A stretch of DNA of 64,000 nt from assembly GCA_963682025.1 (NCBI GenBank), contig OY821521.1, positions 172,025,665 to 172,089,664 of the forward strand, in the 5' to 3' direction. Both the position numbers and the translations under genes were made by a program. The notes under the pieces were generated by a model. That model made no database searches and was not told the DNA's origin. It saw nothing but the letters and a program-made list of their open reading frames with translations. This stretch comes from Cordilura impudica. Taxonomy: Eukaryota; Arthropoda; Insecta; Diptera; Scathophagidae. This document shows positions 1 to 64,000 of the stretch, piece after piece (position 1 is the stretch's first letter; each line of letters begins with the position of its first letter).

Positions 1-1344
1 TTTTTTTATTTGCTTGCATTTTAGCATTTTTGCTATTTTAAGTTTTTATAATTTTATGTTTTTGAGATTTAGTTTTTTGAGAATTAAAAATTTTATATTT
101 CTTGCATTTATGTCTCTCCCTTTTTGTTTTTGAATTTTTTGCGTTTATATGGTTTTGCAATTTTGCGATTTTATATTTTTTTTATCGACTTTGCCATTTT
201 TAATTTTTTGTGGTTTGCCTTTTTGGGATTGTGCTATTTTTCGTTTTTGAAATTTTGTGTTTTTGTGATTTTACGTTTTTGTGATTTTAATTTTTGGCTT
301 TTACCGATTTTGAAATTTCATATTTTTGCGGCTTTGTGTTTTAGAGATATTGCATTATTGCGATTTAGAATTTAGCATTGCTTTTTTTTTGTCTTGTTGC
401 GGTGTTGAAATTTTTACTTTTTTTGGGTTTACTGATTTTGTAATTTTGCGATTATATACTTTTGCGACATTACGTTTTGGCGATTTTCCAATTTTGCACT
501 TTCCGAATTTTGCAATATAGATTTTTTTGTGTTTTAGCTATTATACTTTTTTGGGATTTTGCATTTCTGCCTTTTTGCGATTTTAGGTTTTTCTAAATTT
601 GCGTTTTTGCGAATTTGCAATTTCTCTTGTTTTTGTCGTTTTGCGTATTTGGGTTTTTGTGATTTTGAAATTTTATAACGTTTTTTTAAATTTTGCGTTT
701 TGTTGATTTTGCAATTTTGAATTTTTTGTGGTTTGCGTTTTTTGGGATTTTGCTATTTTGTGACTTTGGGATTTTGGGTTTTTAAAATTTGTGATTTTAC
801 GTTTTTGCGACTTTACATTTTTGACTTTTGGCAATTTTGCGTTTTGCGACTTTGCAATTTTGCATCTATTTCGTTTTTGTCTATTTCGTTTTTTGAAATT
901 TTGCGTTTTTGGGTTTTTGTGATTTTGTGATTTTGCAATTTCATAATTTTATGATTTTGCGTTTTTGTGATTTTATAATTCAGTTTTGTTTCTGATTTTG
1001 CAATTGGCGTTTTTTTTTGTGTTTTTGCATTTAACTTTTGCATTTTAACTTTTTTGCGTTTTAGAGATTTTGCTTTTTGCAATTTAACGTTATTTCATAT
1101 TCGTGCAATATTACGATTTTGAGTTTTTGCGATTTTATGTTTTTCCCTTATTGCCTTTTTGCGATTTTGCAATTTTGTGCTTTCGCGAAATTATGATTTT
1201 GTGATGTTGGTTAAAGCGTTTTTTATGATTTAACTTTTTTAAATATTTTAGATTTTACATTTTTACGATTATGCCTTTTTTGAAATTTTGAAACTTTGAA
1301 ATTTTGCGTTTTTCGATTTTGCTTTAAAACGTTTCTAAGATTTT
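1..1344. repeat. T-rich degenerate tandem array
   Basis: The plus strand is built from variants of TTTTGCGATTTTG, TTTTGTGATTTTG and TTTTGCAATTTTG, with short words of about 8-13 bases repeated irregularly. Open frames here are by-products of T-richness (F/L/C/I-rich on one strand, K/N/Q-rich on the other) and have no domain character. The same array resumes at 1985-2330 after Repeats A and B, so those were inserted into it or lie beside it. It is best described as simple or minisatellite DNA. Confidence 0.85.
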
Positions 1345-1462
1345 GTAATTTTGTGAAGGTTCTTGGTGCAAACCTCACGGCCGCCCTAAGTAAAAAATTT
1401 CATATAAAAACAATCTATTCAACAATCATATTATAACACAACGATTATCACAATGTTCAATA

Positions 1463-1503
1463 AATCGCTGATGAAGGCTGAAGTGCCAGAAACCGGTCCG
1501 ATT
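1463..1503 (+). ncRNA. Candidate hammerhead ribozyme in Repeat A copy 1
   Basis: All core parts of a type I hammerhead are visible in order. Stem I 5' strand AATCG (1463-1467), CTGATGA core (1468-1474), stem II GGC/GCC with loop TGAAGT, GAAA (1489-1492), a loopless CCGG stem III (1493-1496), cleavage triplet GTC (1496-1498), then stem I 3' strand CGATT (1499-1503), which pairs perfectly with the first strand. A loopless palindromic stem III is known from small hammerheads in Penelope-like elements, which can fold as dimers. An oddity is A opposite A at the base of stem II, where G-C is usual. Activity is not shown by sequence alone. Confidence 0.55.
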
Positions 1504-1613
1504 AAGAATACAGTGTAGTTATGAATTTTTGAAATATATGCTTTCTTTTCTTCTTTACCACGCACCATTGAAACAAAATTAATATTTGCATATTAATTAC
1601 AGTATTAATTATA

Positions 1614-1953
1614 ACTAGCGGATCCCAGCCCTCGAAATTCGAGCGCAAATTCTACGAAATTTTATTTTTTCACTAAATAAAGACCCTAAAAGTATGCTAA
1701 TCAATTATAGCCAATTCACAAATTAACACAAAAAACTCATTTTATTACAAACACAATAACAAATTTAATAAACACACACATAGCAAAAATGCAATTTACT
1801 CAAAATAAAGGAAAAAATTTAAAAATCTGTAAATCTGCAAAACGGCTAGAAAGAAATACCTTTCAAATAATATACGCTTGGTCAAAATCGGGATGAAACG
1901 GTAGAACAAAACATCAGTCACAAGAAATCGCCTAGCCTATTAATATTATACAT
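1614..1953 (+). mobile_element. Repeat B copy a (helentron-like, non-autonomous)
   Basis: It starts ACTAGCGGATCCCAGCC followed by the palindrome CTCGAAATTCGAG, and ends GCCTAGCCTATTAATATTATA. It is one of about fourteen full or partial copies in the window, about 380 bp when complete. A start of ACTAG plus hairpin, fixed ends, no coding capacity and no visible target duplication fit Helitron/helentron-derived short elements; that family name is inferred. It has an internal deletion of about 40 bp and is inserted in Repeat A copy 1. Confidence 0.75.
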
Positions 1954-1984
1954 ATGTCTGAAAAATTACTACAAATCTAACATA

Positions 1985-2330
1985 TTGCAATTGTACTTTT
2001 TTACGATTTAGCTTTTTTGAGATATTGCAATTTTTAACTTTTTTGAGTTTTGGGATTTTATATTTTTGGGATTTTGGGATTTTACGTTTTTTCGATTTTA
2101 TCTTTATGCAATTTTACGTTATTACATTTTCGTGTTTTCGCAATTTTAAAATTTCGTATTTTCTTTTTTTTTTTAGTTTTTGCTTTTTTGAGATTTTGTG
2201 TTTTTAGATTGTTTTGCTTTGCATGTTGCATTTTTTGTGATTTTGCATTTTTGTTTGTTTTTTTTTTGCGTTTTTGCCATTTTTGCGATTTTGAGGTTTT
2301 CATTTTTTTTTTGTACTTATACTTGTGTAC
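1985..2330. repeat. T-rich degenerate tandem array, second block
   Basis: The composition and words match 1-1344 (TTTTGGGATTTTG, TTTTTGCGATTTTG variants). It ends where the sequence changes to ACTTATACTTGTGTAC. Predicted proteins here are low-complexity and not credible. Confidence 0.8.
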
Positions 2331-3469
2331 TTATACTTAACTTAAATAAATACATACAGCGTTACACATTCAGTGAATCAGCGAATATATATACATATAT
2401 ATATATATATATAAATAGAAGGAAAATTTTTTGGTGTGTTTCAAAAATTCAAATTAAAGTTTTCAATTTTTGAGAGCGGCACATTTTGAAAATTCAACAA
2501 CAAACAACAATTAATATCTTTAAGAAACCATAATTCAAATGGTGTTGGTTGTTATTTGTAGAAGCATTTAGAAAAAGAGTGAACATAACAAAAAAAAATG
2601 TTGTACTTATATAAAAAGTTATTTGTATTAGTAAGACCATGATGCAACAACAACAACAAAATTCCAACGACTTTCAATGTACAAGTAGTGATTTTTCTAT
2701 CTTTCTGGGGTTTTGTTGTTTTCTCTCGTACGTTTGTCCATGTTGTTGGTGCGAAGCTATAAAAATAAAATTCTGATATTGTTAATGTTAACGGGGTGAA
2801 GTTTGTTGCATGCATGTATGCAACTTGTTGTGATAATGAATGTATAGGAATTAAGTAAGCGAAGGAAAAAAATTAGCAATATAGCAGCAAATGCATTTAA
2901 TTTACGACTTGACAAAAGCTTGAAGCTAAGAAAAACACAAACAACCAGAGAACTAAAATATTCCAACAAGTATGCTAGAAAATATTCATTATAATTTATA
3001 CTCGTAACTGAAAGTATGCTTTAATAGCTTAATAATTATTGCAAAATAGGGAGTGTTGTTAATTAATGCGATACATTTTTATGCTCATTTTTTACAATTC
3101 ATAAAATATATTTTACAGTGGTTTGTTAGATCAGAAATTTGAAAAATCCAGAATTTAAAGAAAAACACGTTTTTTATGATCATATAACCAATTTGTTTTT
3201 AAGAAAAAAACTCCACATGAAAAATTCCAAAAGTTTTCTATAGAAACGGTTACATAGTGCAATAGCCTCTCCGGGGGGGTGAGGAATTCCAAGTGAGGAT
3301 GAAGGTATTAGACCAGTATAGTAAAACCTGCAAATGGTTTGGCGTTCCTATAACTCAAGAATCATTGATGGTTTCTCATTTCATTCTTCAGCAAAATTGT
3401 AGCTAAGGCTGATTATTGTATTAGTACTTAGACGTATTATATTAATATTTATCAATATAATTAATAGTA
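2331..3469. other. AT-rich sequence without recognisable genes
   Basis: No credible coding region is seen. It contains an (AT)n microsatellite with ATACATAT phase at about 2388-2414 and short CAA runs near 2645-2660. The last part (3100-3469) shows no similarity that I recognise to the repeat families in the rest of the window. It may be single-copy DNA. Confidence 0.5.
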
Positions 3470-3720
3470 ACTAGCAGAGCCCAGCCCTCGAAATTCGAGT
3501 GCAAATTCTAGGAAATTTTATTTTATCATTCAATTTATTTCTTTCAATATTTTTTAATCCTTTTAATTCATTAAGTTTATTGCATTATAAATATTTGTTG
3601 AACACACAGAAATAAAGGCCACCTTGTATGCCACCTAAAGGTATTCAAATTTTTGGCAATTCACAATTCAACACAGGGTATGTGTTATGCAATTATTGCA
3701 ATGAAATCTGTACGTTAACT
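3470..3720 (+). mobile_element. Repeat B subfamily 2, diverged copy b
   Basis: It begins ACTAGCAGAGCCCAGCC with the CTCGAAATTCGAG palindrome and CAAATTCTAGGAAATTTTATT. It then departs from the main family and resembles the copy at 58466-59110, sharing CATTCAATT, TATAAATATTTGTTGAA and ACACAGAA. The TGCCACCTAAAGGTAT and GGCAATTCACAA stretch near 3630-3680 still aligns with the Repeat B middle. The 3' end is not recognisable. Confidence 0.6.
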
Positions 3721-4294
3721 TGCGTGTTGCATAATGTAAAGTGCACGCATAACTTTCCTCAAACTCAACGAATTTAAACAGTCAAAAGAAAGAGTTTAAT
3801 CCACTGAGTGTTCTAGGAGAGCTATGCGAATTCGAATTACTTGAGTGAATGTGTCCCATAACTTCAGTAAGGTGGGAGTTGAGTAAATTTCAATGATTGA
3901 TGACATATCTGTGTCTAAATATCTTTCATTAAGAAAAATGAATGAAATTGGCCGGATAGAACGGCCAGACGGACTGACTTTAGTTTTCAAAAAATTTTTT
4001 TTAATATATAAGATAATTAGGACTGCGATTTCCATGCAGACGCATGATTTTTGTAGTTAGTCTAAAAACGATATCAACCAATTATCTCTCCGAGTCAATA
4101 AATTTGCGTTAAAATTTTGGTAAAAATGCATATTTTTACATATTTTGGTTTTAAATGCATATTTTTGCATATTCTAAGTATATAAATGCATATTTTGTGC
4201 ATTTTTGAGTGATTTTTTTTAAATTTCCATGTTCGCAAAAAAAAAAATTCCAAACACATAAAAACAATTTTTTTTTCAAAAACACTTCCAAAAA
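3721..4294. other. Non-coding AT-rich stretch with ATGCATATTT repeats
   Basis: There is no gene evidence. At 4124-4206 the words AAATGCATATTTTT and TTTTGCATATTC occur several times as a short degenerate tandem block. Around 3950-3990 a GCCAGACGGACTGAC motif resembles the GACGGAC core of the DINE-like repeats nearby, but no full copy can be traced. Confidence 0.4.
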
Positions 4295-5969
4295 AAACAA
4301 GTAAGAGTGTTAAATGCGGCTATGCCGAATCTTTGATACCCTCCACCTCGGCTTGAGTATTTATAATAAATGTAAACAAAATATTTGAAAAAGTAAACAA
4401 TTTATTAAACTTCAGCAAATTCCTTGGTTTGATCCTGATTTTTGTTTATTTCAAGAGTTGGTCTATAAAACTCTCTCACATTAGTAATTCGCGGTCCAGC
4501 GAGGAAAGATCGTTTTCGTCTTTTCTTTATTTCGGATAAAAGAAAACACGTTTAGGTGTTTGCTTATTGGTCATCGTGGTTGCTGATCGGCATGCGTTTA
4601 GGTTATATACCTACATGCATGCGTTTCTGGTTACATGGCATAACCTCTCGTTTAATTTAGTTAAAGTTTTTGCAAATGAAATAGCTCGCCCTAACCTCCA
4701 TTGCGAAGGTAATGGTTGTGTAGTGCTAATTGGAGATGGCTGTATAGTTTCTTTTAATTGGCCAAATAGTTCTTCATTGCGGCCGTATAGGTCGGATGGA
4801 GTAGCAAAATAATAACCAAAAAATAAATCTCTCTCACTTTTTTTGGTTAAAATATTGCCATATTTGGAAAATATTTTTTTTACTTATTAAAAGGGAGTTT
4901 TCACTATTAGATTTTGTGGTAACACAAAATAACACAATACAATACAAAATCTAACCCAGTGATGCCAACTTTTGATTTTGAATTAAATTATGTTAATAAA
5001 ATATATATTCATTTATTGGCTCCAAATTCTACTACCTGCGAATTATTATCGAACTTAAATTTTTTGGGTTTTACGTTGCATACCATGAAGTCAAATTTTG
5101 AAGCCATCAAGAACACAGGTTAAAATTAGGTATGCCAAACGCAAAAAAAACAAATGTCTTCAAAATTTTATATAAAATAATTTATTATCTTTATTTTCTG
5201 AAAAACTTCAAATTTTCATCTTTCTGAAAAACTTCAAATTTTCATCCAACAAAATTGTGAAAAATAATATATACGTATAGATAATATTCTCATCAAATTG
5301 CGCTTTATTTATGTAACAATTTTTATGTTCGCAATTCTTAAATATCATTTGAGGTTTTCTAAACTTCATTGAATTTAAATTAATGATTTCTTATCCTGAA
5401 ATGCTATTAATGTCTCCTGAATCGCAATATTTCTTTTTAATTTCAGTTGATTTTTTAAACGTCAAAATTGTTGATGTTTTTTGAATTTCAATTTGTGTTT
5501 AAAGAATAAAATTTATATTTTAAAAATTCAATTGATGTCTTCTAAGATTCAAGCTATTATTTCCGACGTTTTAATATGATTTTCTGAAATTCAATTGATA
5601 TTTTCTAATTTATAATTGGAAATCCGAATTCCAGTTTTTAGAATTGATATTTTCTTAAATTTTAATGCAAAATTGATTAGATGTAATTTTGCATATATGT
5701 GAATAATAATGCTTTAGTAATTATAAACAATTTTTAAAATTATATGTAATTGTAGGTAAAACAGAATAATAATTTTATATAACTATGTAGAACTGTTTTG
5801 AAAGCAAAAAACTCATTGATGAACTCGGTAACTCTATTTTGTAAACAAAACAAAAAGTTAATATGCCAAACTTATGGTCATATTTGTAAAAGAATAATGG
5901 AAAAACGTATGAAAATTAAAGACCAGCCCTGTGTATACTCTTAAAATTGTTCTATTTGATGACTAATTG

Positions 5970-6300
5970 AAAAAGTTCTGTGATGCTACATTAAGTTTGA
6001 CCTGTGATTTTGCGTGTACTGTGTTGTCAATATTTATTTAATTATTTATTTATATTTTTTAAAATTCTGTGTAGTAATGTCCAGTTTTTTATTTACAAAT
6101 AAATTTTACAAATTATATTCCCTGACGATGTAACAAAGAATCATTTTATAATAAATTTACGCTCCTGAGGAAGTTTGAATAAAGCAAACGAAACGTCTAG
6201 CAGAACCATGACATTAAATTGATTTTTATTTACACATAAAAACTGATTATTGACCAAAATAGCCCTTAAGGTAACCCCCCTTTTTAAATCTAAATTAAAA
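5970..6300 (+). mobile_element. Unclassified insertion in D1 with hammerhead-like motif
   Basis: D2 and D3 read TTGAAAATATTGACATTC across this point, whereas D1 has about 330 bp between TTGAAAA and TGACATTC. The insert has no coding region and no obvious inverted ends. It contains CTGAGGA, a GTTTG/CAAAC stem and GAAACGTC at 6161-6201. Such a piece could be a Penelope-like fragment, but there is no reverse transcriptase to support that. Confidence 0.45.
6161..6201 (+). ncRNA. Weak hammerhead-like motif
   Basis: CTGAGGA (6165-6171) is followed by a 5-bp stem GTTTG/CAAAC, then GAAA, a palindromic ACGT and the triplet GTC. Stem I is only GCT/AGC with a C-T mismatch next to the core, which is poor. 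It could be a decayed ribozyme or chance. Confidence 0.25.
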
Positions 6301-6559
6301 TGCTGACATTCATGTTAAAATAGAAATAACTATTGCAAAAGAACATAAATTGTGGGCCATCTACTGTGGTTTAGCAACACTGAGCAAACTGAAGTGACAC
6401 TCTGTTTGTTAATACAAAAGAAATGTATTTTCCCTAAAACAAAATACATATTGGAGAATTTTATATAAATAAAATAATAAAACGATTTATTTCTAACATG
6501 CGGTTATTATAAATATACATACATGTATAGAGTACACTCAGGTCTCGTTTTATGCGACT

Positions 6560-6710
6560 GATGCGTTCCAAAAAAAATCGCATAAATCAAATTCGCATAA
6601 AAATATACTCTAGCTTCATATAAAAACAAGTGATTCGTTCCAAAATTCTGAAAAATCGCATAAATTCAAATTTTGGTTAAAAAATCATAACAAAATCGCA
6701 TAAAAAAATT
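6560..6710. promoter_or_regulatory. Subterminal CGCATAAA repeats (left end of Tigger element)
   Basis: ATCGCATAAAT or TTCGCATAAAA occurs about four times between 6588 and 6702, and TCGCATAAATTCG, TCCGCATAAAA recur at 9052-9095 near the other end. Repeated words inside both inverted termini are candidate transposase-binding sites. The role is inferred from position and repetition only. Confidence 0.45.
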
Positions 6711-6901
6711 AACAAAAATATATTTATTTTATTCATTTAAACAATAAAAACAATTTTTTTTTAAATAAACTTAACGATTCATAAATAAATATAAAGTTCA
6801 TAAATAAATGTAATAATTCATTAATTACAGAAAAAAGAAAACTAAAAATGATCCAAAAATAAGCTTAAATATTTTTTAAGTATATCTGCGAATATTTATG
6901 A

Positions 6902-8674
6902 TTAATCTGAACCACTGAATAATGGTCTGCATCGTTTTGGAATGGGTTCGACGTCAGTATCATTTTCATCACTAGAATTTATCTCGTGACTAGGGGATGA
7001 GATCAAAGAATTTTTAGGGGCTTCAGTTGTTTCTTTTCTTGAAAAATAATTTGTCATTAGGCTTTGCGATTTTGAATTTATAAGTTCCTTGTGCAATTCT
7101 TGATATCCGGAAAACAAATCAGTCAGCCCGCGTTGAATCTTTAGTGCTCTTTCCGTGTCTGGATCCATAGTAAGAACTTGGTTTTGTAAGGCATTAACTG
7201 TGCTGAGGATATAACCAATTTTTTTTGAAGTGAAATGTTCAACAATTTCTTCGGAATCACTGTCTTCACTATCCACGTTTTGCTCATTTCTTATAACTGA
7301 GCTAACAACTTCGATATCGGTTAATGGCTCTTCTGCTAAAAGCTCTTCCAAATCGTCCTGGTTTAGCGAGTCAAATCCATCTCCTCCCATTTGATGAGCT
7401 AGATCTATTATTTCATTTGTCAGTGTCGATATTTCCTCGCCAGTACTTCTTACAACACAATCTGGCCATGTAGTTTTCCAGCATGCATTTAATGTTTGAG
7501 GACGCAGTTTAGATATCGCTGATTCTATCAGGATAATACAGTCCAAAATTGTAAATTTTTTCCAAACTTCATTTAACGTAAGTGATTCAGTTTCAATTTT
7601 ATTTAAAATGAATTGGTAAGTGCCTTTTATGTAGTATTTTTTAAAAGTTGAAATTATTCCTTGATCTAAAGGCTGAATAATGCTAGTTGTGTTGGGTGGA
7701 AAAAATTCGACTTTAATGTTTGGATGCTCCAAATGAGGATGGCCAGGTGCGTTGTCAACAATCAGCAAAACTTTAAACTCAAGTCCTTTTTTCTTCATAT
7801 AAGATTCAACTTCTGGTACAAAGCATTTATGAAACCATTCAGTAAACAGTGCAGTTGTCACCCATGCTTTAGAGTTTGCCATCCAATGAACTGGCAAACG
7901 AGTCAAATCCTTACCTTTAAGAGCGCGTGGTCTTAAAAATTTATTTACTACTAGCGGCTTTAACATTTTATTTCCCGAAGCATTACTGCATAGTAAAATC
8001 GTTAATCTTTCCTTGCAAGCTTTAAATCCACTGGCTTGTTTTTCTGATTTTGCAATGTAAGTTCGGCTTGGCATCTTTTTCCAAAACAGACCAGTTTCAT
8101 CAGCATTAAATACCTGATCTGGATAATATCCTCCATCTTCAATAATTTTTTTAAATTTTTCTGGGTATGCTGCGCTAGCGCTCTCATCTGCTGAAGCTGC
8201 CTCACCTCGGATTTGAATGTTATGGAAGTTATTTCTTTTAATAAATCCCGTCATCCATCCTTTACTTGCTGCAAAATCCTTTGGTCTAGAAGTGGACGGT
8301 TCAGAATCTTTGATTGTCTCATAAAATTTTAAAGCCTTTTCAGTGATCATGTACCCGCTAACAGGAATTTTCTTTTTTGTTAAATCTTCAATCCATATAA
8401 CGACAGCCTTCTCCACTTTTTCGATTAATGTGTCTCTTGAGTAAGAAGAATATTTAGTGCTTAGTTTTGTGCCTGAAATTACGGTTTTTCTTATTGAAAT
8501 CTCATTTTTTTTAATAGCTCGAATTGTTGATTCCCCTAGTTTATATTCCTTTCCAAGTGCAGTATAATTTGCTCCTTTTGAAATGCGGTCTAAAATTTCA
8601 ATTTTTGTTTCCAGGGATATCGTTTGTCTCGTTCTTTTTGTTTTTTCCATTGTTATATCCCAAGTGATAAACAA
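6902..8674 (-). CDS. Tigger/pogo-family transposase (CENP-B-type HTH plus DDE)
   Basis: The 590-codon frame encodes a transposase that would bind the element ends and cut and paste the DNA in the nucleus. Residues 10-65 form a CENP-B/Psq-like helix-turn-helix (SLETKIEILDRISKGANYTA, GESTIRAIKKN). A second, tigger-type DNA-binding region spans about 75-160 (KGWMTGFIKRNNF). The DDE endonuclease core has Asp192 in FNADETGLFW, Asp307 in LIVDNAPGHP and Asp337 in IIQPLDQGII. The 307-337 spacing of 30 suits pogo/Tigger. The C-terminus is acidic (NVDSEDSDSEE, about 460-470) with a basic KRCRP motif near the end. Met9 (codon at 8648-8650, MEKTKRTRQ) matches where relatives usually start, so it is the likelier initiator. 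No stop or frameshift is seen, which is unique in this window. Confidence 0.93.
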   Translation of the reverse strand: MFITWDITMEKTKRTRQTISLETKIEILDRISKGANYTALGKEYKLGESTIRAIKKNEISIRKTVISGTKLSTKYSSYSRDTLIEKVEKAVVIWIEDLTKKKIPVSGYMITEKALKFYETIKDSEPSTSRPKDFAASKGWMTGFIKRNNFHNIQIRGEAASADESASAAYPEKFKKIIEDGGYYPDQVFNADETGLFWKKMPSRTYIAKSEKQASGFKACKERLTILLCSNASGNKMLKPLVVNKFLRPRALKGKDLTRLPVHWMANSKAWVTTALFTEWFHKCFVPEVESYMKKKGLEFKVLLIVDNAPGHPHLEHPNIKVEFFPPNTTSIIQPLDQGIISTFKKYYIKGTYQFILNKIETESLTLNEVWKKFTILDCIILIESAISKLRPQTLNACWKTTWPDCVVRSTGEEISTLTNEIIDLAHQMGGDGFDSLNQDDLEELLAEEPLTDIEVVSSVIRNEQNVDSEDSDSEEIVEHFTSKKIGYILSTVNALQNQVLTMDPDTERALKIQRGLTDLFSGYQELHKELINSKSQSLMTNYFSRKETTEAPKNSLISSPSHEINSSDENDTDVEPIPKRCRPLFSGSD

Positions 8675-9614
8675 GCACCTAGGAAATAGAGGACGTTAAA
8701 AATTGATTTCTATTTGAATGTTACGCAATCGAATCACTCACTCACTGCACCGTACTTTACTAAATGAACCACAATACGCGTCTGTATCAGCTAGAAAAAA
8801 CACTGCAGTTGCTCTTTCAGTAATAACACACACAAAAAACACCAGCTAATAAGAAGGGAAATCCCCAGTTTGTTCTTTCAATAATAACACACACAACACT
8901 CATACATACACAAAGAAAAAAAAATAAAACAAACTGTAACGTCTATAAAAGTGATGCAAACTTGTCTTAATTTAAACACGACAAAAAGCCTAAAAACATC
9001 ATAAACATAACTGCGAAACCTGTTAAAATTCTAAAAAAAATCGTTCATTTAAAAATCGCATAAATTCGAATCCGCATAAAAAAAATCCGCATAAAAGGAG
9101 ACCTGAGTGTATATGTATACATGTACATATATAGAATATATGTATATTATTTTATTATTTAATATATGTATGTACATATATGTAAATATTACACACAAAA
9201 AATACAACATCAAAAGTTATTGTTGTCTTTCTTTATATAAATTAATACATAAAATTTTTTTTTGGTATATTTACATTGTTTTTTTTTTATTGACAACTAG
9301 GTAGTTTAGCATTATTTGTAGGTGAATTTTTACTCCCTTTATATTAACTCGTTGTGTCCGCTTGACAACAAAATTTTGGATCGATTTTTAGCCCCTTTCC
9401 CGTCACCCAATCGATCTGAAACTTTGCAGGCAGGCTCGTGGTGATGAAAAAAATTATCTAACAAATTTTTTTAGTGATGCCAAAACAATGGAAACTTTAA
9501 AATTTTTCTACCAGAGTTGATAAAAAAAATGTACGAAGGGTTAGGTTTTATTATATTATTTCCACAAAGACCACAAAAACAACAAGTCCAGCTATGATAA
9601 CAATACAACATTTA

Positions 9615-10174
9615 GGGCCATTATTACAACTTGCCAATAGCTAAAGTTAGGATGTTATCGGGCAGATTATTAGTTTTTCGTTATTACAACTTCACTTTAA
9701 GCTAAAAGTGACCGATAACTAAAGGGAAGATATTGTTGCCTTTAACTTTTAACGTGAGGTTTATGTATTTAATGTTGCCACATTTTCTGATCTATGAAGA
9801 AGAAATTCACACCAATTTAGTTTTGGAAATAAATTTATTTGCACATACTTAAATATATGCTTGTATATTTTTAAAAAGCTTTATTACACATTTACAACAA
9901 TTATGCAACTTGTAATAAAGGTTTTTAGTTTTCATTCTATTGTTTGCTTGCGAACAAATAAAGGAACGTTGCCACTACGTATTTTATAAAGCAATTCATT
10001 TGGTCAAAAGTAATCGGTGTTTCCTTTGGTGTTACCACAATATCAAAAATATTAATTTTATTTTACTGGGAAGTTGTAATAACGAAATGAAGTTAAAGGT
10101 AACTTTATTGCTCACTTTAGCTAAAGTTACATTTAACTAACATTTACTTTAAAGGCAAGTTGTAATAATGGCCC
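9615..10174. mobile_element. PIF/Harbinger-like MITE
   Basis: The element is 560 bp with perfect 21-bp inverted ends beginning GGGCCATTATTACAAC. TTA flanks both sides (9612-9614 and 10175-10177). D2 (about 30640) and D3 read CATTTAGAATAAC across the site, so exactly one TTA was duplicated. A 3-bp TWA duplication and GGG-starting termini are typical of PIF/Harbinger. Internal sequence has subterminal AGCTAAAGT words and no transposase, so it is non-autonomous. Confidence 0.88.
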
Positions 10175-10543
10175 TTAGAATAACAACAAGAACAAAACAG
10201 AAACCTTCTGTTGATGTTAGTCAATCATTCTCACTAAAAACGAGTGCCCCAGTTATACTATTGAGGTCGTGGTCGTAACAAGAACAACTTTTTGTACTTA
10301 TTAATTCAATTCTCGGGACCTAATTAACCGATTTGGACGATTTTAAATATCAAACTTCTCAGGATGTTAGTGAATCATTTTCTATGCCAACGAGCACCCT
10401 AACTGCCCGATTGAAGCCGTCATCGTGATTTCCGCGGACGGACAGACGGACATCGCTTTATCAACTCCTCTTGTTATAACGATCACAAATATATATACTG
10501 GGGTGGAGGGTATAAAATCAATCATAATGGCGCTGAGACTAGC

Positions 10544-10716
10544 ATGGCGGAGTCTCTATGCAAATTAAGAGATTGGTTTTGTTTTGTTTGTGGACATTTA
10601 ACGAACCATCAAAGCAGAAGAAAGCTATTCCCTACAATTGAAGAACTCTATTTTCTTTTCTTTGGAATACGATTTTCGTCTGAAGCTTGGATACAAAAAC
10701 TGTATGTACTACTTGG
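10544..10716 (+). CDS. Possible first exon of a zinc-binding, element-like gene
   Basis: An ATG in good context (AGCATGG) opens MAESLCKLRDWFCFVCGHL and then a 20-residue stretch ending YFLFFGIRF. The frame meets a stop just past a GGGTAAGT sequence that looks like a splice donor (exon end at 10716). The CxxCG followed by about 20 residues and a Y-x-x-F-F-G motif resembles the start of the uncharacterised gene at 59.3-63.8 kb, where CFVCGE is followed by YLYYFGF. The similarity is short and the rest of the gene is not found downstream, where Repeat C begins. It could be an isolated fragment. Confidence 0.3.
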
Positions 10717-10760
10717 GTAAGTCAATGGTACAAACGCGGTACTAAAGCGTAGCCATTCTC

Positions 10761-11553
10761 TACACCTATGACATGCTGTTTGTAACTACCAAAAATATTT
10801 GACCTAGACCCATCTTTTATTATACCAATCGACCCAGAATCTCTTTCTGAGTCGATTTAGCGATGTCCGTCCGTCTGTGTGGTCATGTAAACCTTTTAAT
10901 CAAACTACAGGTCGTAAATATGAATATATTTTGATGAAACTACAGGTCGTAAATATGAATATATTTTGATGAAATTGGGTATATAAGCTTTCATCTGTCA
11001 TAGAATGAACGCTATTGAAATTGTAGAAAATCGATCCATGTCCAGACCTAGTCCCCATACAAATGACCCCTATGAAATTGACATACATTGCCATAAGATC
11101 TAAACTATCACATAGATCCTAGTCAAATTGGGTTTGTATGTGTTTATTGTATTCATTAATCAGTAGTCCAAAAAAAAATTCTTATAGGACAATTCTTAGT
11201 AATAGGCCCCATATAGAGCTGCTTCCCGATCTTCACTTAAATCTATCAAAAAACAAAAATATTCCACAGATTTTTCTCGAATTTGGTTTGTGTATATTTT
11301 TTAAATATATAAGTGACTTTACCAAATATGGTCAGGATCGGTCCACTTTTCGATCTAGACCCCATATAAATATAGAACCCGATATGAACTTTTTCATATC
11401 TGCAGCCAAAAAATTAATAACAATGCCCCTCAAATATGGTTTATGCTTATTTTCTATATCGAATTAGTTGGACGGAAGAGATAGGGTCTCTAAACCATGG
11501 TATAGGGTATCGTATAGTCGGTCTAGACCGACTTTAATTTCTTACTTGTTTTT
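10761..11553 (+). mobile_element. Repeat C copy 1 (DINE-1-like)
   Basis: It runs from TACACCTATGACATGCTG through TTTGTAACTACCAAAAATAT, TCCGTCCGTCTGTGTGG and GACCTAGTCCCCATA to the terminal hairpin AGTCGGTCTAGACCGACT and TTACTTGTTTT. The hairpin plus CTTGTTTT end and the CCGTCCGTCTG core mirror INE-1/DINE-1 elements of Drosophila. A 36-bp stretch near 10907-10970 is tandemly duplicated. Short predicted peptides here are translations of the repeat and recur in every copy. Confidence 0.75.
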
Positions 11554-11774
11554 TGTTTATATAAATTGGAATCTATCTACATACATACGATAATAAGCAA
11601 GTTTGATGAAAATATAATAATAACATTTGTAGATGCACTCTAGAAAGTACAACTATAAGTTCAGAAAATCTTCGGTTTAACAAATACATACAAACAAACG
11701 TATTTTTAAAGGAAATTTTAGTTATATATATTTTTTTTTTTTGCAGAAAATATGTGAGATATGTGAAAATATTT

Positions 11775-11996
11775 CAAGAGCGGTCCATCTTTCGACCTAG
11801 TCCCCAAATACATATATATAGCATCCGATATGAAATTCTTCATATCCGAAGGTAAAAAAAATTAATAACAATCCCACTAAAATTTGGTTCATGCTTATTT
11901 TCTATATCTAATTAGTTGGACCTAAGAGATAGGGTCTCTATACGCATGATATAGGGTATCGTATCGTCGGTCTATAAAGAACATTAATTTTATTAT
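11775..11996 (+). mobile_element. Repeat C copy 2, 3' fragment
   Basis: Only the final 220 bp are present, from GCGGTCCATCTTTCGACC to CGTCGGTCTATAAAGAAC. The terminal hairpin is damaged on its second strand. The 11554-11774 interval between copies 1 and 2 shows nothing recognisable. Confidence 0.65.
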
Positions 11997-12426
11997 TATA
12001 TATTTTATTTTTACTTTTTTAAATCTTTGGAATTTTTTTTTTCTATTTTTTTATATTTTCAATACAATCAATTGAAAATAATAATAATAAAATACTTTTT
12101 TCATAATATTTTATATTTAGTTTTATTTTTGAAAAACTTTTTTTAATTTTATATACGTACATACTAATAAATTTTTTTTTTAAATTTTTTTTATAATGAA
12201 TTAAAATTTTTGTATTATTTTTTATTTTTACTCTTTTAAAACTTTCTAATTTGTTTTTTTTTTATAAATTATTTTATATTTTCCATAAAGGTCATACAAT
12301 AAATTGAACATAATTTATTTTCAATCAAAATATTTTATTTTCATTTAAGCTAATTTTTTTATTGTGTTGCACTTTTTCTTATATTTTTTATTACTTTTTA
12401 ATTTAATAAACGAACCCCGAATGACG
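11997..12426 (-). repeat. Inverted-repeat left arm, part 1 (Repeat E)
   Basis: This AT-rich block is the reverse complement of 24860-25200. The clearest shared marks are AATTTAATAAACGAA, CAATTGAAAATAA and TTAAGCTAATTTTT. It stops at the Transib left end and continues beyond Transib at 15584. Confidence 0.65.
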
Positions 12427-15400
12427 CACAGTGGCGCCATTTGATAGATAACTGTTCAGTCTATGAAATGAGCGTTTGGAAAGGGTGCCACGCTTTGTAG
12501 GGGCCTACTTATGGGTTATCAAATTTAAAATTTGTAGAAAAATCAATTTTATGGTAACTAAAAAAAATTATTTGTACATTTTTAAATTGTTTTTATTTTT
12601 TTTCTTTAGGGTTTTGTATTTTAAATTATTACCCAACAAATTAAAAAAAAATTACTTCTTTTTTAAATTTAAATATTCATCACAATTCGTAAGAGAAGGT
12701 ATATCTAAAAGACTAATCATTTCTAAACTATAAATGTTTTCTAACTCTATTCGTGACTTCACATGCAGCAGGGAAGAAATAAGTGGATCGGAAGATGCTG
12801 CCAACATGTTGAAGAGGTCCTCATTTTGCCTTACCCTTGATGCTTTGAATGTGTTCTGCAATCTATATTTTTTATAAAATTTGTTAAGAAACCTGTGCTT
12901 CTTCAGAAAGCTCTCCAATTGGCAAAGACTGGTACTCAATTATATATTTGCCATGGCCAATATTTTACGGACGGTCGGGGTCAACTTCTTCTGTGGATAC
13001 ATTTCTGCTAAAAGAGATGCAGTTTTCGATGCATATTCTCCATATTTTGTAGAATTGACATTTTCTTTGCAGTTTAAAACATTCAAGATCGTTCCCATTC
13101 TTTTCACGATTTGATTGTCAATTCCAGTGATTCTAGTTACTGCCTCATCATTTTCAAAAAATCTCCTAGAAGTGTTTTCATCGTTTGAGTTACCATATCC
13201 GTGCTTGGGACAGTCTACTTTTAGTCCAACTTGTTTAAAAAAAGCATCCTGTATTTGCTTCTTTCTGATCTTTTCCTTATCCTTTATGGATGTATTTTCA
13301 TCGAAGATTTCCTCCTCTTGTGGTAGGGTATACGCCAGTTTTAGCAAGAACTCCATACACCTAATCCTTGCGTGCAGTGGTGACATTCCATATTCGTAAT
13401 TCTCCTCGTTTGTGGAATCGTTTAAATTACCAAAGTTCTTCTGACTCTTTTTGCAAATCGGGCATGACTATGTTGAGGTTGTTCCTGTCAGTTCGTTTAC
13501 GACTTTTCCGTCAACCATGGTCAGGTGGAACTCGTAATTGCATTCAATATTTTCCTTCTCCAATTTGCAGCTTTGCAGGCTTAATCTTGTTTATTTGTTC
13601 TTCAATGTCCTTCAACGTGGTCCTTATGAGTTCTGCCGATTCCCTTGCAAACTGAAACATTATTGGTCGGCAATAATGCACTGATGACGGACGTGGATTT
13701 TTCCAGTGTAGGGAAACATCAGATTTTAGCCGCAAAGGAACAACAGATGCCATAAACATATTTCCGTCCGATATTGTAGCGTCATCGGAAGATATCCTTT
13801 GCTTATAAACGCTTTGTCCGGATGATCCATCGCAGCCCCATTTGCTGATCAATGTCAGTTTCTCAGGAAGAATTTTCACCCCATTTTTAGGAAGACTTTT
13901 CAACAACCGTTTTGCTGTATAGCCCATGAGATCCTGCAGATTGGCTTTCACAGAGACTTCCGTAAACTCCGTATGCAGTGGTCGTGAATTTATTTTGGCT
14001 TGCGTAATATGCTTGTATCCTGGTAAAACGTCAGCCCCGTGTCGCATCAAGGATGCCCGTAGTATCTCATATTTTTCTTTGGAAAGTTGTAAGTCCATAA
14101 ACAAGGCCAAGGCTTCTTCGGAACCATACTTTTTAATGTGTGCGTTTGTGGGCGTGGGAATGCTTTCCTTAATCCTTTTTAGTCGCAGTGGGCTTGCATC
14201 AGCAACAGATTTTGTAATCTGCGACCTAACTCTTTCACTATCCTTTGTATATTTAATAGACAGCGCGTCCGATAAATGCTTCGTGGTCAAGTCATTGGTG
14301 GAATCGGCAAGTTTCCTCTTTCTTGTGAAAATTGAACACTCCTCAATACTTTTTTTGGCCTTCCTTTTGCTCCTCTGGTTGATGTGTTGGGTTTATCTAC
14401 TGCCAATATATCCAGGATGATGTCTTCATTAAGCCAGTCCTCGCACTTGGAGTTGAAGTTCTGAATGGTTCGATTAGATTTCACCCATTTTGCCTTAATA
14501 TTTGCATATATCAGATCAAAATTATTTTCTATAATTTCGCTTCTCTCAATATTTCCGTATAAGCTATCAAGTTCTTCTAAAGCAGCTTCCGTGAAAAACT
14601 TTGGTGTGGTTGACCTTCTAAACAGTTCAAATAATTTTAAATTGTTTAACGCCAGGCATTATGCTTATTTTGCAATATATAGGCTTATGCTACCATGCCT
14701 AAAAATTTACCTGTTCCCTGCATACATATGGATTTAGGCTGAATTATGCAATTTTGATATTATGCTCGTGTCTAAATAAGATTTGTGCCTACCTGGAGGG
14801 ACCATAAGTCAATATTGTTCTTGACCATTTGTACTCCAAAGTAATTTTTAAGTGAGGTGCGTACCTGCGAATTTCAATGAGTAGTTTTTTGTGCATCCTG
14901 TGTCTGTAACAGAATATTGGTAGTAGACTTTGACAGAGGCTCACAGGTAGACAACCGACATAAAATGCAATTTTCAAACTATTAGATCAAACTACTGTCA
15001 GTCAAAACATGTAAGGGATGCACGCCATACAATTTCTGCAACCATGTCTTTTTAACCTTTTTTACCTTTAGAAGCCAAACGGGCACGTACGGACAGATAA
15101 AACCTTTTGAATTATGTAAAGAAATAATCAAAGAACATGTTTTGCAAATATGGCAAATATAGAAAAATACAGATTTTTTTATTTTCCGTCAAAGTTGAAA
15201 AATAGTGAAAAAACGGATAGTTTTTAAATAGTGATTTACCAGGAGAAACACAAAGCAAACAGTTAATTTTTTTTTTATCATTATACATTTCATAAATACA
15301 TCAATCAATACAAACAAAAAATAAGGCGATTCGTTACCTATTTTTCGTGATATTACACCTGAAATCGCAACAAATTGACTAAAAATTGTGTGTTTTTTTG

Positions 15401-15583
15401 AAAACCGAAAGTCGGTCAACTTTGAACGGTTATATCTTCCAAACTAAAAATGTAATATTATTAAGAGTAGCATATTTGAAATCGTTGAAAAGTTTCCTAT
15501 AACATGGGTTTATTCAAAACTTCGTCGGCGCACATGAAAATTTTGATTTTTGCAACCTCATTTGCTCTACGGGCGCCACTGTG
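12427..15583 (-). mobile_element. Transib (RAG1-related) DNA transposon, decayed
   Basis: The element is 3157 bp with perfect 12-bp inverted termini CACAGTGGCGCC. The first seven bases equal the RSS heptamer used in V(D)J recombination, and Transib ends are known to resemble it. The flanks are TGACG (12422-12426) and CGACG (15584-15588), a 5-bp GC-rich duplication with one change; the latter fits the CGNCG preference reported for Transib. The uninterrupted Repeat E copies read AAACGACGGGAATT at the corresponding place (about 24855 and 31375, reverse strand). The transposase inside is on the minus strand and broken. Confidence 0.85.
12652..14640 (-). pseudogene. Transib transposase pseudogene (RAG1 core homologue)
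   Basis: Minus-strand coding can be followed in several frames. From the N-terminus it has FRRSTTPKFFTEAALEELDS (about 14640), LNEDIILDILAV, then a long open stretch 14290-13544 with RPLHTEF and KWGCDGSSGQSVYKQ. The Asp of CDGSSG (codon 13829-13831) corresponds to RAG1 Asp600. HLTMVDGKVVNELTG (about 13520-13480) supplies the equivalent of Asp708 and is followed by a CPIC zinc motif. PLHARIRCMEFL and QNEDLFNMLAASSDPLISS mark the C-terminal part. Breaks include a frameshift near 14310, a stop before SCPIC (about 13470), a stop at 12940-12942, and a frameshift at the SEEAQ segment (about 12900) where the catalytic Glu should lie. The product cannot be functional. Confidence 0.85.
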
Positions 15584-16483
15584 CGACGCTAATTGAATAT
15601 TTGTAATAGATCACAAAATTTTTAGACTTCATTATTACTGATAAAATTATTATACAGAAATTTTTCGAAATTTTTTTTTAATGGTTTGGCAAATTTTTAA
15701 TTTCTTTAAACTAGAATAAAGAAGAGAAGAAATATAAATTCAATAAACTACCAATTTGTGAGTGATGTGTGACTATTGTTTAGGAAAATATTTTAAAGAA
15801 TTGCTAAGATATCAATTCAGCCTCGAGAATGAGAAATTTTTGAAAGGAAATTTTAATTGTATTTGTTTCTGCAATTTTTGTTGCGCCATCTATTTCAATT
15901 TAAATTAACCAAACCTGGATTTATGATTTATTTAAACCGTCATTAGAAAATAGAACCACTATGAATTTAATATTGAAAACTCCCCCTGTTGATCAGTGTC
16001 ATGTAACAAATAGAATTAGTAAGGGCACAAACCGTTATAAAGTTTACTTTCTCAGGGTTGTATTCTAATCTGTCACCTACCTTATTCTTATGTTCTTGAT
16101 GTCAAACTGTAACACCGGCACAAACAGATTATAAATACACGACAAACATCAAACCGAACGAAGAAATTTACAAAATGTTATTTTTCTATTTAAGGCGCAA
16201 CATTTGTTGATTGAAACAAGTAAACACTTTCACTTTATTAAATGCACACCAGAAAATATTATGCACTTACTTTTATTATAGTTCCGTCAATAATTCGTAA
16301 ATTTTTTTCGATTTAATTGGGGAGAACAATTTTCGCGCCCGATTTGTTCAAGTTTTCTAGAGAGACTAAAGAGGAGATGCCAAAATTCGTATATTAAGAA
16401 GAAGAGGAAATAAAAATAGAAAACATTTTGTAAAGCATTGCCACTTTTATGCGTAATAACAAAATTATCAAGGAAACGGAATA
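15584..16483 (+). repeat. Inverted-repeat left arm, part 2 (Repeats E then F)
   Basis: 15584-15880 continues Repeat E after the Transib, for example AAAATATTTTAAAGAATTGC and GCCTCGAGAATGAGAAATTT, matching 24770-24840 in reverse. 15880-16483 is the reverse complement of 23542-24170; shared marks are GATGGCGCAAC/GTTGCGCCATC, GAACAATTTTCGCGCCC, AGAGGAGATGCCAAAA and the inner end TCAAGGAAACGGAATA. No coding region is visible. Confidence 0.75.
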
Positions 16484-16519
16484 TATTTTAAAAATATTTA
16501 TAAGTTTTTTTGAAATTAT

Positions 16520-17462
16520 CAGGCATGTCACAGAACAAAATCGAAATCGATTTGATTCCGTATTGCCAAATCGATCGGTTTCGTTTTAGCTTCTTCAGAA
16601 ATTTGTCGCTTTCATTAAATCGAAAAAAAAAATGAAAAAGATATTTTTGTGTATTAAATATGGCAACGTAACGAAAAATACACAGCTGATTGTTGGAAAG
16701 AAAAAGAATATAAAGCGAAATTTTAAGATTGTGTTGTGTTAAATAAATAAATAAATAAAAAATATAAAAATGCCCATTGTTGCAGTAATAGAGGAACGAA
16801 ACCAACATTCCGTTGAAAAAACTTTAGATGGTGGGCCAAAAGAATTTAATTTTCCTGTCAGGTCTTCCCAATGACTCTCCACAACAGCCCAATCTCCCTT
16901 CACAAACCCCCTAGCTATATCCTGATGGCACTCCATATATTCAAGGAAAATTTTCTCTTGTGCCTAACTGCGATGTTTTCCCCTTTAATAATAAAAAAAA
17001 TTAAAAAAATTTAAAAATAAATTTTCTAATACATTAGATTTTCCTTTTCGTTTGTTTTGCTTCGCCATTTTGCTGTCAGCGTTGTATTTTGTTAGAAAAA
17101 ATAAATATTTTGCACTAAACAAAAAGTGGTTTGATTGAAATAAAAAGGTGGCAATAATTAGTTTACGACGTTTTGTATTTTTCGTCATCTAAAAATCATT
17201 TTCTTTTAAATTGGTAATAAAATTCATTTTAAAGATTGAAATGTCTATATTTTGCTAAAATAAATAAACCAATAGTTTTTTTTATTAATTTTAAGTTGTT
17301 CTGGATAGTTTTTTGGTATCTATGCTACTTAAAATATCAATTCCACTTAAGAAATTAAAAGTGGTTTCATATCGATAACATTTGTCGGTTTACGTTTTCT
17401 GAAGAAGCCAAATACGGTTTCAATTCCACTTTCGTTCGGAATTTGTTTCTGTGACATGCCTG
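16520..17462. mobile_element. Non-autonomous DNA transposon with CAGGCATGTCACAGAA ends
   Basis: The 943-bp unit begins CAGGCATGTCACAGAA at 16520 and ends with its reverse complement TTCTGTGACATGCCTG at 17462. The next bases (CAAA against ACAAAT) pair imperfectly. Both sides carry TAT, which could be a 3-bp duplication, but no empty site exists here to test it. The interior has an (AAAT)n run at 16741-16760 and no transposase. The superfamily is undetermined. Confidence 0.65.
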
Positions 17463-17639
17463 TATATTTCAAGTTTGGTTACTATGTTCTTAAAAAAAAA
17501 GCAAAAAAAACATCTGATTAAACGGAAATAAAAACTATATCAAACTATAACATATCAAATAATTCTAAATTACGAAATTTTTTTTAACAATGGAAAATCA
17601 TTCAATCACTTTTAACTAATATTAAGAATAGAAGAACAA

Positions 17640-19480
17640 AACATTTTATGAATAATAAATTTAGAAAACTTTTCTGAAATTATTGATGTTGAAAAATATA
17701 TAATCAAAACAATTTTAAATGCAGCACACGAATCAATTCCACTTAGACGTACAAACTGTAATAGAAAAGAAGTGCCCTGGTGGAATGAAACCATTAAAAT
17801 ATTAATAAAACAATGAAGAAAACTATTAAAATTATTTAAAAGATATCCAAGTTCCGAAAATGTAGCTAAATTTCTCAGAGCAAAATATTAGTTTCGCAAA
17901 GCTATCAAAGAAAGTAAACAAGAATCTTGGAATGATTTTTGTGACAATATAAACTTACGAACCTCATCGTCTGAAGTATTTAAAAAAATTAGATCCCTTA
18001 ACGGATCCTTTAATTTTTTACCAAATTACAGCACTAGACAACAACAATAAATTATTAACAATACAAATTGCTTAGCCATTGGGTTTGCAGAAAATTCTTC
18101 ATGCATGAATTACTCATCAAAATTTAGACAATACACAGCAACTAATTTCTTTCCTATTGACTCATCTAACAATAATGAACTATATAATTTTAAACTTACA
18201 CTATCTGAACTAAAATCTGCTCTGAAATCTTGTCGTAGTACATCTCCAGAACCAGATAATATTAGATATGAGATGATAAAAAACTTAGATGATAAAGCTA
18301 AACAATATCTTTTAAACTTTTATAACAATATTTGGACACAAAAGGTATTTCTAAGTAATTGGAAAAAAGCAATAGTAATCCCTATTTTAAAAGCAGGGAA
18401 AGACAGTACCCATAAAAATAACTATAGACCAATTTCACTTACAAATTGTCTTTGTAAACTCTTAGAAAAAATCATTTAATAAAAGACTGGTTTATTATAT
18501 AGAAAAATACTCAATTTTAAATCTCAATCAATCTGGCTTTAGAAAAAATAGAGGAACAATTGATAATCTTGATATTATGAAAAATTTTTCATAAAACAAA
18601 AAATATTTAATAGCTGTTTTTTTTTCGACACATGAAAAGCGTATGATTGTGTTTGGAAGCAATTTAATTAATTTAATTAATTTTTAAAAAACTAAAATCA
18701 GCTGGAAATCGTGGAAACATGGCTGCTTTCATTTCAAATTTTTTACATGAAAGAGAGTTTTGTTGCATGCACCATCAAATTATCACTGTTTTGAAAATGG
18801 CGTCCCCCAGGGATCCGTGTTTAGTGTTACACTTTTTCTTCTAGCAATAGATGACATTTCAAACAACTGTCATAAAGACGGTAAAGCCTTATTGTACGCT
18901 GATGACCTTGTTATTTACTGTTCTGGTAAAAAAGTCTATGCTATAATTAATAAGCTTCAAACAAAAAAACTTGAAGCCTGGAATGACATAAGTGGTTTTC
19001 AATTTCATGATGAAAAAAATGTAGCAATATGTTGTTCCAGACGCTATAATAAGGTTTTAAACAACACTACACTAAAACTTTGCGGTAAAGACATTAAATT
19101 TGTAGATGAACATAAATTTTTAAGATTAATTTTCGACAAAAAACTAACTTTTAATGCACAAATTCAAAACATTAAGGCTAAGACTAATTCTAAACTAAAT
19201 ATCATCAAAATGCTAAGATGCTCTATATATGGATCTGACCCTAAAACTCTCCTTAAAATATGAGGCTCTATTGTACTTCCAACTTTAGAATATACGTCGA
19301 TAATATATACAACTGCAAACAAAACAATCTTAAGAAAATTGGAACCAATTTTAAATTCAGGTATAAGACTATCTAGTGGAGCCTTTAAAACCAACCCAGC
19401 AAAAAGCTTGCATGCCCGCCACTACATCTGAGAAGAGTAGAATTTTTACTTAAATATATACTTCAAATATTTTCATTACG
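17640..19480 (+). pseudogene. I-type LINE reverse transcriptase, broken
   Basis: The upstream linker reads ESIPLRRTNCNRKEVPWWNE, then FKRYPSSENVAKFLRAKY. The RT fingers follow in 18105-18479 (SPEPDNIRYEMIKNL, NNYRPISLTNCLCKLLEKII). After frameshifts, QSGFRKNRGTIDNLDIMKNF appears near 18525. The palm is in 18760-19263 with GVPQGSVFSVTLFL and the catalytic ALLYADDLVIY (YADD near 18898). PTLEYTSIIYTTANK marks the thumb. Stops near 17813, 17890, 18040, 18478 and 19261 and several frame changes make it non-functional. It would have copied the element's RNA at a nicked chromosomal target. Confidence 0.82.
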
Positions 19481-19618
19481 AAGTCACCCCTTGTACGATA
19501 AAATCTCTGACATGTCGAAAATCAACCAACTAGTATCAAAAAACATCAAATATATCCCTTTTTATGTAATGGCTTTTCAAGAGTTCAACAAAGTTATATC
19601 AAAATATAAAAACAATAT

Positions 19619-19873
19619 AAATCCATTTTTATTACAAACACATTAACAAATTTAATCAACACACTCATAGCATTGTATACTTTTTTGTATGTGTAAGTAC
19701 CAACTTTAAATGCAATTTACTCAAAATAAAGGAAAAAATTTAAAAATATGTAAATCTGCAAAACGACTAAAAAGAAATACCTTTCAAATAATATACGTTT
19801 TGTCAAAATCAGGATAAAACGGTAGAACAAAACGTCTATCACAAGAAATTACCTAGCCTATTAATGTTATAGA
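19619..19873 (+). mobile_element. Repeat B copy c, 5'-truncated
   Basis: It begins mid-element at ATCCATTTTTATTACAAACAC and runs to the normal end ACCTAGCCTATTAATGTTATAGAT. It lies between the reverse transcriptase and RNase H parts of the I-type LINE, so it postdates that LINE. Confidence 0.75.
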
Positions 19874-20219
19874 TTTCTCACTTGCATATACAAATAAACA
19901 CAACATGACCTCCTTCGAAAAAAAACAGAAAGTTTTGGAATTAATTAAAGTTAAATACTTAAATTATACTCTTTTATTCACCGATGGTTCCGTTATGAAC
20001 GAAAGAGCTGGGTTCGCAGTATATGGTGAGAATGTTGCAATATCCAAACGTGTCCATAATTTTTCTTCTATACATATTAGTGAATTATTGGCTATAAAAA
20101 CAAGTCTAGAACATCTAACAAACAATCCTATGAAAACGTTAATCATATCAGACAGCAAAAGTGCACTAGAAGGACTACAAGATCCATTTAATAGCAAAAT
20201 GATAATTCAACAAATAAAA
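19874..20219 (+). pseudogene. I-type LINE RNase H domain, first half
   Basis: The frame at 19905-20219 shows RNase H motifs: LLFTDGSV (first catalytic Asp), HISELLAIKTSL (Glu) and LIISDSKSALEGL (Asp). RNase H would remove the RNA strand after cDNA synthesis. The domain is cut by the Repeat B copy at 20220 and resumes at 20599. Confidence 0.8.
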
Positions 20220-20598
20220 ATCTATAATATTAATAGGCAAGGCGATTTCTTGTGACTGATGTTTTGTTCTACCGTTTAATCCCGATTTTGACCAAACGTA
20301 TATTATTTGAAAGGTATTTCGTTTTAGCCGATTTTCAGATTTACAGATTTTTAAATTGTTTCCTTTATTTTGAGTAAATTGCATTTAAAGTTGCTACTAA
20401 CACATACATAAAATTATACAATGCTATGTGTGTGTTTATTAATTTTGTTAATGTGTTTTTAATAAAAATGAGTTTGTTTTTTGTGTTAATTTGTGAATTG
20501 GCTATAATTGATTAGCATACTTTTAGGGTATTTATTTAATGAAAAAATAGATATTACTAGAATTTTCGCTCGAATTTCGAGGGCTGGAATCTGCTAGT
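20220..20598 (-). mobile_element. Repeat B copy d (full length, inverted)
   Basis: On the plus strand it reads TCTATAATATTAATAGGCAAGGC to CTCGAATTTCGAGGGCTGG and CTGCTAGT, the reverse of the family. It interrupts the RNase H frame of the I-type LINE between SDSKSALEGL and WVPSHLNVCGNEK. About 379 bp, complete at both ends. Confidence 0.82.
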
Positions 20599-21130
20599 AT
20601 TAATTACTTCTCTACCTAATAATAAAATATAGTTTCTATGGGTCCCTAGCCACCTAAATGTATGTGGAAATGAAAAAGTTGACCAGCTCGCAAAAAATTT
20701 TTTGGAAAATGTCATATCTACTGAATATTCATATCAATAATCAGACTATAGGCAAACTATTAAAAAGCATATTTTTGACACCTGGAATGATTTATGGAAA
20801 AATAATAACGAAACTAAATTATTCAAAATTCAGAAAAATATATCACTTAAAATTAAATTACTTAACATACCCAAAACTGATTTTATTTAACTTATTAGAC
20901 TAAAAATAGGACATTGCTTATTCTCCCATAAATATATTATTGAAAAGACTCAACCCCCTGTCTGCGACTGTGGGCAAACTTTAAACACTAACCACATTTT
21001 TGATGAAGGCATCCTTCTTAACGACAAACGATTAAAACATAACATAAATATTATTAATATTCTCCTAAAAGAACATGAATTTGAAAATATAAAAAAATTC
21101 TTAATTGAAATAAATATTTACAACTCTATT
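20599..21130 (+). pseudogene. I-type LINE RNase H end and C-terminal zinc motif
   Basis: After the Repeat B insertion the frame resumes with FLWVPSHLNVCGNEKVDQLA, the last RNase H motif (His and Asp). Then come FDTWNDLWKNN, RLKIGHCLFSHKYI and a CxC-x(6)-NH zinc-type motif (PPVCDCGQTLNTNH), the usual I-clade C-terminus. In-frame stops occur after SYQ and FI, so it is a relic. Confidence 0.8.
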
Positions 21131-21255
21131 TAAATCTAAAAAAATAATGTGTATAAAATATGGATTATATATTCATATGTAAAATTAAATGGCCTTATAA
21201 GCTTATTATGTTGGGGCCTTTATAATACCAAATAAATAATAATAATAATAAATTT

Positions 21256-21634
21256 ATTGTATGTATGTATTTAGTAAAATATTTGAATGAAATGGAATAA
21301 TATCAAAATGTTGTTATGCAGCCGTAAGAATGAGAAGTTAAGACCGCAAATAGTTGTTAATTTTGTCAGCAAATAAAGTTTAAATAGTTGACACCGATAA
21401 TACTCTTACTTTTTTTAAAACATTCGACCGGTTTAAATCTTCCATTTGTTAGAAATTGCCCAAGTATTTCATTATTTTAGGAAAATAATCTATTGATATG
21501 GGGGACTATAATTTCTTTTAATTTTTACCATGTATATTGGGAGATTTTTTTGTAAACTGACATCAAACTTCTATGAAGTGAATGTTTTCATTATTGTCGG
21601 AATGCTTTGAAATTTAAAGAAATATTATACATTA
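21256..21634. other. Non-coding sequence, nothing recognised
   Basis: This AT-rich stretch lies between the I-type LINE tail and a foldback MITE. No reading frame, inverted ends or match to the other repeat families was seen. Confidence 0.5.
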
Positions 21635-21894
21635 GGGCGGGTCGATTTAAAAATCGCTCAAGTGACAAGGAAAATCGTAATCTAGGGATCAAAATAAGAA
21701 ACTTTGCCCGAGGAATGCATGAGGGGATGGGGTTGGCCCATGGCAGACAGACAGATAGACAGGTCAAAAGTCGGGACATCAGAATTCGTTTTAGAGGTAT
21801 GGTTCCTTGGGCAAAGTTTCTTATTTTGATCCATAGAATATGATTTTCTTTGTCAATTGAGCGATTTTTTGCCTCCCTACAAATCGACCTGCCC
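21635..21894. mobile_element. Foldback MITE with GGGCGGGTCGATTT ends
   Basis: The 260-bp unit starts GGGCGGGTCGATTTAAAAAT and ends AAATCGACCTGCCC. Inside, GGGATCAAAATAAGAAAC pairs with GTTTCTTATTTTGATCC, so most of the unit folds into a long hairpin. TA flanks both sides (21633-21634, 21895-21896), which is a possible target duplication. There is no coding region. A CAGACAGACAGATAGACAGG block sits at the loop. Confidence 0.72.
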
Positions 21895-22047
21895 TATTAT
21901 ACATATTACGCGAGCTTCGAGCTGATCGAGTAGTAAATGAGCTACTCAATCTGAACGAGTATCCCGAGTAGTAAAAACTAACATCTTCCGTGTTGAAATC
22001 ATGTAAAAAGATAAATATAAATATTTAGTCTAATTAATACATACTTT

Positions 22048-22060
22048 TTGAAATCGTACA
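22048..22060 (+). repeat. 13-bp target-site duplication, left
   Basis: TTGAAATCGTACA occurs here and again at 23275-23287, exactly bracketing the Jockey-type LINE fragment. A perfect 13-bp match is what target-primed reverse transcription leaves. Confidence 0.85.
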
Positions 22061-22985
22061 AAAAACATTCTACTGGGCTTATTCTCTTAGATGTCGAAAA
22101 GGCATTTGATACTATCTGGCACAATGGCCTTATCTATAAAATACTGAATTCTAACATGCCAAAATATTTATGCGAAATAATAACAGAATTTCTTGATGAG
22201 AGAAAATACATTGTAAGTGTTAATGGATCGTGTTCTTCACCGACAGCTACAACCGCAGGCCTACCGCAAGGTTCGGTACTTTCGCCATTGCTCTACTCTT
22301 TATACACATCTGACTTTTCTCCTCCTCCATATGTAGGCACAGCATACTATGCAGATGACACAGCCCTGATAACTTCAGGTAAAATCACCTCAGCTCTACT
22401 CAAGAAAATGGAAAAAGGGGTTAATAAGTTGCTACAAATATTTTCATAAATGGAAAATAAAAATTAACCCTGCTAAGACCCAAGCTATTATCTTTCCGTT
22501 CAACAAGTCCCCAAAACGATTACCAAATCGGAATTTGAAATTAGACAATGTCGAAATTCCCATCGTTAACGATGTTAAATACCTTGGTGTCCAGTTGGAT
22601 AAAAAATTGAAGTTCAAAAAACACATTGATGAAACCGCCAAGAAAGGTTCAAACGTTTTAAAAGCACTTTGGCCATTAATAAACTATCGTTCGTCCCTGA
22701 ACAAAAATCTCATTTTCAAAACTGTAATAAGACCTACATTAACTTTTGCTTGCCCTATATGGTACAAAGCCGCCAGAACACATAAAAACAATGCAAATAA
22801 TCCAAAATAAATCTCTTAAAGTAATTAATAACCTGCGTTGGAGGTATTCTACAGATCTTCTACATATTAGAAGTGGATTCAAAAAAATTCATGAATTCAT
22901 TTATAGGTCTAGCCAAAACTATTTTCACTCTAACACGCATTCTACTTACCCTCTGATAAGAGCATGTAGAGAATTCTCATTATAA
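22061..22985 (+). pseudogene. Jockey-type reverse transcriptase fragment
   Basis: The fragment starts in the palm: GLILLDVEKAFDTIWHNGLI, then AGLPQGSVLSPLLYSLYTSD and the catalytic YYADDTALIT (22345-22375). A stop at 22447-22449 and a frame change follow. KINPAKTQAIIFPFN and NDVKYLGVQLDKKLKFKKHI (from about 22565) continue the thumb, and LKVINNLRWRYSTDLLHI the C-terminus to 22985. The fingers and endonuclease are missing. It is non-functional. Confidence 0.82.
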
Positions 22986-23274
22986 ATATTTAGTAAAAAT
23001 CACCAAACTGAAAACTATATGTATAAAATTGTTTACAAAGTAAACCGTTTATATATACTGCTTTTCTAATAGTGTTTGAAATTTTATAGTTTTAGAATTA
23101 GATTTAGAATCAGATAAAGGTTTTCCCTAATTTCCTTTAAAATATCAAATATACACTATATAAAACATTATAAAGAATTTACTGATCTCATTTGTTGTAA
23201 TATATTGAATAATATCTCAAACTCTGTAAATATGTATAAATAAAATTAAATGAAATAAAGATGATATTTTGCAA
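22061..23274 (+). mobile_element. Jockey-clade LINE, 5'-truncated, with target duplication
   Basis: 1214 bp lie between perfect 13-bp direct repeats. It holds only the palm, thumb and tail of a Jockey-type element and a 3' non-coding part ending AAATGAAATAAAG plus GATGATATTTTGCAA. Extreme 5' truncation with a perfect duplication indicates retroposition rather than later deletion. Confidence 0.85.
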
Positions 23275-23287
23275 TTGAAATCGTACA
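23275..23287 (+). repeat. 13-bp target-site duplication, right
   Basis: TTGAAATCGTACA matches 22048-22060. It marks the 3' boundary of the Jockey-type LINE insertion. Confidence 0.85.
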
Positions 23288-23541
23288 TTTACCAGGATTA
23301 TCATCTTCACTTATCAGACTGCACTTAAATCAGATTGTTCTACTGGCTTGGCCAAATTACTTCTCAAAAAAGCTCAACTCAACTATTCTAATTATTGTGT
23401 TAACTGGTTTTTATTTCGGTTTAATGGAATTTTAATTTTACTTTTATTTTTAAAAACATATCAACCAAATTCAAAATATGATTTCAATAAAACTTTTAAA
23501 TATTTTTTAAATAAATTTAAAAATATCAATTAGTGGTACTG

Positions 23542-24170
23542 TATTCCGTTTCCTTGATATTTTGTTATTTTTTCGTATAATAGTGGCAACGCTTCAAAAA
23601 ATGTATTTTATTTTTATTTCCTCTTCTTCTTAATATACGATTTTTGGCATCTCCTCTTTAGTCTCTCCAGAAAACTTGAACAAGTTCGGGCGCGAAAATT
23701 GTTCTCCCTAATTAAATCGAAAAAAAATTATACGAAATAATGACGGAACTGTAATAAAAGTTAGTGAATAATATTCTCTGGTGTGCATTTAATAAAATGA
23801 AAGTGTTTAATTGTTTCAATCAATAAATGTCACGATTTAAATAGGGAAATAAATTGTTGTAAATTTCTTCGTTTGGTTTGATGTTTTTTTCGTGTATTTA
23901 TAATATGTTTGTGTGTGTGTGTGTTATATTTTTCCATCAGCTACATAAGAATAAGGTAGGAGAGAGAAATAAGATTAAAATACAACCCTGAGAAAGTAAA
24001 TTTCATAATGGTTTGTGTCATTACTAATTCAGTTGTTACATGGCACTGATCAATAGGGGGAGTTTTCAATATTAAATTTCATAATGTTTCTAATGACTTG
24101 GATCTTGGATTTCTTAAATCGAAATTTTGTAATTTAAATTTAAATAGATGGCGCAACAAAAAAAAAAAAC
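23542..24170 (-). repeat. Inverted-repeat right arm, Repeat F
   Basis: Reverse complement of 15880-16483, about 600 bp at moderate identity. The inner end is TATTCCGTTTCCTTGATA and the outer end GATGGCGCAACAAAAAA. A (TG)n stretch at about 23910-23925 is specific to this arm. Non-coding. Confidence 0.72.
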
Positions 24171-24235
24171 AAATTAAAAAAAATTATGCAAATGGCTAAA
24201 GAGTAGGAGTTTTCAATACTAAATTTTAAATAATT

Positions 24236-24615
24236 ATGCCCTATACCACTATGTGGTTTCGGTATAATGACATTGTGCTGCTGTTTGTAACTACCAAAAA
24301 TATTTGATCTATACTCATCTTTTCCGATCGACTCAGAATATTGCACAGATTTTTAAAAATTTGGTTTGTATACATTTTTTCAAAATATAAGTGACTTTAC
24401 CAAATATGGTCAGGATCGGTTCATTTTTCGACCTAGTCCCCATATAAATATAGTACCCAATATGAACTTTCTCATATCTGCAGCCAAAAAAAAAAAATTA
24501 ACAATGCCACTCAAATTTGGTTTATGCTTATTTTCTATATGGATTAGTTGGACCATGGTATAGAGTATCGTATAGTCGGTCTAGACGAACTATAATTTTC
24601 TTGCTTGTTTTTTTT
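24236..24615 (+). mobile_element. Repeat C copy 3, internally deleted
   Basis: It begins TGCCCTATACCACTATGTGG, reaches CCGATCGACTCAGAATA, then jumps to TTGCACAGATTTTTAAAAAT and ends CGGTCTAGACGAACTATAAT and CTTGCTTGTTTTT. About 420 bp, including the CCGTCCGTCTG core, are missing. It lies between Repeats F and E of the right arm. Confidence 0.75.
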
Positions 24616-24682
24616 TTTACTTTTAGTCCTGCTTCTTAATAAACTAAACCCATTTTATTCTTAATTGTAAAAATCGAAAAAC

Positions 24683-25200
24683 ATTAATTAAATAGTTCGA
24701 ATGTTTTTAAAATAAAACAAACTATTTTGGCGCATTTATATATACTTATATTAATTGCATTTCCTGTAAAAACTTCTCTTTCTCTAGGCTGTATTGATAT
24801 ATTACCATTTCTTTAAAATATTTTCCAAAAAAGTAATAACATATTCACAAAATTCCCGTCGTTTGGGTTTCGTTTATTAAATTAAAAAGTAAAAAAAATT
24901 AATATACAAAAATATGCAACACAAGTAAAAATTAGCTTAATTGAAAATAATTTATTTTATTTTCAATTAATTATATGGTTTTTATAGAAAATATAAAAAA
25001 AAATAATGAAAAAAATTAAAGAAACAAAAAAAAAAATATTATATACAAAAAATAATGATTTTTATAAAGATTTAAAAGAAATATGTTTTTAATATATAAA
25101 AATATAAAAATAGCAAAAAAAAAAAAAAGTTTTGAAAAATAAAAATAAATATCAAATACAATGAAAAAAATATAGCTTAATTAGCTTACTTCCAAATAAA
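24683..25200 (+). repeat. Inverted-repeat right arm, Repeat E
   Basis: It begins ATTAATTAAATAGTTCGAATG and contains AATTCCCGTCGTTTGGGTTT, the uninterrupted version of the site where Transib inserted in the left arm. The same block recurs in direct orientation at 31195-32100. Very AT-rich and non-coding. Confidence 0.75.
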
Positions 25201-25204
25201 TTAT

Positions 25205-25500
25205 TTTTCAATGGTGGGTGGTAGAGAAGAAGAAAGCATATAACTATTTCAAAAATTCTTAACTACACTGTGTTCTTAATCGGACAAGTTTCTGGCATTT
25301 CATTGTTTATATATGAAATTTTTCTACTTAGTGCGGCCGTGAGGTTTGAACCCTGAACCTTCAAATACACTCTTACTTGCAGTTTTTGGTCAGAGCTTTA
25401 ACACACTCACCTAAAGTCAGGCCTACGAGCAGTGTGGTTAGAGTCAGTTTTCATACCTACAGCTTTTACTTCGTATTAATTTCAGAAGATACCACTCTGT
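25205..25500 (-). mobile_element. Repeat A copy 2
   Basis: On the plus strand, TGGTGGGTGGTAGAGAAG, GTTTCTGGCATTTCA, GTGCGGCCGTGAGGTTTGAA and CACACTCACCTAAAGTCAGG give the family in reverse, with box B-like and box A-like motifs. The hammerhead is destroyed: GGACAAGTTTC replaces GGACCGGTTTC and the CTGATGA side is deleted. It extends to about CAGAAGATACCACTCTG. Confidence 0.72.
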
Positions 25501-25689
25501 CCAAACAAACAATCGTTATTTTTGAATTTTTTAATATTTTTGCATTTATACTTCTCATTTCCACTATTCTCAGTTTCGTAAGAGTTGCCATATGTGATGT
25601 ACGATTTGTATATACTACATATTGCACTTTTTACATATATTTGAGATGAGCTTTGAAGTGAAAATTTTTGTATGTTAGATTTGACGTCA

Positions 25690-26090
25690 TTTTTCAGACA
25701 TATTGCAATTAATACTGTAATTAATATGCAAATTTTAATTTTGTTTCAATAGTGCGTCGCAAAGAAGAAGAAGAAAGCATATATTTCAAAAATTCATAAC
25801 TACACTGTATTCTTAATCGGACCGGTTTCTGGCATTTCAGCGTTTTTTCATCAGCGATTTATTGAACATTGCGATAATTGTTATGTTATAATTGAATAGA
25901 TTGTTTCTATATGAAATTTTTCTACTTAGTGGGGCCGTGAGGTTTGAACCCTGAACCTTCACATACACTCTTACTTGCTTTTTTGGTCAGAGCTTTAACA
26001 CACTCACCTAAAGTCAGGCCTAAGAGCAGTGTGGTTAGAATCAGTTTTCAATTATTTTCAATTTATTTTATGACCTTTATTGAAAATATA
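25690..26090 (-). mobile_element. Repeat A copy 3
   Basis: The unit runs from CATTTTTCAGACATATTGC (its 3' tail in element orientation) to AGCAGTGTGGTTAGAATCAG. It holds the hammerhead motif at 25815-25859 and box B/box A-like motifs at about 25935-25950 and 26000-26015. It sits just upstream of a Repeat B copy, an arrangement repeated at 32100-32870. Confidence 0.75.
25815..25859 (-). ncRNA. Hammerhead-like motif in Repeat A copy 3 (expanded stem II)
   Basis: Reading the minus strand: AATCG, CTGATGA, then a stem II region enlarged by about four bases (AAAAAACGC...GCCA), GAAA, CCGG, TC and CGATT. Stem I and the core are intact but stem II pairing is reduced. Probably inactive. Confidence 0.4.
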
Positions 26091-26144
26091 AAAAATATTG
26101 TTAAAATCAAATTAAAAATTTTAAAACAGTAACATTAAAATATA

Positions 26145-26389
26145 ACTAGCAGATTCCAGCCCTCGAAATTCGAGTGCAAATTCTAGGATATTTTATTTTT
26201 TCATTAAATAAAGACCCTAAAGGTATGCTAATCAATTATAGCCAATTCGCAAATCAACACAAAAAACAAATCCATTTTTATTACAAACACATTAACAAAT
26301 TTAATAAACACATACATAGCATTGTTTAATTTTATGTACGTGTTAGCAGCAACTTTAAATGCAATTTACTCAAAATAAAGGAAAAAATT
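26145..26389 (+). mobile_element. Repeat B copy e, 3'-truncated
   Basis: It starts ACTAGCAGATTCCAGCC with CTCGAAATTCGAG and follows the family to CTCAAAATAAAGGAAAAAATT. The last 130 bp are absent; the tail of the antisense I-type LINE begins there. The missing end is not found on the other side of that LINE. Confidence 0.78.
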
Positions 26390-29300
26390 AATTTATTTAT
26401 TTATTTATTTTTATTTATTAAAAGTAAAGTAAATTTACAAATTAATAGTAGAGGGTTTAGGAACTGGCTACAGAGGCCTTCGTCCTTACTTAAAATATTT
26501 ACATTTTAAATTTATTTACATTTTAGAGTTAAAAATTAAAGGTTTTATATATTTTTTAATAATTTGATGGGTAGGTGTTGTTTAATGGAACTAAAATCTA
26601 AGGTTTTAACTGATTCCAGCAGGTTTTTTGAAAGGGCTACGTTGTTGTAGCAAGTGAGTAGATGTGGCATTGTTAGTAAGCTGTTGCATTTTGGGCATAA
26701 AGGCGGATTTTCCTTCTTTAGGTGGTATTGGTGGGTTAGCTTGCTGTGTCCTAATCGTAAACGAGTTAAGATTTTTTGTTGATATTTAGGTGTTTTCGGT
26801 GAGTATATAATTTTTTTATATGTTGGGTTAATATTTTTATAATAAATATTGGGAGATCGGGTTATTGATTCCTGGTTTTTTTCGTGTATTTGCTTTTTTA
26901 TATATCTTTTTATGTCTTTTTTTGGTGTAGTTATTGTAAGTAATTGTTGGAGATAATACTGTTTCTTTGGCATATTTATCAGCAATTTCATTTCCTTGGA
27001 TGCCTATGTGGCCTGGAGTATATAACAATTTGATGTTGTTTTGTCGTAAAAGTAGTTCTCGAATATTGGAAATTAATGGATCAGCGTTGTTTATATTTTT
27101 TATCGCTTTTATTGACGATAGACTGTCGGAACATATAATCAGTTTTTCTCTAGGTGGTTTTGATTTTATGGCTTCTTCTATAGCAGTGATTTCAGATGTA
27201 AAAATAGATGTGTAGTGTGGAACTAACCCTTTTTTATTAGGGATCCGTTACCCGTTGCTATAGCAAATCCATTACCTGATTCTGACTTTGATCCATCACA
27301 GTACCAGAAAATCCATTTTTTTTGTGTCCATTCGTTGTAAATTTGAAGATGATGTTGTTTTAATATATCTGCGCTGCTATGATTTTTTGGAGGCATCTCT
27401 GATTCTATAAAAAATTCAGAAATGTCTGCCCATGTGGGGTGAGTAGCTCGGAAAGATGTTGGTGTGTTTAAGTCGATTGCAAAATCTGTGGCAGAGTCTT
27501 GAATTGATGCGACCGTTGTTTTGATTTTCGGTTTTCTTTTAAGTTTGTTGTAAGCTTTTGTATCTTTAAAGATGATATTAGATCTATTTTGAGACGATTT
27601 AATAATTTGATTACAAAGGAGCTTTGTATATCTATCTTCGATTGTGGGTAAGTCGAATTCATGAAGAATATTTTTAATTGGTGTAGTGTAGAAAGCTTGT
27701 GTGATTGTACGAAGCGCAGAGGGATAATATTTTTTAACAGGTAAAAGGTTTGATTTAGCTGTTTTACCGTATATTATTAGGCCATAGTCAATTTTACTAA
27801 GGATAACAGATTTTAGGATGTGTACAAGTGTGGTAATATGGCTTTGGCTTGAGGATCCGTTTATAAACTTTAAGACATTTAAACGCTTGGATAGGTCTGA
27901 ACAGAGTTGTTTTATATGGTCGTTCCAATTAAATCTTTTATTAAATATAAGTCCAAGAATTTTGAGTGCGGAGACGTTTTCGAAGTAATCATTGTTAATT
28001 TTAAAAGTTGGTGAAGTGCAATTGTGTTTGCGACACACATGTAGGTGTTTGGATTTTGCTTTGGATATAGATGCCCCTGAAACTGAACACCAATTATTTA
28101 AATCGGTTATCAAATTATCAAGTTTATTTATGCATTTCCATTGTGTCGGTCACTTTTGAAAATATATAGAAATCGTCGGCGTATATACAATAAGAAAAGT
28201 TATTGTGTTTGGACATTATGTGATTGATTTTCTCAAAAGCTATAAGGAACAATACCACTGACAGGGGAGATCCTTGTGGGATACCATTCTCGACTTTTGT
28301 AACTGTTGATTTGAAGCCATTGTTCTTAACAGTAAAAGTTCTGTTTGTGAGAAAGGACTTTACGTACCGATACATTTTTTCACCAATATTCACTCCTTAA
28401 GCTGATTTAATACCGAATGGATACCAACTTTGTCAAAAGCCTTTTCGAAATCTATACTATGTATAGAACAGTGGTTTCGAGTGGATAACCATTTTGCTAG
28501 GTTATACTCTAGGTGTATTAAGGTGTCTGTTGTACTGCTATTTGGTTTAAATGCTGTTTGTTTTATGTCGATAAGTTTGTTTTGGAAAATAAACCAGGAC
28601 AACCTTTTTGCAACCATTTTTTCTAGGGTTTTACTTACGCATGAAATTAAAGATATCGGGCGGTACGAGTCAAGTTCGTCTTTATTTTTATTTGGCTTTG
28701 GAATGCAAATGACATCTGTTTTTTTTCCAAATATGTGGTATAATTCCATTTAGAAAAATGTTATTAAATAATTTTAATAAACGAGATTTAAAGTTATCTG
28801 ATGAATTTTTGATCATTGAGTAAAATATTTTATCGGTGCCTGGGCTATTGTCTTTGGTATTTTTTGTAATAAGATCAAACTCGAATGTTGTAAATTCTTT
28901 TTCCAATTCCCTTGCTGATTTGCATAGTTTTTTAGGTTTATATTCGGAATTAATTAAAAGATTTTCGCAGTTTAAATATTGTGTTTGAAAGTTGGAGTTT
29001 GCTGATGTGGTGGAGAATTTTTTTGCAAGTAGGTTAATTAATTCATTTGTTTCGGTTGTGATTGACCCATCGGATTTTTTCATTGCACGAATGTTCCGTA
29101 TATTAGAGGGTTTATCAGAGAAAGCTCTGACCGTTTGCCATATCTGCTGATGTTGTGGGCGATATATTTGAAGTAAAATCCATGTATGCTTGGGATTTGG
29201 CTTCTTTTATTTTTTTTCCTAAATATAGCATTGAGTTTTCTAAATTGAATAATATTGGGTAAGAGTGGCTTTGATTTAATTTCTTTCCAGAGTGACATCT

Positions 29301-29710
29301 TTTTTTTTCTAAGCTCGTTAAGATCTTTATTCCACCAAAAAGTGTTGTGAGTTTTTTTTATGGGGACGACTAACGGGAATAGTACCATTAGCTGAGGATA
29401 GCAAAGATTTTGTAATTAAAGCTGCTTCTTTATTAATGTTGCAAGTTTCCACTCTTTTGGATGATTACTGATCTAATTTTTTTGAAAATAGAAGCCAGTT
29501 GGCTCTTTTTGTGATAAATTTTGGGGTAAATTATTGGTTATGGTCACTACCATGTTGGTCATCTTCAACTTTCCATGAGAGTTTGGTTGAAAGATTTTGG
29601 CTGCAAAAAGAAATATCAACTACTGTAAAAGTATGATGTGTGGAAAAATGAGTAGATTCCCCGGTATTGAGAACAAAGAGGTTATTGTTGTTAATGAAGT
29701 TTTCGATGAG
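26390..29710 (-). mobile_element. I-clade LINE copy 2, antisense, decayed
   Basis: On the minus strand it comprises the end of an apurinic endonuclease, reverse transcriptase, RNase H and a C-terminal zinc motif. The 3' tail is an (ATAA)n-like run at 26390-26420. The 5' end stops inside the endonuclease at about 29710, where Repeat D copy 2 begins. Protein motifs differ from I copy 1, so it is a separate insertion of a related element. Confidence 0.82.
26545..29700 (-). pseudogene. I-type LINE ORF2 relic (EN, RT, RNase H)
   Basis: In order on the minus strand: endonuclease end with STHFSTHHTFTVVDISFC and EDDQHGSDH (29700-29560), linker HNTFWWNKDLNELRKKKMSL (about 29340), RT fingers SPGTDKIFYSMIKNS and YRPISLISCVSKTLEKMVAK, palm SIHSIDFEKAFDKVGIHS, GIPQGSPLSVVLFL and the catalytic YCIYADDFYIF (about 28180). 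The thumb is in 28113-27223 (SALKILGLIFNKRFNWNDHI), with IFWYCDGSKS opening RNase H. RNase H continues with LIICSDSLSSIKAI and YTPGHIGIQGNEIADKYA. RLRLGHSKLTHQYHLKKENP and CPKCNS end the protein. At least five frame changes and some stops make it inactive. Confidence 0.83.
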
Positions 29711-31182
29711 CGGAATAATAGTTCTATATAACTATGTAAAACTGTTTTGAAAGCAAAAAACTCATTGATGAACTCGGTAACTCTATTTTATAAAGACAAC
29801 AAAAAGTTAACATGCCAAACTTATGTTCATATTTGTAAAAGAATAATGAAAAAACATATGAAATAAAAGACCAGCTCGTTTATACTCTTAACATTGTTCT
29901 GTATGATATCTAGTTGAAAATATTGACATTCATGTTAAAATAGAAGTAGCTATTGCAAGGCTAATTAGAACAAAAATTGTGGCGCCATCTACTGCGGCAT
30001 AGTCAAGCTGAGCAAAATGAAGTTACACTCTGTTAAAGCAAAAGAAATGTATTTTCCCCACAACAAAATATTGCAGAAAATTATGTAAATAAAATAATAT
30101 ACCGATTTATTTCTAACATGCAGTTGTTATGGATATATGTACATATATAGAATATATGTATATTATTTGTATTATTTAATATGTGTATGTATGTATGTAT
30201 ATGTAAATATTACACACAAAAAATACAACATCGAACGTTATTTTTGTGCTTTTCTCTTTAAATAAATTAATACTTTAAATTTTTTTTGCTAAATTTACAT
30301 TGTTTTTTTTAATAACAACTAGGTATTTTAGCATTATTTGCTTTAGATGTTGCTGAATTTTTACTCCCTTTATATTATCTCGTAGTGTCTGCTTGTCGAA
30401 AAAATTTTGGATCGATTTTAACCCCTTTCCCGTAACCCATTCGATCTGAAATTTTGCAGGCAGGCTCGTGGTATTAACAGAAATGATTTAACAAATTTTT
30501 TTAGTGATGCCAAAACAATGGAAACTTTTAAATTTTTCTACCAGAGTTAAAAAAAAAATTTACAAATTGTTAGTTTTTATTATACTATTACCACAACGAC
30601 CACAAAACCAACAAGTCCAGCTATCACAACAACACAACATTTAGAATAACAACAAGAACAATATAGAAACATCATATTTTTAATTTTTAATTTTTTTTTT
30701 ACTTTTTCAGAGATTTCCCTGGACCTGTTCCACCGATTTTAATGATTTCTGAAATAGAAATCTTCCCATGAATTTGTTGAATCATTCTAATTAAAAATTA
30801 GCACTGTAGCTGCACTATGGAGGGCGTGATCGTGACAAGAACAACATAGAAAATTATATTTTTTCAAGACTTTTTTTAGTTCTTCATTCAAATCTCGGGC
30901 CCTAATCGGCCGATTTGGACGATTTTAAATAGCAAACTTTTCAGGATGTTAGTGAATCATTTTTTATATCAACGAGCACCCTAGCTGCCCGATTGATGCC
31001 GTCATCGTGATTTCCACAGACGGACAGACGGACAGACGGACAGACGGACATCGCTATATCAACTCCGGTTGTTATAAGGATCACAAATATATATATTTTA
31101 TGGGGTCCAAATTTTTTTTTCTAATTATTACAAACGGAATGACAAACTTATATATACCCTCTGCACACTGGAGTGGAGGGTA
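29711..31182 (+). mobile_element. Repeat D copy 2, 5'-truncated
   Basis: It corresponds to D1 from AATAATAGTTCTATATAAC (D1 about 5770) to the end GGAGTGGAGGGTA. It lacks all three D1 insertions and therefore shows their empty sites, for example CATTTAGAATAAC at 30640 for the MITE. The core contains a (CAGACGGA)n run at 31017-31047. Without the 5' half it is presumably immobile. Confidence 0.82.
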
Positions 31183-31194
31183 TAAAAATGATTA

Positions 31195-32100
31195 TTAATT
31201 AAATAGTTCGAATGTTTTTAAAATAAAACAAATTATTTTGGCGCATTTGTATATAATTATATAAATTGCATTTCCTGTAAAAACTTCTCTTTCTCTTGGC
31301 TGTATTGATATTTCACCAATTCTTTAAAATATTTTCCAAAAAAGTAATAACACGTCATTCACAAAATTCCCGTCGTTTGGGTTTCGTTTATTAAATTAAA
31401 AAGTAAAAAAAAATAATATACGGAAATATGCAACACAATTAAAAATTAGCTTAATTGAAAATAATTTATTTTATTTTCAATTAATTATATTTTTTTTATT
31501 GAAAATATAAAATATTATATACAAAAAAAAAATGATTTTTGTAAGGGACTAAGGGAAGCGCTTGGTAAAAGTGGGAAAATGCATGCTAAATTATGGGAAA
31601 ATGCCTGTTAAGTCCATAGGAAATGCATGCCAAATGATAAAAATGCATGTCAAAAACGGTAAAATGTTTGGTAAATTTGGGCAAATTTATGGGAAAATGC
31701 ATGCTAAAAATGGGAATTTTTCTGTTAAAAATGAGAAAAATTTGCATGCTGAATGTAGGGAAATAGCATGCTAAATGTAAGGAAATTACATGCTGAATTA
31801 AGAAAAATGATTTTCAAAGCTGCAAATAAGAGAAAACTTTCGAAAAAACAAAAACATGCACAAGACATGCTTTTTACCATTTAGCATGCTTTTCCTGTAG
31901 ACATAACAGGCATTTTCCCATTTCTGTACAGCAAAACCAATTCTCTCTTTTTATAAAGATATTAAAAGAAATATGTTTTAATATATAAAAATATAAAAAA
32001 ACAGCAAAAAAAAGTTTTGAAAAATAAAAATAAAAATAAATATCAAATACAATGAAAAAAAATATAGCTTAATTAGCTTAATTACAAATAAATTATTTTT
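31195..32100 (+). repeat. Repeat E copy 3, with internal insertion
   Basis: It matches 24683-25200 in direct orientation from ATTAATTAAATAGTTCGAATG onward, including CCCGTCGTTTGGGTTT. It is interrupted at about 31543-31945 by a tandem/inverted repeat block. Repeat A copy 4 and Repeat B copy f follow, as in the 24.7-26.4 kb block. Confidence 0.75.
31543..31945. repeat. GGGAAAATGCATGCTAAA minisatellite insert
   Basis: Variants of GGGAAAATGCATGCTAAA recur about ten times in direct orientation (31565-31795). At 31868-31925 the reversed words TTTAGCATGCTTTTCC and ACAGGCATTTTCCCAT appear, so the block can fold back. The insert is absent from Repeat E at 25060. No open frame deserves annotation. 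Confidence 0.65.
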
Positions 32101-32490
32101 CAATGGTGGGTGGTAGAGAAGAAGAAGGCATATATTTCAAAATTCATTACTACAATGTATTCTTAATCGGACCGGTTTCTGGCATTTCAGCCTTCATCAG
32201 CGATTTATTGAACATTGTGATAATTGTTATCTTATAATTGAATAGATTGTTTCTATATGAAATTTTTCTACTTAGTGAGGCCGTGAGGTTTGAAACCTGA
32301 ACCTTCACATACATTCGTAATTGCACTTTTTGGTCAGAGCTTTAATACACTTACCTAAAGTCAGGCCTAAGAGCAGTGTGGTTAGAATCAGTTTTCAATT
32401 ATTTTCAATTTATTTTATGACCTTTATTGAAAATATAAAAAATATTGTTAAAATCAAATTAAAAATTTTAAAACAGTAACATTAAAATAT
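32100..32490 (-). mobile_element. Repeat A copy 4
   Basis: Reverse orientation, from ATGGTGGGTGGTAGAGAAG to GCAGTGTGGTTAGAATCAG, followed by the same flank as copy 3 (TTATGACCTTTATTGAAAAT). It contains the best-preserved antisense hammerhead (32165-32205) and box A/B-like motifs. Confidence 0.78.
32165..32205 (-). ncRNA. Candidate hammerhead ribozyme in Repeat A copy 4
   Basis: Minus strand: stem I AATCG/CGATT (5 bp), CTGATGA, stem II GGC/GCC around loop TGAAAT, GAAA, CCGG and TC. It is identical to copy 1 except for one loop base, so both stems and every core base are conserved between the two copies. Confidence 0.55.
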
Positions 32491-32491
32491 A

Positions 32492-32872
32492 ACTAGCAGA
32501 TTCCATCCCTCGAAATTCGAGTGCAAATGCTAGGAAATTTTATTTTTTCATTAAATAAATACCCTAAAGGTATGCTAATCAATTATAGCCAATTCATAAA
32601 TCAACACAAAAAATCAAACTCATTTTTATTACAAACACATTAGCAAATTTAATAAGCACATGCATAGCATTGTTTAATTTAATGTATGTGTTAGTAGCAA
32701 CTTCAAATGCAATTTACTCCATATAAAGGAAAAATTAAAAAAATCTGTAAATCTGCAAAACGGCTAAAAAGAAATACCTTTCAAATAATATACGTTTGGT
32801 CAAAATCGGGATAAAACGGTAGAACAAAATATCGGTCACAAGAAATCGCCTGGCCTGTTAATATTATAGATA
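32492..32872 (+). mobile_element. Repeat B copy f (full length)
   Basis: It starts ACTAGCAGATTCCATCCC and ends GGCCTGTTAATATTATAGAT, 381 bp. Preceded by the same 100 bp as copy e, so both belong to one duplicated block. Confidence 0.82.
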
Positions 32873-32976
32873 TGAAGAAACTAATGTTCTTAGAAAAAAA
32901 TTAAAAAATATATATTTTAAAATTTATAAAAAAAAATTTGAAAAAAAATTTTTTTTGGAAAAAAAAAATATATTAA

Positions 32977-33650
32977 AATAAGTAAGAAAATTATAGTCGG
33001 TCTATACGATACCCTATACCACGCGTTTAGGTGCAACTAATTAGATATAGAAAGAAAGCATAAACCAAATTTGAGTGGCTTTGTTATTAATATTTTTTGG
33101 CTGCAGATATGAAAAAGTTCATATCGGGTGCCATATATATATATGGCGACTATGTCGAAAAATGGACCGACACTGACTATATTTGGCAAAGTCACTTATA
33201 TTTTTAAAAAATATATACAAACCAAATTTGAGAAAAATCTGTGCAAAATTTTTGTTTTTTTATAGATTTTAGTGAAGATCGGGAAGCAGCTCTATATGGG
33301 GCCTATGAATAAGAATTGTCATATAGGGATTATTTTTGGACTACTGATTAATGGATATAATAAACACATAAAACCCCAATTTGACTGAGATCTATATGAT
33401 AATTTGGATATTGTGGCAACTTATGTCGATTTCATAGGGGTCATTTGCATGGGGATTAGGTCTGAACATGAACCGATTTCCACCAATTTCAATAACGTTC
33501 AGCCTATGTCCGATAAACGCTTATATACAAAATTCCATCAAAATATATTCATATTTGTGACCTGTAGTTTGATTACAAGGACACACAGACGGACGGACAT
33601 CGCTGAGTCGACTCAAAAAGTGATTCTGAGTGATTTGAAATTTTTTTGAG
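32977..33650 (-). mobile_element. Repeat C copy 4
   Basis: In plus-strand order: AAATAAGTAAGAAAATTATAG, CTATACCACGCGTTTAGG, GGCTGCAGATATGAAAAAG, AGACGGACGGACATCGC, ending near AGTGATTCTGAGTGATTTG. The hairpin is shortened (CGGTCTATACG) and the outer TATAGGGTATAA end is missing. Confidence 0.75.
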
Positions 33651-33967
33651 TAATTTCATTAAAATGAAAAAAGTGTTCTACCCGTTGATCGTCACGGTTG
33701 CAAAAGTATACATAGGATTAAAGAGGACACTTTCACCTCCCTAGAAGTTCTATTCCACTAAAGTTGAAATTCGACACAAACATAGTAGTTTAATAAATAT
33801 TTCAGAGCACCCCCTAATATTAAACGGTAGGGTTGTGACCACTTACAACAACTAAGGACTGCAATCCTACCAACCTTGTAAAGAAGACCGCAGGTCATTA
33901 TCGACGATAACTTGCGAGTAGTAACCATTTGTTTTTGATAAAAAAAAAATCGCCTTTTTCTCAAATT
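33651..33967. other. Non-coding spacer between Repeat C copies
   Basis: About 320 bp with no recognised repeat or gene. The short reading frame on the minus strand has no domain features. Confidence 0.45.
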
Positions 33968-34762
33968 AAAACAAGTAAGAAAATTATAGTCGGTCTAGAC
34001 CGACTATACGATACCCTATACCATGCGTTTAGAAACCCTATCTCTTAGGCCCAACTAACTGGACATTGAAAATAAGCAAAACCCAAATTTGAGTGGGATT
34101 TTTATTAATTTTTTTGGCTGCAGATATGAAAAAGTTCATATCGGATGCTATATCTATAAAGGGACTAGGTCCAAAAATGGACCGATCCTGATCATGTTTA
34201 GTAAAGTCTCTTGTATTTTGCAAAAATATATACAAACAAAATTTGAGAAGAATCAGTGCAATATTTTTGTTTTTTAATTGATTTAAGTGAAAAGCGGGAA
34301 GCAGCTCTATATGGGGCCAAAGGGATCATTTTTGAACTACTCCTTAATGGGTGTAATGAACGCATACAAACCCAACTTGAGTAAGATCTATATGACAATT
34401 TGGATCTTATGGCAATTTATGTCGATTTCATATGGGTAATTTGTATGGGGGCTAGGTCTGAACATGGACCGATTCTCACCAATTTCAATAGCGTTCATCC
34501 CATGGCCGATGAAAGCTTATATACCAAATTTCATCAAAATACATTCATATTTGCGACCTGCAGTTTGATTACAAGCTTTACATGGACACACAGACGGACG
34601 GACGGACGGACGGACGGACGGACGCACATCGCTAAATCGACTCAGAAAGTGATTCTAAGCCGATCGACATAGTAAAAGATGGGTCTAGGTCAAATATTTT
34701 TGGTAGTTACAAACAGCAGCACAAAGTCATTATACCCAAACCACATAGTAGTATAGGGTATA
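33968..34762 (-). mobile_element. Repeat C copy 5 (full length)
   Basis: It reads AAAACAAGTAAGAAAATT, the perfect hairpin AGTCGGTCTAGACCGACT, and ends GTAGTATAGGGTATAA. A (GACG)n microsatellite lies at 34592-34627 within the core. At about 795 bp it is the best model of the complete element in this window, together with copy 8. Confidence 0.8.
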
Positions 34763-36389
34763 ACAATGAACGTATAAGTAATATTGAGAGCATATAAAAT
34801 ATTAATCATACGTAATGTTTGGCTATCAAATATCTAACCTAGAAAATAGGCTAGCGCCACTTGTCGGTAATGTGTGCCGGTTCGAGCACAGTGAAATTAA
34901 CTTTAAGTTTAATTTTATTAATTTTAAAAACAAAACTTCTCCATTTATGTGAATAGCATGAAATTTCATCAGCATTTGACAAGGGGCTTAATTGGTATTA
35001 TGGATAACATCTCGCGTATATCTAAAGAGAAACGGCAGCCATGGCCATATTTTTGTAATTAATTTATATTTGGTTTACTGTTATGATTCGGGATCGAGAC
35101 TCTTTTGAATTTTGCTTACAAATCTGCAATCATTTCTTTTGATGCTTATACACAAGCATGTTTATGGTCCATTGTCCACCATAACGATACAAGGCGAAAG
35201 CGAACAGCTTTCTAATGTCTAAGTGATGGTGCAAACTGTACCGCTCAGTTCAGATAGTCTCAGCAATAATCACTGGCCAACTGGCCTTAATAAAAAATAA
35301 TTATTGTGTTCAACTGCTCAGTATTTTTTTATTGACAAAGAAATTGCAGGGCCTACGATAATTTCTTCCATTTTGTTCAACTTTATATGGAGATAAAGCA
35401 CTGCAAACCTATGGCTATAAAATCTTTTTTCATCATCATGCTTATAACGTGAAAACTAACTCATACTGCAGGTTTGTCAAAAATAAAGTGTATCTATAAA
35501 TATTATACGTAATAAAATTACTGCATATAAATTCTAAAAATCCGCTGTTTTCTATCGATTAACTAAGATTTTCCAAAATCATGACAAAAACATTAAAAAT
35601 TTATTAAATGATTAAATGTTTCCATTTTCTTTTAATTTCCACTGCCCCCTATTCACTATTTTTTTTTTGTTGTGGTACTCTTTTTTTCTACAGCTCATCC
35701 AACTAAAATGCATTCTCACAAATCAGTGTCATTCGCCATCATGGCCAAAGTTTATTCAACAAATTAATGGACCAAAAATGAATAAATGACCCCGTCATTC
35801 TTGTTAGGACTGGACGATAAAAATGCATAACAATGACAACGTAAAAAGGAAATATAATATAATGCTTGGCACAGCAGAAAAAAAGTGTATGCAAAGTGGA
35901 AGTGTTTGTTGCTGAACGACATGTTTAACACTTAAATGCAACAATATTTCAGAATCGTCTATTAAAGAGTTTCTAAGTCAATCGGCCGCACAGAAGTTGT
36001 GATTAGTTTTTTCCTTTTTTTTTTTTTGTTTAACTACACAGACCACTGGCAAATAAATCGATTTAGAAAGTTACTCAGTTTTGCTTTTTGAGGTTAATTT
36101 AGCAAGTGGATAATAAGATGAAAAGTCATGGTAGTTAGACAATGGAAATCAATTTGGAATTAAAATTTTTTCAATTAAATTCAATTAAATATTTTATTAA
36201 GTTTTATCTACGAACACAATGTTATGTTACCTTCTGATATAGAAAATTCTTCTTTAGTTGGCTTGTTTGCAGTAAAGCAAGGGAGCATCAGTCATAAATC
36301 TCAATGTTTTTGATTTATGTTTTTCAGGCTTATTATTATTCGACTTACTTATATTCAGTACTCAGATTCTAATATAATTAATACATAAA
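34763..36389. other. 1.6 kb without recognised genes or repeats
   Basis: The sequence is less repetitive than its surroundings and matches none of the families defined here. No long reading frame or splice-supported coding was found. It may be single-copy intergenic or intronic DNA. Confidence 0.5.
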
Positions 36390-39300
36390 ATCAGCTACAG
36401 ATTTTCAGATAAATTTTATAGAAAAACAGACTAAGATTCCCAGCTAATTTCCATGGAAAAATAGCCTGAGATTCTGAGAACTTTTCCACAGATTTTGGTT
36501 ATCTTTTTTTTATAAGAAAATAGTCACAGATTCTAAAATTTTTTCTGTAGGATATAATTTTCAGATCCTAAGAATTTTTCTATAGAACAACGGTCTGAGA
36601 TTCTATGATAATTACTACAGAAAAAGAGTTTTAGGTTATTATAAAATTTTTATAGCAAAACGGTTTCAGATCTTGAGAAGATTTTAAGATTAAAATAGTC
36701 TCAGATTTTATAGTTTCAGGATCTGATAACTTTTCTATAGAAAAACGGAATTTTTCTATTGGAAAACCGTCTCAGATTCTGGAAATTTTTTAATAGAAAA
36801 ATAGTCCCAAATTCTGATAAGTTTTCTATAGAAAAATAGACTCAAATTTTGAAAATTTTTTTATGGATAAACTATCTCAGATTCTCAGAATTTTTCTCTA
36901 GAAAAATAGTTAAAAATTCTGGGTAGTTTTCTATAGAAAAATAATCTCAAATTCGGAGAATTCTTATACAGAAAAACAGCCTGAGATACTGCAAAATTTT
37001 CCATCGAAAAACAACTTCCGTTTCTAACATATGTTCTATACAAAATTAGTCTTAGGTTCAGGGAATTTTTCTATAGAAAATTAGTCTCAGATTCTGACAA
37101 CTTTATATTTTGAGAATAATTCTATAATAAATAGTCTCAGATTCTGAGATATTTTCAATAGAAAACCTCTCTCAAATTCCGGGAAATTTTCTATAGAAAA
37201 AGAATACTAGATTATGGGAATTTTTCTACACAACGGTCTTAGATTTTTAGTATTTTTAGTATCTTTTGTCTCAGTTTCTAAAAAATTTTTTCTAAAAAAC
37301 CTGTCTTAGATCCTGATAATTATTCTATAGAAAAACTAGCTCAGATTCAAACAATTTTTCAAAAGAATTTTTCTATAGAAAACTAGTCTCAGTTTCTGAG
37401 AAAAATAGAAAAATAGTCAAAGATTCTGAGGGCTTTTAGTTAGAAAATTAGTCTCAGACTCTAAGAGTTTTTCTAAAGAAAGATAGTCTAGATTATGAAA
37501 TCTTTTCTATACAATAAAAAACCTAAAAATTTTTCTATATAAGAATATGGTTCCAAATTCTGATATAATTAGATCTTGACATTTTTTTAAGAGCAAAACA
37601 GCCTCAGATTTTGATACTTTTTCTATAGAAAATTAGTCTAAAATAGATTCAGACTCTGAGAAATCTTAAATTTTCAATACTTACTTCGCTACTTCGATTC
37701 TTCGATTGTGATATTTTTTTCTATAGAAAAACTGACTCAGATTTTACATTAGAACTGTTTCAGATTCTGAGAAGTTATCTATAAAAAAACTATCTCAGAT
37801 TCTAGGAATTTTTCTCTATAAAACTATCTCATACTCTGAGAATTATTCAATAGAAAAATTTTCTCATATTCTGAAAATTATTCTATAGAAAAATAGTCTC
37901 AAATGCTGAAAAGTTTTCTAAAGAAAATTTGTGTCAGACTTTGAGATTTTTTCTATAGAGAAATAATCCCAAATGCTGATAAGTTTTCTATAGAAAAATA
38001 GACTCAAACTTAGAATTTTGTTTAGAAAATTAATCTCATATTCTGTTAATTTTCTTGTGAACAAATAGTCTCCGATTCTGAGAATTTTCCTGTTGAAAAA
38101 TAGTCTCAGATTTTAAGAATATTTCCATAGAAAAGTGGTCTCAGTTTTTGAGATCTTTTCTAAAAAAAGTAGTTTCAGATTATAAGAATTTTTCTATAGA
38201 AAAAGATTCCCAGACTCTAAAAATTTTTCTATAGAAAAATTGCCTCAGATTCTAAGAATTTTTCTATAGAAACTAAGTTTCAGATTCTAAGAACTTTTCG
38301 GTAGAAAAATAGTTTCAGGTTCTCTAAATATTTAGTTAGAAGAATGGTCTTAGATTCTGGGAGTTTTCTTATAGAAAAATAGTCGCAGACTATGAGAATT
38401 TTTCTACATAAAAATATTTTAAGATTTTGTGTAATGGTCTCAGATTCTGATAATTTTTCTATAGAAAATTAGTCTCAGTTTCTGAGAATTTTGCTATAGA
38501 AAAATATTAAAAAAATCGGAGAGCTTTTAGTGACAAAAAATAGTTTCAGATTAAACGAGTTTTTCTAAAGAAAGTTAGTCTAGATTATGAATTTTTTCTA
38601 TACAGTAAAGAATATAAAAATTTTTCTATATAAAAATATAGTTTCAGATCCTGATATAATTTTTATAGAAAAACAATCTTAGATCTTGAAATTTTTTTTA
38701 AAGAGAACAACAGACTTAGATATTGATAATTTTTCTATAGAAAATTAGTCTCAGGTTGTAAGAATTTTCTATAGAAACTTTCTATAGAAAAATGGATTCA
38801 GACTCTGAGAAATCTTAATTTTTATTCGATTCTAAAATTTTCTCTATAGAAAGACTGACTAGATTATACATTATAATTGTTTCAGATTCTAAGAAGTTAT
38901 CTATAGAAAAACTATTTCAGATTCTAGAAATTTTTCTCTATAAAATTATCTCATATTCTGAGAATTATTCAATAGAAAAATAGTCTCAAATGCTGAAAAG
39001 TTTTCTATAGAAAATTAGTGTCAGATTCTTAGAATTTTTCTGTACAGAAATGGTCTCAAATTCTGAGGAGTTTCCTATAGAAGAATTGTCTCAGTCTCTG
39101 AGAATTTGTCTATTGGAAAACAGTCGCAATATTCTGATACATGTTCTATGGAATAGTGCCTCGGATTCGAAGAATTTTTCTAAACTATAATAGTCTCAAA
39201 TTCAGAGAATTTTTTTATTAAAAACTGCCTCAGATTCTGATATATGCTCTATATTATTATTAGAATCTAAGAATTTTTGAATAGAAAAATAGCCACAGAT

Positions 39301-39539
39301 TCTGAGAATTTTTCTATAGAAAAATGGTCTCAGATTTTAGGAATTTTCCCATAAAACAATAGTCTCAGTTTTTGAGATTTTGTCTATAAAAATTAGTCTC
39401 AGATTATAAGAATTTTCTATAGAAAAAGATTCTCTATAGATTTACTATAGAAAAATTGTCTCAGATTCTAAGAATTTTTCTAAAAAATAAATCTCAGATT
39501 CTAAGAATTTTTCGGTAGAAAATTCTTCTGTTTCCGACA

Positions 39540-40175
39540 GGGTCAGCAAGCTAGAACAAATTATTCTGCAAATTGTTGACCTTAAAAATGAAATTGATAC
39601 CTTAAAGCGATCTTTGGACAAGCAAAAAAATACTAAAGTCGCTAATGAGATACGAATTCACGGCATTCCATACTATGAAAATGAAAACTTACAGACTACA
39701 TTTATGAATATTTGTGAGACCATTAATGCAACTGTTCCAAATATAAGTAAAATAACTCGTCTTCAAAATTCTCGAAACAATAGTAAAAATGATAACGTTA
39801 TTGATCCTACTATTGCCATAAAATTGTCATCAGTTCAGGAGAAAAATTATATTTTGAAGCAAACTGCTGTTTTTCGTCGTAACTCTGAAGACCTTCTGCG
39901 CCTTTGTCATGCTGGTTTTGATTCTAATGAACCATTCTATATAAATGAAGCTCTAACCAGATTTAACCACAATCTTCTTAAGGAAGCAATTAAGTTAAAA
40001 CGGAAAAAAAATACACTCATCAGTTTACACTCGCCGTGGCCGTATTTATGCCAAACGCTCTAAGTCCTATAGTGCGTTTTGTGTCGAGAATGTGCATTTT
40101 CTGGTAAATATCCAAACATCGAAAAACACACGTGACAACTTTCCCGTTTCTGTAGTAGAAGGGTTTCGCCAGTAA
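39540..40175 (+). pseudogene. LINE ORF1 (RNA-binding protein), 5'-truncated and frameshifted
   Basis: The protein would package the element RNA. It begins inside a coiled coil (RVSKLEQIILQIVDLKNEID, ending LKRSLDKQ) and continues with NEIRIHGIPYYENENLQTTF, an L1-like RRM-type pattern, then PTIAIKLSSVQEKNYILKQT and GFDSNEPFYINEALTRFNHN. Near 40020 a one-base shift turns SVYTRRGRIYAKRSKSYSAF into an early end. In the other frame the protein continues to VVEGFRQ and stops near 40173. Any N-terminal zinc finger lies in the missing 5' part. Confidence 0.72.
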
Positions 40176-40324
40176 TATTTTAAAATTTAAAACTGTCGTA
40201 ATTATTTCCATAACCAATTTTTATTTTTGTATTTTTTTTATATCTTTCCTTTTTATTATGCCTTTTTATTTAAAATTTTTTGAGTATTTCTTATTTGATG
40301 TTGATATTTGCTTAATACTTTGTT

Positions 40325-43109
40325 ATGACTTCTTCTAATATTCGGTCGAGTTCCAAATACAACACTCATTCTATGATTCGTATAATTGGTAAACAAAAGG
40401 AAGGTTTAAAAATTTGTCACTTAAATGCTCAAAGTCTTTTTTGTAAATTTGATGAATTTCGATGCATTTTTGAAAACTCAGGAATTGATGTAATTTGTAT
40501 ATCTGAAACATGGTTCAATCCGAATAAGATAAAAAACTTTCAGGTCAAAATAGACGGCTATGATTTATTTCGAGCTGACAGGAATACTGGTAAACGTGCT
40601 GGAGGCGTTGCAATGTATGTCAAGTATGTCGATGAAGAATATGATTTTGTATTTATTGAACTTCCTTGTGACGTAAGCAAATGTCTCATAGGTGTTTTAT
40701 ATAGGCCTAATGATTAACTAGATATTTCTCTGGTTGTTAATATGTTAGATGAAAATTGTTTATCTTATAGTGATATTATTCTTTCTGGAGACCTAAATGG
40801 AAATTTGCTCATTGATTCTGATCTAATTTCACTTTTCCAACCGATTGGGCTTATAGCTGTAAACACTACTATCCCCTCTCACTTCACTTCAATGAGTAGT
40901 ACCCTTATTGACGTGTTCTTTGTCTCAGATATTAGAAAAGTTCTTTTGCATGACCAGTTTTCTTCTCCTAATTTCTCAAAACATGACGTCATTTATATCA
41001 CCTTTAACCTTCCTTATTTTAAACATGAAAAACCACAGCATATTACTTTCCGAGATTACAAGAATATTAACTATGATGCTCTTTTAAATGAAATTAATAT
41101 AATCAATTGGACCAGTATCTACAGTAATCCTGATTTAAACCAACAGATATCTTTTTTTTATGAAGCTACCACATACCTATATGACAAATACGTACCGGTT
41201 AGAAAGAAAACTGTTAAATCTTCTACTAAGCCTTGGTTTAGTCAAAATATTTGTGATTTAATAGTTAAAAGAAATTCTGCTCACGATAAGTGGAAAAGAT
41301 ATAAAACTACACAGTCAAATGAAATTTTTAAATCACTACGTAGATCTGTTACTAGGGAAGTAAAGTTAGCTAAGCAACGCTATTATAGTCGTGTATTTTC
41401 AGAGGCTATGGATACTAAAAATATGTGGAAAGAGATAAAGAAAATTGGTTATAAAGATGAAAGTGAATCGGTAAATCTTTCCACTTTTGAACTAAATGAA
41501 TTGAATAGACAATTTACTTCCAATGACTCAACTCCTCTTCGTTCTGACTCTTATGCAAATCTACCAGATTGCAATCTGGATTCCCTATTTAGTTTTTCCT
41601 GCGTTAACCAGGAGGATGTTCTGGAAGCTTTTCTTTCCATAAAGTCAAAATCTATTGGTCTAGACGGTATGAATCCAATATTTATTAAATCTATTTTACC
41701 ACAGGTTTTACCCTATATCACTCATATTTTTAACACTATTTTTACAAAATATATTTTCCCTGATTTGTGGAAATGGGCAAAAGTAATTCCCTTGCTGAAA
41801 TCTAATAAAGAATACAGGCCAATTTCCGTACTTCCTTTTCTTTCGAAAGTTTTCGAAAAAATTATGAGCAAACAAATGAATGAACATATATCCAATAATA
41901 ATCTTTTATCATCTAAGCAATCTGGTTTTCGCAGGAAAAGAGGGTGTATCACTACTTTAATTGATGTATCGGAAGATCTTCGTTATATCGTTGACAGTGG
42001 TAATATTGCTTTTTTGACTTTATTGGACCACTCTAAAGCTTTTGACTCAGTGGACCATGATATTCTTGTTAAAAAGCTTAAACATATTTTTGGTTATTCT
42101 GAAACCTCCTCTAAATTGATTAGCTTTTACCTTCGGAAATAGAGAGCAAGTAGTTGTCTCTAAAGACAAGTCGTCTACCTCTGCGTCTTTAAGTAGGGGT
42201 GTTCCGCAGGGGTCTATACTTGGCCCTCTTTTGTTTTCTATTTACAGAAATGATCTACCACGCGTAATTAATTCATGCCAAATGCACATGTACGCTGACG
42301 ACGTTCAGTTATACACATCATGTAAAGTACGAGATGTGGAAAATTGTGTTCAGAACCTGAATACTGAACTGAACCACGTATTTGAATGGGCTAGGTTGAA
42401 TTGTCTTTCCTTAAATCCGAAAAAATCTCAGTGCCTTGTTATTTTTAAAAAGATATATTATACCACTTGTCTTCCGAAAGTTAGTATTAATGGAGTGGAT
42501 ATCGTCTACGTTGCGAATGCTAAAAACCTTGGAATGATTTTTAATAATACCCTAACGTGGAATGATCAAATTAACAAAGCTTCTGGAAAAGTTTATAGTA
42601 TTCTCCGTAGTCTTTGGTCTTCTCAGTACTTCACACCGCAGAAAATTAGATTTGTTCTTGCAAAATCGTTTATCTTACCTACGCTTTTATATGGTTGTGA
42701 ATTGTTGTCCGGTTGTGATAGTGCAGACATGGGTAAACTTACACGCGTCTTTAAAAGTGTAATTAGATATGTTTACGGTTTACGCAAATATGATAGTATC
42801 TCCGCTTTTCTAAATAAAATTAATGGCATTTCATTTGAAGACTATCTTAAATTTAGAACTTTACTTATGGTTCATAAAATTATTTTCACTAAAGAACCCG
42901 TTTACCTTTTCGAGCGATTACTATTTACAAGATCTAACCGTAATAACTGTCTTGTACCAATATTGTACAATAGACTAATATCCGAAAGACACTTTTTTGT
43001 AAATGGCATACGTCTTTGGAACTCGTTACATACTTTAAATAATCAACTTCACAAAATATCAAATACAACATCATTTAAGAAAGAACTATTTAAACTTTTT
43101 CTCAATTGA
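40325..43109 (+). pseudogene. CR1-like LINE ORF2: endonuclease and reverse transcriptase
   Basis: The APE-type endonuclease has LKICHLNAQSL, VICISETWFNP (catalytic Glu), GVLYRPND, IILSGDLNGN and SPNFSKHDVIY (His). It would nick the target. The RT follows: YRPISVLPFLSKVFEKIMS, LLDHSKAFDSVDHDILVKKL, SRGVPQGSILGPLLFSIY, HMYADDVQLYTSC (catalytic YADD near 42292), LNPKKSQCLVIFK and KNLGMIFNNTLTWNDQI. Two lesions are visible: an in-frame TAA at 40715-40717 just after RPND, and an extra A near 42130 that turns LRNREQVV into a stop and shifts the frame. Otherwise open to 43109. No RNase H, as expected for this group. Confidence 0.85.
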
Positions 43110-44771
43110 TTTTTAATACGTCATTTTAATTTCTTTAGTTAATTTAATTTTAATTTCTATATAAGTTTTACCTGCTGTGCAGGATATTTTTACACTTTAT
43201 TTTTACATTTTTGTTTTATTTTTTATATATTTTATATTATATTCTATTTTATATTATTCTTCTAATTTTAATTATAAATTAAACTTACATACATTCTTCT
43301 TATTAAAAATTAATTTGATATGACTAATGTTGTTTTATAAGATTTTAAATCTTGTTACATTAGGATTTTCATTAATAAAAATTAATAATAAATTATAAAA
43401 AAAAAAAAAAATAGTCTCAGGTTCTGTAAATATTTATATAGAAAAATAGTCGTAGATTCTAAGAGTTTTCTTATAGATAAATAGTCGCAGATTATGAGAA
43501 TTTTTCTACAGAAAAACAGTCTAAGATTTTGCTAAATGGTCACAGATTCTGAGAATGTTTCTATAGAAAATTTGTTTCCGATTCTGTAAATTTTTTGACA
43601 GAAAAAGAATCTCGAATTCAAAGAATTTATGTATTGAAAAATAACCTCAGATTTTGTGAATATTTCTATAGAGAAATAGTCCATATAAAAATTTAATATA
43701 AAAATTCCATATTAAAATTTTTCAATAGGAAAAAAATTTCTTTAGAAAAAAAGTCTCAGATTCAGAAAATTTTTCAACAGAAGATTGGTCTCAGATTCCA
43801 AAAATTTTTCTATAGAAAAAGAGTCTCAAATTCCGAGAATTTATGTATAGAAAAATAGTCTCAGATTCCGAGAATTTTTCAATAGAAAAATAGTCTCAGA
43901 TTCTGAGAATATTTCTGTAGAAAAATAGCTCATATAAAAATAGTCCCAGAGTCTGAAATTTTTTATATAGAAAAACAGTCTAAGATTCTGAGAATTTTTC
44001 TGTACAAAACTCTCTCAAATTCTGGGAATTTTAATTTTTCTACACAAAAACTGTCTCATACATATTCTGAAAATTGTTCTATAGATAAACAGACTCAGGT
44101 CATATATTAGAACAGTTTCAGATTCTGATATATGTGTATATATCTATAGAAATTTATTCTCCGAATCTGAGATTTTTTCTATACAAATAATCTTTGATTC
44201 TGAGAATTTTTCTGCAGAAAATTAATCGCTGATAATGAGTATTTTTACCTCAGAAAAACATGCCCGGAATCTAAGAATGTTTCAATAGAAAAACAATTTC
44301 AGATACTAAAGTTTTACTATAGAAAAGCCGTTTTAGATTCTAAGAATTTTTAATTTTCCTATAGAAAAACTGTTTCGGATTCTGTTATATATTCTATAAA
44401 AAATCGTTTTAGATTAGGAGAATTTTTCTTCAGAAAAATGGTTTCTCGTTCTGAAAAATTTTCTATAGAAAAACAGTCTCAAATTCTGAAAATTTTTGCA
44501 TAGAAAAACTATTTTTCAGTAGAAAAATAGTAGTAGTTTCTGAGAATTTTTTTTTAGAAAAATAGCCTCAGATCCGGCGAAATTTTCTATAGAAATATTA
44601 GTCTCAGATTCTATAGAAAAAGAGTCTCAAATGCTGAGAAATTTTCTGTAGAGAAACTGTTCCACACTCTGAGAATTTCCATAGAAAATTAGTCAGATTC
44701 TGAGAATTTTGCTATAGAAAAACTGTCTCAGATTATAAAATTTTTTCTATGAAACAAGGTCTTATATTTTT

Positions 44772-45123
44772 TTTAATGGTGCTTGGTAAAGAAGAAGAAG
44801 AAGAAAGCATATATTTTAAAAATTCATAACTACACTGAAATTCTTAATCGGACCGGTTTCTGGCATTTCAGTCTTCATCAGCGATTTATTGAATATTGTG
44901 ATAATTGTTATGTTATAATTGAATGGATTGTTTCTATATGAAATTTTTCTACTTAGTGCGGCCGTGAGGTTTGAACCCTGAACCTTCACATACACTCGTA
45001 CTTGCACTTTTTGGTCAGCGCTTTAACACACTCACCTATAGTCAGACCTACGATCAGTGTGGTTAGAATCAGTTTTCGTACCATACAGCTTTACTTCGTA
45101 TTAATTTCAGAAGATACAACTCT
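44772..45123 (-). mobile_element. Repeat A copy 5 (most complete)
   Basis: In element orientation (minus strand) it runs from a 5' end near GAAGTAAAGCTGTATGG through a box A-like TAGGTGAGTGTG (45027-45038) and a box B-like GGTTCAAACCT (44967-44977), about 60 bases apart, then TTTCATATAGAAACAATCC, the hammerhead motif and GAAGAAGAAG at the 3' side. Box spacing suits a tRNA-like pol III promoter (TRGCNNAGYNGG and GGTTCRANNCC). It is inserted in the satellite. Confidence 0.75.
44846..44886 (-). ncRNA. Candidate hammerhead ribozyme in Repeat A copy 5
   Basis: Minus strand: AATCG, CTGATGA, stem II GAC against GCC (one mismatch compared with copies 1 and 4), GAAA, CCGG, TC, CGATT. The core and stem I are intact, but stem II is weakened by a G-to-A change. 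Confidence 0.45.
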
Positions 45124-45600
45124 GATATATTATCCATAGATTAGCAAACTCAGATTCTGCTAAATTTTCTATATATAAACTGCTTCGAATCTTAAAATTT
45201 TGATATAGAAAAATAATCTCTGATTCTGTGAATTGTTCGGAATTATTCGATAAAAAAGAGTCTCAGATTTTGATAATTTTTCTATATAAAAATAGTGTCA
45301 TATTCTAAAAAATTTTCTATAGATTCTGAGAATTCTGAGAATTTCTCTTTATTTAAATATTATGTGATGCTGGGAGTTTTTCTATACTGTGTAGCAGGGC
45401 CTGAAAATTTTTCTATAGAAAAATAGTTTCAGATTCTGACAATGTTTCTATAGAAATATTCTGAAAAATTCGGAAACTATTTTTCTACAGAAAAATATTG
45501 AAACATTTCTAAATTAACAGTTTTCTATAGAAAAATAGACTCAGATTCTGAAAATGTGTTCGATAAAAAAGAGTCTGAGATTCTGAAAACGGAAGTCTTA

Positions 45601-46001
45601 TGCCGTTTTCTTTTCTGACAAAAAATGTCGCCCTTTTTTTGCCCTTTTTTGGAAAAGTGTATTTTTTATATATTCGGAATCAAGAGCAACCTTATATTAT
45701 ATATCAATCGAAAGGTCTCAAAGTGCTGTGTTCATAACTGCAAAAAATTTTGATTACTATCCTCTTGGAAGTCATAGGGTGAAAATATTCAAAAATGGGG
45801 AACAATGGGGAAATATTCTCACACTATGACCTGAAAGAAGACAATGGCTGGAATTTTTTGTGATTTACGAGGGCCCGACTTTGAGACCTTTCGATTGATT
45901 TATAAGATAAGGTTGCTCTTAATTCAGAATACATAAAAAATATACTTTTCGAAACCAGGGCAAAAAAAGGGCGACATTTTTTGTCAGAAAAGAAAACGGC
46001 A
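45601..46001. mobile_element. Foldback MITE with TGCCGTTTTCTTTTCTG ends
   Basis: The 401-bp unit has inverted ends of roughly 130 bp or more: TGCCGTTTTCTTTTCTGAC at the left and its complement ending GAAAACGGCA at the right, with AAGAGCAACCTTA and TAAGGTTGCTCTT inside. TTA flanks both sides (45598-45600, 46002-46004), and the satellite monomer supplies the empty site GTCTTAGATTCTG. A second copy lies at 57623-58364. No coding capacity. The TTA duplication suggests a PIF/Harbinger relative, though the long arms are unusual for it. Confidence 0.85.
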
Positions 46002-46082
46002 TTAGATTCTGTCAATTTGTCTGTACAAAAATGTCTCAAAATCTGAGAATTTTTCTATAGAAAGAAAAAGTAATTCTGAGTC

Positions 46083-46165
46083 GATCGGTATAGTTAAAGG
46101 TGGGTCTGGTTCAAATAATTTTAGTAGTTAGAAACATTAGCAAAAACTTATAATACCCTGAAAAA
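46083..46165 (-). mobile_element. Repeat C short fragment
   Basis: TTCTGAGTCGATCGGTATAG, GGTGGGTCTGGTTCAAATAA and TTAGTAGTTAGAAAC match the outer 80 bp of Repeat C. A similar scrap (TACCCTGACCACATAGTGAT) is at about 48410-48430. Confidence 0.6.
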
Positions 46166-46513
46166 TGGTCTCGCATTCTGATAATTTTTCTGTAGAAAAA
46201 CAGTCTTAGTAGAAAAATAGTCATAGTTTCTGAGAATTTTCCAACAGAAATATAGTCTCAGTTTCTGAGAATTTGCTTTAGAAAAATAACCTAAGATTCG
46301 GTGAATTTTTTTTAAGAAAATGAGTCTGAGATCCTGAAAAATTTTCTATAGAAAAATTAATCTCAGATTCCATAGAGAAATTTTCTATAGAAAAAAGTAT
46401 TTCTATAGAAAAATAGTCAGATTCGGAGAATTTTTCTACAGAAAAATAGTCTCCAATTTTGAAAAATTTTCTATAGAAAAACAGACTCAGATTTTGGGAG
46501 TTTTTCAATAGAA

Positions 46514-47613
46514 AACAAGTAAGGTCTATACCGACTATACGATAGCCTATACCATGCGTTTAAAGACCCTATCTCTTTGGTCCAACTATTTAGATATAGA
46601 AAATCTATAATATTATTAGGCTAGGCGATTTCTTGTGACCGATGTTTTGTTCTACCGTTTTATCCCGATTTTGACCAAACCTATATTATTTGAAAGGTAA
46701 TATCTTTTTAGTCGTTCTGCAGATTTACAGATTTTTAAATTTTTTCCTTTATTTTGAGTAAATTGCATTTAAAGTTGCTACTAACGCATACATAAAATTA
46801 AACAATGCTATGCATGTGTTTATTAAATTTTTTAATGTGTTTGTAATAAAAATTAGTTTGTTCTTTGAGTTGATTTGCGAATTAGCTATAATTGATTAGC
46901 ATACCTTTAGGGTCTTTATTTAATAAAAAAAATAAAATTTCCTAGAATTTGCACTCGAATTTCGAGGGCTGGAATCTGTTAGTAAACATAAACCAAGTTT
47001 GAGTGGTAAGTTTTTTTTGCCCTCGGATATGAAAAAGTTCATATCGGCTGCTATATTTATATGTGGACGAGGTCGAAAAATGGATCGATCCTGCCCATAT
47101 TTATTAAAGTCACTTATTTTTTTGCAAAAACATATACAAATCAAATTTGAGAAAAATCTGTGCAATATTTTTGTTTTTTGATAGATTTAAGTAAAGATGG
47201 GGAATTAGCTTCATACGGGGGCTATGAGTAAGAATTGTCCTATAGGGCTTATTTTTAGACTACTGATAAATGGATGTTATAAACATATACAAACGCAATT
47301 TGACCAAGATCTATATGATAATTTTGATATTATGGCAATTTAAGTCGTTCTGATAGGGGTTATTTGTATGGGAACTAGATTTGATCATGAACCAATTTTC
47401 ACCAATTTCAATAGCATTCGTATTATGGCCGATAGAAGCTTACATACCAAAGTTCATACTACACAGGCGGACATCGCTAAATCGACTCAGAAAGTGATTC
47501 TGAGTCGATCGGTATAATAAAAGATGGGTCTAGGTAAAATATTTTTCCTAGTTACAAACATCAGCCCAAAGTCATTATTCCCTGACCACATAGAGGTAGT
47601 CGTATAGGGTATA
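46514..47613 (-). mobile_element. Repeat C copy 6, carrying a Repeat B copy
   Basis: It starts CAAGTAAGGTCTATACCGAC and ends GTCGTATAGGGTATA. The satellite reads CAATAGAAAA on the left and AATAGTGTCAG on the right, so it resumes in phase after the insertion. Repeat B copy g splits it after TTTAGATATAGAAAA (46602) and Repeat C resumes as CATAAACCAAGTTTGAGTGG. Without that insert it is about 720 bp. Confidence 0.8.
46603..46983 (-). mobile_element. Repeat B copy g (full length, inverted)
   Basis: Plus strand TCTATAATATTATTAGGCTAGG to GAGGGCTGGAATCTGTTAGT, 381 bp. Other Repeat C copies read GATATAGAAAATAAGCAT across the site, so the insertion left no obvious duplication, as expected of helitron-type transposition. 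Confidence 0.83.
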
Positions 47614-48400
47614 AATAGTGTCAGATTTCGAAATTTTTTCTGTAGGAAAATAGTCTCAAATTCTGAGACTATTTTTTTTTAGAAAAACTATCAGATTCTC
47701 AGAATTTTTTTTTATAAAAACCAGTCTCAGATTTTGAGAAATTTTGTATAGAATAACAGTCTCAGATTATAAAAATGTTCCTATATACATATATTCCGTA
47801 GATAAGCAATCTCAGATTTTGATATATTTTATCCTGAAAAACTGTCTCATATTCTTAGAAGTTTCTATATAAATACTGCCTCGATTCTTAACATTTTGAT
47901 ATAGAAAAATAATATCTGATTTTGTGAATTTTTCGATAGAAAAGAGTTTCATCTTCTGAAAATTTTCTTTAGAAAAACAGAGCCAGATTCTACAAATTTT
48001 TTTGTATTAAAATATTCTCCAATGCTGGACGTTTTTGTGTACTGTGTATCAGGGTTTGAAAATTTTTTTATAGAAAAACAGTCTCAGATTTTGGTTTAGA
48101 AAAACAGTCTCAAAATTTTTCTATAGAAAAATAGTTTCAGATTTTGAAAGTTTCTCTATAGAAATATTCTGAAAAATTTTGAAACTATTCTTCTTAGAAA
48201 AATTCTGAAATAATTTTTCACTTAAAAAGTTTTCTATAGAAAAACAGTGTCAGATTCTGAAAATGTTTTCGATAGGAAAAGAGTCTTAGATTCTGAGAAA
48301 TTTCTATAAAAAGAAACTCTTAGATTCTGTGAATTTGTGTATAGAAAAAAGTCTCAGATTATCAGGACTCTTCTATAGAACGACAAAGTTATTCTGAGTA

Positions 48401-49511
48401 TATATGTCAAGTATACCCTGACCACATAGTGATCTATACTTTGATCACAAAGTTGTATAAATATTCCAAAAACCAGTTACTAAATTTAGGCATACAACTC
48501 GTATCCCAGGTAAAATTTCGTAATAGCAGCTCATTGATTTTTGCATTACCAATAATGACCTACCCCTGCCCACTGCATTACTTTCAAAGTGAAAATAAGA
48601 CGTTACTAATAATGTGTTATACAGCTACTTATATTTCATGCCAACTCCTTGCATACTGCATTACTTTCAAAGTGAAAATAATGAGTTCTAGGCAACTAGC
48701 TACCTCCAATGACAGCCTCGTGTTAAAATAATGAGCTTATCAGGCAAACTTCAACCAGTTACTTCTCCTTCTAAAACCCATTATTTGGTAATGTTTTTTT
48801 CCCTGGAATTATTCGTAAGAACGTTGCCTTAATTTTGAGATATTTTAAATCAAAAATTCACTATTTAAATGTTCAAAAGTTTTTTATATGTTCGTATTTA
48901 CATTTGTATTTATGTTTATGGCAGTAAATAAATACGATATCATTACATATCAAATGACATTTTGACAAACATCATCATGCCAAATTGTTACAATTTAAAC
49001 ATATGTAGGTATATATGTATGTATGTATGTACATATAAGTAAGTATATATACATATTTATATGCATAGTGTGTATTCGATCTAACGAGAGCGTCCTAAGA
49101 GTTTTAATATGACTTGTTGTTATTCGGCAATCAGCTTATAATTTTGCACCTGTCGTAATGTTTTCATCTTAAATATTTTGCAAATGTTTTATGTGCAACA
49201 CATGTGTTGGGGTATAAAATTTCTGTCTATAGCTCTGAAGAAGATATCGTTGCAAAGTATACATAAGTGTGTAAATAGCTAAGGAGCATCTATATTTTAT
49301 CTATTTTTTTTTTTCATTTTATTTTATTTTATACTTGAGAATAGTGTAATGAAACCTTAAAATAGTTTAGATACAATCTTCGACTGTCTATACTTATGCT
49401 CACTACAATAGTTACACCATTTCCTACTTTACTTTAAAAACTTAAAGTTTTCGTTGTATACCCACCACACTAGTGTGGTGTCTGTAATAATTACTTAAAA
49501 TAAAAATGTGC
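48401..49511. other. 1.1 kb without recognised genes
   Basis: No coding support. A 27-bp direct repeat (ACTGCATTACTTTCAAAGTG...) occurs at 48572-48598 and 48655-48681, and a (GTAT)n/(ATAC)n microsatellite lies at about 49008-49060. The remaining sequence matches none of the repeat families seen here. Confidence 0.5.
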
Positions 49512-49525
49512 ATCCCATAAAGAGC
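49512..49525 (+). repeat. 14-bp target-site duplication, left
   Basis: ATCCCATAAAGAGC occurs here and at 51601-51614, bracketing the LOA-like LINE exactly. Confidence 0.85.
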
Positions 49526-51600
49526 TTATATATCCCTGAAGTGGAGGGAGACGAAAGTGGTGTTCATTCCAAAAGCTGGAAATAGTTCACACACTGTCCC
49601 AAAAGAATTCAGACCAATAAGTCTATCATCGTTCTTATTGAAGACAATGGAGCGCTTGATAGATTCTTACTTCCGAAGAGTTATTGATCCTAAACTGCTG
49701 TCGGCGCGACAACACGCTTACAGCAAGGGAAGGTCAACCGAAACAGCTCTTCACGAGCTTGTGAGTACCATCGAGAAATCGCTCTTGGTAGGAGAATACA
49801 CCATGACAGCCTTTTTCGATATAGAAGGGGCTTTTAACAATGTCATACCGGACTCGATATTAGCGGCACTATCTAGTGTAGGAGTGAATTCCGTGATCAT
49901 CTCACTGATTGGAAATCTGCTTGCCAACAGGCGGATAACGTCTAAATTGGGAACGACTCTAATATGCCGATTCGTGAACAGGGGAACGCCACAAGGAGGC
50001 GTTCTGTCACCACTTCTATGGAACTTAGCGCTGAACTCAATGCTACTTTTGTTGGAGAGACAAGGCTGCAACGTGGTCGCCTATGCTGATGAGGTGGCCA
50101 TAGCCGTAAATGGGAAGTTTCTATCCACACTTAGAGAGGGCTCTCACTATGCTATCTAGCTGGGCAAGTAGTTGCGGTCTGGGGGTAAATCCGACCAAAA
50201 CGGAACTTGTTCTTTTCACGAGGAAGTATAAGATACCTTCGACCCTATTTCTCTTTAAGGTGCTGATATCGCCTTCTCTAATGCAGCCATGTATCTTGGT
50301 GTATTCTTGGATAGGAAGCTGAACTTCAGACGGAACCTGGAGGAAAGGGCGAAGAAGGCGACTATAGCTTTATACTCATGCAAAAAGGCCATTGCTAAGC
50401 GGTGAGGCTTCAGCCCGAAAATTGCTTACTGGATCTACACAGCGGTGGTTCTCCCAATATGCTGTACGGGGTCATCGTCTGGTGGCCTGCTCTAGAGAAG
50501 GCTTCTAATACCATGGCTTCCATGTGTATCACTGGTGCCCTTCGTACCACACCTACGGAGTGATCCTGAATAACAGGAACTTACCATTGAACGTGGATTA
50601 CACTACTCCGAGGAGTGTATTCGAACGACACTACTCTGATACCGACCAGGGAATCCTGGTCAGGGGGGGTTCCAGGTAGCAGGCGTTCGATAAATTTCTA
50701 TACTGACGGATCGAAACTGTGTGGTCAAGTTGGTTTCGGAGTCTATTCAAAGGAGCTTGGACTAAATCTGGCTCGCAGATTGTCAGACCACTGCAGTGTT
50801 TATCAGGCAGAGGTACTGGCAATAAAGGAAGTTGCTGACTGGTTGGGTCGGAATATTCTGTCTACAACCGCAGTCAACATCTACTCTGATAGTCAGGCCG
50901 CGGTAAAATCCTTGGAATCAATGTTCCTGAAAACAAGAACCACCCTTAACTGCCGCACGTCTTTAAATGAGATGGCCAAGCAGTTCGACAGGAATATACC
51001 AGGAAACTGTAAAGCTGACGAGTTGGCAAGACAGGGCACTACCTAGCCGGTTCCAGCGGACTTGGAATGTGTTGGTATACCCCTGGAATCTTGCAAGCTG
51101 GAACTTCGGCTTCACACCGCCGTCATAACAGACAACAGATGGGCTAATGGATCAACGTGCAGGATCACGAGACAGATCTGGCCGGCTCTAAATCATAAGC
51201 GCACTAGCGTGCTACTATCACTCCCCCGTGGGGAGATTTCAACAGTAGTTGCTGTTATCACTGGGCACTGCCTCATAGGGAGAGACGCTGAACGCCTCAG
51301 GATCTCGTGAAATGACTTCTGTCGTAGCTGCATGGATGTGGAGGAGGTGGAGAGCATAGAGCACTTCCTTTGCTATTGCCCGGCGCTCTCCAGAACGAGA
51401 CTTCGAACATTGGGATCGCGATCTCTCTGATCTCTCAAATGTGGACATTTCACATATCAAGGGCTTCATCAGGAGCTCAAACTGGTTCTACGGTGGGGAC
51501 TGAGGGAAACACCTATTCGTCCCGTGGTATCGCAATGGACCCCAGAGTCTAAGTGTGCTTTTCCTTTGGTTTAGTAGCCACTTTCAACCTAACCTAACCT
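49526..51600 (+). mobile_element. LOA-like LINE, 5'-truncated, with target duplication
   Basis: 2075 bp between perfect 14-bp direct repeats. It contains reverse transcriptase, RNase H and a CCHC-type zinc motif, and ends in AACCTAACCTAACCT, a (CCTAA)n tail rather than poly(A). The GC content is clearly higher than its surroundings, as is usual for this LINE group compared with AT-rich flanks. FFDIEGAFNNV and RGTPQGGVLSPLLW fit the LOA/Bilbo/Trim type. Confidence 0.85.
49535..51545 (+). pseudogene. LOA-like LINE ORF2 relic (RT with YADE, RNase H, zinc motif)
   Basis: The fingers start in VVFIPKAGNSSHTVPKEFRP and ISLSSFLLKTMERLID. The palm has MTAFFDIEGAFNNVIPDSIL, NRGTPQGGVLSPLLWNLALN and VVAYADEVAIAV. 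The usual YADD is YADE here (50082-50093), an alteration of a catalytic Asp. After frameshifts, CGLGVNPTKTELVLFTRKYK and a YLGVFLDRKLNFRRNLEERA-like stretch (50290-50350) follow. RNase H is at 50690-51046 (SINFYTDGSKLCGQVGFGVY, SVYQAEVLAIKEVADWL, VNIYSDSQAAVKSLES, NCKADELARQGT). The C-terminus has CRSCMDVEEVESIEHFLCYC (51310-51375). Frameshifts near 50150, 50270 and 50400 make it inactive. Confidence 0.83.
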
Positions 51601-51614
51601 ATCCCATAAAGAGC
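51601..51614 (+). repeat. 14-bp target-site duplication, right
   Basis: ATCCCATAAAGAGC matches 49512-49525 and directly follows the (CCTAA)n tail. Confidence 0.85.
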
Positions 51615-51761
51615 ATTTCACAATTATAAGGTCAATCATTTTTTTTTAATATATCTCCAGAACAAAAATTTTGTACAACTCCAAGACTATGATAAATTTG
51701 CCTCCGAATTTCTGCATTGATCAAATTCAGAAGCTGCCTGCCTCGCGCGATTTTTACATCT

Positions 51762-52070
51762 TGTAACCGATGTTTTGTTCTACCACTTATCCCGATTTTG
51801 ACCAAACGTATATTATTTGAAAAGTATATCTTTTTAGCCGTTTTGCAGATTTACAGATTTTTAAATTTTTTTCTGTATTTTGAGTAAATTGCATTTAAAG
51901 TTGCTACTAACACATACATAAAATTATACAATGCAAATGAGTTTGTTTTTTTTTTTGTTGATTTGTGAATTGGCTATAATTGATTACCATACCTTTAGGG
52001 TCTATATTTAATGAAAAAATAAAATTTCCTAGAATTTGCACTCGAATTTCGAGGGCTGGGATCTGCTAGC
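51762..52070 (-). mobile_element. Repeat B copy h, internally deleted
   Basis: It runs from TTGTAACCGATGTTTTG to GAGGGCTGGGATCTGCTAG. The outer GCCTAGCC end and about 40 internal bases are missing. The flank after it (TATTATTGCTTCAATTCAAA) recurs after copy i, so the two belong to a tandem duplication. Confidence 0.75.
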
Positions 52071-52633
52071 ACGTATTATTGCTTCAATTCAAATCTCTTA
52101 CAAATTGCATGATGAACTTGTATTTTCATTCATTTTGTAATAGATTTGAAAAAAATTGAATTTGCCAGTCGATATAGTCATGTCCGTCTGTCCACTTGTC
52201 CGTCTGTAGGTCTATCTGCCTGTTAAAATAACGGTCATTCACAAAAAAAAAAAAGAACCATTTGCCGGTATAAAATCAGGTTAATATTGTTTGTCATTAC
52301 TTCGAGCAGGTTGAAATTTAAAATGGGGTAAATCGGGCATCATTGTATCAAGATATGCCTTAAAGAATGCTTAAAATTCAGTGTGCTTTTTATTATAATT
52401 TAATATTAAGTTGATAAAATTTTTTATTTTTTCAAATATTTTGTTTAAATTTGTTATAAATAGTGAAATAAGTCCAGATATTAATGTAAACGTAGAACGC
52501 AGGTAATGTCAAATTGACAATCCCCTAATCCTAAACACACAATTTCTGAGAAATTTCAGTTTTTTTTTGTCTGGAATATTTGAAGTTTCACAGGATTTAA
52601 TGACGAGTATGACACTATAGATTTACCCACAGT
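52071..52633. repeat. Repeat G copy 1 (GTCCGTCTGTCC-containing unit)
   Basis: CAAATCTCTTACAAATTGC, GCCAGTCGATATAGTCATGTC and GTCCGTCTGTCCACTTG are repeated at 53013-53380. The GTCCGTCTG core places it near the DINE-like families. Beyond 52330 the sequence is AT-rich and unassigned. Confidence 0.6.
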
Positions 52634-53012
52634 ATCTATAATATGAATAGGCTAGGCGATTTCTTGTGACTGATGTTTTGTTCTACCGTTTTATCCCGAT
52701 TTTGACCAAACGTATATTATTTGAAAGGTATTTCTTTTTAGCCATTTCGTAGATTTACAGATTTTTAAATTTTTTCTTTTATTTTGAGTAAATTCCATTT
52801 AAATTTGCTACTAACACATACATAAAATTATACAATGCTATGTGTGTGTTAATTAAATTTGTTTATGTGTTTGTAATAAAAATGAGTTTGTTCTTTGTGT
52901 TGATTTGTGAATTGGCTATAATTGGTTAGCATACCTTTAGGGTCTTTTTTTAATGAAAAAATAAAATTTCCCAGAATTTGCACTCGAATTTCGAGGGCTG
53001 GAATCTGCTAGT
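52634..53012 (-). mobile_element. Repeat B copy i (full length, inverted)
   Basis: TCTATAATATGAATAGGC to GAGGGCTGGAATCTGCTAGT, 379 bp. The same 3' flank as copy h shows that a segment containing a Repeat B copy and Repeat G was duplicated in tandem. Confidence 0.82.
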
Positions 53013-53521
53013 ACATATTATTGCTTTAATTCAAATCTCTAACAAATGGAATGATGAACTTGTACTTTCATTCATTTTGTAATAGATTTAAAAAAAAAAG
53101 TTGGTAGCATTTTTTATAATTTTTTTTTTAACCAGCTGGTTATAGAAATAATACTGGGGGGGCATTAAAGGTGAGGAGGTATTCTACCCACAGAAGTTTA
53201 TTTATTTTTTTATTTGGCTATATATTAGTTTGTCATTCCATTTGTAGCGCATCGAAAAATGAATTTGCCAGTCGATATAGCCATGTCCGTCTGTCCACTT
53301 GTCCGTCTGTCTGCCTGTTAAAATCACGCTCATTCTCAAAATAAACCATTTGCCGGGATAGAATCAGGTTAATATTGTTTGTCCGTCTGTCCGTCTATGG
53401 AAATCGCGATCGCGCCGTCAATAAGTCAGATCAGTTGCTCAATTCTATTGAAAATAGCTCGCTGACATCCTGAGCAGGTTGTTATTTAAAGTCATCAAAA
53501 TCGGTTAAATAGGTTCCGAGA
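53013..53521. repeat. Repeat G copy 2
   Basis: It matches 52071-52330 with two extra segments: 53095-53250, holding GCTGGTTATAGAAATAATAC, and a longer core with GTCCGTCTGTCCGTCTATGG and a CGCGATCGCG palindrome near 53405-53415. The end (AAATCGGTTAAATAGGTTCC) resembles the Repeat D core. Non-coding. Confidence 0.6.
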
Positions 53522-53860
53522 TCTATAATATTAATAGCTAGACGATTTCTTGTGACCGTCTAGCGTTTTATCTTTATTTTGAAAGGAATTTCTTTTTAGC
53601 CGTTTTGCAGATTTACAGGTTTTTCAATTTGTTCCTTTATTTTGAGTAAATTGCATTTAAAGTTGCTACTAACACATACATAAAATTATACATATGCTAT
53701 GTGTGTTTTATTAAATTTGTTAATGTGTTTGTTAATGACTTTGTTATCTTCACGCACAATAATAATAAACCAGAAAAGTGTTGGTTTGTAAATTGGCTAA
53801 GTTGAAAAATAAAGCTGCCTAGAAATTGCACTCGAATTTCGAGCCCTGGAATATACTAGT
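53522..53860 (-). mobile_element. Repeat B copy j, diverged
   Basis: ATCTATAATATTAATAGCTAG to GAATTTCGAGCCCTGGAATA and ACTAGT. The part near 53735-53800 (TTATCTTCACGCACAATAA) matches the variant in copy l (57950-58296), so j and l form a subgroup. Confidence 0.75.
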
Positions 53861-53901
53861 TTCAATGAAAGTGTAAAAAAACTCTTGAAAATATATGATT
53901 T

Positions 53902-54270
53902 TTATACCCTATACCACTATGTGGTCAGGGTATAATGACTTTGTGCCGATGTTTGTAACTACCAAAAATATTTGGCCAAAAATATAGCGATCAACTGGGA
54001 ATCATTTGCTTAGTCGAGTTAGCGATGTCCTTAAGTCCATCTTTCAATCTGTCTGTCTGCCCGTCTGTCTGTGTGTCCATGTAAAATTTTTAATCACATA
54101 ATCCATAGGATGAACGCTACTAAAACTGATGAAAATCTGTTTATATTCAGACCTAGTCTACATGCTTCCATTAATTAGAATCCCAATATCAAGCCCTGTA
54201 GAACAATTTTTAGCCATAGTCCTTATATAAAGTATGTTCCTGATTTCTTTGGTTTGATAGTGTATTTGTC
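53902..54270 (+). mobile_element. Repeat C copy 7, 5' part only
   Basis: TTATACCCTATACCACTATG, TTTGTAACTACCAAAAATAT, CCGTCTGTCTGTGTGTCC, then stopping after CTGATTTCTTTGGTTTGAT. It lies head-to-tail with copy 8. Confidence 0.72.
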
Positions 54271-55379
54271 CACTATACCACTATGTGGTCAGGGTATAAT
54301 TACTATGCGCTGATGTTTGTAACTGCCAAAAATATTTGACTTAGACCCATCTTTTATTATACCGATCGACTCAGAAGCACTTTCTGAGTCGATTTAGCGA
54401 TGTCCGCCCGTCCATCTGTAAACCTTGTAATCAAACTACAGATCACAAATATGAATATGGCATTTAGTATATAAATTTCTATCGGTCTTAAGACAATTGC
54501 TGTTGAAATTGGTGAAAATCACACCTAGTCCCCATTGAAATGACGCCTATGGGATGTATTAAAATTACCATAACATCCAAATTATCATATAGATCTCGGT
54601 CAAATTGGGTTTGTGTATGTTTATTACATCCATTTATCAGTAGTCCAAAAATTAATCCTATAGGACAATTCCTACTCATAGCCCCCAAAATGAAACAAAT
54701 TCCCGATCTTCACTTAAATCTATCAAAAAACAAAAATCTTGCACAGATTTTTCTCAAATTTGGATTGTATATGTTTTTTTAAAAAGTAAGTGACCTTACC
54801 AAATATGGTCAGAATCGGTCCATTTTTCGACCTAGTCCACATCTAAATATAGCAGCCGATATGAACTTTTTCATATCCAAAGACAAAAAAAATGTCACTC
54901 AAACTTGGTTTATATTTACTAGCAGATTCCAGCCTTCGAAATTCGAGTGCAAATTCTAGGAAATTTTATTTTCTCATTAAATAAAGACCCTAAAAGTATG
55001 CTAATCAATTATAGCCAATTCACAAATCAACACAAAAAACAAACTCATTTTTATTACAAACACATTAACAAATTTAATAAACACACACATAGCATTGTAT
55101 AATTTTATGTATGCGTTAGTAGCAACTTTAAATGCAATTTACTCAAAATATAAGAAAAAATTAAAAAATCTGTAATCTGAAAAACGGCTAAAAAGAAGTA
55201 CCTTTCAAATAATTTACGTTTGGTCAAAATCGCGATAAAGCAATATAACAAAACATCGGTCACAAGAAATCGCCTAGCCTGTTAATATTATAGATGCCAC
55301 TAAAATTTGGTTTATGCTTATTTTCTACGTCTAATTAGTTGGACATAAACTTAACGACTATAATTTTCTTACTGGTTTT
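54271..55379 (+). mobile_element. Repeat C copy 8, carrying a Repeat B copy
   Basis: It runs from ACTATACCACTATGTGGTC to the TATAATTTTCTTACTGG end. Repeat B copy k is inserted at 54918-55295. The AAACTTGGTTTATATTT before and AAAATTTGGTTTATGCTT after it overlap, so about 20 bp of Repeat C appear on both sides of the insert. The terminal hairpin is eroded. Confidence 0.75.
54918..55295 (+). mobile_element. Repeat B copy k (full length)
   Basis: ACTAGCAGATTCCAGCCTTCG to GCCTAGCCTGTTAATATTATAGAT, 378 bp, nested in Repeat C copy 8. The palindrome has one change (TTCGAAATTCGAG). Confidence 0.82.
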
Positions 55380-56844
55380 ACTTGAAATATCTTGTTATTT
55401 GTCATTACCCTGGTATTTGTGACCCGGCAGTTGGCATTGAAAGAAGAATGGATGCATATCGTTAAGACAGCTGTCTTAAAGTGTTTCTGAATTGATCGAT
55501 ATTATAATAACCTAACCCATAAAAACAAAGTTTTTCTTCAAACTCTTTCTTGCCTTATGCATATGAGTCTCGAGTCACTCTGTGACTGTGCGTGACTGTG
55601 TGTGACTATCTTAAAATTAATCTTTGGCCATAACAAGTCTATGGACAAAGTTTCAGATCGATCGGGAGAGGGGAAGTGAGTTTTTAATCTATCCATGAAT
55701 GTGCGTGACTGTGCGTGACTATCACAGAATTAATCTGTAGTCACAACAAGACTATGGGCCAAGTTTCAGTTCAATTGGATAAGGGGGAATGGGGTTGCCC
55801 CACGACATAAAGTATGAGTTAAAAGAAAAAGTTTAAAAATACATTTGTATATTTTTAAAACATAAATCTTAATTTCTTCACATATAATTTATATTTGCCA
55901 TTGTGTAGTGTGTGTAGCTGCTTTATTCTTAGGCATTCGTTTGGAAAATGGTACAGTTTTAAATGGATATTTTCCACATGATTTCTACCTCTAGCGCCTC
56001 GATGCATAAACTAGGAATATATGTGTGTGTTACATTATTATTACATGAATTACATTAACAGTTTACAAGTGTGTTCAGCCTTTAGGCTTTCTATATATGT
56101 TTTAGTAACTTTTACTATCTTTCTTCTTCTTCATCATCTTCTTCTTGGTTTTCATATCATTTCTCCATTTCGATTTTTTTTCGAAAACCTTAAGGTAAAT
56201 GGTTCAATTCAGTTCAGTGGTGTAAGTTGTTTAAAGTTTGCAATTTTATGTGAATGATGTTGTTGTTGTTGTTATTGGTTGCTTGGTTCCATCTTGTGAA
56301 TACTTTTATTTCTATGAAATATCTTTTATGAATTCTTAATGTGACAAGTGAAATGTTAAACAAATAGCAACGTTATCCAAGTGCAGTTTGTGTGTTTGGT
56401 ACAGTGAGTTCCAAAAGTCGGTAATTCTTTAAAGGCATGCATTCACAACAGAGGAACTTCCTTCCATTGAAGCCGAACGGCATTTAACTAGCAAATTTTT
56501 TGTATTCTCAGAGACTTCAGTCTGTAGGATATTCATTTACCCAACTTTTAATAAAAGAATGAGAAAAACTGCAAAACCTCAATTATTTGTCTTTTTATGC
56601 ACCTAGCCCCCTGGTGCATCGGCGTATTCGATATCGAATAAAATCAATGGAAATTCCATATTTTTGTTTATTATTTAAGGAAGACCGGCAAACGTTAGAC
56701 CTCGCTCCGCTTTATTCTTAACCTGGGGTCATAATTTGTTTACTTTGACAGAGTAAAATTATTATTAGAATTTTATTTTGGAAATTTAAAAAAAAAATAT
56801 TTCGATCGCAAAATTTCGATAACGAATGCGTCGATTTGACCTCC
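55380..56844. other. 1.5 kb with a short direct repeat, no gene recognised
   Basis: Two imperfect copies of a roughly 95-bp unit (GTGCGTGACTGTG..., CAAAGTTTCAGATCGATCGG / CCAAGTTTCAGTTCAATTGG) lie at about 55585-55680 and 55693-55795. The phrase AAGTTTCAGATCGATC also occurs in Repeat D. 55800-56844 shows no credible coding; a TTCTTCTTCTTCATC run is at 56120 and (GTT)n at 56258-56275. Confidence 0.5.
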
Positions 56845-57335
56845 AGGGTATAATGAGTGTATGCTTGTCTCTGTAACTTCAAAAATATTTGAGCTACACC
56901 CATCTTGTGTCATATCGATCGACCCAGAATCAGTTTCTGAGTCGATTTAATATTGTCCGTCCGTCCTTCCGTCCGTCTGTGTGTCCATGTAAACCTTGTA
57001 ATCAAAGTACAAATCGAAAATATGAATATATTTTGATGAAATTTGGTACAAGAATTTCCATTGGCCATAGCATGACCACTGTTGAAATTGGTGAAAATCA
57101 GTTTATGTTCAGACCTAGTCCCCATACAAATGACCCCTTGCAATCGACTTAAATTGCCGTAAGATTTAAATTATCATGTAGATCTCGGTCAAATTTTGAT
57201 TGTATAGGTTTATTACAGCCATTAATCAGTAGTCCAAAAATAAATCCTATAGGACAATTCTTAGTCATAGCCCTCATATAAAGGTGCTTTCCGCTTTTAA
57301 CTTAAATCTAACAAAATACAAAAATATTCAAATTG
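56845..57335 (+). mobile_element. Repeat C copy 9, 3'-truncated
   Basis: CAGGGTATAATGAGTGTATG, GTCCGTCCGTCCTTCCGTCC-type core (56957-56977), GACCTAGTCCCCATACAAAT, ending near AAATCTAACAAAATAC. The hairpin end is absent. Confidence 0.72.
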
Positions 57336-57622
57336 CTGCTCAATCCATGCTAGGGTACGACTTAACAAGTATTTTGCTCTACGACGCATAGTCTTTTTTA
57401 TATATAAGCGATTTTATGTTCCCGGCCAAACATGTACGTATTTCAATCTGGCAACCATAAAAATAGTTATCGCGCAGTTTAAATTAGATCAGTTGGCTTA
57501 ATTTGGAAGATATCAACGATTTTATGTTCCCTGTCAAAACTTTACATTTTTCAACCTGGCAATCCTAAAAGTAGTTCTTAAATAGGGCATAAAATTTCAA
57601 AAATTTTTCTCTGCGTCACTTA
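57336..57622. repeat. Short direct repeat of about 60 bp
   Basis: GCGATTTTATGTTCCCGGCC...CAATCTGGCAACCATAAAAA (57407-57463) and ACGATTTTATGTTCCCTGTC...CAACCTGGCAATCCTAAAAG (57513-57572) are diverged copies of one unit. No coding is evident. Confidence 0.5.
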
Positions 57623-58364
57623 TGCCGTTTTCTTTTCTGCCGAAAAATGTCGCATTTTATTTGCACTTTTTTCGAAAAGTGTATTTTTTATATATTCTAA
57701 ATTAAGAGCAACCTTATTTTATATATCAATCGAAGTCGAGCGCTCGTAAATCGTAAAAAAATGTAGCCATTGACTTCTCTCAGGTCATAGTGTGAGAATA
57801 TTTGCACATTGTTCCCCTTTTTTTTTTTTGAATATTTTCACCCCATGACTTCAAAGAAGATAATAATCAAAATTTTTTGCATTTTATGAACACAGCACTT
57901 TGAGACCTTTCGATTGATGTATAAAATTAGGTTACTCTTAATTAAGAATACTAGCAGATTCCAGCGCTCGAAATTCGAGTGCAATTTCTAGGCAGATTTA
58001 TTTTTCAAATTAGCCAATTCACAAACCAACACTTTTATGGTTTATTGTTATTGTGAATGAAGATAACAAACTCATTAACAAACAAATTAACAAATTTAAT
58101 AATTTTATGTATGTGTTAGTAGCAACTTTAAATGTAATTTACTTAAAATAAAGGAAAAAATTTTAAAATCTGTAAATCAAGTGAACACCTAAAAAGAAAT
58201 ACATTTCAAATAATATACATTTGGTCAAAATCGGGATAAAACGGTAGAACAAAATATCGGTCACAAGAAATCGCCTAGCCTATTAATATTATAGATATAA
58301 AAATACACTTTTCGAAAAAAGTGCAAATAAAATGCGAAATTTTTTGTTAGAGAAGAAAACGGCA
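57623..58364. mobile_element. Foldback MITE copy 2, split by Repeat B
   Basis: Same family as 45601-46001: TGCCGTTTTCTTTTCTGCC at the left and GAAAACGGCA at the right, flanked by TTA and TTG. Repeat B copy l (57950-58296) is inserted in the right arm; the uninterrupted copy reads GAATACATAAAAAATATAC there. Confidence 0.82.
57950..58296 (+). mobile_element. Repeat B copy l
   Basis: ACTAGCAGATTCCAGCGCTCG to GCCTAGCCTATTAATATTATAGAT, 347 bp. The uninterrupted foldback copy shows that at most a base or two of target was altered, so there is no target duplication. Middle region matches copy j. Confidence 0.82.
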
Positions 58365-58465
58365 TTGGTTTTCGCTATTATGTTCCCCGCAAAAATGTAT
58401 ACGCAGACGTATGAGTGATAATTTATCATACCAGCGCTACAGTTAGCACGAGCGTAACTATTATA

Positions 58466-59110
58466 ACTAGCAGAGCCCAGCCTCGAAATTTGAGGGCAAA
58501 TTCTAGGCAAATTTATTTTTTCATTCAATTATAAATATTTGTTAAACCCACAGAAGCACAGAAGATATATAACTGGGTTTGCTAATAAATAATTTCTTAA
58601 GAGCCTAAAGGCCCCGGTAGGTGAGTAGGTAGCGTGCTCGCCTACCATGCGGGGGTCGTGGGTTCGATTCCCACCAGAGGCTTTGGTCTGTCGCTGCAAA
58701 AAAAAATAAATAAAATTAACACACTACTCCCTCTTTCCTCCTTCCTATATCTATATCTTTCCTGAGATCAACACAATGCACTGCATCTGTTGGGGGCATC
58801 CCCTGAGTGTTGATTAATCAAAAAAAAAAAAAAAAAAAAGGTATGCTAATCAATTATAACCAATTCACAACACAACACAAATTTCATAAATACACACGAA
58901 ACATTGTATACTTCTATGTATGTATGCGTTAGTAGCAACTTTAAATGAACTTTACTCCAAAAAAATGTTCCAGATGATGCAAATCTGTAAATATGGTGGA
59001 GGGCTAGGAAGAAATACCTTTCAAATGGTATATTTTTTGTCATTATCGGTGGACAAATAAAACCGTTAAATCGGTCACAAGAAATCGCCTTGCCTATTAA
59101 TATTATAGAT
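58466..59110 (+). mobile_element. Repeat B subfamily 2, copy m, carrying a SINE
   Basis: Start ACTAGCAGAGCCCAGCC, end GCCTTGCCTATTAATATTATAGAT. The internal sequence (CAAAAAAATGTTCCAGATGATGC, TTATCGGTGGACAAATAAAA) differs from the main family and matches 63771-63970. Without the SINE at 58610-58839 it is about 415 bp. Confidence 0.8.
58610..58839 (+). mobile_element. tRNA-Gly-derived SINE
   Basis: The first 72 bases (58610-58681) fold like a tRNA: box A-like TAGGTGAGTAGG, an anticodon arm TGCTCGCCTACCATGCGGG, and box B GGTTCGATTCC inside a GTGGG/CCCAC T-stem. The anticodon arm differs from insect tRNA-Gly(GCC) TGCTCGCCTGCCACGCGGG by two bases, giving loop CTACCAT (ACC). A tRNA-unrelated body (CACTACTCCCTCTTTCC, GGGGGCATCCCCTGAG) and a poly(A) tail of about 20 follow. 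The element interrupts Repeat B's CCTAAAGGTATGC, which appears on both sides. Confidence 0.85.
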
Positions 59111-59329
59111 GGATGAGACGTGGATTCATTACACTAGTCAACACGGTTTTGGCCTGGAGCAACCAAATATCTTTCCTAGATTAATTTGGTGGTGGGCTGA
59201 ATTCGAATCTGTAATTGGTTTTTCTCTATCACGTCAGGTTTTCGAGACACAAAAAAAATGCTTTTATTCGTTTTTTACATAAAAAATCATTAGTTTATTT
59301 AAAAATCAATGAATTTTCAAAAGTGAATG

Positions 59330-60218
59330 GCGTTATTTGAACGTCGTTTGTATTTTGTTGGTTCGGTTTCACGTATTAGAGTCCAGCCATAGTTTACCAG
59401 CATGCTTCTGTCCCAAAATCCTTAATAATTTCTCTCAATTTTTATTAAATCTTGGTGAGCACGATAGCCTTGTTCGTGGCTCACCGCATCTAGGTTTTGT
59501 GGAAAAAAATCTAAATGCGAATGAAGAAAATGCATTTTGAGTGACATTCGTGCACCTAATTCGTGATAATTTTTCAATAATTCAGCAACAGTTTATCTGT
59601 AGTTTTCACTCTTATTATTTCCAAGAAAACTGTCCACGATGCTCTTGATCTCCAATAAACATTGCGAAAAATTGTCATCATTCAATAGCTTCCTGATATG
59701 AGGGCGAACAAATATACTTTTTTTTTGATTTTAGCATACGAAATTTTAGGAAAAACCGCTAAAAAAAGATATTAAAATGCTGCACCATCTTTGTCCAGAG
59801 CCTTGACAAAGTTCTTAAAAAGTCCCAATTTTATGTGCAGCGGCGGAAGAAGAACGTCTTTTGGATCAATTAATGGTTTATTTGAAATGTTTTATTTTCC
59901 TGGTGAATACACAGTTCTTTTTGGCCACACTGTTCTGATATGTAGCGCGACTATCCCATAGACAAAGGAAACAACAATATTTTGTGAAACCTCCTTGCAT
60001 ACCAGTCAATAAACCAATAACCCGAAACAGATTAATTTTCAGTTATTTACGATGGTCTATACTATATATACAAAGAAATTTAAATCACACACCTTAAGGC
60101 ATGAGCAATTGGTATGAATGATTTTTCATTCCTATTATGCAAAAAGAGCCTTTAAACTGTACTTAGAGCCATCAATAAATAATCTCCATTCAGTTTTGTC
60201 ATATGGCTGGTTCATTTC
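59330..60218 (-). pseudogene. Uncharacterised element-like gene, C-terminal half
   Basis: Minus strand, continuing from the half at 63088-63770 across Repeat D3. It begins EMNQPYDKTEWRLFIDGSKY and SLKALFAHN (60218-60130), then in shifting frames GGFTKYCCFLCLWDSRATSE, LIDPKDVLLPPLHIKLGLFK, NFVKALDKDGAAFQYLF and KMHFLHSHLDFF. I recognise these as a family of uncharacterised proteins scattered in many copies through arthropod and cnidarian genomes, with a conserved HSHLD motif. The function is unknown; its copy-number pattern suggests a transposable element. Several frameshifts and stops mark it as a pseudogene. Confidence 0.7.
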
Positions 60219-63087
60219 TACCCTCCACTCCAGTTTGTCATTCCGTTTGTAATAATTAGAAAAAAAATTTTGGACCCCATAAAATATATATATTTGTGAT
60301 CCTTATAACAACCGGAGTTGATATAGCGATGTCCGTCTGTCCGTCTGTGGAAATCACGATGACGGCATCAATCGTGCAGCTAGGGTGCTCGTTGACATAA
60401 AAAATGATTCATTGACATCCTGAGAAGTTTGCTATTTAAAATCGTCCAAATCGGTTGATTAGGGCCCGAGATTTGAATGAAGATCTCATTTTTAGTGAGA
60501 ATGATTCACCAAATTCAAGGGAAGATTTCTATTTCAAAAATCATTAAAATCGGTGGAACGGTCCAGGGAAACCTCTGAAAAAGTAAAAAAAAAATGAATA
60601 ATATGATGTTTCTATATTGTTCTTGTTTTATTCTAAATGTTGTATTGTTGTCATAGCTGGACTTGTTGTTTTTGTGGTCGTTGTGGTAATAATATAATAA
60701 AAATTAACACTTTGTACATTTTTTTTATCAACTCTGGTAGAAAAATTTAAAAGTTTCCATTTTTTGGCATCACTAAAAAAATTTACTAGATCATTTCTGT
60801 CATTGCCATGAGCCTGCCTGCAAAGTTTCAGATCAATTGGGTCACGGGAAGGGGATTAAAATCGATCCAAAATTTTTTCGACAAGCAGACACTACGAGTT
60901 AATATAAAGGGAGTAAAAATTCACCAACATCTAAAGCAAATAGTGCTAAAATACCTAGTTGTTATTAAAAAAAACAATGTAAATTTAGCAAAAAAAATTT
61001 AAAGTATTAATTTATTTAAAGAGAAAAGCACAAAAATAACGTTTGATGTATTTTTTGTGTGTAATATTTACATATACATACATACACATATTAAATAATA
61101 CAAATAATATACATATATTCTATATATGTACATATATCCATAATAACTGCATGTTAGAAATAAATCGGTATATTATTTTATTTACATAAAATTCTGCAAT
61201 ATTTTGTTGTGGGGAAAATACATTTCTTTTGCATTAACAGAGTGTCACTTCATTTTGCTCAGCGTGACTATGCCACAGTAGATGGCGCCACAATTTTTGT
61301 TCTAATTAGCTTTGCAATATTTATTTCTATTTTAACATGAATGTCAATATTTTCAAATAGATATTATACAGAACAATGTTAAGAGTATACACGGGCTGGT
61401 CTTTTATTTCATACGTTTTTTCATTATTCTTTTACAAATATGTACATAAGTTTGGCATATTAACTTTTTGTTGTCTTTACAAAATAGAGTTACCGAGTTC
61501 ATCAAAGTTCTACATAGTTATATAGAATTATTATTCTACTTTACCTACAAAATATCTGATTGCGATTGCATCTAATTTTTAAAAATTGTTTATAATTACT
61601 AAAGCTGTATTATTCACATAAATACAAAATTGCACTTTTTAAATTTTCCATTCAAATTTTAGAAAATATCAATTCTAAAAACTGGAACTAAAATTTCCAA
61701 TTGTAAATTAGAAATTATTAATTGAATTTCAGAAAATCATATCAAAACGTCGGAAATAATAATTTTAAATTTAGAAGACATCAATTGCATCATATTAAAA
61801 AAAAAAAAAAAAACACCAAATATGTTTACAATTAAAAATTTTTACATTTAAAAAAAATATTGGCATTCAGGAGAAATAACTTCTTTTAACGATAATCGAA
61901 TCGTTAAAAAAAGAAAAGCAAAATTGGCAGTAAAATTTTTAAACGATATTTGCTATTTTGAAGTCAGCTGTTATTGTTATCTAAACGGCAACCATTTTTG
62001 TGTTGTTTATTCAATCGATAAAAACTTAAATTTTTAGGTTGAAATTTCGTCATACATAAATAAAAATCATAAATAGTGAAAATATTTTGCATCTATTAAA
62101 AAACCTTTTTATATAAATAAAAAAATTAAATAGCATATTCAATTCATTATTTCATTTTCAAATAAATAAATAGAAATATTAGTAAAAAATAGAGATATTA
62201 AACATAAACATAAAATCATCCTGTCAAACATGAAGTAATTTGTTTTTTCTATTCTTCTTTGTGTTTTTCGCTTATTTTGACAGAGATGCCACTCCTTTAC
62301 AATTTAAATAAATAGAAAAATAGATTTGTCGACTGTCGTTAAGATGTATGTATTTAGTGAATCACTTAATCCTTAGTGCAAACAACAATAGCTGTCGATT
62401 TATTCTGCGGTTGTCGGATCGTTGAAATTTACAGAATCGGACTACAGAAAACATTAATTTAAATTCAATGAATTTCAGAAAACCTCAAATGATATTTAAG
62501 AATTGCGAACATAAGAAGTGTTACATAAATAAACGCAATTTGATGAGAATGTTATTTTTTATATATAAATTTTCACAATTTTTTTTTGGATGAATATTTG
62601 AAGTTTTTCAGAAAATAAAGATAATAAATTATTTTATTTAAAATGTTTGGGAAATTTGGTTTTTTGCGTTTGGCATCCCTAATTTGATTATTTATTATTA
62701 TAAATTTATTCTCTATGTTTTCCAAATATGGCAATATTTTAATAAAAAAGTTGAGAGAGCTTTTTTTTGGTTATTATTTTGTTACTCCATCCGACCTATA
62801 TGGCCGCAATGACAAAATATTTCGCCAGTTAAAAAAAATTATACAGCCATCTCCAATTAGCACGATTTAATGCATATAGCCACCCTACACAACCATTACC
62901 TTTGCAATTGAGGTTAGGGCGAGCTATTTAATTAGCAAAAACTAAATTAAACGAGAAGTTATGTCATATAACCGGAAACGCATGCATATTTTTCCAATAC
63001 TTTGTTTACATTTATTATCAATACTCAAACCGAGGTGGAGGGTATCAAAGATTCGGCACAGCCGAATTTAACATTCTTACTTGTTTT
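60219..63087 (-). mobile_element. Repeat D copy 3, inserted in the element-like gene
   Basis: On the plus strand it begins TACCCTCCACTCCAG and ends with the hairpin ATTCGGCACAGCCGAAT and CATTCTTACTTGTTTT. The gene reading frame ends in GGTTTATTTCAA on one side and resumes GAAATGAACCAG on the other without lost or added codons, so the boundaries are accurate to a few bases and there is no target duplication. It lacks the three D1 insertions but has about 550 extra bp at 61885-62445 relative to D1. Confidence 0.85.
61885..62445. other. Extra segment within Repeat D3
   Basis: D1 at about 5384-5420 lacks this stretch. It has no coding region and no clear inverted ends; AACGATAATCGAATCGTTAAA near the left and CGGTTGTCGGATCGTTGAAA at the right share TCG-rich words. 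The identity of the insert is unknown, and a deletion in D1 is an alternative. Confidence 0.4.
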
Positions 63088-63770
63088 TTGAAATAAACCA
63101 TCAACATCAGTACAATATAGAAAAGAGTGTTTCTTTTCAAAATATGCAGCCAATTCCAAGCTTCTATCTCTATAGATTGTTACTTTTGTCCCAACTGCAA
63201 GATGTTTCCACTGCTGCATGCGTGAAGCTAGTAATTCTGCGTCTTGCTCCGTTAAATTTAAATCCCGAATTAGATCATTCAGCTCAGCTTGAGTCACTAA
63301 ATGGTGTTCATCATCAGCCTCAAACAAACTACCACTGTTGGTGAAAGATGTTTCGGACTCACTGCTCGTAACACTGGGAATGACTGGTAATGGATCATTT
63401 AGTGAACGTTGAACTGGTTTGAAAACCGATGGGACATTCGCGTAATTAATATTTTTTCGATTTTTAAAATTGAGTCCAGCAACTTTCGTTAAACAGAAAT
63501 AACAATCGGTTTGGTGAAAAATCGTAATAGATCTTCTTGCCATTCGACCACTTGTATAAAACAGTTCTGCTACTATTGCAAAACATTGTCGGTGTCCACG
63601 GTTTGTCCACGTTTCTGATAGCAAAACCAAAATAATATAAATATGCACATTTTAATGATTCTGATATTGCATATCCTTTTTTCCAACCAAATATTCACCA
63701 CACACAAAGCAAATGGGTTTGTTAAAAAAATTTTTAAGAGGTATAGTTTTCTATTTGAAGCTTAAATATA
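63088..63770 (-). pseudogene. Uncharacterised element-like gene, N-terminal half
   Basis: Minus strand. The upstream frame reads KPICFVCGEYLVGKKGYAIS and YLYYFGFAIRNVDKPWTP (63750-63600), a CxxC motif and spacing usual for this family's start. A frameshift near 63550 leads into ITIFHQTDCYFCLTKVAGLN, INYANVPSVFKPVQ, LVTQAELNDLIRDLNLTEQD, AELLASRMQQW and AAYFEKKHSFLYCTDVDGLF. The second half follows after Repeat D3. There is no known enzymatic motif. The N-terminal CxxC pairs suggest zinc binding. Confidence 0.7.
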
Positions 63771-63970
63771 AGTGTTATATATATGTTAGCAACAATTTTA
63801 AATGCATTTTACTCAAAAAAAAAAATGTTCCAGACAATGCAAATCTGTAAATATTGTGGACAGCAAAAAAAAAATATCTTTCAAATGGGGCATGTTTGCT
63901 CCAAGTCGGTTGATAACTAAAATTTTTAGATCGGTCACAATAAATCGCTTTGCCTATTAATATTATAGAT
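63771..63970 (+). mobile_element. Repeat B subfamily 2, copy n, 3' end only
   Basis: GTTAGCAACAATTTTAAATGC, AAAATGTTCCAGACAATGC and GCTTTGCCTATTAATATTATAGAT match copy m. No 5' end is found upstream; instead the N-terminal half of the element-like gene lies next to it. Confidence 0.75.
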
Positions 63971-64000
63971 AATATTAAAGATTTCGATAGTGTAAGCAGA

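Follow-up and report, generated by a model that had tools for sequence, protein, structure and literature searches.

Results

A repeat family with a hammerhead-like motif

The window analysed here is a stretch of 64,000 nucleotides from the fly Cordilura impudica, in which all five places noted earlier belong to one repeat family with a hammerhead-like motif. The original prediction counted five copies of this repeat; their places and strands hold, but blastn reduces them to four insertions, copies 2 and 3 being parts of one partial tandem. The features are as follows.

1352..1610, plus strand: copy 1, 5'-truncated, unit 463 to 112 (blastn of the 604-bp unit, 87.5% over 265 columns)
1463..1503, plus strand: motif of copy 1, stems I, II and III intact (sequence and descriptor match)
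1611..1951, no strand assigned: interruption of copy 1 by 341 bp of another repeat (seen in the unit blastn)
1952..1982, plus strand: 3' remainder of copy 1, unit 116 to 146, stopping at the second (tail) end site (93.5% over 31 nt)
25199..26049, minus strand: copies 3 and 2, a single partial tandem insertion of the 604-bp unit (blastn)
25815..25859, minus strand: motif of copy 3, stem II weakened by a 4-nt insertion (sequence)
32091..32396, minus strand: copy 4, unit 375 to 80 (blastn)
32165..32205, minus strand: motif of copy 4, equal in grade to that of copy 1 (sequence and descriptor match)
44767..45124, minus strand: copy 5, unit 328 to 77 (blastn, 91% over 362 columns)
44846..44886, minus strand: motif of copy 5, with an A.C mismatch in stem II (sequence)
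44968..44977, minus strand: box B-like sequence of copy 5, GGTTCAAACC (sequence)
45027..45038, minus strand: box A-like sequence of copy 5, TAGGTGAGTGTG (sequence)

The blastn alignment of the tandem insertion at 25199..26049 runs along the minus strand from unit 375 to 604 and on from 1 to 527, and after a deletion closes with 585 to 604 and 1 to 80. With the same 604-bp query, the 3' ends of the window insertions fall at unit 80, 80, 77 and 146. A target duplication suspected by eye around copy 2 (TTTGTTTGGA/TTTATTTGGA) was rejected: because copies 2 and 3 are one tandem, both sequences belong to the unit.

The repeat that interrupts copy 1 has similar stretches at 26138-26391, 32485-32874 and 46603-46983; by eye, it and these stretches end in a terminal hairpin and CTAG and look Helitron-like. 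Copy 5 lies inside a long degenerate tandem satellite (43400-48400) with units like attctgagaattttctatagaaaaac. A 597-aa open frame at 6902-8695 on the minus strand has DDE_1, Tc5-type HTH and CENP-B N-terminal domains, and is presumably a pogo/Tigger-like transposase.

The full motif that had been described for copies 1 and 4 is present in both (AATCG / CTGATGA / AGGCTGAARTGCCA / GAAA CCGG TC / CGATT), in type-I order: stem I has 5 bp, stem II has 3 bp past an A.A opposition, and stem III is the palindromic ACCGGT and has no loop. The defects ascribed to the other copies were likewise found: copy 5 reads GAC in place of GGC in stem II, the insertion in copy 3 leaves about two stem II pairs, and in copy 2 the motif has lost its 5' half. 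A descriptor composed after the motif had been seen (stem I of at least 5 bp, stem II of at least 3 bp with A.A allowed, stem III of at least 3 bp) gave two matches in the window versus two in 1,500 dinucleotide-shuffled windows, and two looser settings gave 0.030 and 0.017 matches per shuffled window. Among 106 core matches in viral contigs, used as background (33 and 73 loci, some of them near-duplicates), none had a stem I of at least 5 bp and none combined a stem I of at least 4 bp with a stem II of at least 3 bp. No relative was found with two patterns (one longer, exact) in viral contigs or with one in prokaryote genomes. Coincidence is a poor explanation of the window motif, and the proposed repeat family with a minimal type-I hammerhead-like motif and a loopless stem III is supported.

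Abundance in the genome

The assembly from which the window comes (1.486 Gb, 855 contigs) was searched with the exact core CTGATGA...GAAACCGGTC, which has at least 5,750 matches (2,883 and 2,867) versus one for a reversed-pattern control. The 100 core matches listed all lie within the first 27.4 Mb of contig C1, and several of them are spaced about 604 bp apart. We mapped 52 spans in loci L107-L156 and kept 46 for end counts, omitting one span that duplicates L107 almost exactly, two short fragments (74 and 79 nt), a copy with 79% identity and two internal fragments; a list of lengths covers 44 spans, two short ones being left aside. Because these samples require an intact core, they give no free measure of core conservation, of crossing of the predicted cut site or of 5' ends near the motif. 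Similarly, 11 of the 20 regions in one sample were picked for visible tandem or inverted pairs, so the frequency of such pairs is no estimate.

Tandem units and their ends

The unit, measured from one predicted cut site to the next at locus L137, is 604 bp long with a GC content of 32.6%. Long copies consist of such units head-to-tail with seamless junctions; 12 of 44 spans cover at least 604 columns, the longest reaching 1,828. Two joined units contain no stop-to-stop frame above 64 aa and hence no RT/GIY-YIG frame, so the element is non-autonomous at most. Among open frames of 130 aa or more at 20 loci, judged by eye from the first 60 residues, no protein of Penelope-like elements (PLEs) was recognised.

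Two 3' end sites, a tail signature, account for 42 of 46 spans. In 26 the 3' end lies at unit 69-89, past the predicted cut site, with the sequence ACCACGCACCATT..., and in 16 at unit 145-160 with the sequence CTAACAAAACAAAA...; the remaining four end at 9, 30, 41 and 101. The 5' ends are not distinguishable from uniform (KS p=0.89) within a range restricted by the motif-based sampling. Three of 46 begin no more than 10 nt from the cut site, where 1.5 would be expected, and there is a mild excess at unit 385-430 (7 versus 3.5 expected, p=0.06). At L142, both members of a pair begin nearly at the cut site: the short arm spans unit 4 to 80, and the other has its 5' end at unit 3. Two diverged copies, at L138 and L118, share a 5' start at unit 239 with differing flanks; they may belong to a subfamily that is older and has a fixed 5' start.

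Of 36 loci, partly picked for pairs, 10 carry inverted pairs; every pair is head-to-head, and eight of the ten abut or overlap within 20 bp. When tandem units of one locus are compared, identity is 97.4-100% in 24 of 25 cases (93.8% in the exception), while identity between loci has a median of 94.6% over 1,156 pairs. Since units within an insertion are near-identical while loci differ, multi-unit copies should come from one template or a homogeneous multimer. Such copies also require a template with a joined cut site, either a circle or an uncut multimer. Homogeneous arrays could alternatively arise from unprocessed multimers or by recombination. The cut-site argument fails for single-unit copies, since they were located by a motif whose end is the cut site. 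Any copy of a cut linear monomer would begin at unit 1, lack the motif and be invisible to this sampling; as the sampling itself imposes the crossing of the cut site on single-unit copies and limits where their 5' ends can lie, neither argues for an uncut template.

The tandem and inverted arrangement could also be that of a tandem satellite or foldback DNA element whose units are spread by recombination and whose motif is coincidental, and by eye, regular target duplications were not seen in the mapped loci, most insertion ends having no clear one. The loci are dispersed and their flanks differ; together with variable 5' truncation, two fixed 3' end sites and a motif that is rarely matched by chance, this makes such an origin highly improbable. 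A DNA transposon of the TIR/foldback type was abandoned on the distribution of the ends. The original prediction had hinted at PLEs, and the end sites, tandem units and head-to-head pairs bear this out.

Pol III-like boxes

The proposed box A-like and box B-like sequences about 60 bp apart are present, at unit 415 and 475 with a spacing of 60 nt; box B matches the consensus GGTTCAAAACC exactly and box A approximately. These boxes had suggested a tRNA-derived Pol III SINE carrying a hammerhead, like Sm-alpha of schistosomes. ARAGORN, which called no tRNA in copies 2-5 at its default threshold, placed a tRNA-Gly(acc) over the boxes of copy 2 at 80% and made weak sense calls over the box A-B stretch of copies 3-5 at 60%, where antisense calls carry the same weight. 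Given the sense calls at lowered thresholds, the stretch may be a decayed tRNA-like sequence, or even a Pol III promoter, and the mild excess of 5' ends at unit 385-430 would suit a SINE as well. In copies 4 and 5, Rfam matched no tRNA at E<=10. Moreover, no tRNA-like head stands at the 5' end of full copies: the boxes are internal, many copies running far 5' of box A and some through one to three units. Runs of T4/T5 at unit 511-514 and 28-32 precede both sites at which reverse transcription would start, and a third, at 157-160, lies at the second site, so the RNA that is reverse-transcribed is unlike a Pol III product. Together with the PLE-like ends and inverted pairs, these features make a SINE of the Sm-alpha kind very unlikely, and we dropped this part of the prediction on the end sites and the length of the copies. 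Elsewhere in the window, at 58610-58683 on the plus strand, a tRNA-Gly(acc)-like sequence (ARAGORN; Rfam 29.9 bits) is followed by A-rich stretches and resembles a tRNA-derived SINE more than a tRNA gene.

Evidence for and against hammerhead function

In minimum free energy (MFE) predictions, dimers of copies 1 and 4 fold into a double hammerhead, and in the monomer CUG is paired with CGG. Such a misfolded monomer and double-hammerhead dimer are what would be expected of motifs that act as dimers only. The predicted circular unit is more stable than 60 shuffles of it (z=-3.1), and the dimer energies are not below those of shuffles (z -0.12, -0.34, 0.24 and 0.35); the same holds for the monomers. 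In four window copies, conservation of the motif does not significantly exceed that of the remainder of the repeat (Fisher p=0.21).

Compensatory changes in stems I and II had been proposed as a check. At the first pair of stem I, the genome holds 55 copies with A-T, 36 with A.C and 52 with G.T; with G-C copies counted in the thousands, an inexact figure, fewer than one A-T copy would be expected under independence. In 71 sampled copies the same pair is G-C in 64, G.T in two, A-T in five and A.C in none, a coupling with Fisher p=1.6e-6 when relatedness is ignored. Stem II is wild-type in 13 of the 55 A-T copies versus 24 of the 36 A.C copies. Both this deficit and the main alignments of four of the 13 with intact stem II, 84-89% identical to the unit, make the A-T copies look old. 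Both sites of the double change are CpG, and as the A-T copies may share one lineage, the coupling perhaps reflects a single event in it. Stem II has no covariation, with 27 of 55 A-T copies pairable against a shuffled mean of 28.7; the 71 sampled copies include one A-T double change but two T.T. Coupling is present at the first pair of stem I, possibly as one lineage event, and absent from stem II.

The base of hammerhead stem II is normally a G10.1-C11.1 pair, which is highly conserved though not universal. The repeat has A.A at 10.1/11.1 in window copies 1, 3, 4 and 5, in 66 of 71 sampled copies and in 42 of 55 A-T copies, and the caution first voiced over this opposition is justified. It does not exclude activity, because the axolotl hammerhead HHR_Amex2, with U.U at the base of stem II, cleaves according to passages of PMC7229834, with 22% cleavage in 1 h as a monomer and more as a dimer. 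A search with the Rfam hammerhead models, another proposed check, gave no match at gathering in the window or in 14 loci, and none at E<=10 in copies 1, 4 and 5, although a loopless stem III may lie beyond those models.

These observations leave considerable room, if somewhat short of an even chance, for a PLE-derived element whose hammerhead is inactive or vestigial and whose template is unprocessed tandem transcripts. The prevalence of A.A, the missing Rfam match and the uncoupled stem II all suit such an element, and for PAc, passages of PMC11167929 report that ribozyme mutants left in vitro insertion unaffected and that no reads start or end at the cut site. Conversely, the exact core and ACCGGT persist together at the at least 5,750 matching places, though that count selects for both, stem I pairing is kept in a diverged lineage, and the axolotl hammerhead cleaves despite its own mismatch. 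The odds that the motif cleaves today are about even.

Discussion

Comparison with Penelope-like elements

According to the parts of PMC11167929 that treat their insertion, PLEs are arranged in tandem, and their reverse transcription begins at two adjacent internal sites, leaving a tail signature unique to them; the start most often lies 111-118 bp into the ORF, in a stem loop rich in AC, and targets are AT-rich. Passages of PMC3846280 add adjacent inverted pLTRs, head-to-head being commonest, partial tandems with an optional tail, and target site duplications of 8-10 bp or none. Like D. virilis Penelope, the A. vaga Pen families and PAc of Anolis, the repeat has tandem pLTR-like units, an adjacent head-to-head inverted copy, two 3' end sites, 5' truncation, an AC-rich start of reverse transcription, AT-rich flanks and a minimal hammerhead. 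PLE hammerheads are characterised by stems I and II only, as far as the relevant passages of PMC3846280 and PMC11167929 go. The repeat differs from PLEs in that its unit has no RT/GIY-YIG frame, in that its end sites lie about 75 nt apart rather than forming a tail of the published 30-40 bp, and in the A.A at the base of stem II.

The layouts around the cut site are also alike. The ATG within CUGAUGA opens a 17-codon frame (MKAEMPETGPIKNTVQL) and lies 28 nt before the cut, while the PLE cut site is placed 26 bp into the ORF, in PAc too, in the corresponding passage of PMC11167929. This frame may be a relic of a PLE ORF. The same source states that the PAc hammerhead required protein for cleavage.

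Comparison with retrozymes and other hammerhead elements

Metazoan non-LTR retrozymes, as far as published passages describe them, share with the repeat a non-coding, low-GC (32.6% in the repeat), tandem organisation with a type-I hammerhead, arrays of up to about three units in the loci examined here, and a putative circle predicted to be self-paired. The passages differ from our element in giving a unit of 150-450 bp instead of 604 bp, and a canonical hammerhead with loop-loop contacts instead of a minimal loopless one. Retrozyme-like repeats exist in insects, as noted in a passage of PMC7229834. HHR_Amex2, in the same source's account, resembles the repeat in a mismatched base of stem II and higher activity as a dimer, and differs in having U.U rather than A.A and a 2-bp stem III with a tetraloop.

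The schistosome element Sm-alpha is a Pol III element. It has a hammerhead and box A- and B-like sequences in common with the repeat, but the ends and templates of the repeat are not of the Pol III SINE type, and its stem III is loopless. Among the literature matches listed, there was no account of such an element in flies; this comparison covers papers rather than repeat libraries such as Repbase, and we do not claim that the family is undescribed.

A proposed mechanism

Taken together, the repeat is probably a non-autonomous, retrozyme-like derivative of a PLE, with a minimal type-I hammerhead predicted to act as a dimer. We propose that reverse transcription would act on RNA of several units, which could be a transcript reading through a tandem copy or a circle joined at the site of hammerhead cleavage. 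It would begin at AT-rich breaks from one of the two AC-rich sites, which lie roughly 75 and 150 nt beyond the cut site. The cDNA would extend 5' over a variable length, sometimes more than one turn around the unit, and where both sides of a break were primed, the products would be joined head-to-head. Made up of the core, a stem I of 5 bp, a stem II of 3 bp and ACCGGU as stem III, the minimal hammerhead would be active only as a dimer across tandem units; in that form it might trim multimers to 604-nt monomers, open to closure by a host ligase. The putative steps are cleavage, circularisation and the action in trans of a PLE reverse transcriptase. That the small non-coding RNA is both cut and circularised by a hammerhead active only as a dimer, with its non-canonical A.A in stem II, and then serves as the template for rolling-circle, target-primed reverse transcription, making the element a PLE-mobilised retrozyme, is a tentative and rather unlikely extension; if true, a single element would connect PLEs with non-LTR retrozymes.

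Passages of PMC7761336 call the role of minimal hammerheads in PLEs unknown and propose PLEs as movers of retrozymes. The repeat combines ends and tails of the PLE type with tandem non-coding units of the retrozyme type, has thousands of copies and is simple in its cut-site geometry; this makes both points testable, and it allows one to ask whether dimers cleave despite A.A at 10.1/11.1 and whether circles are the source of multi-unit insertions. The repeat is therefore a good test case for why such elements retain ribozymes.
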